Positions 1 to 30,231 of a stretch of DNA of 30,231 nucleotides are shown in pieces. Source of the DNA: a virus; IMG/VR virus record IMGVR_UViG_3300031758_000383, positions 1 through 30,231 of that record; one strand, 5' to 3'. The number at the start of each line of letters is the position of its first letter. Within the stretch, counting starts at the first letter, position 1. The notes below the pieces were generated by a model. The model was not told the DNA's origin. It did no database searches and worked only from the letters and a program-made list of their open reading frames with translations. The translations under genes were made by a program, and so were the position numbers.

Positions 1-1054
1 GAGTTGTTTGAGTCGCACTGACGATAGGTACATTGAACTCCACGGCAAGTCCTCGTAACTCTTCTGCGATTGCTTTGATATAGGTATAAGAATTGACGTT
101 GGCTCCATACTTCATCCTCGAAGACATGCAGATGTTTAGATAATCAATATAGATGATATCTGGTTTAAAGTTCTTCTTGATCTTCAATTCATTAAGAAGA
201 TGCCTGAAGTTTGCAGATCCAGCACAGGCTGTTGGATATTCTTTAACAATCAACTTGCCTGTAGTCTTAGACATAAGCTTCTCGATCTTACCCTTATAAG
301 ATTGTAGTGGTATGATCTCGAGCTGATCGAGAGGGATATCAAGAAGGTTAGAATCAATACGTTCAGCGATGCGTTCTTCTGCCATTTCCATCGTGATGTA
401 AAGGACGTTATATCCCTTAGTCAAGTTAGATGCAGCACAATGACACATAAACAATGACTTACCAACACCAGTACCAGCAAGAGCAATGTTTAGTGTCTTG
501 TTTGGTAATCCGCCGCCAGTAATTTCATTGAAGTAGTGCAAGTCGAACGGGATTCGACTTTCTTTCTTGTGGTAAAACTCATAACGTGCATCCGAGTCTT
601 CAAGGAAGTCATGCCCAATATGCGTATCAAAAGATACTGCAAGTGCATCTGATAAGATCTGTGGAATGGCCCCTTTAGAGGCTTTCCCACTCTTATCATC
701 CAATATTTGAATGGAGGCCATGATCGCGTTGTAGACCGCTTTTTCTTGACAGAACTTTTCTGTTTGGTCAAGTAACCATTGGATTTCAGTCTTCTCATCC
801 GGTTTTAGCTCCGAGATCTTATCACGAGTCTTCTTAAATACTTCTTCATTGATACCATCTTTGTTTGATAGATCGATGATTAGTGCTTCTTTAGTTGGGA
901 ATGTGTTGTACTTCTTAACATACTCATCAACAAGATTAAATGCTAATTTATCAGAATAATCTTGAAAGTATTCTTCTTTCAAAAAAGGTATAACTTTTCT
1001 ACCGTAATCTTCGTTTGTTAGAAGATTACCAAAGATTAGTTGTTCAATAGCCAT
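1..1054 (-). CDS. 41: Replicative DNA helicase, T4 gp41-like (partial, C-terminus beyond window)
   Basis: DnaB-family hexameric helicase that would unwind DNA at the phage fork. The reading frame is open from an ATG at 1052-1054 to the left window edge (about 351 codons; T4 gp41 is about 475), so the C-terminal quarter is missing because of the window and not because the gene is broken. The Walker A motif GTGVGKS is at about residues 194-200, preceded by the ITGGGLPNKTLN stretch typical of the RecA-like core. A Walker B-like IIYIDYLNI follows, and the visible part ends in NVPIVSATQTT, the sensor region of this family. The order polymerase, UvsX, small gene, helicase fits T4 synteny. Family call is strong; substrate specificity is inferred. 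Confidence 0.93.
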   Translation of the reverse strand, partial: MAIEQLIFGNLLTNEDYGRKVIPFLKEEYFQDYSDKLAFNLVDEYVKKYNTFPTKEALIIDLSNKDGINEEVFKKTRDKISELKPDEKTEIQWLLDQTEKFCQEKAVYNAIMASIQILDDKSGKASKGAIPQILSDALAVSFDTHIGHDFLEDSDARYEFYHKKESRIPFDLHYFNEITGGGLPNKTLNIALAGTGVGKSLFMCHCAASNLTKGYNVLYITMEMAEERIAERIDSNLLDIPLDQLEIIPLQSYKGKIEKLMSKTTGKLIVKEYPTACAGSANFRHLLNELKIKKNFKPDIIYIDYLNICMSSRMKYGANVNSYTYIKAIAEELRGLAVEFNVPIVSATQTT

Positions 1055-1063
1055 TCGTTTTCC

Positions 1064-1279
1064 TTAGTAGCTAATTTGAAGATCTTTTAGACTAAAAACA
1101 CCAATTACCCAATTCTCTGCAGCATCTTCGACATAATGCATAGATCGATCTGGAAATACACGGTGTTCTTCAATATCATTAATCTTATAGATTACACCAT
1201 AATCGTTTCCATCATGCACTACGCGTGCACTACGATTGGAATATTCATCAACACCCTTGTACTCATGCAGCGTCTTCAT
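1064..1279 (-). CDS. Hypothetical 71-aa protein between uvsX and helicase
   Basis: Small acidic protein beginning MKTLHEYKGVDEY. The start was chosen because GGAGG lies 6 nt upstream of this ATG; another ATG directly before it would leave only 3 nt. Its first codons overlap the end of uvsX by 17 bases, so the two are probably translationally coupled. In T4 the gene between uvsX and 41 is gene 40 (a head-assembly chaperone of 114 residues). This product is shorter and shows no similarity I can recognise, so only the position is shared. Function unknown. Confidence 0.72.
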   Translation of the reverse strand: MKTLHEYKGVDEYSNRSARVVHDGNDYGVIYKINDIEEHRVFPDRSMHYVEDAAENWVIGVFSLKDLQISY

Positions 1280-2312
1280 CATCAACCTCCATGATTGAAC
1301 CAACTGCCATCTTATAAGTATTTTTGATATAATCAGCAAAATCTGTATCCTGGAACATCTTGGTCCAAAATTCTTTATTATCTACAATGTCGCCAGCACG
1401 CATTGAAGGCTGTCTGACTTCGCCTGTTTCTTTATCTACGGTAGCATACCAACCAGCTTTAGGCTTAACAATGTAGCCACCATCAATAGCAACATCCAAT
1501 AGGCCAGACCACCTATTAATACCTCCATCATAACTGACCGTGATAGGGATCTTAGACTTTTCTTTAACATAACGGGACTTCTCCACGTTGATTACGAAAT
1601 GGTAGCCAGAGATACCATCCGCATCTTTTTCCTGTTGACGACCAAGGATCCAGATATTATCTGATCCATAGTAAGATCCAGTACCACCGCCAACGATATC
1701 CTTAGGATAGAGACCGATCTCCTTATATGTATGGTTGATCACTATCATAGGAATATCTTTAAGAGAAAGATGTGGTGTAATCATACGGAAGAGTGACTTA
1801 AGTTGTTTAGCACGAGACATGTCAGCAACTGACTTACCATCAAGTGCATCCTCAACTTCTTTCTTAGAAGCAAGGTTACCAATAGAGTCGATGATAATCA
1901 TGACATGATCATTGCGATCAAGCTCTTTCATCTGAGCCATAATATCAAACTTCAATTCTTCGATGTCGGTGATAGGAGTATGCACAACAGACTCAAAAGG
2001 AATATTAAAGGTACTAAAATAGGACTGAGGAGTGCCGAACTCAGAATCGTAAAAAAGAACAATGCCATCTTTGTACTTCCTTAGAAAGGATGATGCCATT
2101 AAAAGAGCAAAGCCAGTCTTAAAGTGCTTAGATGGTCCAGCAAGCATTGTAAGGCCGGGTGTGATACCACCATCAACTGAGCCAGACAACGCAACGTTGA
2201 TCATGGGTACAGGAGTAGGGATCATATCCTTCTTTGCAAAGACTTTACTGTCAAGTAGAGTAGATGTAAGATCAATCGTAGAATTCTTAATAAGCTTATC
2301 TTTAAGTGACAT
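1263..2312 (-). CDS. uvsX: UvsX-like RecA family recombinase
   Basis: Strand-exchange ATPase of 349 residues that would coat single-stranded DNA and drive recombination-dependent replication. The Walker A motif GPSKHFKT is at residues 59-66, close to the UvsX form GPSKSFKS and unlike the GPESSGKT of bacterial RecA. The Walker B strand VMIIIDSIGNL is around residues 137-147. The VINVEKSRYVKEKSKIP segment matches the L2 and post-L2 region of UvsX proteins. It has an acidic C-terminal tail (MEVDDEDAA), as in T4 UvsX. The start ATG at 2312 has AGGAG at good spacing. It lies in a leftward operon with polymerase and helicase. Confidence 0.95.
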   Translation of the reverse strand: MSLKDKLIKNSTIDLTSTLLDSKVFAKKDMIPTPVPMINVALSGSVDGGITPGLTMLAGPSKHFKTGFALLMASSFLRKYKDGIVLFYDSEFGTPQSYFSTFNIPFESVVHTPITDIEELKFDIMAQMKELDRNDHVMIIIDSIGNLASKKEVEDALDGKSVADMSRAKQLKSLFRMITPHLSLKDIPMIVINHTYKEIGLYPKDIVGGGTGSYYGSDNIWILGRQQEKDADGISGYHFVINVEKSRYVKEKSKIPITVSYDGGINRWSGLLDVAIDGGYIVKPKAGWYATVDKETGEVRQPSMRAGDIVDNKEFWTKMFQDTDFADYIKNTYKMAVGSIMEVDDEDAA

Positions 2313-2320
2313 AACGACTC

Positions 2321-3121
2321 CTATTTGTCAAGTACTTTATCATCAATTTCTAATATACCAATATTTTGCTCTTTTGTAAACCGTTTTTGATTAGTTATAC
2401 CAATATTTGCTGCTATTAAGAGTACGATAGCGAGAGGATCAAAAACAAAAACAAGAAGAAGAATGACCATCCTAACACTTCTTTCAAGGTTATCAACAGA
2501 CTGTACTTCATATATGAGCTCAGAAATGTATTTGAGTGGTCCAACTTCTGCTTCGAGTTTTTTGATATCAGATTCAAGTCTAATTCTTTGTTCTGTATAT
2601 GTGGATATATTTTTGACATGATCGTCTTTCCTTTTGACGAGTGATTCTCTCGTCTTTCTCTGCTGGTCAGCAGCTTTGAGTGCTGTTGCTGCTTGTCCAC
2701 GATCAGTCATCTTATTTAATGCAGCATCAATTTGTTGTATCTGTTTGTCTAAGTCATCTATGCTTTGTTTTTCAAATCCAATCTTAGAGTTTAATATTTG
2801 TATTTGATCAGCAGTGCCAGTATTTAAATTAACTGTCTGGTCAATATGTGCTTTAGATAAGAAACCAAATATACCCATGCTTGTAATAAACATCAATATA
2901 AAAACAGCTGTACTTAAATATGTTTTAATTAGAAACGGTGTTTGCCTCCAGTTTCTATACAACCATGATGCTGTTACTAGTTTACCAACTTCTAATACAG
3001 ATCCCATCACTACAACTGGCCAGAACGCTGACGCAAATATGGTCGTGAGACCTATGATTGAATAGTAGCCAGAGACACCCGATAGAGCTAAGGCTACTGC
3101 GAGTGCCAGATAGTTTATCAT
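2321..3121 (-). CDS. Membrane protein with central coiled coil, unknown function
   Basis: 266-residue integral membrane protein. Hydrophobic segments lie at about residues 3-22, 27-48, 63-88 and 213-240. Between the third and fourth is a charged, heptad-like stretch (about 95-205, rich in Q, K, E and D) that reads as a long coiled coil. With four segments, both ends and the coil would face the same side of the inner membrane. Its start overlaps the stop of the preceding gene as ATGA, so it is co-translated with the replication genes. Similar membrane and coiled-coil proteins are seen beside replication genes in other T4-like phages, but no role is known to me. Confidence 0.8.
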   Translation of the reverse strand: MINYLALAVALALSGVSGYYSIIGLTTIFASAFWPVVVMGSVLEVGKLVTASWLYRNWRQTPFLIKTYLSTAVFILMFITSMGIFGFLSKAHIDQTVNLNTGTADQIQILNSKIGFEKQSIDDLDKQIQQIDAALNKMTDRGQAATALKAADQQRKTRESLVKRKDDHVKNISTYTEQRIRLESDIKKLEAEVGPLKYISELIYEVQSVDNLERSVRMVILLLVFVFDPLAIVLLIAANIGITNQKRFTKEQNIGILEIDDKVLDK

Positions 3122-3396
3122 CCGTCTACGTAAGTATTAATTTTCTTTATGAAAGCTTGGATCCTTGCAGATCGATCGGGCCAGAGGATATATTCTTTAT
3201 TAGGATCTTTTGATAAGTTTTGTAGTAAAGGCATGATCATATCTCTTAGTCCGTGTAACTTATCTTGAGCTTCAGCAGTCTTTTGTTCTACTGCTTTAGA
3301 TTGTTGTTCTACTACTTTTTTTAGTTGTTCTTCGTGGGCTTTTAGTTCTGACTCAGATACAAGACTAAAGCCAAAATCGTCATCATTTAATTTCAT
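3118..3396 (-). CDS. Conserved small phage protein (DDFGFSLVSE type), coiled coil
   Basis: 92-residue protein starting MKLNDDDFGFSLVSESEL, followed by a Q/K/E-rich helix (about residues 17-50) and a C-terminal IQAFIKKINTYVDG segment. The start overlaps the polymerase stop (ATGA), with GAGG about 10 nt upstream; a TTG three codons earlier would sit too close to that site. The amino-terminal signature is one I recognise from small proteins near gp43 and uvsX in T4-like phages of cyanobacteria and other hosts; the function is not known. Overlaps with both neighbours indicate a translationally coupled unit. Confidence 0.8.
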   Translation of the reverse strand: MKLNDDDFGFSLVSESELKAHEEQLKKVVEQQSKAVEQKTAEAQDKLHGLRDMIMPLLQNLSKDPNKEYILWPDRSARIQAFIKKINTYVDG

Positions 3397-5906
3397 GCGA
3401 ACCAATCCTCTAACGTAGATATCTTCTTATTATTTACTTTCCAGTGTAGTACATCAAGTATAGACTTGATCGGATCAAGGAAAGCTCTATCAAATTGCTT
3501 ATCATAGTCAATGTATTTATTAATCTCAAGTTGTTTAGGCATAGCAGAATTTGTAGCTATGACGTTTTCTTGTCTTGTGATAGGATTAGGAGTAATAAGA
3601 TATGCAAACTTGATCTTATCACCATTAGCAATTGGCTGATGCTTCTTCTCGAGACCTGCATCTTTAATTACTTTATTGTAGAGGAGAGATGCTCTAACTT
3701 GGATCGGCAGAGATTTCTGATCAAGCTTGTAGTGAAGAGGGAATGTACTACCACCATCATTCTTACGAAAGTAAATCATCTTAACACTACGAGGAAATGC
3801 TACTTCTTCGAACTCCATGTTATAGAACCTATCTCTAAAATCTTCAATGAAGTTAAGGACAGTTTTCTGATCAGTATTCATGATGAGTTCTAGTGTTTTC
3901 TTAATGTTCTCACGGCAAGATGCGGGTGTAGATGAACGAACTGCTTCGATACCCATGATCTTAAGTTCTGGCTTTTCATACTGCACACCCTCGCTATTCC
4001 ATACGTTGAGGATGTACATCTTCTTTGCTTTCCAGATACCTTTATTAGCGATGTTCTCTCGCTTCATCTGCATCTTCTGTTGATATGCATTCATCATGTC
4101 AGCAAGGTCTTGATACGACTTATTGATATAAGGCTGTATCTTCTGTTCACAGAATGCATCAAGCGCTCTAACTACCTCGTGATCATCTGTCATTTCCAAC
4201 TTCTCAACGAGAGGACCCATGTTGACATACACCGAGTCAGTATCAGATGCAATCACATAGTCTTTATTATCCGTCTTGAGCATCTTGTTGAAGTATGCAT
4301 TAATCTTCTGTTCGATCCAACGGATCGATAGCTGACCAGAAGTTGTGATTGCCTCCGCGTGATTAAAGTTGAACCACCTGAAGTATTGGTTACCCAACGC
4401 ACCATATGCCGAGTTGAGCTGGATCTTTTTGGCAAGCTGGAGATTGTGATAACGCGATGCAAGTTTTTCGTCATCTTTGCTTTTCGTTTCTTTGAATCTT
4501 TTCTTGGCTTCAAGCATCTTGTCTTTGTAGATAACACGATCATTGTACATCTTCTCCATGAGTTGAGGCAAGAATCCTTGTGTGTCTTTACGGTACATAC
4601 AACCATTGGCTGCATAAGCTACCATGCCATCACGATATTCCCAATTACCTTCTAGCAAATAATCGATTGAAGGAAATTGTGTACGACCAACAAAGGTTTC
4701 TGGTGAGATATTATATTGCATGATAAGGTGTGGATAAAGAGAGTTCAAGTCGAAAGATACAACCCATTTATGCATACCTACCTGCGGGTCTTTAACATAG
4801 CCACCAACGAGAGTGTCGTAGTTATCTTCGATCTTTTGCTGCGGGATGACGATCTTCTGATCCAACAGGTAGTTGTGGATGATAACATCCCACGGTCGAA
4901 CTGTAGTTAGTGTATCCATATAGTTGACTTTGGCATCATATGCAAGCGCAAACACCTGCTTAATAAAACCAAGCTTATCTTCAAGACGGTCTACGAGCAC
5001 ACAGTCGTGAATGTTATAGTCGATGAACTTCTCGTAGTCTTTCTTGTAAAGATCCAAGAGACTATCATATTCAGAGTAATCGAGCTTACGTTCACCAAGG
5101 ACGATGTTAGCGATATGGTCTAGACGATACGATTCTTGGTTAGTAAATGAAAACTTCTTATAGAGATGCATGTAGTCAAGGATAGTTACACCAGCAGGAA
5201 CGAATGCTTGGTTCTTCTGGTCTCGAACGATGATCTCTTTCTCGTCGAGGAACTTCCACGGCGAAAGCTTCTTGGCTTCTTTCTCGCCAAGCTGGCCGAT
5301 GATACGGTTAACGATATACGGTACGTCAAAGAACTCTACGTTCCAACCAGTCAATACATCTGGTGTCCAGTCAGGATGATTCCATGCAAGGATAAACTTA
5401 GCAAGCAGATCTTTCTCATCTTTACAAAGGACATATGAAACATCATCAGACTTTGGCTTATAGTAACCACAACCAAACACGATGCTACGACCATTCTTAC
5501 GAAGAGAGATAGCAGTGATTGGTTTAGATGCTTGCTTGATATCCGGAAAGCCGTCATCGCTAGCTACCTCGATATCGATAGTCACTACTGAAACTAGTTC
5601 AGGATCGTAGTCGATCTGACCGGGATACTCATCATTGATGAATACGTATGGGTAGTTAGTTAGACCATAGAACTTGAAGTTAGATACGTCGCCATATTGC
5701 TTGACGAAGTCACGCGCTTCTCGCATAGAACTAAAGTTGATCTTGCCAACTTTCTTGTTGTCGAGAGTTAAATATTCGCCCTTATCAGAAGGGATGAAGA
5801 GGTAGGGTTGATAGTCTACCTCTTCACTAATGCGTTTACCGTTTTGATATCCACGTAGATAAATCTTGTTACCACGTGCATAGAAGTTTGTATAGAAACG
5901 TGACAT
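3393..5906 (-). CDS. 43: Family B DNA polymerase, T4 gp43-like
   Basis: Replicative DNA polymerase of 837 residues (T4 gp43 is 898) with proofreading. Exonuclease motifs: ExoI DIEVAS with D111 and E113, ExoII NVEFFDVPYI with D194, ExoIII YNIHD with Y297 and D301. Polymerase motifs: A, FDLNSLYPHLI with D386; B, KKIQLNSAYGALGN (493-506); C, ASDTDSVYV with the DTD triad at 555-557. All catalytic acids are present, so both activities should be intact. The start ATG at 5906 has GAGGT upstream, and a good sigma70-type promoter lies in the 63-bp gap before it. It heads the leftward polymerase-uvsX-helicase series. Confidence 0.97.
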   Translation of the reverse strand: MSRFYTNFYARGNKIYLRGYQNGKRISEEVDYQPYLFIPSDKGEYLTLDNKKVGKINFSSMREARDFVKQYGDVSNFKFYGLTNYPYVFINDEYPGQIDYDPELVSVVTIDIEVASDDGFPDIKQASKPITAISLRKNGRSIVFGCGYYKPKSDDVSYVLCKDEKDLLAKFILAWNHPDWTPDVLTGWNVEFFDVPYIVNRIIGQLGEKEAKKLSPWKFLDEKEIIVRDQKNQAFVPAGVTILDYMHLYKKFSFTNQESYRLDHIANIVLGERKLDYSEYDSLLDLYKKDYEKFIDYNIHDCVLVDRLEDKLGFIKQVFALAYDAKVNYMDTLTTVRPWDVIIHNYLLDQKIVIPQQKIEDNYDTLVGGYVKDPQVGMHKWVVSFDLNSLYPHLIMQYNISPETFVGRTQFPSIDYLLEGNWEYRDGMVAYAANGCMYRKDTQGFLPQLMEKMYNDRVIYKDKMLEAKKRFKETKSKDDEKLASRYHNLQLAKKIQLNSAYGALGNQYFRWFNFNHAEAITTSGQLSIRWIEQKINAYFNKMLKTDNKDYVIASDTDSVYVNMGPLVEKLEMTDDHEVVRALDAFCEQKIQPYINKSYQDLADMMNAYQQKMQMKRENIANKGIWKAKKMYILNVWNSEGVQYEKPELKIMGIEAVRSSTPASCRENIKKTLELIMNTDQKTVLNFIEDFRDRFYNMEFEEVAFPRSVKMIYFRKNDGGSTFPLHYKLDQKSLPIQVRASLLYNKVIKDAGLEKKHQPIANGDKIKFAYLITPNPITRQENVIATNSAMPKQLEINKYIDYDKQFDRAFLDPIKSILDVLHWKVNNKKISTLEDWFA

Positions 5907-5940
5907 TAAATGCTACCTCAAGACTGTCAATTATAGGCAT

Positions 5941-5969
5941 ATTATAACATATTTTAGATCAGAAGTAAA
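5941..5969 (-). promoter_or_regulatory. Predicted sigma70-type promoter of the polymerase gene
   Basis: Read on the minus strand, TTTACT (5964-5969) and TATAAT (5941-5946) are separated by 17 bp. It lies in the gap between the holin stop and the polymerase start, giving a leader of roughly 30 nt. Confidence 0.55.
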
Positions 5970-6437
5970 TTACTGTTTACCAGCTATCTTCTCTTGTCCA
6001 CGTGTCCAAGCAGCAACACCAAGGATGGCACCGAATGCCATGTGAATCAATCCACCATTATCAAGTGTGATTGACTTCCACGGGATGTATGTCATGCCTT
6101 TTAAGAATTGTGGCATGAACATCGCGATGATTGGAAAAGCAACGAAGTCACAGAAACACATGATCATGTAAAGCCAGCCCATAGCTGGTCTCCACATTGA
6201 TTTCATCCACGGTTCTTCTTGCTTAGCGTTTTCCGCTTTCCATTTTTCTCTTTCTAATTCAATGGCTGCAAGTTGTGCTGCCTCTGAAACTTGTGGTGTT
6301 GCGCTTGGTCTTGATGGACCAGTATCAACATAACTAGTTTGTATAGATGCAGCTGCACCCTTTGTTGCGGGTGGTAGCTGATCCATCGCAGGCTTTGGTG
6401 CTACTGGTTCGTCGTCTAGTGTACCGAATTTAGGCAT
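5970..6437 (-). CDS. Holin-like protein (three-TM, GTA-holin type)
   Basis: 155-residue protein with a soluble Ala/Pro/Gln-rich N-terminal half. The C-terminal half resembles the three-TM GTA-holin family: PWMKSMWRPAMGWLYMIM, then a second segment through FPIIAMFMPQF, then NGGLIHMAFGAILGVAAW ending in a charged TRGQEKIAGKQ tail. A holin would permeabilise the inner membrane at lysis. It follows the endolysin gene directly: the endolysin TAA overlaps the first of two tandem ATGs. The second ATG (6437) has GGAGG at 6 nt and is preferred. Family call rests on the W..AMGWLY and FGAILGVAAWTRG signatures. Timing of lysis is not inferable. Confidence 0.75.
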   Translation of the reverse strand: MPKFGTLDDEPVAPKPAMDQLPPATKGAAASIQTSYVDTGPSRPSATPQVSEAAQLAAIELEREKWKAENAKQEEPWMKSMWRPAMGWLYMIMCFCDFVAFPIIAMFMPQFLKGMTYIPWKSITLDNGGLIHMAFGAILGVAAWTRGQEKIAGKQ

Positions 6438-6439
6438 CA

Positions 6440-7060
6440 TTAACCTCCAAAGATTTCTAAGGCTGCTTCATAATGATGCTTACGGTCTTCAAGACCTATT
6501 GTTCCACCGTTGATTTTTTTAGTTACAGTTAGGATATCATCCTTATCTGCCCATTGATTGAGTTCACGTGAATCCCAGAACCAACCTGCAGACCATGCTG
6601 CACCCTCTTCCGTTTCTAACCATGTAGCTGCTTCTTGTAACTCCATGTTCATATCAGAAGCGAATGCTTGATAGTTGCTTTTGCCTGTTAATTGAATAAG
6701 ACCACGACCGCAGTAGCGGTAACCATCACCAGACTCAGGAGGACCGTTGCCCATTCTACTTGCGTAGACGAGGTTAGCAATCTTCTCTGGATTCTTGGCA
6801 TACTCGTTTGGGTTCTTACCACGAAAATACTTCGGGAACACTTTTACGAGTGTCTCCGCCCTGTAGTTTAAGTTCTCCTTCCTAGCGCGTAGGCCACCAG
6901 ATTCATGGCCTACTTGTGCTAAGAACATTGATATTCTTCTTGGATTATTGATCTCATAGAATTCCATTACTTCATTTAATGAATCTACGAATGCTTGAAC
7001 GATGTCTTCGTCAGTGTCTTCAAAAAACTCATTCAACTGTTCAAATGTTACTAAAGCCAT
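6440..7060 (-). CDS. Endolysin, GH19 chitinase-like muramidase
   Basis: 206-residue glycoside hydrolase family 19 domain spanning almost the whole protein, without signal peptide or separate wall-binding domain, as in many Gram-negative phage lysins. The active-site region FLAQVGHESGG carries the likely general acid E53; E62 in KENLNY fits the second catalytic position. YRYCGRGLIQLTGKSNY is the family signature, and TKKINGGTIGLEDRKHHY the C-terminal one. It would cleave the glycan strands of peptidoglycan after the holin opens the membrane. The ATG at 7060 has AGGAG 5 nt upstream. The holin overlap supports a lysis cassette; the spanins sit 2 kb away on the other strand. Confidence 0.93.
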   Translation of the reverse strand: MALVTFEQLNEFFEDTDEDIVQAFVDSLNEVMEFYEINNPRRISMFLAQVGHESGGLRARKENLNYRAETLVKVFPKYFRGKNPNEYAKNPEKIANLVYASRMGNGPPESGDGYRYCGRGLIQLTGKSNYQAFASDMNMELQEAATWLETEEGAAWSAGWFWDSRELNQWADKDDILTVTKKINGGTIGLEDRKHHYEAALEIFGG

Positions 7061-7110
7061 TTTAATCTCCTATATCGTAATCAGATCATAATATAGGGAT
7101 TCATCATGGC

Positions 7111-7209
7111 TTATTTATGATTTAAGAACGCTCCAGTTTTAGTATGCCACTGATCTTGCAAATCTTTAATCTCTAATATTAGTTCGTAAATGAACTTAAA
7201 CATGTTCAT
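7111..7209 (-). CDS. Possible 32-aa ORF downstream of the DUF1127-like gene
   Basis: A 32-codon frame starting MNMFKFIYELILEIKD overlaps the stop of the preceding small gene as ATGA, the coupling seen throughout this genome. It is amphipathic and ends GAFLNHK. There is no independent ribosome-binding site and no similarity I recognise. The only support is position and overlap. Confidence 0.35.
   Translation of the reverse strand: MNMFKFIYELILEIKDLQDQWHTKTGAFLNHK
7112..7119 (-). promoter_or_regulatory. Possible T4-type late promoter for the lysis genes
   Basis: On the minus strand the octamer is CATAAATA, one base from the T4 late consensus TATAAATA, about 50 nt before the endolysin start. 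Late expression of lysis genes is expected, but one mismatch makes this a weak call. Confidence 0.3.
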
Positions 7210-7370
7210 GACCTTGCAAAGTGCTTGGCAGCTTCAAACAAGATCTCTTCTCTACTAAGACCAAGACTTTTTAACTCATGATCTGTAAGTGAATTTAACT
7301 GTGAAATTGTTGACACGTATAGTGAATAGTTACTTGCCCATTTGGCAGCAGCTTCTAGTATATTTAACAT
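7206..7370 (-). CDS. 54-aa DUF1127-like protein
   Basis: Short protein beginning MLNILEAAAKWASNY, with the C-terminal core SLTDHELKSLGLSREEI. This matches the L-S-D-x-x-L-x-D-I/L-G-L-S-R-x-D/E-I motif of DUF1127 (YjiS-like) proteins, which are abundant in Rhizobiales and other Alphaproteobacteria and often about 50 residues long. Some bacterial members bind RNA or affect small-RNA turnover and phosphate or virulence physiology. A phage copy may come from the host or mimic a host regulator. It fills a gap between endolysin and Hsp20. The ribosome-binding site is weak (AAGAAAG about 10 nt upstream). Family call rests on the motif alone. Confidence 0.6.
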   Translation of the reverse strand: MLNILEAAAKWASNYSLYVSTISQLNSLTDHELKSLGLSREEILFEAAKHFARS

Positions 7371-7459
7371 TTGTGTAGTCTTTCTTTAGTTCGTATTAAA
7401 TGAAAATGTGGCCAGTTGCTTTTGCCACCAGCCACATGTCACATTATGTCATGATATAA

Positions 7460-7981
7460 TTACTTGTCTTCTACAAGAAGTTCTTTCTTTGACTTCTTTG
7501 AAGCTTCTGTATCTGTGATATCAATCTTCTTTGGCTTCTTATCTTCTGGAATGATATGTTCCAACCAGATCTTAAGGATGCCATTGACCATAGCAGCATT
7601 ATTAACGACAACATTATCAGCTAGTGAGAATGTACGAGTGAATGCACGATCAGCAATTCCCTTGTGAAGGTATTGAACATCAATGCCGTCTTCTGTGAGA
7701 GTTTCGACAGTTGTTTGACCCTTGACAACAAGCTTGTTATCTTCGAGTGTAAGTTCGATATCTTGCTTACCAAACCCTGCAACAGCAAGCTCAACTACAT
7801 AGACGTTATCGTCTGTCTTCTTGAGATTGAATGGAGGGAATGCAGCACCAGCAGTCTTAGAAATGTGTTCTACAGTTTCTGCCATGCGTTGTGCAACTTT
7901 ATCAGCACCAACGAAGAACTTACCAAACTTTTCGAGATCAGCAAAAGAGTGGTCGAATTTATATGTAGGCCAGTTTGTCAT
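7460..7981 (-). CDS. Small heat-shock protein, Hsp20/IbpA-like
   Basis: 173-residue alpha-crystallin-domain chaperone. The N-terminal half is variable. The core starts at about residue 48 with FPPFNLKKTDDNVYVVELAVAG, a close match to IbpA and class A rhizobial sHSPs. YLHKGIADRAFTRTFSLADNV is the central signature and NGILKIWLEHIIPEDKKPKKI the end of the domain; the Lys-rich tail runs to VEDK. It would hold unfolded proteins during infection. Hsp20 genes are common in T4-like phages of cyanobacteria. GGAG precedes the ATG by 7 nt. The roughly 90-nt leader contains a 14-bp palindrome, so an RNA thermometer is conceivable but not shown. Confidence 0.93.
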   Translation of the reverse strand: MTNWPTYKFDHSFADLEKFGKFFVGADKVAQRMAETVEHISKTAGAAFPPFNLKKTDDNVYVVELAVAGFGKQDIELTLEDNKLVVKGQTTVETLTEDGIDVQYLHKGIADRAFTRTFSLADNVVVNNAAMVNGILKIWLEHIIPEDKKPKKIDITDTEASKKSKKELLVEDK

Positions 7982-8011
7982 GTGTTTTCTCCTATTAAGC
8001 GAGTATTATAA

Positions 8012-8025
8012 TAATGGATCCATTA
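8012..8025. repeat. 14-bp perfect palindrome in the Hsp20 leader
   Basis: TAATGGATCCATTA is its own reverse complement, 30 bp upstream of the Hsp20 start. It could be an operator or an RNA hairpin in the leader. No partner protein can be named. Confidence 0.4.
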
Positions 8026-8072
8026 GGCATCCACAATTCTATATATATTCATTCACTTAAAAATGTCAATGG

Positions 8073-8279
8073 TTAGTGTGCATTTCTTGTTTCTTTTGCT
8101 TCAACTGACAGTGACATAGTGTCCATGTGAAAGTAATAAATTGGTGTTAATCCATGTTCTTTAAGTTTTTCACCACCTCGCAACATTAGACCAAAATTAT
8201 TATTAACATCACCCATAGCGCAACACAATGTGTTTGCTTCTTTTAAGATTGATTCTTCAATTTCTTCCATAGTATTCAT
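8073..8279 (-). CDS. Hypothetical 68-aa protein
   Basis: Small acidic N-terminus (MNTMEEIEESILKEANTLCC) followed by a mixed segment with GGEKLKEHGLTPIYYF. The first ATG overlaps the TGA of the upstream 194-aa gene (TGATG), and GAGGA lies about 11 nt upstream; a start three codons later is also possible. No recognised domain. It is the last gene of a three-gene overlapping unit (8860-9057, 8279-8863, 8073-8279). Confidence 0.68.
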   Translation of the reverse strand: MNTMEEIEESILKEANTLCCAMGDVNNNFGLMLRGGEKLKEHGLTPIYYFHMDTMSLSVEAKETRNAH

Positions 8280-8863
8280 CAGTCCCAGAGTCCTCTATAG
8301 TATTTGCCAAAAAGACGTAATCCATTTCTAATACGATCATTATATTTGTTACTTGCTTCCAAGTCCCAACCATTTTCTTCTGAATAGAAGAGATCAATGT
8401 CACGTTCGGTATTAATAAGTTGATCAAAAGTCCAGATCAACTCATCCATGACCCAGTTATAACGTTCTTCTGCTTTCGAATCACTGCCATATTCATCTTT
8501 TACACCAGCTTCAATAGGTGTATCTTCTTCGTCAACAGAAAAATAACCGTGATTCTTTTCTTTGAGTTGAACAAGTAATGGATGAATTATAAGAGCAAGT
8601 GTGTGATCCATTGACCATGTATCATATGGATCAATATGGATTTTTACTTTACGTTTCTTTTTGTTATCAAACCAATTGCAAAAGTCAGATACCCATGTGC
8701 TGGCTAGCCAATTGCCGAGTTTATCATGAGCTTTATAGTCCCAACGTTTTAAACGAGGATCATCATCATCGTAAATACCATGTTGATCTAGCCAAAAGAA
8801 GATCTTATCAGCTATCTGATAAGGTCCTGTCCATCCTTTATAAGGTCCAATATTTACTTTCAT
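8279..8863 (-). CDS. Conserved phage hypothetical (DTWSMDHTLA type), 194 aa
   Basis: Soluble, aromatic-rich protein beginning MKVNIGPYKGWTGPYQIADK. The central KVKIHIDPYDTWSMDHTLAL segment followed by IIHPLLVQLKEKNHG is one I recognise from uncharacterised proteins found widely in T4-like and other large phages. A second conserved block is YNWVMDELIWTFDQL. No catalytic motif is evident. Overlapping start and stop signals tie it to the genes on both sides. No function is known to me; the wide distribution suggests a conserved infection role. Confidence 0.82.
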   Translation of the reverse strand: MKVNIGPYKGWTGPYQIADKIFFWLDQHGIYDDDDPRLKRWDYKAHDKLGNWLASTWVSDFCNWFDNKKKRKVKIHIDPYDTWSMDHTLALIIHPLLVQLKEKNHGYFSVDEEDTPIEAGVKDEYGSDSKAEERYNWVMDELIWTFDQLINTERDIDLFYSEENGWDLEASNKYNDRIRNGLRLFGKYYRGLWD

Positions 8864-9057
8864 GGTTCATCCTGTATGGTTTCATCTTCGATCGGTGGCC
8901 AATCAAGATTAGGAGCTTTTGCTTTCTCTGATTTAATTGCTGCTTCAAGAGAAGCAATGATACCGATACGAGCAAAAGCTTCTAGCTCTCCTGGTCCAAA
9001 TTCTACAGTAGCATCAGCAGATCCGTCTTCATTTACTCTAACAATCTCAAGCTTCAT
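8860..9057 (-). CDS. Hypothetical 65-aa acidic protein
   Basis: Starts MKLEIVRVNEDGSADATVEF; this beta-strand start plus a short helix (LEAFARIGIIASLEAAIKS) resembles many small conserved phage proteins. AGGAG precedes the ATG. Its stop overlaps the next gene as ATGA. It is divergent from the spanin gene, so the 45-bp gap serves both directions. Function unknown. Confidence 0.75.
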   Translation of the reverse strand: MKLEIVRVNEDGSADATVEFGPGELEAFARIGIIASLEAAIKSEKAKAPNLDWPPIEDETIQDEP

Positions 9058-9068
9058 GATGTCACTCC

Positions 9069-9076
9069 TATAAATA
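9069..9076 (+). promoter_or_regulatory. T4-type late promoter of the spanin genes
   Basis: Exact TATAAATA box 26 nt before the i-spanin ATG, which has its own AAGGA site. Spanins act at the end of infection, so a late box here fits. Transcription would begin around 9082. Confidence 0.65.
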
Positions 9077-9102
9077 GAGGGTATGGGTGAAAGGAACTAA
9101 AA

Positions 9103-9447
9103 ATGAACAAGCTTACCTTATATATAGCTGCCGGTATAATTGGCTTCGGTGTCCTTAGCGGTCTCTATTACAAGTGGCGCAAGGATATTGAACGCGAAGC
9201 CCTGTATGAATATAACCAGAAGCAGATCGAACAAAATCAAAGAGACCAAGAACGTCTTAGACAACAGCTTGAAGATATAGCCAAGAAACAAAAAGAAGTT
9301 GAAGAGGCTAATGCTGCTGATAAGAAAGAGTTCAAGGGCAAGATGGATGTTATCACTGCTGATATCGAATCAAAAGATACTGTAGATAGACCAGCTTCCG
9401 ATGTACTTAAGAAGACTGTAAACAAACTAAAGGATGCACCAAAATGA
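9103..9447 (+). CDS. i-spanin (Rz-like inner-membrane spanin subunit)
   Basis: 114 residues: one N-terminal membrane anchor (LTLYIAAGIIGFGVLSGLYY, with short cytoplasmic MNK), then a long Q/E/K-rich coiled coil (about residues 28-90). This is the layout of Rz-type i-spanins. It would sit in the inner membrane and span the periplasm to contact the lipoprotein encoded next, fusing the two membranes after peptidoglycan is cut. Its end overlaps the next gene as ATGA. Recognition is by architecture and pairing, since spanins share little sequence. Confidence 0.82.
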   Translation: MNKLTLYIAAGIIGFGVLSGLYYKWRKDIEREALYEYNQKQIEQNQRDQERLRQQLEDIAKKQKEVEEANAADKKEFKGKMDVITADIESKDTVDRPASDVLKKTVNKLKDAPK

Positions 9448-9737
9448 AGTTGTTATTTGCCTCTCTTGTTGCTATCACGCTAGCTGGATGTGCATCTAAA
9501 CCTCCTCAGGTTCTCACAAAGACTGAGATGCAGGTTGTAATGCCAGAAAGAACTATGTTCTATTGCCAGAATGTTCGCCGCTTTCCAAATCCAGAAACAC
9601 TTACAGATGCACAGGTTGCTAAATTATTAGTTGAATTACATTCTAAAAATACAGAGTGTCAGAAAAATATGAATGCAGTTTATAAGTTTTTAGATGCTGC
9701 AAAGAAAGAAACTGAGAAGAGAGAAGAGAAGAAGTAA
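9444..9737 (+). CDS. o-spanin (Rz1-like outer-membrane lipoprotein)
   Basis: 97-residue lipoprotein with signal peptide MKLLFASLVAITLAGC, in which LAGC is the lipobox, so the mature protein starts at Cys16 and has Ala-Ser next (outer-membrane sorting expected). Two further Cys (positions 41 and 73) and a Lys/Glu-rich C-terminal tail follow. It starts inside the last codons of the i-spanin gene, the usual partly overlapped spanin arrangement. It ends immediately before the convergent stop of the 9738-10538 gene, with no room for a terminator. Confidence 0.82.
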   Translation: MKLLFASLVAITLAGCASKPPQVLTKTEMQVVMPERTMFYCQNVRRFPNPETLTDAQVAKLLVELHSKNTECQKNMNAVYKFLDAAKKETEKREEKK

Positions 9738-10538
9738 TTACCACCAACCTAATTTTTTAAGATGACTGATCCTATCATCCCATAGTTCATTAGTTATTTT
9801 TTTATTTTCATCGGAGAGCTTTTGAACAAGTTTCCATGATTTACTCAATTGAGCATATAGACCATCAAAATCTCTATTGAATAGAAGATTATCAAGATCT
9901 ATAATCTCAAAATTTATTTTTTGTTTATTTAATTCATCTAGTATAATTTTATGATTTAATAATCTGTCAGATTTTAAAATCGATTTTTCTGTTTTTTCAA
10001 AATTTTCTTTTATATTTGTTAAATCAACATTTGATTTATACATAGTATTTGATTTAACATACAATGTATAGAGAGATGTTAATTCTAACTTATAATCAAT
10101 GTAGTATAATTTTATATTGTGTTTATTAAACAATTTTAATATAGTGAAGAATTTATCAAAAATGTCTTTACGATTAATATGATCATTAATATATGTAGTA
10201 TGTGTGTTTATCAATGATCTACTGGTATCTTTTTTAAAATATTTAAAATAAGTTTCAAGATTTATATCTTCTAAAGATATATTTTCCCATTTGTTTGCAG
10301 AAAATTTATCTCTTATATTTTCATCTGCTATAGGAACAAATTTTTCTAACTCTCCTCTATATCCATTAGACCACCTATTAGATGATGAATAAATTTTATT
10401 TTTAGTTAGAGTCCAACCAGATCTAAATGATCTTTGTGTCACAGTGTCTAAAGTATACGAACACACATCTGTAAAATTAACTAAAAAATCTCCTGAAGCT
10501 CCTGGATCTGTTAGAAATACTATACCATTATAAGACAT
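9738..10538 (-). CDS. Hypothetical 266-aa protein in an AT-rich island
   Basis: Unrecognised soluble protein beginning MSYNGIVFLTDPGASGDFLV, very rich in Asn, Lys, Ile and Tyr, which reflects base composition well below that of neighbouring genes. The central part looks helical; the end reads DRISHLKKLGWW. The start overlaps the stop of the upstream membrane gene (TAATG). The DPGASGDFLVNF opening recalls nucleotide-binding or sulfotransferase-like starts, but no complete motif is present, so no function is assigned. Composition and gene pairing suggest acquisition together with the adjacent radical SAM gene. Confidence 0.7.
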   Translation of the reverse strand: MSYNGIVFLTDPGASGDFLVNFTDVCSYTLDTVTQRSFRSGWTLTKNKIYSSSNRWSNGYRGELEKFVPIADENIRDKFSANKWENISLEDINLETYFKYFKKDTSRSLINTHTTYINDHINRKDIFDKFFTILKLFNKHNIKLYYIDYKLELTSLYTLYVKSNTMYKSNVDLTNIKENFEKTEKSILKSDRLLNHKIILDELNKQKINFEIIDLDNLLFNRDFDGLYAQLSKSWKLVQKLSDENKKITNELWDDRISHLKKLGWW

Positions 10539-10816
10539 TACACTTTCTTTTCTTCCTCTTCTTCCTCTTCCTCTTCTTGTTCTGCGAGAAGTGCTAATGA
10601 AGCAGCAACACTATTCATAGTACTAGTCAACTTCTCAATAATTGTATCTTGACTGTAAATTGTAACCCAACAATAAGCAGCCCAAAATGACATCAACACC
10701 ATATTACCATATGTAAAAGTATCAAACATGCTATTAGACATGAATGTGAAATAAACAAACATTGCAGCTGAATATGCACTAGCAATGAGAGGGAAATATT
10801 TCCTATAAAAATGCAT
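10538..10816 (-). CDS. Small two-TM protein with poly-Glu tail
   Basis: 92 residues with two hydrophobic segments (about 8-27 and 37-55), an amphipathic helix, then an unbroken run of nine Glu followed by KKV. The run is encoded by an imperfect trinucleotide tract (about 10545-10575) that could change length by slippage. TAATG overlaps on both sides make it the middle gene of a three-gene unit with the radical SAM protein. No family recognised. Confidence 0.72.
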   Translation of the reverse strand: MHFYRKYFPLIASAYSAAMFVYFTFMSNSMFDTFTYGNMVLMSFWAAYCWVTIYSQDTIIEKLTSTMNSVAASLALLAEQEEEEEEEEEKKV

Positions 10817-11964
10817 TATGACTCCTTGATATATTCTTTCAGCATATCATACAATTCTGGATTATGATCCATCCAGTGTTCACTTCTAATGTTATTAAGC
10901 TTATTATCTATCTCTAAGAATGAATTGAAATTTCCTGGTTTTTTCATCATTTCATTTTCAACCATCCTATAAGTATAATCGTCTATTTTATTTTTTAGAT
11001 TAGAGAGAATACGATATTTAACTTCAAGAGGTAAGTTAAAACACTTTAACCAGTCTCTTCCATCCACCATATGCCACTCTATACCAATCTTATATAAGTG
11101 TTTCTGTTTTAAATATTCTTGTAACTTATAGAATTGGTTTACATTATAAATCGATATGACAGAAAAAATCTTTACTTTGGTTCTTTTATTTCTAGGATGA
11201 TTTTCAGCGAACCAATCAATAACTTTCTCTACATTCTCCCATTGACTACCTTTTCTTAAGAAACTGTTTAAACTACCATAAGCATCTACGCTTAGATTTA
11301 CAGATAAAAATTCACACTGTTTTAATAATGCATTTAATGCTTCACTTGGTATTAGAGTAGTATTTGTTGTTAAAAATATTTTAAGTTGTGATAAGTTACA
11401 TTTATTGAGTATTTCAATAAACTTTTTTTCTTCCATCAGTGGCTCACCACCAATTAGTTTTATGTGACGAAGTTTTGAGAAATCATATATTTCAAATAAT
11501 TCTTTGCTATATTTAACACCAGAAATTCCGTCTTTTATATTTACACCAAAAAAATCTAATCCTAATTTAATAGCATCACTATACCAATTAGTACTTAGTC
11601 CCGGATTACACATCCTACATCTATTATTACACACATTACTTAGAGCCAGATCAAGATGAGTTAATACTGGATTTTCTGGTATTGTTGTTCCTAATTGTTT
11701 AGCAAAACCTAAACGCATACTTGATGTATTATTGCTAGTTTTTTCTTGTTCATAACAAGAAGAACATCCAGCCACATATTCATCTTTTATCATGCTCTCA
11801 CGAAGTTGTTGCATGAACGGATGATTGAACACATCATCATGTGATAAGTCTAAATCTTTAGGTGTGTGTTCCCACCTAAATTGACAACACGGGAAAACAC
11901 GACTATCGGGACGTACAGCTATATGATGAAATGGTAAAAGACAACGATGTTTATATTCAGTCAT
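10816..11964 (-). CDS. Radical SAM protein, twitch-domain type
   Basis: About 382 residues. The radical SAM cluster motif is CNNRCRMC (CxxxCxxC, near residues 112-119), which would bind the [4Fe-4S] cluster that cleaves S-adenosylmethionine. A GGEPL motif for SAM binding follows about 55 residues later. Before the motif is a Cys-rich segment (RCLLPFHHIAVRPD, PCCQF, CSSC), typical of the SPASM/twitch-like auxiliary cluster region seen in phage and cyanophage members. The substrate is unknown; relatives modify peptides or cofactors. Tandem ATGs at 11967 and 11964 share AGGA; the second has better spacing. Low GC matches the two downstream genes. Confidence 0.85.
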   Translation of the reverse strand: MTEYKHRCLLPFHHIAVRPDSRVFPCCQFRWEHTPKDLDLSHDDVFNHPFMQQLRESMIKDEYVAGCSSCYEQEKTSNNTSSMRLGFAKQLGTTIPENPVLTHLDLALSNVCNNRCRMCNPGLSTNWYSDAIKLGLDFFGVNIKDGISGVKYSKELFEIYDFSKLRHIKLIGGEPLMEEKKFIEILNKCNLSQLKIFLTTNTTLIPSEALNALLKQCEFLSVNLSVDAYGSLNSFLRKGSQWENVEKVIDWFAENHPRNKRTKVKIFSVISIYNVNQFYKLQEYLKQKHLYKIGIEWHMVDGRDWLKCFNLPLEVKYRILSNLKNKIDDYTYRMVENEMMKKPGNFNSFLEIDNKLNNIRSEHWMDHNPELYDMLKEYIKES

Positions 11965-11977
11965 CATATATTCCTAA

Positions 11978-12053
11978 TGGCTCGGGGTGATGGGCTCGAA
12001 CCACCAACACACGGATTCAAAGTCCGTAGTTCTACCAATTGAACTAACCCCGA
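11978..12053 (-). tRNA. tRNA-Gln (anticodon TTG)
   Basis: Acceptor stem TCGGGGT/ACCCCGA, discriminator G and an encoded CCA end. Anticodon stem-loop ACGGA-CTTTGAA-TCCGT gives TTG. It stands alone, leftward, away from the main rightward tRNA array, between the radical SAM and peroxiredoxin genes. Confidence 0.93.
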
Positions 12054-12073
12054 ATAAATTCATACACACTATC

Positions 12074-12619
12074 TTATTTGCGCCAGGGTTGTCTAAGATA
12101 AGACAAGATATTTTCTGGACTTGTTTCGCCATAAGGATCTGTTTCACAGTCATCACAGATCCCGGGTTCTTCGAACCAAGCTTCGATGATACCATCATTA
12201 ACTACTGCAGCATAACGCCACGAACGTTCACCAAATCCAAGATTCATCTTAGATACTAACATACCAAGTTCAAAAGTAAACTGGCCATTACCATCAGGAA
12301 TCACTACAACATTTTCAATGTTCTGTGACTTAGCCCACGAATTCATTACGAATGAATCATTGACTGACATACAATAGATGGCATCAATTCCATACTTCAT
12401 GAACTCATCATAGTTCTTCTCAAAGCCGGGAAGCTGATAAGTTGAACACGTAGGTGTGAATGCACCAGGCAATGAGAACAAGACTACACGCTTATGCGCA
12501 AAGAAGTCTCGTGAGTTGACTGTCTCCCAACGATATGGGTTATCACCACCAATACTCTCATCACGTACACGAATCATAAAATCTACATCTGGTACTGGTC
12601 GACCAACATTAGTTACCAT
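12074..12619 (-). CDS. Peroxiredoxin (Prx5/AhpE-like)
   Basis: 181-residue thioredoxin-fold peroxidase that would reduce hydroperoxides. The catalytic motif LPGAFTPTCS carries the peroxidatic Cys at about position 58 and matches the Prx5 family consensus; the following YQLPGFEKNYDEF and the SVNDSFVMNSWAK block are also typical. The C-terminal CDDC in the tail could supply a resolving cysteine. The start was taken at ATG 12619 (MVTNVGRPVPDVDF), where Prx5 homologues begin, although the frame is open 12 codons further with poor start signals. It overlaps the upstream gene by 11 bases. Such genes occur in T4-like phages of aerobic hosts. Confidence 0.92.
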   Translation of the reverse strand: MVTNVGRPVPDVDFMIRVRDESIGGDNPYRWETVNSRDFFAHKRVVLFSLPGAFTPTCSTYQLPGFEKNYDEFMKYGIDAIYCMSVNDSFVMNSWAKSQNIENVVVIPDGNGQFTFELGMLVSKMNLGFGERSWRYAAVVNDGIIEAWFEEPGICDDCETDPYGETSPENILSYLRQPWRK

Positions 12620-12944
12620 AATATTCTTCACCCTTTTCTGCATAGAATCTAGCAATAGTTAAAGCTTTTGCTTCTGTGTAGTCAGTAATAGCACTCTCTT
12701 CATAATGAGAAGAGAGTTCATTGTATGCACCCTCATTCACTACTTTATATGAGATACGTATATTGTCTTTATACACGTGTACATCAATAGCTATAATCTC
12801 TTTGACTTTTGTATAAGATTCAAAAGAATCTATTTTACGCTGCCAAGTCTCACCCTCATAAGTAAGTTCTTCAACTGCGTATGTCTTACGACATCGCGGC
12901 ACAATAAACTTATGACCTATGTCATATGTAGTTTCGATGATCAC
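12609..12944 (-). CDS. Hypothetical 111-aa protein
   Basis: Soluble protein with DIGHKFIVPRCRKTYAVEE near the start and an FYAEKGEEYYGN end. No ATG is in range. A GTG at 12944 has AGAGG 8 nt upstream and overlaps the preceding stop as GTGA, so it was preferred to a TTG two codons earlier. Overlap with the peroxiredoxin start suggests coupling. Similar beta-rich small proteins occur in large phages but no function is known to me. Confidence 0.72.
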   Translation of the reverse strand: MIIETTYDIGHKFIVPRCRKTYAVEELTYEGETWQRKIDSFESYTKVKEIIAIDVHVYKDNIRISYKVVNEGAYNELSSHYEESAITDYTEAKALTIARFYAEKGEEYYGN

Positions 12945-13255
12945 TGACAATACCTCTGAAACACTTCACGTCCACGACGATCATAACCAACAAACTCATC
13001 CCAACATGGACGGCTATTGTAATAATACATGCCTGTACCAAGAGCGCCGAGCGCAAGACCACCGAGAGCATACGGGACCCAGTTATTCTGGCGATGACGA
13101 GGCGGGTGATAGTGCTGGCGTGGAGGCGCATAATGATGACGAGCGTGTGGCTGACGATAACCATGATCTCGCCTGTGATGGTGTTGTGCAAAAGCAGGCG
13201 CAGCCGTGAGTACAACCAGTGATACTGCTATGACACCTAAGATGATCTTACGCAT
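12941..13255 (-). CDS. Exported His-rich protein
   Basis: 104 residues with a clear Sec signal peptide (MRKIILGVIAVSLVVLTAAP, cleavage expected after AFA). The mature part opens with QHHHRRDHG and is rich in His, Pro, Arg and Tyr, followed by a glycine-rich hydrophobic stretch (ALGGLALGALGTG) and an end with two Cys. The His-rich segment could bind transition metals, but that is inference. Proteins of this look are common in the periplasm of alphaproteobacteria; in a phage it is likely a host-derived envelope gene. GAGGT precedes the ATG. Confidence 0.78.
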   Translation of the reverse strand: MRKIILGVIAVSLVVLTAAPAFAQHHHRRDHGYRQPHARHHYAPPRQHYHPPRHRQNNWVPYALGGLALGALGTGMYYYNSRPCWDEFVGYDRRGREVFQRYCQ

Positions 13256-13349
13256 GTTTCTTTACCTCTATGACTACAAAACGGGTGTGATCATAATAAC
13301 CAATTTCCCAGTAGTTCGTCACGATATTATAACGGCTCACATACTTCAT
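13248..13349 (-). CDS. 33-aa hypothetical protein
   Basis: Short frame MKYVSRYNIVTNYWEIGYYD continuing to VKKHA. It is supported by AGAGGG 8 nt before the ATG, by sitting 2 bp after the upstream stop, and by overlapping the start of the His-rich gene by 8 bases. Aromatic-rich, no domain. Too short for similarity-based judgement. Confidence 0.6.
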   Translation of the reverse strand: MKYVSRYNIVTNYWEIGYYDHTRFVVIEVKKHA

Positions 13350-13351
13350 GA

Positions 13352-13543
13352 TTAGACCCTCTCGATGATGGGACGACCAATAACCTGAATCTTGTTAGTA
13401 CGCTTACCTTCCATATCCTTAGCAAACTTGATTGCAGACTGGAGGGTGGCAAACTTGCACGTCTGATCGGTGCTCAATATACCATACAAAGCACTTGACT
13501 TGTTAACATGCTTGATATCATATGTGACTTTAAACCTGTACAT
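13352..13543 (-). CDS. Hypothetical 63-aa protein
   Basis: Basic protein starting MYRFKVTYDIKHVNKSSALY, probably a small alpha/beta fold (FATLQSAIKFAKDMEGK helix then IQVIGRPI strand). AGGAGG lies upstream of the ATG, and a repeat-family promoter (13572-13599) lies just before it, so this is the first gene of a leftward unit that continues into the 33-aa and His-rich genes. Function unknown. Confidence 0.78.
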   Translation of the reverse strand: MYRFKVTYDIKHVNKSSALYGILSTDQTCKFATLQSAIKFAKDMEGKRTNKIQVIGRPIIERV

Positions 13544-13571
13544 GCTTGCCTCCTATGCTTGTTACATCTAT

Positions 13572-13599
13572 ATATTACCACAGTGGCACTGTTTGTACA
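13572..13599 (-). promoter_or_regulatory. TGTACA-family promoter (leftward)
   Basis: Minus strand: TGTACA (13594-13599), 16 bp, TAATAT (13572-13577) preceded by TGTGG. Same layout as the plus-strand promoters at 19-21.7 kb, including the AATAA stretch just upstream of TGTACA. Confidence 0.6.
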
Positions 13600-13602
13600 T
13601 AT

Positions 13603-13875
13603 TTATTTTGAGTCGGGGCGGATCATGCGAATATTTTCTCTATAGTCGCGCAGTGTCTTCACATCGATTTCATGTGCTGCAGTGTAATAGGCAGCTGCAC
13701 CAATCATGACGAAGACCCATGCAACTGCTATCCATGTAGCGATGAATACGTCATTGAGGATTACTGTAAGTTCTGTGCGGAGACCGAGCGTGCTGGTAAT
13801 GCAAATGATTACGAGGAACGAGATCTTAAAGAAGTTTCGCACAAACCCAGATGAAATGTCATAACCATTATGCAT
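13603..13875 (-). CDS. Hypothetical two-TM membrane protein
   Basis: 90 residues with hydrophobic segments at about 15-32 (NFFKISFLVIICITSTL) and 46-66 (ATWIAVAWVFVMIGAAAYY), followed by a charged cytoplasmic-type tail ending IRPDSK. ATG 13875 was chosen over a GTG one codon earlier because GGAG is then 7 nt away. It lies directly downstream of a strong terminator, so it needs its own promoter; TATAAT occurs in the terminator tail. Function unknown. Confidence 0.75.
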   Translation of the reverse strand: MHNGYDISSGFVRNFFKISFLVIICITSTLGLRTELTVILNDVFIATWIAVAWVFVMIGAAAYYTAAHEIDVKTLRDYRENIRMIRPDSK

Positions 13876-13892
13876 CACTTGTCTCCATTATA

Positions 13893-13922
13893 TAAAAAAG
13901 AGGGGAGAGTACTCTCCCCTCT
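13893..13922 (-). terminator. Rho-independent terminator of the outer-membrane barrel gene
   Basis: A 24-bp perfect palindrome (13899-13922, arms AGAGGGGAGAGT and ACTCTCCCCTCT) followed on the minus strand by six T. It lies 10 bp after the stop of the barrel gene. Confidence 0.9.
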
Positions 13923-13931
13923 AAAGTCCTA

Positions 13932-14474
13932 TTAGAACTTGTAGTTTACACCGGTTGTAACGCGATCTTCGGCATTACGGTTGGCTTTCTCGATAGCATC
14001 GATCCGACGATAGCGTACATCAAGCTCAACACTTGGTACGATCTCGTACTTAGCACCAACACCAATGTTATAAACGGAATAATCTGCAGTTACAGAATTC
14101 CAACGATAACCAACACCGCCGATACCATAAACGGTAACGTCAACGCCGGGAATCTTGTACTGTGGTACAACGTTTAGAGCAAATGTATTGCCATAATTCC
14201 ACTCACCACCAACCTTAGTCTGTGGACGAGAGAAGTCATATGTACCCTCTACTGCGAGGAACGGAAGGACGTTCCAGCCAGCAACAGCACCACCAGAGTA
14301 GACGCGAGCATCTTCACTCAAGTTTGCACCGACATTAACACCAGCATAGAACTGAGTCTGTGCGAGTGTTGGAAGTGCCGGAGCAGCCGGAGCCTTCTTT
14401 GAAGGTAGATCAGAAGCCGAAGCTGCTGCTGCCGACGCAAGAAGAGCGAGCGCCGCTACGATAGTCTTTTGCAT
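13932..14474 (-). CDS. Outer-membrane beta-barrel protein, Omp25/31-like
   Basis: 180 residues: signal peptide to about residue 20 (LALLASAAAASA), mature start SDLPSKKAPAAPALP, then alternating strands typical of an eight-stranded barrel (FYAGVNVGANLSED, AVAGWNVLPFLAVEGTYDF, VYGIGGVGYRW, NIGVGAKYEIVPSVELDVRY). It ends in VTTGVNYKF with the terminal Phe used for outer-membrane assembly. The DLPSKKAP linker is a hallmark of rhizobial and Brucella surface barrels, so this looks host-derived. In a phage it may mask or replace a receptor after infection, or alter the envelope. AGGAG precedes the ATG and a terminator follows the stop. Confidence 0.9.
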   Translation of the reverse strand: MQKTIVAALALLASAAAASASDLPSKKAPAAPALPTLAQTQFYAGVNVGANLSEDARVYSGGAVAGWNVLPFLAVEGTYDFSRPQTKVGGEWNYGNTFALNVVPQYKIPGVDVTVYGIGGVGYRWNSVTADYSVYNIGVGAKYEIVPSVELDVRYRRIDAIEKANRNAEDRVTTGVNYKF

Positions 14475-14497
14475 TTTAGTTCTCCTAGTTTGTTACA

Positions 14498-14629
14498 TTA
14501 CTCAAAGATGTTTCGGATTAAAAAGAATAAGCCTACTAATATAGGCATCCAAAACAACATTATTATTAGCCAGAAAGCTTGTACGAACTTGTCGAATAAC
14601 TTGCTGGCACTTACATGCTCATGAAGCAT
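14498..14629 (-). CDS. 43-aa single-TM protein
   Basis: Starts MLHEHVSASKLFDKFVQAF and continues into a hydrophobic helix (WLIIMLFWMPILVGLFFLI) with a short RNIFE tail. The coherent membrane-protein pattern in a gap between two genes supports it, though the ribosome-binding site (AGGA at 2 nt) is poorly spaced. A TATAAATA box lies immediately upstream, so a late transcript could start at the initiation codon. Function unknown. Confidence 0.55.
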   Translation of the reverse strand: MLHEHVSASKLFDKFVQAFWLIIMLFWMPILVGLFFLIRNIFE

Positions 14630-14634
14630 GATCC

Positions 14635-14642
14635 TATTTATA
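14635..14642 (-). promoter_or_regulatory. T4-type late promoter box (leftward)
   Basis: Exact TATAAATA on the minus strand, overlapping the stop codon of the 72-aa gene. It would drive the 43-aa membrane protein and the outer-membrane barrel. Confidence 0.5.
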
Positions 14643-14856
14643 ACCCTAGAGCTTTATGGGTGTACTTGAGATAGCCACCCTTAAAGTCATGAGTCAAGTA
14701 TTCAGAGAGGATCTCAAAACGAAGGGCTGCTGCTTCGTCTGAGGAGTCTCTGAGCTGTTTAGCTGCATCATTGCAGAAACGGATAAGAGAGACCAATGAG
14801 ACTTTGTCCTCGTGGTCGTGAAGAGTCATAGCTTGCTTTTTACCAGGGCGTTGCAT
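14638..14856 (-). CDS. Hypothetical 72-aa protein
   Basis: Starts MQRPGKKQAMTLHDHEDKVS; the remainder looks all-helical (LIRFCNDAAKQLRDSSDEAAALRFEIL). GGAG lies about 9 nt upstream of the ATG, and a promoter sits at 14883-14910. No family recognised. Confidence 0.76.
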   Translation of the reverse strand: MQRPGKKQAMTLHDHEDKVSLVSLIRFCNDAAKQLRDSSDEAAALRFEILSEYLTHDFKGGYLKYTHKALGL

Positions 14857-14882
14857 GTGTCTGTCTCCATGTTATACTTTTC

Positions 14883-14910
14883 ATTATATACACTTTTCAG
14901 AAAATGTATA
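14883..14910 (-). promoter_or_regulatory. Predicted sigma70-type promoter (leftward)
   Basis: Minus strand TATACA (14905-14910), 16 bp, TATAAT (14883-14888), followed by a leader of about 20 nt to the 72-aa gene. Confidence 0.55.
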
Positions 14911-14913
14911 CAG

Positions 14914-15033
14914 TTAAATATCACCTTCCCATGGGTTCTTGTAAGGATCTATCTTTAAGATCTTAACTTCCAAGATATAGATCATAGCGCAGTACAATAT
15001 TACTGCTCCTGCAATCATAAATGCATCCATCAT
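14914..15033 (-). CDS. 39-aa single-TM protein
   Basis: MMDAFMIAGAVILYCAMIYI forms one membrane helix, followed by a basic and polar tail ending NPWEGDI. Its ATG overlaps the stop of the ribbon-helix-helix gene (ATGA). The typical membrane-anchor pattern and overlap support it. Confidence 0.6.
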   Translation of the reverse strand: MMDAFMIAGAVILYCAMIYILEVKILKIDPYKNPWEGDI

Positions 15034-15296
15034 CTCTTAACACTCCATTCACGTGGTCTTTCTGGTGCAGGTTCGGGTCCGGGCACGACGGGTGTATTAC
15101 TGATACGACGATGGAGGTACTCACCAATAGCTTCACGTATGCATGACGATGGGTCTTTTCCCATTGCCTCTGCATACTCGTACAGTCTGTCTCTCAGGAT
15201 AGTATTACAACGAAACGAAGTAATTCGATTTTCCATACCTGACTTAGCACGATACAGCGATGTCGCGCCATCTTTATATTGGTGTCTCTCTGGCAT
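15030..15296 (-). CDS. Ribbon-helix-helix DNA-binding protein
   Basis: 88 residues. The segment ENRITSFRCNTILRDRLYEY followed by AEAMGKDPSSCIREAIGEYL has the strand-helix-helix spacing of CopG/Arc-type RHH domains (about residues 21-62). RHH dimers insert the beta strand into the major groove of operators. A Pro/Glu/Arg-rich tail follows. The start was placed at ATG 15296 (AAGG upstream, TAATG overlap with the previous stop) rather than eight codons earlier. Probably a phage transcription regulator; its targets are not identifiable here. Confidence 0.72.
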   Translation of the reverse strand: MPERHQYKDGATSLYRAKSGMENRITSFRCNTILRDRLYEYAEAMGKDPSSCIREAIGEYLHRRISNTPVVPGPEPAPERPREWSVKR

Positions 15297-15598
15297 TATA
15301 CCTTGTATGTGTAGTAGCACTCTACTATCGATTTGAGTTTATCATCCATGATGTTGTTACACCAGTCATGATCCATGATGCCACAACACAGGTCCATATA
15401 GTCTTCGACAGTGAGGAACTGTTTACATAACATCAGGTACTCGTATTGTGTACGAGGTTTCATGACTTGTTTACCATTTATATATCCGAATTCTCGAGAG
15501 GCTGGATCGAGATAACGTGTATCAACGAGCTCTGAGTTATCGATCAGACCTGTGTCTTCTTTCTTTATCTTTGGTTTAAATTCTATGATATCAGCCAT
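15296..15598 (-). CDS. Hypothetical 100-aa protein
   Basis: Starts MADIIEFKPKIKKEDTGLID, with a helical second half containing a Cys pair (DLCCGIMDHDWCNNIMDD). TGATG overlap with the upstream stop sets the start. Three Cys and one His near residues 71-80 could form a metal site, but spacing does not match a known finger. Function unknown. Confidence 0.75.
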   Translation of the reverse strand: MADIIEFKPKIKKEDTGLIDNSELVDTRYLDPASREFGYINGKQVMKPRTQYEYLMLCKQFLTVEDYMDLCCGIMDHDWCNNIMDDKLKSIVECYYTYKV

Positions 15599-16032
15599 CA
15601 CACATCTTTCATCAGACGTTGGATACGTGTTACAATGCTCTCTTTGCCAGCGCGCAGTCGACGCAATGCTTTTCGCTTGATATGCATTCGAATCTTTGCT
15701 GATTCAGAGAAAGATTTCATGTTACGAATGTCAGAATCGATATCAGCGATACGAATAGGATTATAACCAGCGGTGTGATCTTCCCATTCACGGGCGATAT
15801 AGTCAGCGATCCACTTATCGGTGTCCATAAGCATCTCGTATTCTTTACGAGCTTCAGCTAATTGTTCTGCTGGACTCCAACAAGCGAGGGCAGTTTCTTT
15901 GTCTAAATAAGCTGTAGGCACAATAGTATTTCCTTGTGATCCAATACTGATACTATTAAATGCTTCTTGTGCTACCGATGGTCCTGCTGCTGCTCCGAGA
16001 CCTAGTAATCCTAGCATTGATCGTCTATTCAT
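15598..16032 (-). CDS. Hypothetical protein with Tat-like signal
   Basis: 144 residues starting MNRRSMLGLLGLGAAAGPSV followed by AQEA: a twin-arginine pair, a weakly hydrophobic stretch and an AxA-like cleavage site, as in Tat substrates, although the residue after RR is Ser and no Lys follows. The mature part is charged and helical (SPAEQLAEARKEYEMLMDTD; C-terminal KRKALRRLRAGKE). Export of a folded protein by the host Tat system is inferred. The role is unknown. Overlapped by the next gene start. Confidence 0.7.
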   Translation of the reverse strand: MNRRSMLGLLGLGAAAGPSVAQEAFNSISIGSQGNTIVPTAYLDKETALACWSPAEQLAEARKEYEMLMDTDKWIADYIAREWEDHTAGYNPIRIADIDSDIRNMKSFSESAKIRMHIKRKALRRLRAGKESIVTRIQRLMKDV

Positions 16033-16035
16033 GTA

Positions 16036-16353
16036 TCACCCGCAATATGCTCGTGTTTGTTTCCAACAGTCACAGTCTCTGCACATCCTGTCTGGATTTT
16101 CTGACTCACAGTTTCGTTGGTCTCTCTGATCAAGATGGTGTGCCTTCACTTCCATCATCTTCTTGTATTGTCTCTCGTATGCAGCGAGTAGATGATCGTA
16201 TGCTTTGATGTGTTTATCCTCGATAGCAGCGACGAACTCTTCTAGCTCTGGCATATCTGCATTACCGCTGATAAAGTAACGACGTGGTGTCTCATTATCA
16301 ATATAATTGACGAGACCTGCATCGAGTGCTAGCTGTAGGATCTCTGGCTTCAT
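16036..16353 (-). CDS. Hypothetical 105-aa protein with Cys-rich end
   Basis: Helical body (MKPEILQLALDAGLVNYID, FVAAIEDKHIKAYDHLLAAY) with a C-terminal Cys cluster MCRDCDCWKQTRAYCG that could bind zinc or an iron-sulfur cluster. GGAGTGGTGAC precedes the ATG. Similar Cys-tailed small proteins occur in phages, but I recognise no named family. Confidence 0.75.
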   Translation of the reverse strand: MKPEILQLALDAGLVNYIDNETPRRYFISGNADMPELEEFVAAIEDKHIKAYDHLLAAYERQYKKMMEVKAHHLDQRDQRNCESENPDRMCRDCDCWKQTRAYCG

Positions 16354-16371
16354 GTCACCACTCCAAGATCG

Positions 16372-16530
16372 TCACTTTTGCACACAAGTTGCATACACAA
16401 AAGCTGCCCATCTACTATTAGATTTAACGGAGTCCAAAGCAACCATACAGTTCTTTTCAGAGGTAAACTCTTGCATGGTCACTACCTGCCCACTGTTTAC
16501 TACCGATATAACAATCAAAACATATAGCAT
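16372..16530 (-). CDS. 52-aa exported small protein
   Basis: The start at ATG 16530 gives MLYVLIVISVVNSGQ, a short signal peptide or membrane anchor, then a mature part with two Cys (EKNCMVALDSV, ATCVQK). The frame is open 39 codons further upstream, but that would overlap the whole of the previous gene. Small periplasmic two-Cys proteins of the pattern 'F.S...C..AL..V...A.CV' are common in phages of alphaproteobacteria; function unknown. Confidence 0.62.
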   Translation of the reverse strand: MLYVLIVISVVNSGQVVTMQEFTSEKNCMVALDSVKSNSRWAAFVYATCVQK

Positions 16531-16534
16531 TACT

Positions 16535-16798
16535 TTACCACTCCGGGCCAGTTGTCTTTTCGGTACGTTGATATATGTATGCGAAGTCGACGCCATATGC
16601 AGGTACAACCAACAGTTTTTCTGGCATGTTATTCGTATCACGTTCACCTAACACACCACTGATAAACAGTGTATCAGGATGACTCTCAGGTGTCAACCGA
16701 CGAAGGATCGTGGCCTGCATATCACACTTATTCTTGAGTCGTGTAATATCTTCCATAAGTGATTGAATAAAGCGTTTTGTTTCATCATTCTGAGTCAT
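16535..16798 (-). CDS. Hypothetical 87-aa protein
   Basis: Amphipathic N-terminal helix (TKRFIQSLMEDITRLKNKCD) that may form a coiled coil, then LPP-like loops and GVDFAYIYQRT. GAGGT lies upstream of the ATG. It overlaps the 3' end of the upstream gene by 14 bases. No family recognised. Confidence 0.72.
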   Translation of the reverse strand: MTQNDETKRFIQSLMEDITRLKNKCDMQATILRRLTPESHPDTLFISGVLGERDTNNMPEKLLVVPAYGVDFAYIYQRTEKTTGPEW

Positions 16799-17084
16799 TG
16801 TCTACCTCGATGCAGTGCCAGACGTGTGGATAACCATCGCTGGATGCTGCGTGTACTGTGCCTAGATATGTACCTTCCCAGCTCATGCCTGTACCGGTAA
16901 ATCGTAGTGTTTTCCAGTCGACCAGAGCATCAGATTCTTTAGTGTTTGGTAGATCTTGCCATGATGGATCAACCTCGCACCACACGTATGGATCACCGTG
17001 TTGAACACCGAAGCTGACAGGTCGACCAAGGACCTTCAGTGATTCGCCGGGCAGAAATGGACCGAATTTCCAGATTGCTTTCAT
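16785..17084 (-). CDS. Conserved small protein (MKAIWKF...VWHCIE type)
   Basis: 99 residues: MKAIWKFGPFLPGESLKVLG, a DPYVWCEVDP core, FTGTGM, and YPHVWHCIEVDN at the end. This arrangement matches a widespread family of about 90-residue phage and bacterial proteins starting MK-x-IWKF and ending with VWH-x-x-E. I know of no established function; a small beta-sandwich is likely. GGGAAG lies about 12 nt before the ATG. Confidence 0.75.
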   Translation of the reverse strand: MKAIWKFGPFLPGESLKVLGRPVSFGVQHGDPYVWCEVDPSWQDLPNTKESDALVDWKTLRFTGTGMSWEGTYLGTVHAASSDGYPHVWHCIEVDNDSE

Positions 17085-17085
17085 A

Positions 17086-17370
17086 TCAAAATTCTTCCCA
17101 AAAGTAAACAGAGTTCTTTGTCTTGAACTTCATTGATCGAAGCCCATTCTTATCAGTGTATTCCTCGAGGATCTCTGTGACTGGTGATGTTTGCCACCAG
17201 TCTTGCATGGTGTAGCTACGAGCGTAGTATGACCCGACGCGGACACCGCACCCTACACGTGGGTATGTCTCACCGGGTATTGGTTGGTATGATTCTGAGT
17301 CGAGGATCTGGCACATTGGTCCGGAGTCGCCTGCTGACCCGTCTTCACGTACGAGTGAGTATTTAGTCAT
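17086..17370 (-). CDS. Hypothetical 94-aa protein
   Basis: Start MTKYSLVREDGSAGDSGPMC was chosen because its ATG overlaps the upstream TAA (TAATG). The protein is beta-rich with VGCGVRVGSYYARSYTMQDW and ends SVYFWEEF. The GVRVGSYYARSY part recalls small phage proteins that look like regulatory 'promoter-proximal' ORFs; function unknown. Confidence 0.72.
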   Translation of the reverse strand: MTKYSLVREDGSAGDSGPMCQILDSESYQPIPGETYPRVGCGVRVGSYYARSYTMQDWWQTSPVTEILEEYTDKNGLRSMKFKTKNSVYFWEEF

Positions 17371-17729
17371 TACTTGCATTCCCTTACGTGTTTGCAGTCT
17401 TTGCGAAATCCGAAGCCTACGCAGGTACAACTCCAGTGTTGGCCGTTACGTGTGACTGTGTAGGATGTACCGGGTTTGGTGCCGGCGACGATGTGGGTCT
17501 CGCTGTCGCTCTTGGTTGTATTACTAGTGTATCCAGAGCCGATGATGCGGTTGAGGTCGATGATGCGAAAGGGGAATTGTGTTTGGCCTGTTGACAGGCA
17601 TATGCAGTCTGGACCGACCCAGCGTGGGTTTGGTAGGACTTTGCCCGTGTATGTGTTGACCAGTGGACCGGGCATATTGGTCTTGACTTGTTTGACTTGG
17701 ATGGTGATGTCTTGTCCGATGGCGTACAT
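17370..17729 (-). CDS. SWIM-like zinc-binding protein
   Basis: 119 residues. The C-terminal segment SYTVTRNGQHWSCTCVGFGF followed by RKDCKH contains CxC-x8-CxH, the arrangement of SWIM zinc fingers (C-x-C-x(n)-C-x-H), preceded by the usual beta hairpin. SWIM domains bind DNA, RNA or protein partners. The N-terminal 80 residues (MYAIGQDITIQVKQVK...) look like a small beta barrel. The start has GAGGACAAC directly upstream. Several T4-like phages carry small SWIM proteins of unknown role. Confidence 0.75.
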   Translation of the reverse strand: MYAIGQDITIQVKQVKTNMPGPLVNTYTGKVLPNPRWVGPDCICLSTGQTQFPFRIIDLNRIIGSGYTSNTTKSDSETHIVAGTKPGTSYTVTRNGQHWSCTCVGFGFRKDCKHVRECK

Positions 17730-17737
17730 GGTTGTCC

Positions 17738-17956
17738 TCAGTCGCAGGAGTCGGCAACTTTGAGTGTGCAGTAGAATAGGCCGTCTTTTTCCCATTTGTC
17801 AGTGATGCGAGGGAAGTAGACGTAGTTGTGTTCGTCTTGGTATTTGCCGAACTCGGCTACTTCTTCGAGGGAAGAGAAGCCGGTGTAGGTATTGTACCAG
17901 TCGCGGCCTTGTTTCTTGCGGTCCACGAACTGTAGGTGTTTCCAGTCTGTCTTCAT
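17738..17956 (-). CDS. Hypothetical 72-aa protein
   Basis: Begins MKTDWKHLQFVDRKKQGRDW; highly charged and aromatic, ending LKVADSCD. Its ATG overlaps the upstream stop (ATGA). No domain recognised. Probably co-expressed with the 83-aa gene from the promoter at 18232-18259. Confidence 0.7.
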   Translation of the reverse strand: MKTDWKHLQFVDRKKQGRDWYNTYTGFSSLEEVAEFGKYQDEHNYVYFPRITDKWEKDGLFYCTLKVADSCD

Positions 17957-18204
17957 CTTGCCACCATTACTTTCTTGTTGATCAGGTCGTAGGAGACGTA
18001 GCCGTCTTTCATGAGGATCTGGCCGGGAGCCTCGTCCTTGAGGCGAGAGAAGTAACTCTCTGTATCGTAGTACTTGCAGAGCAGGCGGACATAGTCTGAT
18101 TTCTTGACCATGCCACGATACTTGAACCGAGCCACGAACCGGTTATCAGGTCCGTAGGTGAGGTATCCGCCGTGATAGTTGAACTGTGACCGCTCGAACT
18201 TCAT
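17953..18204 (-). CDS. Hypothetical 83-aa basic protein
   Basis: MKFERSQFNYHGGYLTYGPD is followed by FVARFKYRG and a helical middle, ending YVSYDLINKKVMVAR. ATG 18204 has GGAGTGGAACAC upstream, the same GGAGnnAACAC-ATG leader used by the 60-aa gene at 18706; an earlier ATG (18225) has no ribosome-binding site and lies at the predicted transcript start. First gene of a leftward unit. Function unknown. Confidence 0.75.
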   Translation of the reverse strand: MKFERSQFNYHGGYLTYGPDNRFVARFKYRGMVKKSDYVRLLCKYYDTESYFSRLKDEAPGQILMKDGYVSYDLINKKVMVAR

Positions 18205-18231
18205 GTGTTCCACTCCGTTATTCATATTAAG

Positions 18232-18259
18232 ATAGTACCATACCCACAGTCCCTGTACA
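18232..18259 (-). promoter_or_regulatory. TGTACA-family promoter (leftward)
   Basis: Minus strand TGTACA (18254-18259), 16 bp, TACTAT (18232-18237) preceded by TATGG. An AAATAAACA stretch lies upstream as in other members. Confidence 0.65.
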
Positions 18260-18283
18260 TGTTTATTTTAAAAATAATTCGAG

Positions 18284-18469
18284 ACCTGATAACCTATTGA
18301 CCAGTATACCAATCCACCAGTCAACCTATCCACCTGTAGACCTGTTAACCTGCCGACCTGTAGACCTACCGGCCTGCCGGCCTACCTGACCTGTAGACCT
18401 ATCAACCAGTAGACCAGAGGACCAGTGTACCTATGGACCTGTAGACCTGTAGACCTACCTGACCTGTAC
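18284..18469. repeat. Degenerate 8-bp tandem repeat (about 23 units)
   Basis: From 18284 the sequence can be cut into consecutive octamers beginning ACC or GCC: ACCTGATA, ACCTATTG, ACCAGTAT and so on, with ACCTGTAG the commonest unit. Only two units (18380-18388 and 18453-18461) are 9 bp. Consensus is ACC-A/T-A/G-N-N-N. The phase is kept for 186 bp although individual units differ at the last four positions. The period is not a multiple of three and the longer reading frame through it has no protein-like features. It separates the leftward 83-aa gene from the 60-aa gene. No known repeat family comes to mind. Confidence 0.85.
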
Positions 18470-18523
18470 CTAGCCATACACGTATACCCTCATGCATACC
18501 TGATATACATGATCTCATCTCCC

Positions 18524-18706
18524 CTAGAACAAGAGACCAGCAGACTCACGTTCCTCAGCATCAAACCGCTTAACAACCGCCTCCTTGATCTCAGTCATAC
18601 GAGCATGCATGCCCGGTACCTCAATAACCTCAGCGATACAGATCATCTCCTCAATAAAATCATGGATAGTCCAAGTGCTAGTCTTATTCTCAGAATAGGC
18701 AGACAT
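18524..18706 (-). CDS. Hypothetical 60-aa acidic protein
   Basis: MSAYSENKTSTWTIHDFIEE, then a helical stretch through MICIAEVIEVPGMHARMTEI to a charged end (FDAEERESAGLLF). GGAGTAACAC directly precedes the ATG. It is the outermost leftward gene; beyond it transcription turns rightward. Its transcript would run into the octamer repeat. Function unknown. Confidence 0.72.
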   Translation of the reverse strand: MSAYSENKTSTWTIHDFIEEMICIAEVIEVPGMHARMTEIKEAVVKRFDAEERESAGLLF

Positions 18707-18744
18707 GTGTTACTCCATAGGATATATTATGCTCGATACTGCTC

Positions 18745-18774
18745 ATTATACAGTAGCAGTATATACCATGTACA
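18745..18774 (-). promoter_or_regulatory. Possible TGTACA-family promoter (leftward)
   Basis: Minus strand TGTACA (18769-18774), 18 bp, TATAAT (18745-18750) with a preceding CTG. Spacing is one to two bases longer than in the other members. Confidence 0.45.
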
Positions 18775-18842
18775 TGCCCTGAAAGGGTCTATTATAGTAT
18801 TACAAACCAGAGAAATTGATAATTCTGACGTCCGCGCTAGGG

Positions 18843-19138
18843 TGTGTTTCTGTGGATGGAACACGATACCGCCTGCAGGAACACAACTACGCAGAGCTCT
18901 GTTCCGCATACAGGAACACGCGATGTGACACGAGCATGACTTGGCAATCCCAGTGTTTCGCATGGAGGAACACCGTGATCAGCAGCACGCATGACTGGCC
19001 TCCGGAGGGTCCGGATCACCATTTATAGATCCATTCTATCACATCAGTTTTTTTTGTACATAGCGCTTTAGTATAATGTACACGTGCTGTGGGATGTGGT
19101 ATAATGAAATGAGGACATGTTTCGCATGGAGGAACACG
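18843..19138 (+). repeat. Four copies of a GTGTTYC-N7-GGAACAC hairpin
   Basis: Copies: 18843-18863 (GTGTTTC, loop TGTGGAT, GGAACAC), about 18903-18922 (TGTTCC, loop GCATACA, GGAACA), 18954-18974 and 19118-19138 (both TGTTTCGCATGGAGGAACAC-like). Each forms a 6-7 bp stem with a 7-nt loop. The last two carry GGAG at the loop and stem junction. Spacing is irregular, so this is not a CRISPR array. Confidence 0.65.
19077..19105 (+). promoter_or_regulatory. TGTACA-family promoter
   Basis: TGTACA (19077-19082), 17 bp, TATAAT (19100-19105) preceded by TGTGG. The transcript would begin just before the last hairpin copy. No good gene follows until 19302. Confidence 0.6.
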
Positions 19139-19248
19139 GGATCTACCAACACTCCCAGCTCCCCGCTCTCCCCGGACTTCTATTATATCCTATCAAGTTT
19201 CCTGCCTATGTACACCGTTTTTTTTCGATTTTTTTTTCGAAATAAGCA

Positions 19249-19276
19249 TGTACAATCCCGGTGAGCTTGATATAAT
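19249..19276 (+). promoter_or_regulatory. TGTACA-family promoter
   Basis: TGTACA (19249-19254), 16 bp, consensus TATAAT (19271-19276) preceded by TTGA. T tracts and AAATAAGCA lie upstream and may act as an UP element. Confidence 0.75.
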
Positions 19277-19301
19277 GATCTTATCGAATGGAGGAATGGT
19301 T

Positions 19302-19607
19302 ATGCAGTTCACTCAGTCCCTCGCTTATACCCGCCTGCTGGCTAAGGGTGTGAAGATCATCGATTCCCGCTTCCGTCCTCTGGCTAAGCTGGATGATGAT
19401 CGTCAGTTTGAGGCCATAATGGAGATCGCGATGGAAACGATCGACGAATCCACTTTCGATCTCACGTACTTCCTCCGTAGTGAAGCTGAAGATGAGCTCG
19501 ACGAGATGGAATACGAACTTCACATGACCCTCCAGGCTGATCTCACCTCATATCTCGTCAATGAGATTCGCGAGATCACCCGCCTCAAAAAAGAGATCGT
19601 CTTCTAA
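19302..19607 (+). CDS. Hypothetical 101-aa acidic protein
   Basis: MQFTQSLAYTRLLAKGVKII then an all-helical, strongly acidic second half (SEAEDELDEMEYELHMTLQA). GGAGGAATGGTT precedes ATG 19302. First gene of the rightward series, about 20 nt after its predicted transcription start. Acidic small proteins of this kind include DNA mimics, but nothing here proves that. Noticeably higher GC than the leftward genes. Confidence 0.75.
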   Translation: MQFTQSLAYTRLLAKGVKIIDSRFRPLAKLDDDRQFEAIMEIAMETIDESTFDLTYFLRSEAEDELDEMEYELHMTLQADLTSYLVNEIREITRLKKEIVF

Positions 19608-19615
19608 AAAAAGCA

Positions 19616-19643
19616 TGTACATGTCACCTGGATGTGGTACATT
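19616..19643 (+). promoter_or_regulatory. TGTACA-family promoter
   Basis: TGTACA (19616-19621), 16 bp, TACATT (19638-19643) with TGTGG before it. AAAAAAAGCA lies upstream. Confidence 0.65.
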
Positions 19644-19669
19644 TAGATAGTCAACTTGGAGAGAATCAC

Positions 19670-20008
19670 ATGAGCAAGTATCGTTCCTCGGCCTACGTGG
19701 CCACTGTGTATGACATCAATGATCCGCTCATTGCCGAGCAGAAGCGAATCGCACGTATCATCAATGCCAAGAAGCGAGTGTTCGAGTTGCAGGGTATTGG
19801 CAAGCAGGTGACGTATGGTGATCGCACCTACGTAGAACGCACGCGTGTCGTCGTTCGTCCTCGCCTTGGCAAGAACAATGTCCACGCACCACTCTATCGT
19901 CGTGGTGGAGCACTTAAGCGTATGAGTGCACAGACGATTCGTCCTGAACATGGCACACGCTTCGACGTGTACATGTCACCTGCCTTGGTCCAACGTAAAA
20001 AAGTTTGA
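19670..20008 (+). CDS. Hypothetical 112-aa basic protein
   Basis: MSKYRSSAYVATVYDINDPL followed by a Lys/Arg-rich remainder (RIARIINAKKRVFELQ, RTRVVVRPRLGKNN, RRGGALKRMSAQTIRP). GGAGAGAATCAC sets ATG 19670. Such net basic charge in a small early protein suggests nucleic-acid binding, without a recognisable fold. Own promoter upstream, next promoter directly after the stop. Confidence 0.75.
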   Translation: MSKYRSSAYVATVYDINDPLIAEQKRIARIINAKKRVFELQGIGKQVTYGDRTYVERTRVVVRPRLGKNNVHAPLYRRGGALKRMSAQTIRPEHGTRFDVYMSPALVQRKKV

Positions 20009-20016
20009 AATAAGCA

Positions 20017-20045
20017 TGTACATATCACGGTGACTGTGGTAGGAT
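20017..20045 (+). promoter_or_regulatory. TGTACA-family promoter
   Basis: TGTACA (20017-20022), 17 bp, TAGGAT (20040-20045) with ACTGTGG before it. Confidence 0.65.
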
Positions 20046-20068
20046 ATATCATGGTCAAGGAGAGAGAC

Positions 20069-20317
20069 ATGATACTGATCGAACTGACACTGCCCACCTT
20101 CTGGGCGTCTTCGCTGGTCAACGGTGACGACACCGGTCTAGATGACGAAGATCAAGCCCAGCTGGATGCCTTCATCGATGACATGGTCAACCAGTATGGC
20201 AAGTGCTGGTGCCTCGGCATCAAGGACGGCGATGAGCCTGTCTTCACCTCGTACCACGACGCCAATGCATTCGGTGTCCTGGCCTGTGACTGCGCAATCT
20301 TCGTATTTGAGGGCTGA
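20069..20317 (+). CDS. Hypothetical 82-aa protein (LPTFWASSLVNGD type)
   Basis: MILIELTLPTFWASSLVNGD then a D/E-rich helix and a C-terminal strand region with CDCAIFVFEG. The opening resembles a family of small phage and plasmid proteins with 'LP-x-x-W-A-x-x-L-I/V-N-G-D'; no function is known to me. GGAGAGAGAC precedes ATG 20069. Confidence 0.75.
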   Translation: MILIELTLPTFWASSLVNGDDTGLDDEDQAQLDAFIDDMVNQYGKCWCLGIKDGDEPVFTSYHDANAFGVLACDCAIFVFEG

Positions 20318-20320
20318 ACC

Positions 20321-20557
20321 ATGCAAGCTGAACAACTCCACCTCGAGAACCTCCCATTGGCCGATGCACAGGCAAAGGCCATTGCCATCCTGAAGGACAC
20401 CAAGACGAAACAGGCAAAAGTTAACAACCTGGTCCGAGACGTCCAGCGTGCCCGGTCCTCCCGCGAGGTCCAGCGCATCATGTGGAACACCCTGCTGGCA
20501 GGCACCGGCTTTGGCACGGTGGACAGCCCCTGGCAACAATTTCACAAAATGACGTAA
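20321..20557 (+). CDS. Hypothetical 78-aa helical protein
   Basis: MQAEQLHLENLPLADAQAKA leads into a basic helix (KDTKTKQAKVNNLVRDVQRA) and a Gly-rich loop near the end (LLAGTGFGTVDSP). Three bases after the preceding stop, so co-translated with it. No family recognised. Confidence 0.7.
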   Translation: MQAEQLHLENLPLADAQAKAIAILKDTKTKQAKVNNLVRDVQRARSSREVQRIMWNTLLAGTGFGTVDSPWQQFHKMT

Positions 20558-20574
20558 AAAACGCGAAATAAGCA

Positions 20575-20602
20575 TGTACAAGCATGCAGGACTTGATAAG
20601 AT
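20575..20602 (+). promoter_or_regulatory. TGTACA-family promoter
   Basis: TGTACA (20575-20580), 16 bp, TAAGAT (20597-20602) preceded by TTGA. AAATAAGCA upstream. Confidence 0.65.
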
Positions 20603-20630
20603 CAGATAGTAAGCAAATGGAGTACACACG

Positions 20631-20738
20631 ATGAGCACCTCAGATATCATGATTGTCCTGGCCCCGTTCGCGATCCTGTGGTCGGTCATGGCCATCGGGT
20701 TCCTCATCGTCCACATCTTTGAAGTGAAAGGAAACTAA
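20631..20738 (+). CDS. 35-aa single-TM protein
   Basis: MSTSDIMIVLAPFAILWSVM followed by AIGFLIVHIFEVKGN: one long membrane helix with short ends. GGAGTACACACG lies upstream, and the gene sits between its own promoter and the next gene, whose ATG follows 3 bp later. Small inner-membrane proteins like this are typical of phage early regions. Confidence 0.65.
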   Translation: MSTSDIMIVLAPFAILWSVMAIGFLIVHIFEVKGN

Positions 20739-20741
20739 GTC

Positions 20742-21053
20742 ATGACTACTGCGACTGTTGAAGCCATCAAGGCCAAGAACCTCGACACCATGCGTGCTGT
20801 CACCCAGATGCTCAAGGACGAGCAGCGCGCCCCTAAGCGTTCCACCAAGGAAGTCCCTGCTGCCAAGCTCCTGAAGGAAGTTGGTGTCAAGGTGCCCAAG
20901 CAGGCAGGTAAGGAAACGAAGCTGGCCTGTTCCCTGCGCTTGATCGAGACCTACAAGGTCCGTGATGAGTTTGTCAAGATGCTGCAGGGCCACTTCCCGG
21001 ATCTGTCCGAGTTCAATGCCCGCTGCTACTTCAATAAGGTTCGTCAGGGGTGA
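20742..21053 (+). CDS. Hypothetical 103-aa basic protein
   Basis: Lys-rich, probably helical: MTTATVEAIKAKNLDTMRAV, linker with EVPAAKLLKEVGVKVPKQAG, then LIETYKVRDEFVKMLQGHF and a final NARCYFNKVRQG. AAGGAAAC lies about 9 nt before the ATG. It is followed directly by a strong terminator, so it ends a two-gene unit. No known domain. Confidence 0.75.
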   Translation: MTTATVEAIKAKNLDTMRAVTQMLKDEQRAPKRSTKEVPAAKLLKEVGVKVPKQAGKETKLACSLRLIETYKVRDEFVKMLQGHFPDLSEFNARCYFNKVRQG

Positions 21054-21083
21054 TCCCTCTCCTCCGTATACCCTGACGCTTGT

Positions 21084-21121
21084 TGGGGCCGGTTGCCTTA
21101 GCGCGCTGGCCCCACTTTTTT
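21084..21121 (+). terminator. Rho-independent terminator
   Basis: Arms TGGGGCC (21084-21090) and GGCCCCA (21108-21114), followed by C and a T run (21116-21121). It lies 30 bp after the 103-aa gene and just before the next promoter. Confidence 0.88.
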
Positions 21122-21133
21122 CGAAAATAAGCA

Positions 21134-21161
21134 TGTACAACCCCTCTGGATATGGTATTCT
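21134..21161 (+). promoter_or_regulatory. TGTACA-family promoter
   Basis: TGTACA (21134-21139), 16 bp, TATTCT (21156-21161) preceded by TATGG; AAATAAGCA upstream. Confidence 0.65.
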
Positions 21162-21185
21162 AGATTATACCAAGGAGAGAGCACC

Positions 21186-21386
21186 ATGTACACCGTTGAC
21201 CAGATCCGCACCATCCTGGACGAGCTTGAGTCCAACTACTCGATGGCTATGGACTTCCAAGCCTATCCCCTGGCTAATCACCTCCTGAAGCAGATCGATG
21301 CCCTCCGGGATGAGTTGGTTGGCCTGATCATGGCCGAGGATCCTTATACGTCTGAGGCTGATGTCCGCTACTTCGAGGGGTTCTGA
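21186..21386 (+). CDS. Hypothetical 66-aa protein
   Basis: MYTVDQIRTILDELESNYSM, a largely helical acidic protein ending SEADVRYFEGF. GGAGAGAGCACC precedes the ATG, one promoter upstream. The next gene starts 1 bp after its stop. Confidence 0.73.
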   Translation: MYTVDQIRTILDELESNYSMAMDFQAYPLANHLLKQIDALRDELVGLIMAEDPYTSEADVRYFEGF

Positions 21387-21387
21387 G

Positions 21388-21654
21388 ATGCAGGTAATAG
21401 CCAACTGCCAGGCCGGTGGCCACAAGACCGGCGAGCTCAATGACATCACGGTCGAGGAGATCAGCGCCACCCTGGGCTTCGAGCCTAACGTGGATGATGA
21501 TCCCTGTAAAGTGGTCAATTCCTGGGGCTTCACCGTCGATGGCCATGACTGTGGCATCTGGGACTATAAGGGCTCTCACAAGATCGGCATGTTCTCCACC
21601 TTCGGTCCGGACTACGTCTTCCGCGCACTGTTCTCACCATACTACAGCCGCTGA
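21388..21654 (+). CDS. Hypothetical 88-aa protein (CGIWDYKGS type)
   Basis: MQVIANCQAGGHKTGELNDI with a conserved-looking second half: SWGFTVDGHDCGIWDYKGSH and a FGPDYVFRALFSPYY end. The 'W-x-F-x-x-x-G-x-x-C-x-IWDYKGS' pattern is one I have met in uncharacterised phage and plasmid proteins. No function assigned. Start set by position right after the previous stop (the frame itself is open 9 codons earlier). Confidence 0.72.
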   Translation: MQVIANCQAGGHKTGELNDITVEEISATLGFEPNVDDDPCKVVNSWGFTVDGHDCGIWDYKGSHKIGMFSTFGPDYVFRALFSPYYSR

Positions 21655-21680
21655 TTCCTGTACATTATACTAAAGCACTA

Positions 21681-21708
21681 TGTACAAGGCACGTGACTGT
21701 GGTAGGAT
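21681..21708 (+). promoter_or_regulatory. TGTACA-family promoter
   Basis: TGTACA (21681-21686), 16 bp, TAGGAT (21703-21708) with ACTGTGG before it, nearly identical to the -10 region at 20040. Confidence 0.65.
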
Positions 21709-21732
21709 TAGATATCAAAAGGAGAGACTAAC

Positions 21733-21996
21733 ATGCAAGCACAGACCTACAGCATCATCGAAGCAGTCCAGGACTTTGGTCCGATCGTCCACGTGGACGA
21801 GGATCTTGGCTTCATCTTCTGCTGGAACCGCAACCACACCTTCAATGTCCTGACCAAGTTCAATGATCGTTATCAGGTGGTTGACGCTTTCCAGAACTAC
21901 GACGTCGAACGCACAGATTCGCTGACCAAAGTGATTAGCAAGTGCGAGTGCTATTGCATCAATCTCCATGACGAGCTCAACGAGGAGTATGCTTAA
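21733..21996 (+). CDS. Hypothetical 87-aa protein
   Basis: MQAQTYSIIEAVQDFGPIVH with beta-type middle (LGFIFCWNRNHTFNVLTKFN) and a Cys-containing KCECYCINLHDEL end. GGAGAGACTAAC upstream. The following gene starts on its stop codon (TAATG). Function unknown. Confidence 0.74.
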   Translation: MQAQTYSIIEAVQDFGPIVHVDEDLGFIFCWNRNHTFNVLTKFNDRYQVVDAFQNYDVERTDSLTKVISKCECYCINLHDELNEEYA

Positions 21997-22181
21997 TGTC
22001 CAAGCTGTCTCAATTCATCGTCAAGCACAACGTCGAGGATGGCTACTCTGTGGCCTTTGCTGTGGAACGCATTGCCATCTTCCTTCGTTGTTCAGAGGAC
22101 GAGATCCTCTCTGGTGCTCTTAATGACACCAAGGCTGCACAGTATCTTCTTAACCTTTCTCGGAGACTCGCTAATGTCTAA
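21996..22181 (+). CDS. Hypothetical 61-aa protein
   Basis: MSKLSQFIVKHNVEDGYSVA, then a helical stretch with LRCSEDEILSGALND. Start overlaps the previous stop (TAATG) and the end overlaps the next gene by 8 bases, placing it in a four-gene unit. No known domain. Confidence 0.7.
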   Translation: MSKLSQFIVKHNVEDGYSVAFAVERIAIFLRCSEDEILSGALNDTKAAQYLLNLSRRLANV

Positions 22182-22449
22182 GAACCTCGAACTGGCGAAA
22201 GCCATCCGCCACGGCCTCTTCGCAGACCGCGCCACTGTCAAGGAAGCATTTGATTATGCCTTTGACGTCATCTCCCGCCTCCCTTCTTCTGAGCAGATCG
22301 CTGCCACGACAGCCATGTACGTCGTCCTCAACACGATCTCCAAAGAGATTGAGAAGAACGAAGCGGCTGCAGAGGAATACCCTGCAGGCGGCGGCATCGA
22401 GAAGGCCTTTGCCACAGGCGACCACTCTCCCAAGAACGTCTGGCCATAA
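22174..22449 (+). CDS. Hypothetical 91-aa protein
   Basis: MSKNLELAKAIRHGLFADRA, helical, with a Glu-rich then Gly-containing tail (AAEEYPAGGGIEKAFATGDH). CGGAGACTCGCTA lies before ATG 22174; the frame is open upstream but only across the preceding gene. Unknown function. Confidence 0.72.
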   Translation: MSKNLELAKAIRHGLFADRATVKEAFDYAFDVISRLPSSEQIAATTAMYVVLNTISKEIEKNEAAAEEYPAGGGIEKAFATGDHSPKNVWP

Positions 22450-22459
22450 GGATAACACC

Positions 22460-22639
22460 ATGTCTGAGACACTGACTCCTACATCATGGACCATCATCGT
22501 CCGCAAGGGCTCCATTGGTGGCAACCTCATCATCCTCAAAGAGGAATACACCGACTATGACGCTGTCATGACCCGCCTTGACGAGGTCGAGCGCAACTAC
22601 GGTAGCCGCTACTGGATCGACCTACGCACCCACTACTAG
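22460..22639 (+). CDS. Hypothetical 59-aa protein
   Basis: MSETLTPTSWTIIVRKGSIG then LIILKEEYTDYDAVMTRLDE and YWIDLRTHY. AAGGATAACACC lies before the ATG. Last gene of the unit starting at 21733. A hairpin (22645-22681) follows. Confidence 0.7.
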   Translation: MSETLTPTSWTIIVRKGSIGGNLIILKEEYTDYDAVMTRLDEVERNYGSRYWIDLRTHY

Positions 22640-22644
22640 GACTA

Positions 22645-22681
22645 GCCTAGAGCAGGACCAGTGACTATGGTAAGCTCTAGG
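22645..22681 (+). repeat. 8-bp inverted repeat after the 59-aa gene
   Basis: CCTAGAGC (22645-22652) and GCTCTAGG (22674-22681) are exact complements. The loop contains AGTGACTATGGTAAGCT, which looks like a promoter -10 region of the local family lacking its TGTACA. Few T residues follow, so a terminator is doubtful. Apart from this hairpin, A/T-rich tracts and the 22797 promoter, the 190-bp gap holds nothing I can assign. Confidence 0.45.
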
Positions 22682-22796
22682 TACCCTTTTACTATACTGG
22701 ATCTAGTACGTCGGTCTCCTATTAATAGACTTTGCGTTCCCTCACTTTGAAAATTTTTTCTGGAAATTTTTTTAGCTCTCCACGGTCATATAGCTG

Positions 22797-22825
22797 TTTA
22801 CATCTGTCCTCATCTGGGGTATAAT
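22797..22825 (+). promoter_or_regulatory. Predicted sigma70-type promoter with start at the ATG
   Basis: TTTACA (22797-22802), 17 bp, TATAAT (22820-22825). The ATG of the 64-aa gene starts 7 bases after the -10 box, so the transcript should be leaderless. Confidence 0.65.
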
Positions 22826-22831
22826 GATTTC

Positions 22832-23026
22832 ATGATCAAACATATTACTGATAAAGACAACTACTGGGTACGAGTTACCTGGCGTAAGACTGTGGTACCT
22901 TACGGTCCCCGTAAGGTACAGACTATTACCAACCTGAGTAGGGATAGAGCTTCTCAGTTGTACCGTAGGTATGACTATGAGATGGAAATCCTTGACATCT
23001 ACAAGGTGGAGATGGGTCGAGGATGA
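22832..23026 (+). CDS. Hypothetical 64-aa basic protein, probably leaderless mRNA
   Basis: MIKHITDKDNYWVRVTWRKT with further basic segments (VPYGPRKVQTITNLSRDRAS). There is no ribosome-binding site: the ATG coincides with the expected transcription start of the promoter at 22797-22825. Its stop overlaps the next gene (ATGA). Function unknown. Confidence 0.7.
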   Translation: MIKHITDKDNYWVRVTWRKTVVPYGPRKVQTITNLSRDRASQLYRRYDYEMEILDIYKVEMGRG

Positions 23027-23310
23027 GTAAGTATCGTTTAGAGGTATCTCATTGGACCCGTAGCCGTGATGGGGATGATTGGGTTGACTCAGAGTATTGG
23101 GTTAACTTTCAGTCTCTATCAGAGGGCATGGAGCGTATTGAGAGGATCTCCGATCCCTTGAACAGGAGTCTTATAGAGGTACGTCTCTACAACATGACTG
23201 ATAGTAAGGACCTCGTTTACAGGAAAGACTTTATCTCAGGGAAGGTGGAGGATTATACTACTATCCCTGATTTCGATTATCACAACAAGGAGTATGACAA
23301 TGGTAAGTAA
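23023..23310 (+). CDS. Hypothetical 95-aa protein
   Basis: MSKYRLEVSHWTRSRDGDDW, beta-rich start, then MERIERISDPLNRSLIEVRL and a LVYRKDFISGKVEDYTT end. Overlaps the preceding stop by 4 bases and the following start by 11. The reading frame is compact and free of alternative starts. No family recognised. Confidence 0.7.
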   Translation: MSKYRLEVSHWTRSRDGDDWVDSEYWVNFQSLSEGMERIERISDPLNRSLIEVRLYNMTDSKDLVYRKDFISGKVEDYTTIPDFDYHNKEYDNGK

Positions 23311-23557
23311 AGCAGCAGAATACACTAAGACTACAGATACTAAAGAGAAGAAGCCGGGCCGGTACGTGTTCTACGTGAACGTAGATCAGTACTGCAAGCA
23401 GGGTTGGTTGAACCAGATCTTCATGTCCGAGTCGCGCAGCGAGAAGCTGCTGCGTATCAAGGCTGAGATCGCTCGCTCAGGTTTCTTCAAGCCAGATGAG
23501 GAAGTCCTCATCGTCCCCTCTAACGGCACCCATCTCGAGAAGCTCTGGGAAGAGTAA
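23300..23557 (+). CDS. Hypothetical 85-aa protein
   Basis: MVSKAAEYTKTTDTKEKKPG followed by YVFYVNVDQYCKQGWLNQIF and a helix-strand end FFKPDEEVLIVPSNGTHLEK. ATG 23300 is preferred since AAGGAG lies 7 nt before it, whereas ATG 23294 is almost inside that site. Unknown function. Confidence 0.7.
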   Translation: MVSKAAEYTKTTDTKEKKPGRYVFYVNVDQYCKQGWLNQIFMSESRSEKLLRIKAEIARSGFFKPDEEVLIVPSNGTHLEKLWEE

Positions 23558-23603
23558 GATCTCTCTGGAAATCTAGAAAAATGTGCCGTAATAGGATAGA
23601 GAA

Positions 23604-23810
23604 ATGACAGACGTACTAGATGAACTGACACAGGCATATAGCTTTACCAGAGATGAACTTCTTGGTAAAGCTATCGACGAGATCGCTCAACAACGTAGAC
23701 ACATCGAGAACCTCTCTCGAGAACACTCAGACCTACGACATGAGAATCAGATCCTCGTAGAGATCAATCGAGACCTACACTGGAAAATGGAATATGAGAG
23801 GAAACACTAA
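23604..23810 (+). CDS. Hypothetical 68-aa coiled-coil protein
   Basis: Entirely helical by composition: MTDVLDELTQAYSFTRDELL then QRRHIENLSREHSDLRHENQ, a heptad-like coiled coil ending KMEYERKH. Weak ribosome-binding site (GGATAGAGAA). Its stop overlaps the phosphatase start (TAATG), so expression is coupled to that gene. Confidence 0.7.
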   Translation: MTDVLDELTQAYSFTRDELLGKAIDEIAQQRRHIENLSREHSDLRHENQILVEINRDLHWKMEYERKH

Positions 23811-24268
23811 TGTCCGATGCATTTACACAGGAAGAAGCATGGATCTTCGACATGGATGGTACACTCGCTAACTCTAAATGGCGACAACACCACCTCATGG
23901 GCATCAAGAAAGACTGGAAAAGCTGGAATACCGGCATGATCCACGACCTGCCAAATCATGAGATCATCCAGTTTACTCATATCGCTAAGGAAAAAAACAT
24001 CGCTGTCATAGTCTGTACAGGCCGAGAGGATACATACAGAAAAGACACCGAAGATTGGCTCAAGATGCACTGCGTTTCCTACGATATGCTCTTCATGCGA
24101 AAGGCAAAAGACTATCGCAAGGATCAATTCATCAAGAAAGAAATGCTCGAGACTATCAAGTTTCTTAACTACAACCCTACACTCTCTTTCGACGATCGCG
24201 ACCGAGTGGTCAAGATGTGGCGAGAAGAAGGTATCCGATGCTTTCAGGTCGACTACGGCGACTTTTAA
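23810..24268 (+). CDS. HAD phosphatase, polynucleotide kinase 3'-phosphatase-like domain
   Basis: 152 residues. HAD motif I is FDMDGTLA with nucleophile D14 and acid D16; motif II is VIVCTGRED (Thr70); a Lys in KDYRKDQFIKK (104-110) fits motif III; motif IV is SFDDRDRVVKMW with D128/D129. LFMRKAKDYRKD and DDRDRVV...WREEG closely resemble the C-terminal phosphatase half of T4 polynucleotide kinase (PseT), which removes 3' phosphates from broken RNA or DNA. No P-loop kinase domain is present or adjacent. In a phage rich in tRNAs and RNA genes, a role in RNA end healing is plausible; a nucleotidase role cannot be excluded. Confidence 0.85.
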   Translation: MSDAFTQEEAWIFDMDGTLANSKWRQHHLMGIKKDWKSWNTGMIHDLPNHEIIQFTHIAKEKNIAVIVCTGREDTYRKDTEDWLKMHCVSYDMLFMRKAKDYRKDQFIKKEMLETIKFLNYNPTLSFDDRDRVVKMWREEGIRCFQVDYGDF

Positions 24269-24285
24269 CATAGAAAGGTGATAAT

Positions 24286-24558
24286 ATGCATATCAATGCC
24301 AACATCAGCGTAGAACTAGACGAAGATCAGGCTGACGAAGTCCTGCTTAACATCCTCAAGAGGGACTACGTACGTCTCTACGACGAACGTCAAGATCTCA
24401 TGCAACGCGTCAATGAGCTTGCAGAGTACGAAAAAGAAGACCTTGAGCACATTAATGGCTACATAGTCGCTATCGAGACCCTCCTGAAGTACTACATGTA
24501 CGTCGGAGACGCTGAAGAGTTCATTCGAGGCGTAAAAGGGGTTTACATCTCTGAATAA
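24286..24558 (+). CDS. Hypothetical 90-aa acidic protein
   Basis: MHINANISVELDEDQADEVL then a helical part (NILKRDYVRLYDERQDLMQR) and YYMYVGDAEEFIRGVKG. The 'VELDEDQADEV' start followed by 'L-K-R/D-x-Y' resembles a small conserved protein in T4-like phages of cyanobacteria and rhizobia. GAAAGGTGATAAT precedes the ATG. A promoter for the next gene lies in its last codons. Confidence 0.75.
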   Translation: MHINANISVELDEDQADEVLLNILKRDYVRLYDERQDLMQRVNELAEYEKEDLEHINGYIVAIETLLKYYMYVGDAEEFIRGVKGVYISE

Positions 24559-24570
24559 CCGTGGTATAAA
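24542..24570 (+). promoter_or_regulatory. Predicted promoter overlapping the end of the 90-aa gene
   Basis: TTTACA (24542-24547), 17 bp, TATAAA (24565-24570) preceded by CGTGG, about 28 nt before the 56-aa gene. Confidence 0.6.
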
Positions 24571-24598
24571 GAGTCTGTAAGTCACAAGGAGACACAAG

Positions 24599-24769
24599 AT
24601 GAACGTGTATATCCAGTATCAAGACGTTACAGGCTCATGGTACCAAGTCATGGTCACAGAAAATGAGGGCCCTCGTATCCTCATGGCCATGAAGACAGTA
24701 TCCAGCCAGTATCCTGGCTCACGTGTTCGTGCCGTTGATGAAAACGGGCGAGTAGTTGACATCCTCTAA
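24599..24769 (+). CDS. Hypothetical 56-aa protein
   Basis: MNVYIQYQDVTGSWYQVMVT, then RILMAMKTVSSQYPGSRVRA and a VDENGRVVDIL end: a strand-helix-strand pattern like small phage proteins that read 'x-Y-x-x-W...A...S..P..RVRAVD..G'. Strong AAGGAG at 8 nt and a dedicated promoter support it. The function is unknown. Confidence 0.75.
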   Translation: MNVYIQYQDVTGSWYQVMVTENEGPRILMAMKTVSSQYPGSRVRAVDENGRVVDIL

Positions 24770-24778
24770 AAAAAGTTG

Positions 24779-24807
24779 TTGACAAATTTTCATCGTTGTA
24801 GTACTAT
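24779..24807 (+). promoter_or_regulatory. Strong predicted sigma70 promoter
   Basis: Consensus TTGACA (24779-24784), 17 bp, TACTAT (24802-24807), about 37 nt before the ATG of the helix-turn-helix gene. Confidence 0.75.
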
Positions 24808-24850
24808 CTAAACAGTGGCAGTGAGCCACACAACTAGGAGAATATACATT

Positions 24851-25120
24851 ATGCGTAATACTCAGTCTACCAAGCTCGTCACCGCTCTCGAGAAGGGTGA
24901 AGAGCTCACTGCCAAGCAGATCTCTGCTCGGTTCAACATCGCTAACCCTACCGCAGTCATCGCTAACCTTCGTTCCGAGGGTCATGTGATCTACACCAAT
25001 ACCCGCAAGAATCACCGCGGCGAAACGGTCTCTAAGTACCGTATCGGCAAGCCCACTAAGCGTCTCGTCGCCGCTGGTCTCGCTCTTCTCGGTGTCCAGG
25101 GTGCAGGACTCGTCAACTAA
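24851..25120 (+). CDS. Helix-turn-helix protein
   Basis: 89 residues. LVTALEKGEELTAKQISARF followed by NIANPTAVIANLRSEGHVIY forms a winged helix-turn-helix: helix, turn (FNIANPTA), recognition helix, then a wing with TNTRKNHRGETVSKYRIGK. T4-like phages of cyanobacteria and rhizobia carry very similar small HTH proteins. It may bind DNA as a regulator, possibly of the tRNA promoter 20 bp downstream, whose -10 is framed by an inverted repeat; that link is inference. AGGAGAATATACATT precedes ATG 24851. Confidence 0.8.
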   Translation: MRNTQSTKLVTALEKGEELTAKQISARFNIANPTAVIANLRSEGHVIYTNTRKNHRGETVSKYRIGKPTKRLVAAGLALLGVQGAGLVN

Positions 25121-25137
25121 AAAATAATGTCTAATAG

Positions 25138-25186
25138 TTGACAGTTTTACAACTCTGGTGTATAAATAAAGTGATTCCAGAGTTGT
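25138..25186 (+). promoter_or_regulatory. tRNA-region promoter: sigma70 and late box superposed, inside an inverted repeat
   Basis: TTGACA (25138-25143), 17 bp, then TATAAATA (25161-25168), which serves as a near-consensus -10 and is also an exact T4 late box; both predict a start near 25173. A perfect 10-bp inverted repeat (ACAACTCTGG 25149-25158, CCAGAGTTGT 25177-25186) flanks the -10 and could be an operator. It would drive the structured RNA and tRNA array downstream. Confidence 0.72.
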
Positions 25187-25223
25187 AATACTCTCGCTGT
25201 TTGACATTGTTGGTAAGAATGTT

Positions 25224-25364
25224 GAGACAATCGAAAGGTTGTCTCTTCACGGATGCATCAGAACCCGAAGTGTGTGCACAATATTAACATAGAGGTAGGC
25301 TACTCAGCCCGTCTAAGTCGGCCGTAATTGACGGTGGTATTAGTAGTTAGATAGCTGGTGCATC
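25224..25364 (+). ncRNA. Structured RNA of unknown class upstream of the tRNA array
   Basis: Two strong elements. A 9-bp hairpin GAGACAATC-GAAA-GGTTGTCTC (25224-25245) is capped by a GNRA tetraloop. A long-range stem pairs GATGCATCAG (25252-25261) with CTGGTGCATC (25355-25364), 10 bp with one G-U, enclosing 93 nt with smaller hairpins such as CCGTaattgACGG. The segment lies between a strong promoter and the first tRNA and has no coding frame of note. It does not look like a tRNA, tmRNA or the Y elements near 27.5 kb. The sequence alone cannot show whether it is a mature RNA or a processed leader. Confidence 0.55.
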
Positions 25365-25378
25365 TTTGTAGAGACAAT

Positions 25379-25455
25379 GGACCCTTAGCTCATTTGGTTA
25401 GAGTAGCGGTCTTTTAAACCGTTGGTACTGGGTTCGAATCCCAGAGGGTCTACCA
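25379..25455 (+). tRNA. tRNA-Lys (anticodon TTT)
   Basis: Acceptor GGACCCT/AGGGTCT with one G-U, discriminator A, encoded CCA; CGGTCTTTTAAACCG anticodon arm. Confidence 0.93.
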
Positions 25456-25472
25456 TAATATGGAGAAGTGTA

Positions 25473-25706
25473 ATGAAGAAGATCTTTTTAGCAAGCGCAT
25501 GTGGATTATTTTTGGCCGGTTGCAATGCAACTGTCTATGATAGTCGTCCATCAGTGTATGTTCCTCGGCCGGCAGTAGTCGTACCACCGGTGTATGCACC
25601 GTTGCCACCGCCGCGTCCTTACTATGTTCGTCAACCTCGTAGAGAGTGTTTTACGACATGGGACCGTACTCCTTATGGGCTGCGCGAGCGAGTTGTCTGT
25701 CGTTAA
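25473..25706 (+). CDS. Small lipoprotein inside the tRNA array
   Basis: 77 residues: MKKIFLASACGLFLAGC is a lipoprotein signal (lipobox LAGC, mature Cys17). The mature part is proline- and tyrosine-rich (YVPRPAVVVPPVYAPLPPPR) and ends YGLRERVVCR. This is the look of small rhizobial outer-membrane lipoproteins, suggesting host origin. GGAGAAGTGTA sets ATG 25473. Its place between tRNA-Lys and tRNA-Ser means it is transcribed with the tRNAs. Possible roles are envelope change or superinfection exclusion; neither is shown. Confidence 0.8.
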   Translation: MKKIFLASACGLFLAGCNATVYDSRPSVYVPRPAVVVPPVYAPLPPPRPYYVRQPRRECFTTWDRTPYGLRERVVCR

Positions 25707-25712
25707 AAGTTT

Positions 25713-25802
25713 GGAAGGGTGGCCGAGTGGTTTAAGGCTCCAGTCTTGAAAACTGGCGTAGGCGCAAGTCTACCGTGAGTTCGAATCTCACCTCTTCCGC
25801 CA
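25713..25802 (+). tRNA. tRNA-Ser (anticodon TGA)
   Basis: Acceptor GGAAGGG/CTCTTCC, discriminator G, CCA encoded; anticodon arm CCAGT-CTTGAAA-ACTGG; long class II variable arm (about GCGTAGGCGCAAGTCTACC). Confidence 0.93.
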
Positions 25803-25807
25803 AATAA

Positions 25808-25885
25808 CCCGTGTTAGTGTAGCGATCAAACATACCCGCCTTTCAAGCGTGGAGATCATGGGTTTGAATCCCATACGCGGGACCA
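25808..25885 (+). tRNA. tRNA-Glu (anticodon TTC)
   Basis: Acceptor CCCGTGT/ACGCGGG, A, CCA; anticodon loop CTTTCAA. The anticodon stem has a mismatch (CCCGC/GCGTG) and the D arm is irregular, but the T arm is good. Confidence 0.82.
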
Positions 25886-25889
25886 ATAC

Positions 25890-25965
25890 GGACCGTTAGC
25901 TGAGTTGGTTTTAGCAGGAGACTCTTAATCTCTTGACGGGGGTTCGAATCCCTCACGGTCTACCA
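25890..25965 (+). tRNA. tRNA-Lys (anticodon CTT)
   Basis: Acceptor GGACCGT/ACGGTCT, A, CCA; anticodon arm GGAGA-CTCTTAA-TCTCT. Second lysine isoacceptor of the array. Confidence 0.9.
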
Positions 25966-25975
25966 AAAAGTTTAT

Positions 25976-26052
25976 TCGCTTGAACCCGAATGGGTATCGG
26001 GACCTGACTGTTAATCAGGCCACTGTAGGTTCGAATCCTACCAAGCGAGCCA
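25976..26052 (+). tRNA. tRNA-Asn (anticodon GTT)
   Basis: Acceptor TCGCTTG/CAAGCGA, G, CCA; D stem CCCG/CGGG; anticodon arm CCTGA-CTGTTAA-TCAGG. Confidence 0.92.
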
Positions 26053-26055
26053 AAT

Positions 26056-26126
26056 TTGAAGTGTCGGCTTATAGCACTATAAATAAACCGATATATCATC
26101 ACCGAGTGTTAGTGATGACGCTTCAA
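26056..26126 (+). other. Stem-enclosed late-promoter box between tRNA-Asn and tRNA-Val
   Basis: TTGAAGTGTC (26056-26065) pairs with GACGCTTCAA (26117-26126), 10 bp with one G-U. Inside lies an exact TATAAATA (26078-26085) and a 7-bp hairpin TCATCAC/GTGATGA. A late transcript starting near 26091 would lose the left arm. Confidence 0.45.
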
Positions 26127-26135
26127 GCCAATTAT

Positions 26136-26210
<75 letters not shown>

Positions 26211-26223
26211 TTTTATAGGATAT

Positions 26224-26391
26224 ATGATGAATGAGTTTGTGATTGAAGTTGGTGATAAGCGTTTGCAAGTTCATGCAAACAATATGATTGAAGCTATTTA
26301 CATAGCTAGATCATACAACCAAAAGCGACAAACTTATAGAGTAACAGATACAAAGACTGGAAAAACCGTAACAGGTATTCCACTTGATTAG
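26224..26391 (+). CDS. 55-aa hypothetical protein within the tRNA array
   Basis: MMNEFVIEVGDKRLQVHANN, then MIEAIYIARSYNQKRQTYRV and TDTKTGKTVTGIPLD: strand-helix-strand, like the small proteins of the early region. AGGATAT precedes the first of two ATGs. It ends 3 bp before tRNA-Ala. Lower GC than the tRNAs around it. No family recognised. Confidence 0.72.
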   Translation: MMNEFVIEVGDKRLQVHANNMIEAIYIARSYNQKRQTYRVTDTKTGKTVTGIPLD

Positions 26392-26394
26392 TTC

Positions 26395-26470
26395 GGGGCC
26401 ATAGCTCAGCTGGGAGAGCGCTTGATTTGCATTCAAGAGGTCTGCGGTTCGATCCCGCATGGCTCCACCA
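26395..26470 (+). tRNA. tRNA-Ala (anticodon TGC)
   Basis: Acceptor GGGGCCA/TGGCTCC, A, CCA; loop ATTTGCATT with stem CTTGA/TCAAG. The 60-bp spacer after it holds a 12-bp palindrome CGTGGGCCCACG. Confidence 0.93.
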
Positions 26471-26530
26471 ATAACGGTTAGTCGCGATAAATAGACTCGC
26501 GTGGGCCCACGGTTAGCCCATAACAGTTTC

Positions 26531-26606
<76 letters not shown>

Positions 26607-26612
26607 TATTGA

Positions 26613-26687
26613 CGCAGAGTGGAGCAGTAGTAGCTCGTTTGGTTCATACCCAAAAGGCCGGTGGTGCAATTCCATCCTCTGCAACCA
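26613..26687 (+). tRNA. tRNA-fMet-like initiator (anticodon CAT)
   Basis: Acceptor CGCAGAG/CTCTGCA leaves C1-A72 unpaired, the hallmark of formyl-methionine initiator tRNA; A73 and CCA follow. Anticodon arm TTTGG-TTCATAC-CCAAA. It has two, not three, G-C pairs next to the loop, so it is not a perfect bacterial initiator. Confidence 0.8.
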
Positions 26688-26690
26688 ATT

Positions 26691-26894
26691 CACAGGGATG
26701 GGTTCCTGTGCGTCACCAACATCACCGATCGCACGGTCTGATGTTGGGTATAGTGACCAGCCACTGAGGTCTGGAGTGTGCGATCGTCTAACCCATAAAA
26801 TCTGACACGCGAAAAGGTGTCGCTGGATGGCAGTAACCAGCTATGTTATAAAACGGCTAATAGTAGCAAATATTAGTAGCCGTTTCATAACATA
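26691..26894 (+). ncRNA. Pseudoknotted structured RNA between tRNA-fMet and tRNA-Asp
   Basis: Hairpin 1: CACAGG/CCTGTG (26691-26710); its loop ATGGGTT pairs with AACCCAT (26790-26796). Hairpin 2: CCAACATCA/TGATGTTGG (26716-26747); its loop CGATCGCAC (26726-26734) pairs with GTGCGATCG (26778-26786). Then GACAC/GTGTC, GCTGG/CCAGC and a long hairpin (26842-26894: TATGTTAT/ATAACATA and AAACGGCT/AGCCGTTT). Every stem of 5-9 bp is perfect. No open frame explains it. T4 also has two stable RNAs of unknown function in its tRNA cluster; any relation is only positional. Confidence 0.7.
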
Positions 26895-26896
26895 TT

Positions 26897-26973
26897 GGCC
26901 TCGTAGCTCAGTTGGTTAGAGTGCCAGCCTGTCACGCTGGAAGTCGCCGGTTCGAGCCCGGTCGAGGTCGCCA
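26897..26973 (+). tRNA. tRNA-Asp (anticodon GTC)
   Basis: Acceptor GGCCTCG/CGAGGTC, G, CCA; anticodon arm CCAGC-CTGTCAC-GCTGG. Confidence 0.94.
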
Positions 26974-26974
26974 T

Positions 26975-27050
26975 TCCGGAATAGTTCAGCTGGTAGAACA
27001 TCAGACTCTGAATCTGAGTGTCGGTGGTTCGAATCCATCTTCCGGATCCA
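26975..27050 (+). tRNA. tRNA-Gln (anticodon CTG)
   Basis: Acceptor TCCGGAA/TTCCGGA, T, CCA; anticodon arm TCAGA-CTCTGAA-TCTGA. It complements the TTG isoacceptor at 11978-12053. Confidence 0.92.
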
Positions 27051-27055
27051 AGCTT

Positions 27056-27132
27056 GGGGAAGTGCGCTGGAGAGGCAACAGCAGGGTCTGCAAAACCTTC
27101 GAATGTCGGTTCGAATCCGATCTTCCCTTCCA
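27056..27132 (+). tRNA. tRNA-Cys (anticodon GCA)
   Basis: Acceptor GGGGAAG/CTTCCCT, T, CCA; D stem GCTG/CAGC; anticodon arm AGGGT-CTGCAAA-ACCTT. Confidence 0.9.
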
Positions 27133-27133
27133 T

Positions 27134-27210
27134 GTCTCGTTAGCTCAACTGAATAGAGCGTCGGTCTACGGAACCGAAGGTTGAGGGTTTGATTCCTTCA
27201 CGGGACTCCA
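27134..27210 (+). tRNA. tRNA-Arg (anticodon ACG)
   Basis: Acceptor GTCTCGT/ACGGGAC, T, CCA; anticodon arm TCGGT-CTACGGA-ACCGA. A34 implies conversion to inosine by the host TadA. Confidence 0.92.
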
Positions 27211-27213
27211 TTT

Positions 27214-27288
27214 GCGGGTGTAGCTCAGTGGTAGAGCGTCACGTTGCCAACGTGAATGTCGTGGGTTCGACCCCCATTGCCCGCTCCA
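27214..27288 (+). tRNA. tRNA-Gly (anticodon GCC)
   Basis: Acceptor GCGGGTG/TGCCCGC with wobble pairs, T, CCA; anticodon arm TCACG-TTGCCAA-CGTGA. Confidence 0.92.
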
Positions 27289-27293
27289 ATAAT

Positions 27294-27370
27294 GCGCGTG
27301 TGACGGAATTGGTATACGTATTAGTCTTAGAAACTAAGTTTTGCAGGTTCAAGTCCTGCCATGCGCACCA
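27294..27370 (+). tRNA. tRNA-Leu (anticodon TAG), short variable loop
   Basis: Acceptor GCGCGTG/CATGCGC, A, CCA; anticodon arm TTAGT-CTTAGAA-ACTAA; T arm GCAGG-TTCAAGT-CCTGC. Only about five bases (GTTTT) lie in the variable region, whereas leucine tRNAs normally have a long arm. Confidence 0.88.
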
Positions 27371-27376
27371 TAAATT

Positions 27377-27488
27377 AGGTTCACTACAGCATATAGACAT
27401 GATAATAGGAAAGTTCCGGTGTACAATTCCGGAGGACCTAAGGGTCTTAGTGTAATAGGCTAGCACGTCCTAACCTAAGTGTGAACCT
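27377..27488 (+). ncRNA. Y-RNA-like element A (permuted tRNA-like core)
   Basis: Terminal stem AGGTTCAC (27377-27384)/GTGAACCT (27481-27488), followed at once by the shared motif TACAGCATA. The core, in order, is a T-arm-like hairpin (TCCGG/CCGGA, 27415-27433), an acceptor-like stem closed by a tetraloop (GGACC-TAAG-GGTCT, 27434-27447) and a D-arm-like hairpin with GG in the loop (GTG/CAC, 27450-27466). This T arm, capped acceptor, D arm order is the tRNA-mimicking domain described for bacterial Y RNAs. It starts 7 bp after tRNA-Leu. The 3' flank is GCATAG, unlike the CTGTTGA of elements B-E. Confidence 0.68.
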
Positions 27489-27498
27489 GCATAGTTTT

Positions 27499-27612
27499 AG
27501 GCTATCTACAGCATATCTTTCGCCTTGTAAGCCGTAGGTCGTTGGTTCGAATCCAACTAGGAGCTCTTTGCTTCTATAGCTCAGCGGATAGAGCAACGTA
27601 AATGCATAGCCT
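27499..27612 (+). ncRNA. Y-RNA-like element B (clear circularly permuted tRNA)
   Basis: Terminal stem AGGCTAT (27499-27505)/ATAGCCT (27606-27612), then TACAGCATA on the 5' side and GTTGA after the 3' strand. The core is a tRNA read in permuted order: CTTGTAAG anticodon-loop-like remnant, variable GTAGGTCG, perfect T arm GTTGG-TTCGAAT-CCAAC (27541-27557), acceptor 3' strand TAGGAGC (27558-27564), linker TCTTT, acceptor 5' strand GCTTCTA (27570-27576), TA, D arm GCTC-AGCGGATA-GAGC (27579-27594). All seven acceptor pairs form (one G-U). The anticodon arm is replaced by the terminal stem, as in Y RNAs bound by Ro60/Rsr. Confidence 0.8.
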
Positions 27613-27626
27613 GTTGAAAATAAATG

Positions 27627-27654
27627 TTTACTTAATAAATCTTTATGGTATTAT
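27627..27654 (+). promoter_or_regulatory. Promoter between Y-like elements B and C
   Basis: TTTACT (27627-27632), 16 bp, TATTAT (27649-27654) preceded by ATGG, the same extended -10 used by the early promoters. Predicted start near 27661, so C, D, E and the Ro-like mRNA could be one transcript. Confidence 0.6.
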
Positions 27655-27670
27655 CAAGTTATAGAGTTTA

Positions 27671-27729
27671 AGGATCCGTACAGCATACTCGCCGTAAGGC
27701 ACTTTTATTGGAAAAAGCAAAGGGATCCT
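27671..27729 (+). ncRNA. Y-RNA-like element C (short form)
   Basis: 59 nt. Terminal stem AGGATCC/GGATCCT, 5' motif TACAGCATA one base after the stem, 3' flank GTTGAG. The core has a GCC-GTAA-GGC hairpin (GNRA loop) and an A/T hairpin CTTTT/AAAAG, with no tRNA-like part. It resembles a Y RNA reduced to the protein-binding stem. Confidence 0.62.
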
Positions 27730-27739
27730 GTTGAGTTTA

Positions 27740-27868
27740 AGATTGACCATACCGCAAAACATTTGACTCTTAGAGTCTTACAGCACTGATACAACTTTGC
27801 GAAGTTGTTATCCACGTGGATAGTTTCGAGGGTACACCACGTTAAAAAAGGAAAGTAGAAGTCAATCT
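27740..27868 (+). ncRNA. Y-RNA-like element D
   Basis: 129 nt. Terminal stem AGATTGAC/GTCAATCT, 5' motif variant TACCGCAAA two bases after the stem, 3' flank GTTGAG. The core has hairpin GACTC-TTA-GAGTC (27765-27777) and a 10-bp hairpin with a TGCG loop and one bulge (27788-27812, CAACTT/AAGTTG), then ATCCACGTGGAT and a GTTTCGA stretch that may be a T-loop remnant. The core fold is less tRNA-like than A and B. Confidence 0.6.
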
Positions 27869-27877
27869 GTTGAGTTT

Positions 27878-27929
27878 AGATTCAGTTCCGCATACATTAC
27901 AGTCTCGAAAAACTGACAAAGTTGAATCT
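27878..27929 (+). ncRNA. Y-RNA-like element E in the leader of the Ro-like gene
   Basis: 52 nt. Terminal stem AGATTCA/TGAATCT, 5' motif variant TTCCGCATA one base after the stem, small inner hairpin CAGT/ACTG, 3' flank GTTGAAAAGGAG. The flank contains the ribosome-binding site of the Ro-like gene, whose ATG is 20 nt from the stem, so protein binding here could repress its own translation. Confidence 0.6.
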
Positions 27930-27949
27930 GTTGAAAAGGAGAAAGTGAA

Positions 27950-29383
27950 ATGACTACTTTTGTAAATGCTGTTGTTAATCAGTCTGCTCGTACTGAGAAC
28001 GGGATGAAGGCTCGTCAGAATACTGCTAACGCACTTACTGACTTGTTTTTCAAGATCGGTGCTATGCGTGGCCAAAACGTAATCCCTGCTTGGACTGCAG
28101 CTCGCGTGCAAGATCCTGACTTAGCAGCTCGTGTTGCTCTGTGGGCACGTGACGTTCGTGGTGGGGCTGGCGAACGTAAGATCTTCCGCGATATTCTTGT
28201 TGATCTCGCTAACACTGACGCTTCTCAAGCAGCTGCTTTGGCACATAAGGTTCCTGAGCTTGGTCGCTGGGATGACCTACTTGTTCTCGTTGGTACTCCA
28301 ATTGAAGAAGTAGCATTCTTTCGGATCAAGTGTGCCCTTGAAGATGAAAACGGTCTCTGCGCAAAGTGGATGCCTCGTCAGGGTGAAGTAGCTGCAAAGC
28401 TGCGTAACTATCTTGGCTGGACTCCAAAGTTCTACCGTAAGCGTCTGGTTGAGCTGACTAAGGTTGTCGAGACTCAGATGTGTGCTAAGGACTGGGATAA
28501 CATCAACTTCAGTCATGTTCCTTCTGTTGCATCTGCACGTTACAAGAAGGCTTTCGCTCGTCATACTGAAAAGTATAAGGAGTGGGCAGCTGCGCTTGTT
28601 TCTAAGGATCCAGAAGTGCGCGAATCTGTAAAGGTTAACGCTGGTGCAGTGTATCCTTATGATGTATTGAAGGGTTTGTATAACGGTTATCATACTAACT
28701 ATGATAAGGCAAACTACGATCACATCGTAGCGCAGTGGGAAGCACTTCCTAACTATATTGGCGATGCAAGCATCTTGCCATTGGTTGACGTTTCTGGATC
28801 TATGACTTCATCTGCGGGTGGTTATAGCTCTAAGTCAACTACTACATGTCTTGACGTAGCTGTGTCTCTTGGACTGTATCTTGCAGACAAGAACAAGGGT
28901 AAGTTCAAGGATACGTTCTTGACTTTCTCTAGCAAGCCTCAGCTGATGCACCTCAAGGGTAATATCCTTGATAAGCACCATCAGATGTGCACTTCTAAGT
29001 GGGAGATGAATACAAATCTCCACGTTGCTATCCAGAAGATCCTCGATGTAGCAATCGAGGGTTCTGTGCCTCAGGAAGAGATGCCTTCAATGCTTCTTAT
29101 CCTGTCTGATATGCAGTTTGATATGTGTACTAATTATGACGATTCTGCTATGCAGATGATCGCTCGTAAGTATGCTGATGCTGGTTATGTCGTGCCTAAT
29201 ATCGTGTTCTGGAACTTGAATGCACATGACAATGTGCCTGCTCGTTTCAACGATAAGGGTGTTGCGCTCGTGTCTGGTTTCTCACCAGCGATCGTCAAGG
29301 GTATCCTTGCCGCTGATCTTGATGACTTCACACCAGAAGCCATCATGCTAAAGACGATCATGAGTGATCGCTATGACTACTAA
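27950..29383 (+). CDS. Ro60/TROVE-like RNA-binding protein with vWA domain (DUF2828 type)
   Basis: 477 residues. The N-terminal 270 residues are alpha-helical repeats with family signatures ALTDLFFKIGAMRG, ALWARDVRGGAGERKIFRDI, VPELGRWDDLLVL and CAKDWDNINFSHVPSVASAR. The C-terminal von Willebrand A domain has an intact metal site: DVSGS at 280-284, Thr355 in NTNL, and Asp387 in LSDMQFD. This ring-plus-vWA arrangement is that of Ro60/Rsr, which holds Y RNAs on its outer surface and threads defective RNA ends through its ring; the signatures best fit the DUF2828 branch as I remember it. Five Y-like RNAs lie directly upstream. AAGGAG precedes the ATG. Role in infection is inferred: RNA surveillance or tethering of a nuclease. 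Confidence 0.85.
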   Translation: MTTFVNAVVNQSARTENGMKARQNTANALTDLFFKIGAMRGQNVIPAWTAARVQDPDLAARVALWARDVRGGAGERKIFRDILVDLANTDASQAAALAHKVPELGRWDDLLVLVGTPIEEVAFFRIKCALEDENGLCAKWMPRQGEVAAKLRNYLGWTPKFYRKRLVELTKVVETQMCAKDWDNINFSHVPSVASARYKKAFARHTEKYKEWAAALVSKDPEVRESVKVNAGAVYPYDVLKGLYNGYHTNYDKANYDHIVAQWEALPNYIGDASILPLVDVSGSMTSSAGGYSSKSTTTCLDVAVSLGLYLADKNKGKFKDTFLTFSSKPQLMHLKGNILDKHHQMCTSKWEMNTNLHVAIQKILDVAIEGSVPQEEMPSMLLILSDMQFDMCTNYDDSAMQMIARKYADAGYVVPNIVFWNLNAHDNVPARFNDKGVALVSGFSPAIVKGILAADLDDFTPEAIMLKTIMSDRYDY

Positions 29384-29413
29384 ATGATGAGAGTTACGGC
29401 TCTTATTGTATGA

Positions 29414-29475
29414 TCTAAGTACTAATTCTACGATCGGGTCGCGCGTAAGTTTCGTAGTACAGTCGCAATCTTAGA
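29414..29475 (+). other. Structured segment after the Ro-like gene
   Basis: Outer pairing TCTAAG (29414-29419)/CTTAGA (29470-29475) and inner CTACGA (29428-29433)/TCGTAG (29452-29457); a GTACTA/TAGTAC alternative exists. It lies in the 208-bp gap between the Ro-like and HNH genes. It lacks the TACAGCATA motif. No clear terminator. May be a further tRNA-like or processed RNA. Confidence 0.4.
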
Positions 29476-29507
29476 CAACATTCGAGGTGACACGTGAGCC
29501 TCAGCAT

Positions 29508-29558
29508 GGGTGGGCTGCAGAGACGGTGGTTCTGCGACGGACTGGATTTGAAATCTGC
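29508..29558 (+). pseudogene. Possible 5' half of a tRNA-Ser-like gene
   Basis: GGGTGGG (acceptor-like), CT, D arm GCAG/CTGC (29517-29535), then CTGGA-TTTGAAA-TCTGC (anticodon TGA, one mismatch). Five extra bases lie between D arm and anticodon arm. No T arm follows; instead the HNH gene begins. A 3' half that can pair with GGGTGGG lies at 30111-30160. Confidence 0.4.
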
Positions 29559-29563
29559 TTTTG

Positions 29564-29593
29564 TATAAATAAGTTCAAGGAGGACTTATTTAT
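29564..29593 (+). promoter_or_regulatory. Late promoter overlapping a hairpin that sequesters the HNH ribosome-binding site
   Basis: TATAAATA (29564-29571) overlaps the left arm of a perfect 10-bp hairpin: ATAAATAAGT (29565-29574), loop TCAAGGAGG, ACTTATTTAT (29584-29593). AAGGAGG is in the loop and the right arm runs into the ATG. Read-through RNA would fold and block initiation; RNA from the late box (start near 29577) would lack the left arm. Confidence 0.7.
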
Positions 29594-30017
29594 GATACAG
29601 AGGCAAAATAAAGTAACTGATGAAGAGATAATCTTATCTTATAATAAACATAAGCATTTAGGTAAAATCGCTGCTCAATTTAAGTTGCCCATGATTGAAA
29701 TATGGAGAAAGTGTAAGAAGCTTAGATTAGAATTTAATAATGGTGGTGGTCATAGAAAAAAAGTACCACTGTCAGAAATCTTAGAAGGACTACACCCATA
29801 TTTCCAAACAGGAAAAGTTAAGAAAAAACTTATACAAGAAAAAGTATTTGATTATAAATGTGTAGAATGTGGTATATCTCAATGGAATGATAAACCAATA
29901 ACTCTTCACCTAGATCATATAGATGGTGACAGTTCAAATCATATAAAATCAAACCTAAGATTTTTATGCCCAAACTGTCATTCACAAACAGACACATGGT
30001 GTGGAAGAAACAAGTAA
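29592..30017 (+). CDS. HNH homing endonuclease
   Basis: 141 residues. The N-terminal part (VTDEEIILSYNKHKHLGKIA, AQFKLPMIEIWRKCKKL) is a helix-turn-helix-like segment that may read the target site. The C-terminal HNH zinc nuclease has CVECG and CPNCH as metal ligands around LHLDHIDGDSSNHIKSNLRF, with the conserved DH and N. Such genes spread by cutting alleles that lack them. It lies between the halves of a possible interrupted tRNA and directly before tRNA-Tyr. AT-rich relative to surroundings. ATG 29592 is fixed by AAGGAGG; the frame is open further upstream without a start signal. Expression appears restricted to late transcripts. Confidence 0.88.
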   Translation: MIQRQNKVTDEEIILSYNKHKHLGKIAAQFKLPMIEIWRKCKKLRLEFNNGGGHRKKVPLSEILEGLHPYFQTGKVKKKLIQEKVFDYKCVECGISQWNDKPITLHLDHIDGDSSNHIKSNLRFLCPNCHSQTDTWCGRNK

Positions 30018-30018
30018 T

Positions 30019-30110
30019 GGGGAGTGCAAATAAGGACAGGTTGGTACCGTCGGATGACTGTAAATCATCTCCTTAAAGGCAAGAGGTTCGATTCCGTCCA
30101 CTCCCCACCA
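30019..30110 (+). tRNA. tRNA-Tyr (anticodon GTA), irregular
   Basis: Acceptor GGGGAGT/ACTCCCC, A, CCA; anticodon arm GATGA-CTGTAAA-TCATC; variable arm hairpin CCTT/AAGG. About eight extra bases separate acceptor and D stem, and the T stem (AGAGG/CCGTC) pairs poorly, so function is uncertain. Confidence 0.68.
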
Positions 30111-30160
30111 TCCGTTCCCTAAGGGTAACACTGGAGGTTCGAATCCTTCCCCACCTACCA
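30111..30160 (+). pseudogene. tRNA 3' half (T arm, acceptor strand, CCA)
   Basis: CCCTAAGGG resembles a class II variable arm; T arm GGAGG-TTCGAAT-CCTTC (30133-30149); acceptor strand CCCACCT, A, CCA. No 5' half lies directly upstream because tRNA-Tyr ends at 30110. It can pair with GGGTGGG at 29508. Confidence 0.5.
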
Positions 30161-30162
30161 TG

Positions 30163-30231
30163 CCGTTGGGTCGGTAGTGGCTATCGAGACGGTTTCATAC
30201 ACCGTTTAAAGTTGTTTCGAGTACAACCCTC
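30163..30231 (+). tRNA. tRNA-Met-like gene cut by the window end
   Basis: Anticodon arm ACGGT-TTCATAC-ACCGT (CAT) and T arm GTTGT-TTCGAGT-ACAAC; the acceptor 3' strand and CCA lie beyond the window. The 5' boundary is uncertain. Could be elongator Met or an Ile tRNA with modified C34. Confidence 0.55.

What the first reader, a model, noticed from the sequence alone, without database searches (positions are those of the whole stretch)
27377..29383. Phage Ro-Y RNA locus: five tandem Y-RNA-like elements plus a Ro60/TROVE-like protein
Seen: five elements (27377-27488, 27499-27612, 27671-27729, 27740-27868, 27878-27929) share one layout. AGR-stem, 0-2 nt, TACMGCAWA-like motif, structured core, matching strand, and in four of five CTGTTGA. 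The stems differ in sequence but pair fully (AGGTTCAC/GTGAACCT, AGGCTAT/ATAGCCT, AGGATCC/GGATCCT, AGATTGAC/GTCAATCT, AGATTCA/TGAATCT), which is covariation within one window. Directly downstream is a ring-plus-vWA protein with intact MIDAS. Known: bacterial Ro60/Rsr genes often lie beside Y RNA genes, usually one or two. Inference: a phage-encoded ribonucleoprotein with several Y RNAs of different length, perhaps for RNA or tRNA surveillance or for redirecting a host nuclease during infection.
Basis: partly seen in the sequence, partly recalled or inferred. Interest (0 to 1): 0.95.

Follow-up and report, generated by a model that had tools for sequence, protein, structure and literature searches.

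The report
Phage Ro protein with tRNA-mimicking RNAs
A bacterial virus carries, right after a block of tRNA genes, a Ro60-like ring protein preceded by five small RNA genes that share one binding handle but display different cargo; relatives of this array, found beside the same protein in over 150 distinct phage loci, carry exact copies of tRNA parts such as anticodon loops, which suggests a widespread viral device for fooling or repairing attacks on tRNAs.

Summary
The five elements are real, at the stated coordinates, and far beyond chance. They belong to a large RNA family, not in Rfam, beside one phage protein family (phrog_850/DUF2828-DUF7788) whose AlphaFold model matches only Ro60/TROVE structures in the top ten PDB hits. 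The RNA handle is N10-CAGCAA...N7'-GT, its first seven positions paired with the 3' strand. Tested pairing-blind, 115 of 123 units pair fully (11.7 expected). Of 182 non-redundant loci, 153 have an element within 2 kb of the gene. The handle also occurs in Listeria, mycobacterial, Felix O1-like, Klebsiella, Campylobacter and cyanobacterial phages.

The cargo is the surprise: permuted tRNAs (as in YrlA), tRNA bodies whose acceptor stem is replaced by the handle, and 50-60 nt RNAs displaying only an anticodon stem-loop; 79 of 88 such loops equal a real tRNA loop. Most likely a Ro-type RNP displays tRNA mimics, perhaps as decoys for host tRNA-cutting defences (inferred, about 0.4); tethering a nuclease is the main rival. 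Canonical Y RNA motifs were not found: a new variant of the Ro/Y RNA kind, not a Y RNA by sequence. No RNA or binding data exist for this phage.

The parts
25379..27370 (+). tRNA array (15 tRNA genes: Lys, Ser, Glu, Lys, Asn, Val, Ala, Thr, Met, Asp, Gln, Cys, Arg, Gly, Leu) that runs straight into the element array; the last tRNA ends 6 nt before element 1
   Evidence: ARAGORN, Rfam
27377..27488 (+). Element 1, 112 nt: handle AGGTTCAC/GTGAACCT, motif CAGCATA at 10 nt; interior looks like a diverged permuted tRNA (by eye: T-arm-like TCCGG hairpin, GGACC/GGTCT, D-arm-like TAGTGTAATAGGCTAGCAC); lacks the GTTGA tail
   Evidence: sequence; not classified as tRNA-like by the strict script
27499..27612 (+). 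Element 2, 114 nt (+GTTGA tail to 27617): handle AGGCTAT/ATAGCCT around a circularly permuted tRNA-Thr-like body (CTTGTAA remnant, T-arm, acceptor stem closed by a 5-nt loop, D-arm)
   Evidence: Rfam YrlA 37.2 bits, E 1.5e-6, below the cut-off 69
27671..27729 (+). Element 3, 59 nt (+GTTGA): handle AGGATCC/GGATCCT; interior two hairpins GCC-GTAA-GGC and CTTTT-ATTGGA-AAAAG, recurring in relatives L005, L010, L013 and L014
   Evidence: E 5.1e-8, but a training member of the model
27740..27868 (+). Element 4, 129 nt (+GTTGA): handle AGATTGAC/GTCAATCT, motif CCGCA at 12 nt; three-hairpin interior of unknown identity, with counterparts in L001, L002, L003 and L008
27878..27929 (+). Element 5, 52 nt (+GTTGA): handle AGATTCAGTT/AGTTGAATCT; interior hairpin CAGT-CTCGAAAA-ACTG. 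The gene-proximal element of the nearest relative (L001, protein 91% identical) has a canonical Ser(UGA) anticodon stem-loop TCTTA-CTTGAAA-TAAGA at this place
   Evidence: training member of the model
27950..29383 (+). Ro/TROVE-fold protein, 477 aa: helical ring (about 25-270) plus vWA domain with intact MIDAS
   Evidence: phrog_850 1.2e-134; Pfam DUF7788 8.6e-46 and DUF2828 4.1e-16; AlphaFold model and Foldseek; conservation

Best explanation
The locus encodes a phage Ro-type ribonucleoprotein. The ring-plus-vWA protein binds a set of small RNAs through a shared handle (a 7-8 bp terminal stem, then CAGCAA exactly 10 nt from the 5' end of the stem, with GT(T) after the 3' strand). Each RNA displays a different cargo, and in the family as a whole much of that cargo is a piece of tRNA that cannot be aminoacylated: an anticodon stem-loop alone, a tRNA whose acceptor stem has been replaced by the handle, or a circularly permuted tRNA whose acceptor stem is closed by a loop. 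Most likely these RNAs work as decoys: held and protected by Ro, they occupy or distract host nucleases and other factors that attack specific tRNAs during infection, beside the phage's own replacement tRNAs. Shown here: the RNA family, its covariation, its linkage to the gene, the Ro fold of the protein at model level, and the tRNA identity of the cargo. Inferred: that the RNAs are made in this phage and that Ro binds them (about 0.9 for an RNP of this kind), and the decoy function (about 0.4).
For: Protein: the ten best PDB matches of the AlphaFold model are all Ro60/TROVE, including Thermus phage phiLo Ro60 9l5y and D. radiodurans Rsr 2nvo, E 1e-8 to 3e-4. RNA: pairing-blind covariation 115 of 123; fixed 10-nt register in 561 of 594; all 75 first-round relatives with 500 nt or more of upstream DNA have an element, and 153 of 182 non-redundant loci within 2 kb. 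Specificity: in whole genomes of Listeria phage cka15 (137 kb) and mycobacteriophage Faith1 (76 kb) the tandem handles with a GT tail lie beside the Ro gene, and a calibrated covariance model over 604 kb of five phage genomes puts six of its seven hits beside the Ro gene. Cargo: of 154 short elements 37 hold a canonical 5-bp anticodon stem-loop, 0.2 expected; 79 of 88 loops equal a real tRNA loop although only 53 of 256 loops of that form are used by real tRNAs; 25 elements have an anticodon arm followed by a T-arm and 33 are permuted tRNAs, control 1 permuted and 0 anticodon+T in 7260. Decoy reading: no acceptor end to charge; anticodons Thr-UGU, Lys-UUU and Asn-GUU, which are AriB/PARIS targets (PMC12409363), are among the commonest; the array adjoins tRNA genes; the window also encodes a PNKP-phosphatase-like protein; a competitive-inhibitor role for the YrlA tRNA-like domain has been proposed (PMC7790460); the Listeria homologue is found in virions (PMC12282133).
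Against: No expression or binding data for this phage. The AlphaFold model is of moderate quality (pLDDT 76.6, pTM 0.63) and TM-scores are 0.39-0.56. Many elements have no recognisable tRNA part: at least two of the window's own five are not tRNA-like, and nearly all elements of 146 nt or more are not. The anticodon set also includes Ser, Cys, Phe and Met, which no single nuclease explains. The AriB site U36AAU is only mildly enriched over real phage tRNAs (26 of 32 against 52 of 89, p 0.03, post hoc), and AriB also needs contacts outside the anticodon loop, so a bare stem-loop may not suffice. The enrichment of U/A at position 36 (58 of 66 against 522 of 859) could instead point to t6A/i6A-modifying enzymes or simply to AT-rich genomes.
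Confidence: 0.5

Rival explanations
1. Tether or gate, as in Deinococcus: the RNA cargo recruits a host or phage enzyme (PNPase, another RNase, a tRNA-modifying or repair enzyme that recognises tRNA parts) to Ro, which then feeds damaged or misfolded RNA, for example cleaved tRNAs, into it; different cargos recruit different partners.
For: Rsr-Y RNA-PNPase is the worked-out precedent (described in PMC7790460 and PMC12282133). Non-tRNA cargos that recur in relatives (element 4, the 146-254 nt classes) fit partner recruitment better than tRNA decoys. The window encodes a PNKP-phosphatase-like end-repair protein. Bias to U36/A36 with A37 fits recognition by tRNA-modifying enzymes.
Against: Does not by itself explain why exact anticodon loops of many different tRNAs are kept while the stems drift.
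Confidence: 0.33
2. Cis-acting leader: the elements lie in the 5' untranslated region of the Ro mRNA and let Ro regulate its own synthesis.
For: Over all loci, 223 of 368 counted elements lie within 500 nt upstream of the gene.
Against: In mycobacteriophages, Felix O1-like and Klebsiella phages the arrays lie downstream of the gene or among tRNA genes; many elements per locus and tRNA cargo are not needed for autoregulation.
Confidence: 0.03
3. DNA-level repeats (mobile elements or attC-like recombination sites) or decaying tRNA genes, with no RNA function.
For: Tandem inverted repeats with variable interiors next to tRNA genes.
Against: Nearly confined to the Ro locus in whole-genome scans, fixed register of an asymmetric motif, same strand as the gene in 46 of 46 model hits, exact tRNA loops on drifting but paired stems.
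Confidence: 0.02

Closest known systems
Ro60 / Rsr (TROVE) proteins, e.g. D. radiodurans Rsr 2nvo, Thermus phage phiLo Ro60 9l5y
   Same: Ring plus vWA fold with MIDAS; gene beside small structured RNAs; best structural matches of the model.
   Different: No match to the Pfam TROVE profile and no sequence match in the PDB; belongs to DUF2828/DUF7788 and phrog_850, annotated in phages as 'RNA-binding' or 'Ro-like' protein.
YrlA bacterial Y RNA (Rfam RF02553)
   Same: Ends paired in a stem; a tRNA-like module with permuted order and closed acceptor stem; linked to a Ro gene. Element 2 scores 37 bits, and elements of relatives 29-46 bits.
   Different: All below the cut-off of 69; the Ro-side stem differs: N10-CAGCAA/GTT instead of the YrlA two-part stem (ggCga-AUGC / aAcUuG-ucGcc). 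Several cargos per phage, including unpermuted tRNAs without acceptor stem and bare anticodon stem-loops.
Phage-encoded replacement tRNAs against tRNA-targeting defences (PMC10264068, PMC11555353, PMC12409363)
   Same: Same genomic neighbourhood and overlapping tRNA identities (Lys, Thr, Asn, Tyr).
   Different: These RNAs lack an acceptor end and cannot replace tRNAs; they would have to act as mimics or decoys.
Abundant non-coding RNAs of Listeria phage CKA15 (PMC12282133)
   Same: The authors suggested Y RNAs near their Rsr homologue CKA15_055; three handle elements do lie at 25290-25552, just before that gene.
   Different: Their most transcribed region, 26,236-26,727, coincides with a ROOL RNA match (86 bits, E 7.8e-16, cut-off 99.1), not with the handle elements.

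Membership tests
Ro60/TROVE protein | Helical-repeat ring joined to a vWA domain (fold) | tested here: met
   AlphaFold model, Foldseek against the PDB: ranks 1-10 all Ro60/TROVE, TM 0.39-0.56
Ro60/TROVE protein | Intact MIDAS (DxSxS ... T ... D) | tested here: met
   D280, S282, S284, T355, D387 invariant in 40 relatives
Ro60/TROVE protein | Match to the TROVE sequence profile PF05731 | tested here: not met
   No match; DUF2828/DUF7788 instead
Ro60/TROVE protein | Binds Y RNA and 3' ends of misfolded RNA | not testable with these tools
   Needs pull-down or structure
Y RNA | 5' and 3' ends pair into a terminal stem kept by covariation | tested here: met
Y RNA | Encoded beside a Ro gene | tested here: met
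Y RNA | Canonical Ro-binding sequence as captured by the Rfam Y RNA models | tested here: not met
   Elements 1, 3, 4 and 5 match no Y RNA family even at E 10; element 2 matches YrlA below its cut-off, with mismatches in the outer stem
YrlA | tRNA-like module: T-arm, closed acceptor stem, D-arm in permuted order | tested here: met
   Element 2 and 33 distinct elements of relatives (D-arm not required there)
phrog_850 (phage RNA-binding protein) | Full-length profile match | tested here: met
   1.2e-134 over residues 1-476

The most novel reading that the evidence does not exclude
A widespread phage counter-defence machine: a Ro ring that is loaded through one universal RNA handle with an interchangeable repertoire of acceptor-less tRNA pieces (bare anticodon stem-loops, tRNA bodies, permuted tRNAs) and uses them as baits against host nucleases that cut particular tRNAs, the repertoire changing with the arms race.
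Probability: 0.38. Interest if true: 0.95.

Novelty: new variant of a known kind. Interest (0 to 1): 0.88.

Why it matters
The function of Ro and Y RNAs in bacteria and phages is largely open. Here one phage protein family comes with a defined RNA handle and dozens of natural cargos whose identity can be read from sequence, many of them exact tRNA anticodon loops. That makes two questions directly testable: what Ro-bound RNAs are for, and whether phages field tRNA mimics, and not only replacement tRNAs, against tRNA-cutting immunity. The handle is also a ready search tool for annotating hundreds of phage genomes in which these RNAs are missing, and the fold match gives the two Pfam families of unknown function DUF2828 and DUF7788 a structural identity.

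Tried and rejected
Sequence search of the protein against the PDB, single and profile, gave nothing relevant, so fold comparison was used. The Rfam gathering-level scan saw only tRNAs. Weak YrlA hits were not taken at face value: the same model also rings below its cut-off in 7 of 14 control genomes and on a tRNA pair in the window (21 bits). A G-U versus A-C test for strand was uninformative (5 against 2 cells). attC/integron and MITE readings were rejected on the asymmetric motif and genome-wide confinement. Promoter-like sites in the region are no more frequent than in shuffles (7 found, 9.1 expected), so no promoter is claimed. Searching bacterial genomes gave 12 hits, mostly contigs of metagenome-assembled genomes that may be phage. 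An AriB cleavage-site test of the decoy idea was only weakly positive. The strict scanner missed the arrays of some phages, e.g. Klebsiella phage KP13-16, later seen with the covariance model and by eye, so 153 of 182 is a lower bound. Chen 2014 and the Wolin reviews on bacterial Y RNAs are not held in the library, so I could not check whether any mycobacteriophage Y RNA reported there is one of these elements.

Full report
OBSERVATION. The five elements exist at the stated coordinates. They follow directly on 15 co-oriented tRNA genes and precede a 477-aa open reading frame at 27950-29383. In a scan for an AG-stem, a CNGCA motif and a matching 3' strand, the 30-kb window gave these five and one weak spurious site. 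Energy folding of single elements is not impressive, so I turned to relatives.

PROTEIN. The protein is phrog_850 'RNA-binding protein' over its full length and matches Pfam DUF7788 and DUF2828, but not TROVE PF05731. An AlphaFold model built on 40 relatives was compared with the PDB: the ten best matches are all Ro60/TROVE structures, among them Ro60 of Thermus phage phiLo, D. radiodurans Rsr and animal Ro60 with RNA. The MIDAS residues are invariant. Annotators of several phages have reached 'Ro-like' or Ro sixty-related. The family is large: 682 phage records and hundreds of IMG/VR contigs.

RNA FAMILY. In the first 80 relatives, every one of the 75 loci (the window included) with at least 500 nt of upstream DNA has at least one element, often three, up to eight. 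A pairing-blind test linked 5' signatures to the next 3' signature without looking at complementarity: 115 of 123 distinct units pair fully, against 11.7 on average and at most 24 in 1000 shuffles. On 42 aligned short elements six of seven pairs show changes on both sides and every cell is paired (those elements had been selected for pairing). In an enlarged set of 268 loci the distance from stem start to the CAGCAA motif is 10 nt in 561 of 594 sites. Of 182 non-redundant loci 153 have an element within 2 kb of the gene; 363 distinct elements were collected, with all four Watson-Crick pair types at stem positions 4 to 7.

BREADTH AND SPECIFICITY. The same handle was found in isolates: three before the Ro gene of Listeria phage cka15, three just after it in mycobacteriophage Faith1 and its relatives, others in Felixounavirus Alf5, Campylobacter phage CP81 and Synechococcus phage BUCT-ZZ01. 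In whole-genome scans handles with the GT tail are almost confined to the Ro locus. A covariance model built only from IMG/VR and window elements and calibrated found, over 604 kb of five other phage genomes, seven hits at E up to 1, six of them beside the Ro gene, and in 31 further sources 46 hits, all on the strand of the gene; two of the 46 are the window's own training members. A Klebsiella phage (KP13-16) that the strict scan had missed has several such elements downstream of its Ro gene, read by eye after the model pointed there.

CARGO. Lengths fall into classes of about 47-66, 82-97, 107-136, 147-185 and 200-254 nt. T-arms occur in 22 of 29 and 24 of 42 elements of the second and third class, none of 73 short ones. 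By script, 33 distinct elements contain a permuted tRNA (T-arm, acceptor stem closed by a short loop, often followed by a D-arm) and 25 contain an anticodon arm at the right distance before a T-arm (8 elements are in both groups); interior-shuffled controls gave one permuted and no anticodon-plus-T case in 7260. Two topologies exist: the handle replaces the acceptor stem (for example a tRNA-Lys body, L022 2037-2126), or the handle is inserted at the D-arm/anticodon-arm junction and the acceptor is closed (window element 2; L062 2862-2977 with an intact Phe anticodon arm). The second is the YrlA design; the first I have not seen described. Among 154 elements shorter than 70 nt, 37 contain a canonical anticodon stem-loop of 5 bp with loop C-U-NNN-A-N, against 0.2 after interior shuffling. 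Loops are kept while stems drift: CTTGTAA occurs 20 times on seven different stems; 79 of 88 loops are identical to a loop of a real tRNA gene in these contigs although only 53 of 256 loops of this form are in use. Position 36 is U or A in 58 of 66, against 522 of 859 in real tRNAs of the same loop form.

THE WINDOW ITSELF. Element 2 is a clear permuted tRNA-Thr-like RNA. Element 1 looks like a diverged one by eye. Element 5 corresponds in position to Ser(UGA) stem-loop elements of relatives, and has an 8-nt loop CTCGAAAA. Elements 3 and 4 carry cargos that recur in relatives but are not recognisably tRNA. So in this phage two or three of five are tRNA-related.

MECHANISM. Shown: RNA family, covariation, gene linkage, Ro fold at model level, tRNA cargo. 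Inferred: an RNP, and its purpose. A molecule that presents an authentic anticodon loop but has no acceptor end cannot translate; the simplest use is to engage proteins that recognise anticodon arms. Host nucleases that cut tRNAs during infection are the best-known such proteins, phages answer them with replacement tRNAs (PMC10264068, PMC11555353; [quoted passage not shown] That match was noticed after the fact and the site-level test is weak. [quoted passage not shown] The main rival is the Deinococcus-type tether. The Listeria homologue CKA15_055 was detected in purified virions, 20 peptides (PMC12282133), which would allow very early action.

COMPARISON AND NOVELTY. It works like, and by fold is related to, the Ro60-Y RNA system. 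It does not meet the sequence definition of TROVE or of any Rfam Y RNA. Y RNAs in mycobacteriophages have been reported (Chen 2014, cited in PMC12282133) but the paper was not available to me. I therefore call it a new variant of a known kind: a DUF2828-type Ro protein with its own RNA handle and a multi-member, largely tRNA-derived cargo set.

Noticed in passing
L088 3470-4021 (Listeria phage cka14); about 26,195-26,746 in the CKA15 record OR088597: ROOL RNA match (RF03087, 86.1 bits, E 7.8e-16, cut-off 99.1) that coincides with the most transcribed region of phage CKA15 (26,236-26,727), which its authors suspected might be a Y RNA.
   Followed up: partly
23810-24268 (+): 152-aa protein matching the PNKP 3'-phosphatase domain (4.2e-36): an RNA/DNA end-repair activity in the same phage, of interest beside a tRNA-linked locus.
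   Followed up: no
29592-30017 (+): HNH endonuclease (phrog_14736, 1e-32) directly downstream of the Ro gene, inside the tRNA/RNA region; possibly a free-standing homing endonuclease.
   Followed up: no
30019-30231 (+): Sequences that look by eye like further tRNAs (a Tyr-GTA-like one with a CTGTAAA loop, T-arm and complementary acceptor ends, then more T-arm-like sequence) but are not called by ARAGORN or by Rfam at the gathering score.
   Followed up: no
13932-14474 (-), 12074-12655 (-), 10816-11967 (-): Phage-encoded outer-membrane beta-barrel protein, peroxiredoxin-like Redoxin and radical SAM protein, in a T4-like phage (UvsX and family B DNA polymerase also present).
   Followed up: no
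L014 6087-6193 (-): Rfam match above cut-off to the Rhizobiales sRNA Atu_At1 (70.8 bits, cut-off 60) on a related phage contig; hints at an alphaproteobacterial host.
   Followed up: no
L116 15760-16330 (Klebsiella phage KP13-16): By eye four or five handle elements downstream of the Ro gene, including a Ser(UGA) stem-loop, a permuted tRNA and a Thr(GGU)-loop permuted tRNA, with a shorter 3' tail.
   Followed up: partly
L022 1681-1899, L036 2629-2867, L065 2685-2919: Long elements (147-254 nt class) with the same handle but interiors that are not tRNA-like; L036 and L065 share much sequence. Their cargo is unexplained.
   Followed up: no

Follow-up and report, generated by a model that had tools for sequence, protein, structure and literature searches.

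A free-standing HNH homing endonuclease gene with a predicted early/late translation switch, carried by a cassette that interrupts tRNA-Tyr in a T4-like phage

Hairpins that hide a ribosome-binding site and work together with a late promoter have been described for the endonuclease genes I-TevI, I-TevII, I-TevIII, segB and Aeh1 mobE, and for e, soc and 49 (PMC2988022, PMC3014915). In T4 I-TevI, which encodes the GIY-YIG endonuclease of the td intron, and also in e, soc and 49, the late promoter lies inside the 5´ arm of the hairpin, such that the ribosome site is hidden on early RNA and late RNA lacks the arm (PMC2988022, PMC3014915). In the Aeromonas phage Aeh1, mobE is a free-standing HNH gene that combines a late promoter with a hairpin sequestering the RBS, for which the effect was shown experimentally (Gibb and Edgell 2007 and 2009, cited in PMC2988022 and PMC3014915); it sits in nrdA and, as far as these citing accounts describe it, carries no tRNA. 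A further free-standing endonuclease gene, segB of T4 and T6, is found in a tRNA region with a hairpin and a predicted late promoter, and segB of T6 is linked to tRNA-Tyr, which it amplifies against the Septu defence (PMC13096335). In intronless homing (SegF, SegG, MobE), the endonuclease gene lies beside its target and is spread by co-conversion.

The DNA analyzed here, referred to as the window, is an IMG/VR virus fragment of 30,231 bases whose minus strand carries T4-type replication genes. Its DNA polymerase is approximately 50% identical to cyanophage gp43 over the full length, gp41-like, UvsX-like and Hsp20 genes are among its open reading frames, and a tRNA cluster occupies 25.4–27.4 kb. 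The phage from which it derives is an uncultured T4-like phage. At 27513–27626, Rfam gives a Y-RNA-like match (YrlA, 37 bits, below threshold) just ahead of a DUF2828/DUF7788 protein (27950–29383), the relative of which in an Ochrobactrum phage is annotated as Ro sixty-related; close relatives of the protein are found in at least 80 viral loci, and the two elements are possibly a phage Ro–Y RNA pair.

The gene of interest (29592–30017; plus strand, as for the other parts of the cassette and its tRNA flanks below) encodes an HNH endonuclease of 141 aa (PHROG 14736 and 10822 HNH endonuclease, E about 1e-32). As in I-TevI, a predicted late promoter lies inside the 5´ arm of a hairpin that is expected to hide the ribosome site on early RNA and to be missing from late RNA, and the statement in our first-pass annotation that T4 I-TevI, soc and e share this arrangement is borne out by the literature (PMC2988022, PMC3014915). 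Unlike I-TevI, the protein is an HNH enzyme, free-standing within a tRNA array, and not associated with an intron. The same annotation set the HNH protein apart as unrelated to those known to be controlled in this way. An HNH gene is indeed found under the switch, but this is not new because mobE and I-TevIII are already HNH genes (PMC2988022, PMC3014915), and the switch itself is of a published kind. The likeness to mobE is one of arrangement. The segB product is a GIY-YIG enzyme and is not described as splitting tRNA-Tyr, whereas the HNH cassette in the window interrupts the anticodon and brings its own tRNA-Tyr. With respect to intronless homing, the window differs in that remnants of the target are kept on both sides of the cassette and a replacement gene lies inside it. 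Finally, F-TflIV-like HNH genes in the Escherichia T-even phages JEP6, ACG-C40 and BP32 likewise adjoin a tRNA array and are 58–60% identical to the window protein over 89 aa of the HNH domain, but the N-terminal 50 aa are unmatched and the neighbour is tRNA-Leu rather than tRNA-Tyr; the late box is absent from the 120 nt ahead of the JEP6 gene.

The leader of the HNH gene

The T4-type late promoter box, TATAAATA (29564–29571), overlaps the left arm ATAAATAAGT (29565–29574) of a hairpin whose right arm ACTTATTTAT (29584–29593) reaches the start codon at 29592–29594. The 10-bp arms are 100% complementary across a 9-nt loop, TCAAGGAGG, and the Shine-Dalgarno sequence AAGGAGG (29577–29583) occupies the loop and the top of the stem. 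Box, perfect hairpin and ribosome site are thus exactly where the first-pass annotation had placed them, and the hairpin is longer than it described, as, on folding, further pairs close the loop and TGCTTTTGTA pairs with TACAGAGGCA in a lower stem that extends into codons 2–6. The whole fold has an energy of -21.3 kcal/mol (z -6.3; 0/200 shuffles as stable). Perfect hairpins of at least 10 bp (loop 3–12) number six in the window versus 0–2 in ten shuffles.

The box alone is weak evidence, because TATAAATA is present in five copies in the window versus 1.6 expected. Its reading as a promoter becomes convincing through its tie to the starts of genes in relatives: across 2 Mb of related contigs, 121 sense copies lie 20–50 nt upstream of called starts, compared to 23 antisense copies. 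When counted over whole contigs against the reversed pattern, most contigs are not clearly enriched, and it is therefore the position relative to starts that carries the evidence. Endonucleases left out, the genes behind the box in relatives include those for the tail tube protein gp19, the scaffold protein gp22, the capsid protein gp23 and baseplate proteins. The late promoter of T4-like cyanophages has been reported as NATAAATA (PMC2984593). A gp55 gene is found in 12 of the 17 relatives searched, the window itself being a 30-kb fragment without that region. By this placement, TATAAATA is the predicted late promoter of this group of phages. A search for sigma-70 promoters gave one weak match at 29387–29414 and none at the box.

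The late transcript presumably starts at around 29577, judging by the spacing known for T4 late promoters, and its predicted leader is only 15 nt long. Sequestration was expressed as opening energy, the predicted cost of keeping the ribosome site unpaired in each RNA; this measure replaced the averaged unpaired probability, by which the two RNAs are not separated. In the read-through RNA the cost ranges from 11.7 (Shine-Dalgarno to ATG) to 19.6 kcal/mol (-19 to +15), compared to 1.8 to 5.4 kcal/mol in an RNA starting at 29577.

The Pfam HNH match of the protein, at 20.4 bits, is just under the cut-off of 21.4. In an alignment of 14 members, C90, C93, H109, N121, C126, C129 and H130 are invariant, by which the protein has the catalytic motif and the putative zinc cysteines of an HNH enzyme; a search of the family against solved structures gave no meaningful match. 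Relatives are encoded at 48 viral loci. Across the homologues, the order of leader elements is an anticodon-arm-like element, the TAAATA box and the ribosome site. The hairpin is strong in the window and in L007, L008 and L020, with arms that differ in sequence, and weak in others, so that in this family the promoter is more conserved than the hairpin. The close homologues L003, L006 and L016 keep the box with little or no sequestration beyond that of shuffles, and the hairpin is therefore not universal in the family. At three loci, the HNH reading frame overlaps the tRNA that follows (L004 4426–4512, L006 4423–4509, L012 1908–1983; by 18 nt in L004 and L006), and 5´ processing of this tRNA by RNase P would consequently sever the HNH mRNA at its stop codon or before it.

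The anticodon-arm-like element of the window, GATTTGAAATCTGC (29545–29558), lies ahead of the late box and is conserved by alignment upstream of most homologues, where AGATTTGAAATCT and its variants precede the TAAATA box by a short distance. It is a candidate for an operator or for a relic of an earlier tRNA-Tyr anticodon arm. This raises the possibility that the symmetric DNA at the box and the upstream GATTTGAAATC serve mainly as an operator, which the HNH protein would bind to repress the late promoter of its gene; such autorepression could act by itself or alongside the RNA switch. I-TevI provides the precedent, as it represses itself at an operator that resembles its homing site (PMC2988022), and in most homologues the dyad just ahead of the box is conserved and resembles the anticodon arm of tRNA-Tyr, the likely target (GATTTGAAATC and GACTGTAAATC share 8/11 bases, by eye). 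The resemblance may, however, merely reflect the relic of an earlier insertion, and the hairpin arms are not conserved in sequence as an operator would be. We consider this explanation possible but rather unlikely. No intrinsic terminator was found to be formed from the GATTTGAAATCTGCTTTT element, and a scan for the junction element together with the box found nothing.

Box and hairpin across endonuclease families

A further possibility is that the promoter works but that the hairpin arises as a by-product, because the sequence around TATAAATA is an AT-rich palindrome, and plays no part in regulation. A box and a Shine-Dalgarno-rich leader do constrain the sequence, AT-rich leaders pair easily, and the three homologues with a box and no hairpin mentioned above would be in keeping with it. 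However, when box, Shine-Dalgarno sequence and ATG were fixed and the other 17 positions of the leader were shuffled, only 18/20,000 leaders folded as well as the natural one.

The comparison with other genes bears on the same question. In a first set of 235 non-redundant box-bearing genes, 24 have a strong hairpin with its left arm from the box region, and 20 of these 24 are homing endonuclease genes. Strong box hairpins are thus found in 20/62 endonucleases versus 4/173 other genes (p = 9e-10), some of the endonuclease assignments having been made by hand with the hairpin scores already known, and with a p-value that, like the other gene-level values below, overstates independence because genes within a family are related. 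A cruder, hairpin-blind rule for endonuclease status gives 21/90 versus 3/145. The test at the level of protein families is safer in this respect, and here strong hairpins occur in 7/12 endonuclease families versus 4/114 others (p = 2.7e-6). By Pfam, the strong-hairpin set has matches to SegE GIY-YIG and several HNH families, and the endonucleases with weak hairpins also match HNH and GIY-YIG families; neither type is among the 25 commonest Pfam families in 149 of the other box genes. The SegE-like GIY-YIG genes of the main cluster have a strong hairpin in 8/8 cases. Three cultured cyanophages, S-CREM1, Bellamy and S-SM2, have box and hairpin at a SegE-like gene; in five other records examined beside these, the combination was not clearly shown. 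In many cyanophage records, L345, L350 and L351 among them, SegE-like GIY-YIG endonucleases bear the annotation 'NAD synthetase'.

Upstream-dependent sequestration was scored by comparing the opening cost with that obtained when the upstream sequence that late RNA lacks was shuffled. For 61 endonucleases, the cost is 12.4 kcal/mol versus 7.2 kcal/mol shuffled (z 2.83; 59% at p ≤ 0.05). The 173 other late genes give 7.1 kcal/mol with either upstream sequence (z 0.30; 17% at p ≤ 0.05), and the two groups differ at p = 1.7e-14. For a repeat of the test, two more sets of endonuclease loci were collected using only protein similarity; any leader with a 20-mer in common with the first set was removed, and endonucleases were recognized by profile with the hairpins ignored. 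The box is present at 74% of recognized endonuclease starts versus 5.6% of other starts in this held-out material. The 48 boxed endonucleases have a cost of 12.8 kcal/mol (8.2 shuffled, 5.1 in late RNA; z 2.41; 69% at p ≤ 0.05), the 33 other boxed genes have z 0.53 with 24% at p ≤ 0.05, and the groups differ at p = 1.1e-6. An earlier held-out set of 13 contigs contained no recognized endonuclease among 66 box genes (z 0.38), and it therefore only repeated the null for other genes.

Box genes that do not encode endonucleases thus have almost no excess sequestration, and different endonuclease families show recurrent hairpins with differing arm sequences. Both observations speak against a by-product of the promoter sequence, which we regard as improbable. 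The comparison indicates that the switch wiring is general across unrelated families of homing endonucleases and that other late genes mostly are without the hairpin. This breadth appears to be new beyond the published cases.

The cassette that interrupts tRNA-Tyr

The whole switch module, as was missed in the first-pass annotation, is contained in a cassette that interrupts a tRNA-Tyr gene. The 5´ half of the tRNA (29508–29544), ending in ...GACGGACTG and running through G34 of the anticodon, equals, except for its first base, the intact tRNA-Tyr(GTA) of a related contig (L171, 2541–2631), in which it stands at the place of the HNH gene. The 3´ half, TCCGTTCCC...CCCACCTACCA, follows at 30111–30160 and also matches L171. 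The 566 bp in between (29545–30110) replace TAAA of the anticodon loop: the window reads ...GCGACGGACTG, 566 bp and TCCGTTCCC..., and L171 reads ...GCGACGGACTG TAAA TCCGTTCCC.... The flanks are identical at 155/164 positions on the left and 117/121 on the right, and the neighbouring Ro-like proteins share 91% identity. A chimeric assembly is unlikely because the right flank, 121 bp to the end of the contig, resumes exactly where the left flank stops. An intact tRNA-Tyr is also found in L179, and the locus is accordingly polymorphic at a defined site, with the cassette in the window and an empty site in L171 and L179; the uninterrupted 23-base site occurs in 39 viral contigs.

The cassette has a tRNA-Tyr(GTA)-like gene of its own (30019–30110), which starts 1 nt after the HNH stop codon and has an 8-bp acceptor stem, a D arm, a 6-bp anticodon stem with CTGTAAA, and CCA. 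It gives an Rfam tRNA-Sec match of 26 bits, below threshold, and was not called by ARAGORN because its T arm is weak; in the window, this gene may be non-functional. In 12/16 homologue loci, a tyrosine anticodon loop is found 16–41 nt after the HNH stop. Unusual folds are seen in the cassette tRNA-Tyr genes of L020 (4443–4534) and L016 (4431–4518), and in that of L020 a D-region strand, CTCTGC, is complementary to GCAGAG in the variable region. In two relatives, a tRNA with a TCA anticodon (called tRNA-SeC; L172 261–338, L173 1025–1102) directly follows tRNA-Tyr and is possibly an opal-suppressor or selenocysteine tRNA.

That the cassette is an intron, and that the tRNA survives by splicing of its halves, is scarcely credible and was rejected: the anticodon loop is a common site of tRNA introns and the halves fold as a full class II tRNA once TAAA is added between them, but neither end of the cassette supplies TAAA, so that the joined halves cannot restore the GTA anticodon, Rfam found no group I intron, and the cassette has its own tRNA-Tyr-like gene. 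A literature search, of incomplete coverage, found no description of a homing endonuclease that splits tRNA-Tyr and provides a replacement, and the tRNA-Tyr-interrupting cassette as the home of such a switch appears to be new.

Proposed mechanism and meaning

The best explanation of switch and cassette together, which we consider probable, is that translation of a free-standing gene for an HNH homing endonuclease is switched in cis between early and late infection. Early and middle transcripts of the tRNA array would read through the HNH gene, fold at approximately 29556–29604 and stay untranslated. Later, to judge from the box, its position and the presence of gp55 in relatives, a sigma factor of the gp55 type would start RNA at around 29577; because this RNA starts after the left arm, Shine-Dalgarno sequence and ATG would be open and the HNH protein would be made. 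Comparison with the empty site shows that switch and endonuclease share the 566-bp cassette at the anticodon of tRNA-Tyr. The HNH protein would then cut the anticodon region of tRNA-Tyr in related phages, as its position suggests, and copying of the cassette into the site would follow late in infection, at a time when the break can be repaired by recombination-dependent replication; the tRNA-Tyr of the cassette would replace the gene destroyed by the insertion. The timing switch of the first-pass annotation is thus real as anatomy, and as a mechanism it is well supported by comparison: it remains the best supported reading, in that opening of the ribosome site is predicted to be costly only in the read-through RNA and the enrichment among endonucleases is seen in two sets. 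One more speculative and rather doubtful extension is that the cassette is self-sufficient and mobile, with an HNH enzyme that cuts tRNA-Tyr at the anticodon, is gated late by the switch and possibly represses itself via a cleavage-resistant relic of the anticodon arm, and with a replacement tRNA-Tyr by which the phage stays viable and which may withstand host defences that cleave tRNA-Tyr.

A hairpin that is silent early and on late has been documented for a handful of T4-family endonucleases, and our comparison indicates a far wider spread. In uncultured T4-like phages, endonuclease genes of the GIY-YIG and HNH types, though unrelated, share the geometry of the switch while its sequence differs, and this recurrence points to repeated selection for delaying a self-inflicted DNA cut until recombination is active. 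Box and hairpin together provide a sequence signature for free-standing homing endonucleases. The cassette that splits tRNA-Tyr ties homing to this tRNA, a target in defence against phages, a link that is of interest because the amplification of tRNA-Tyr driven by SegB acts against Septu (PMC13096335).
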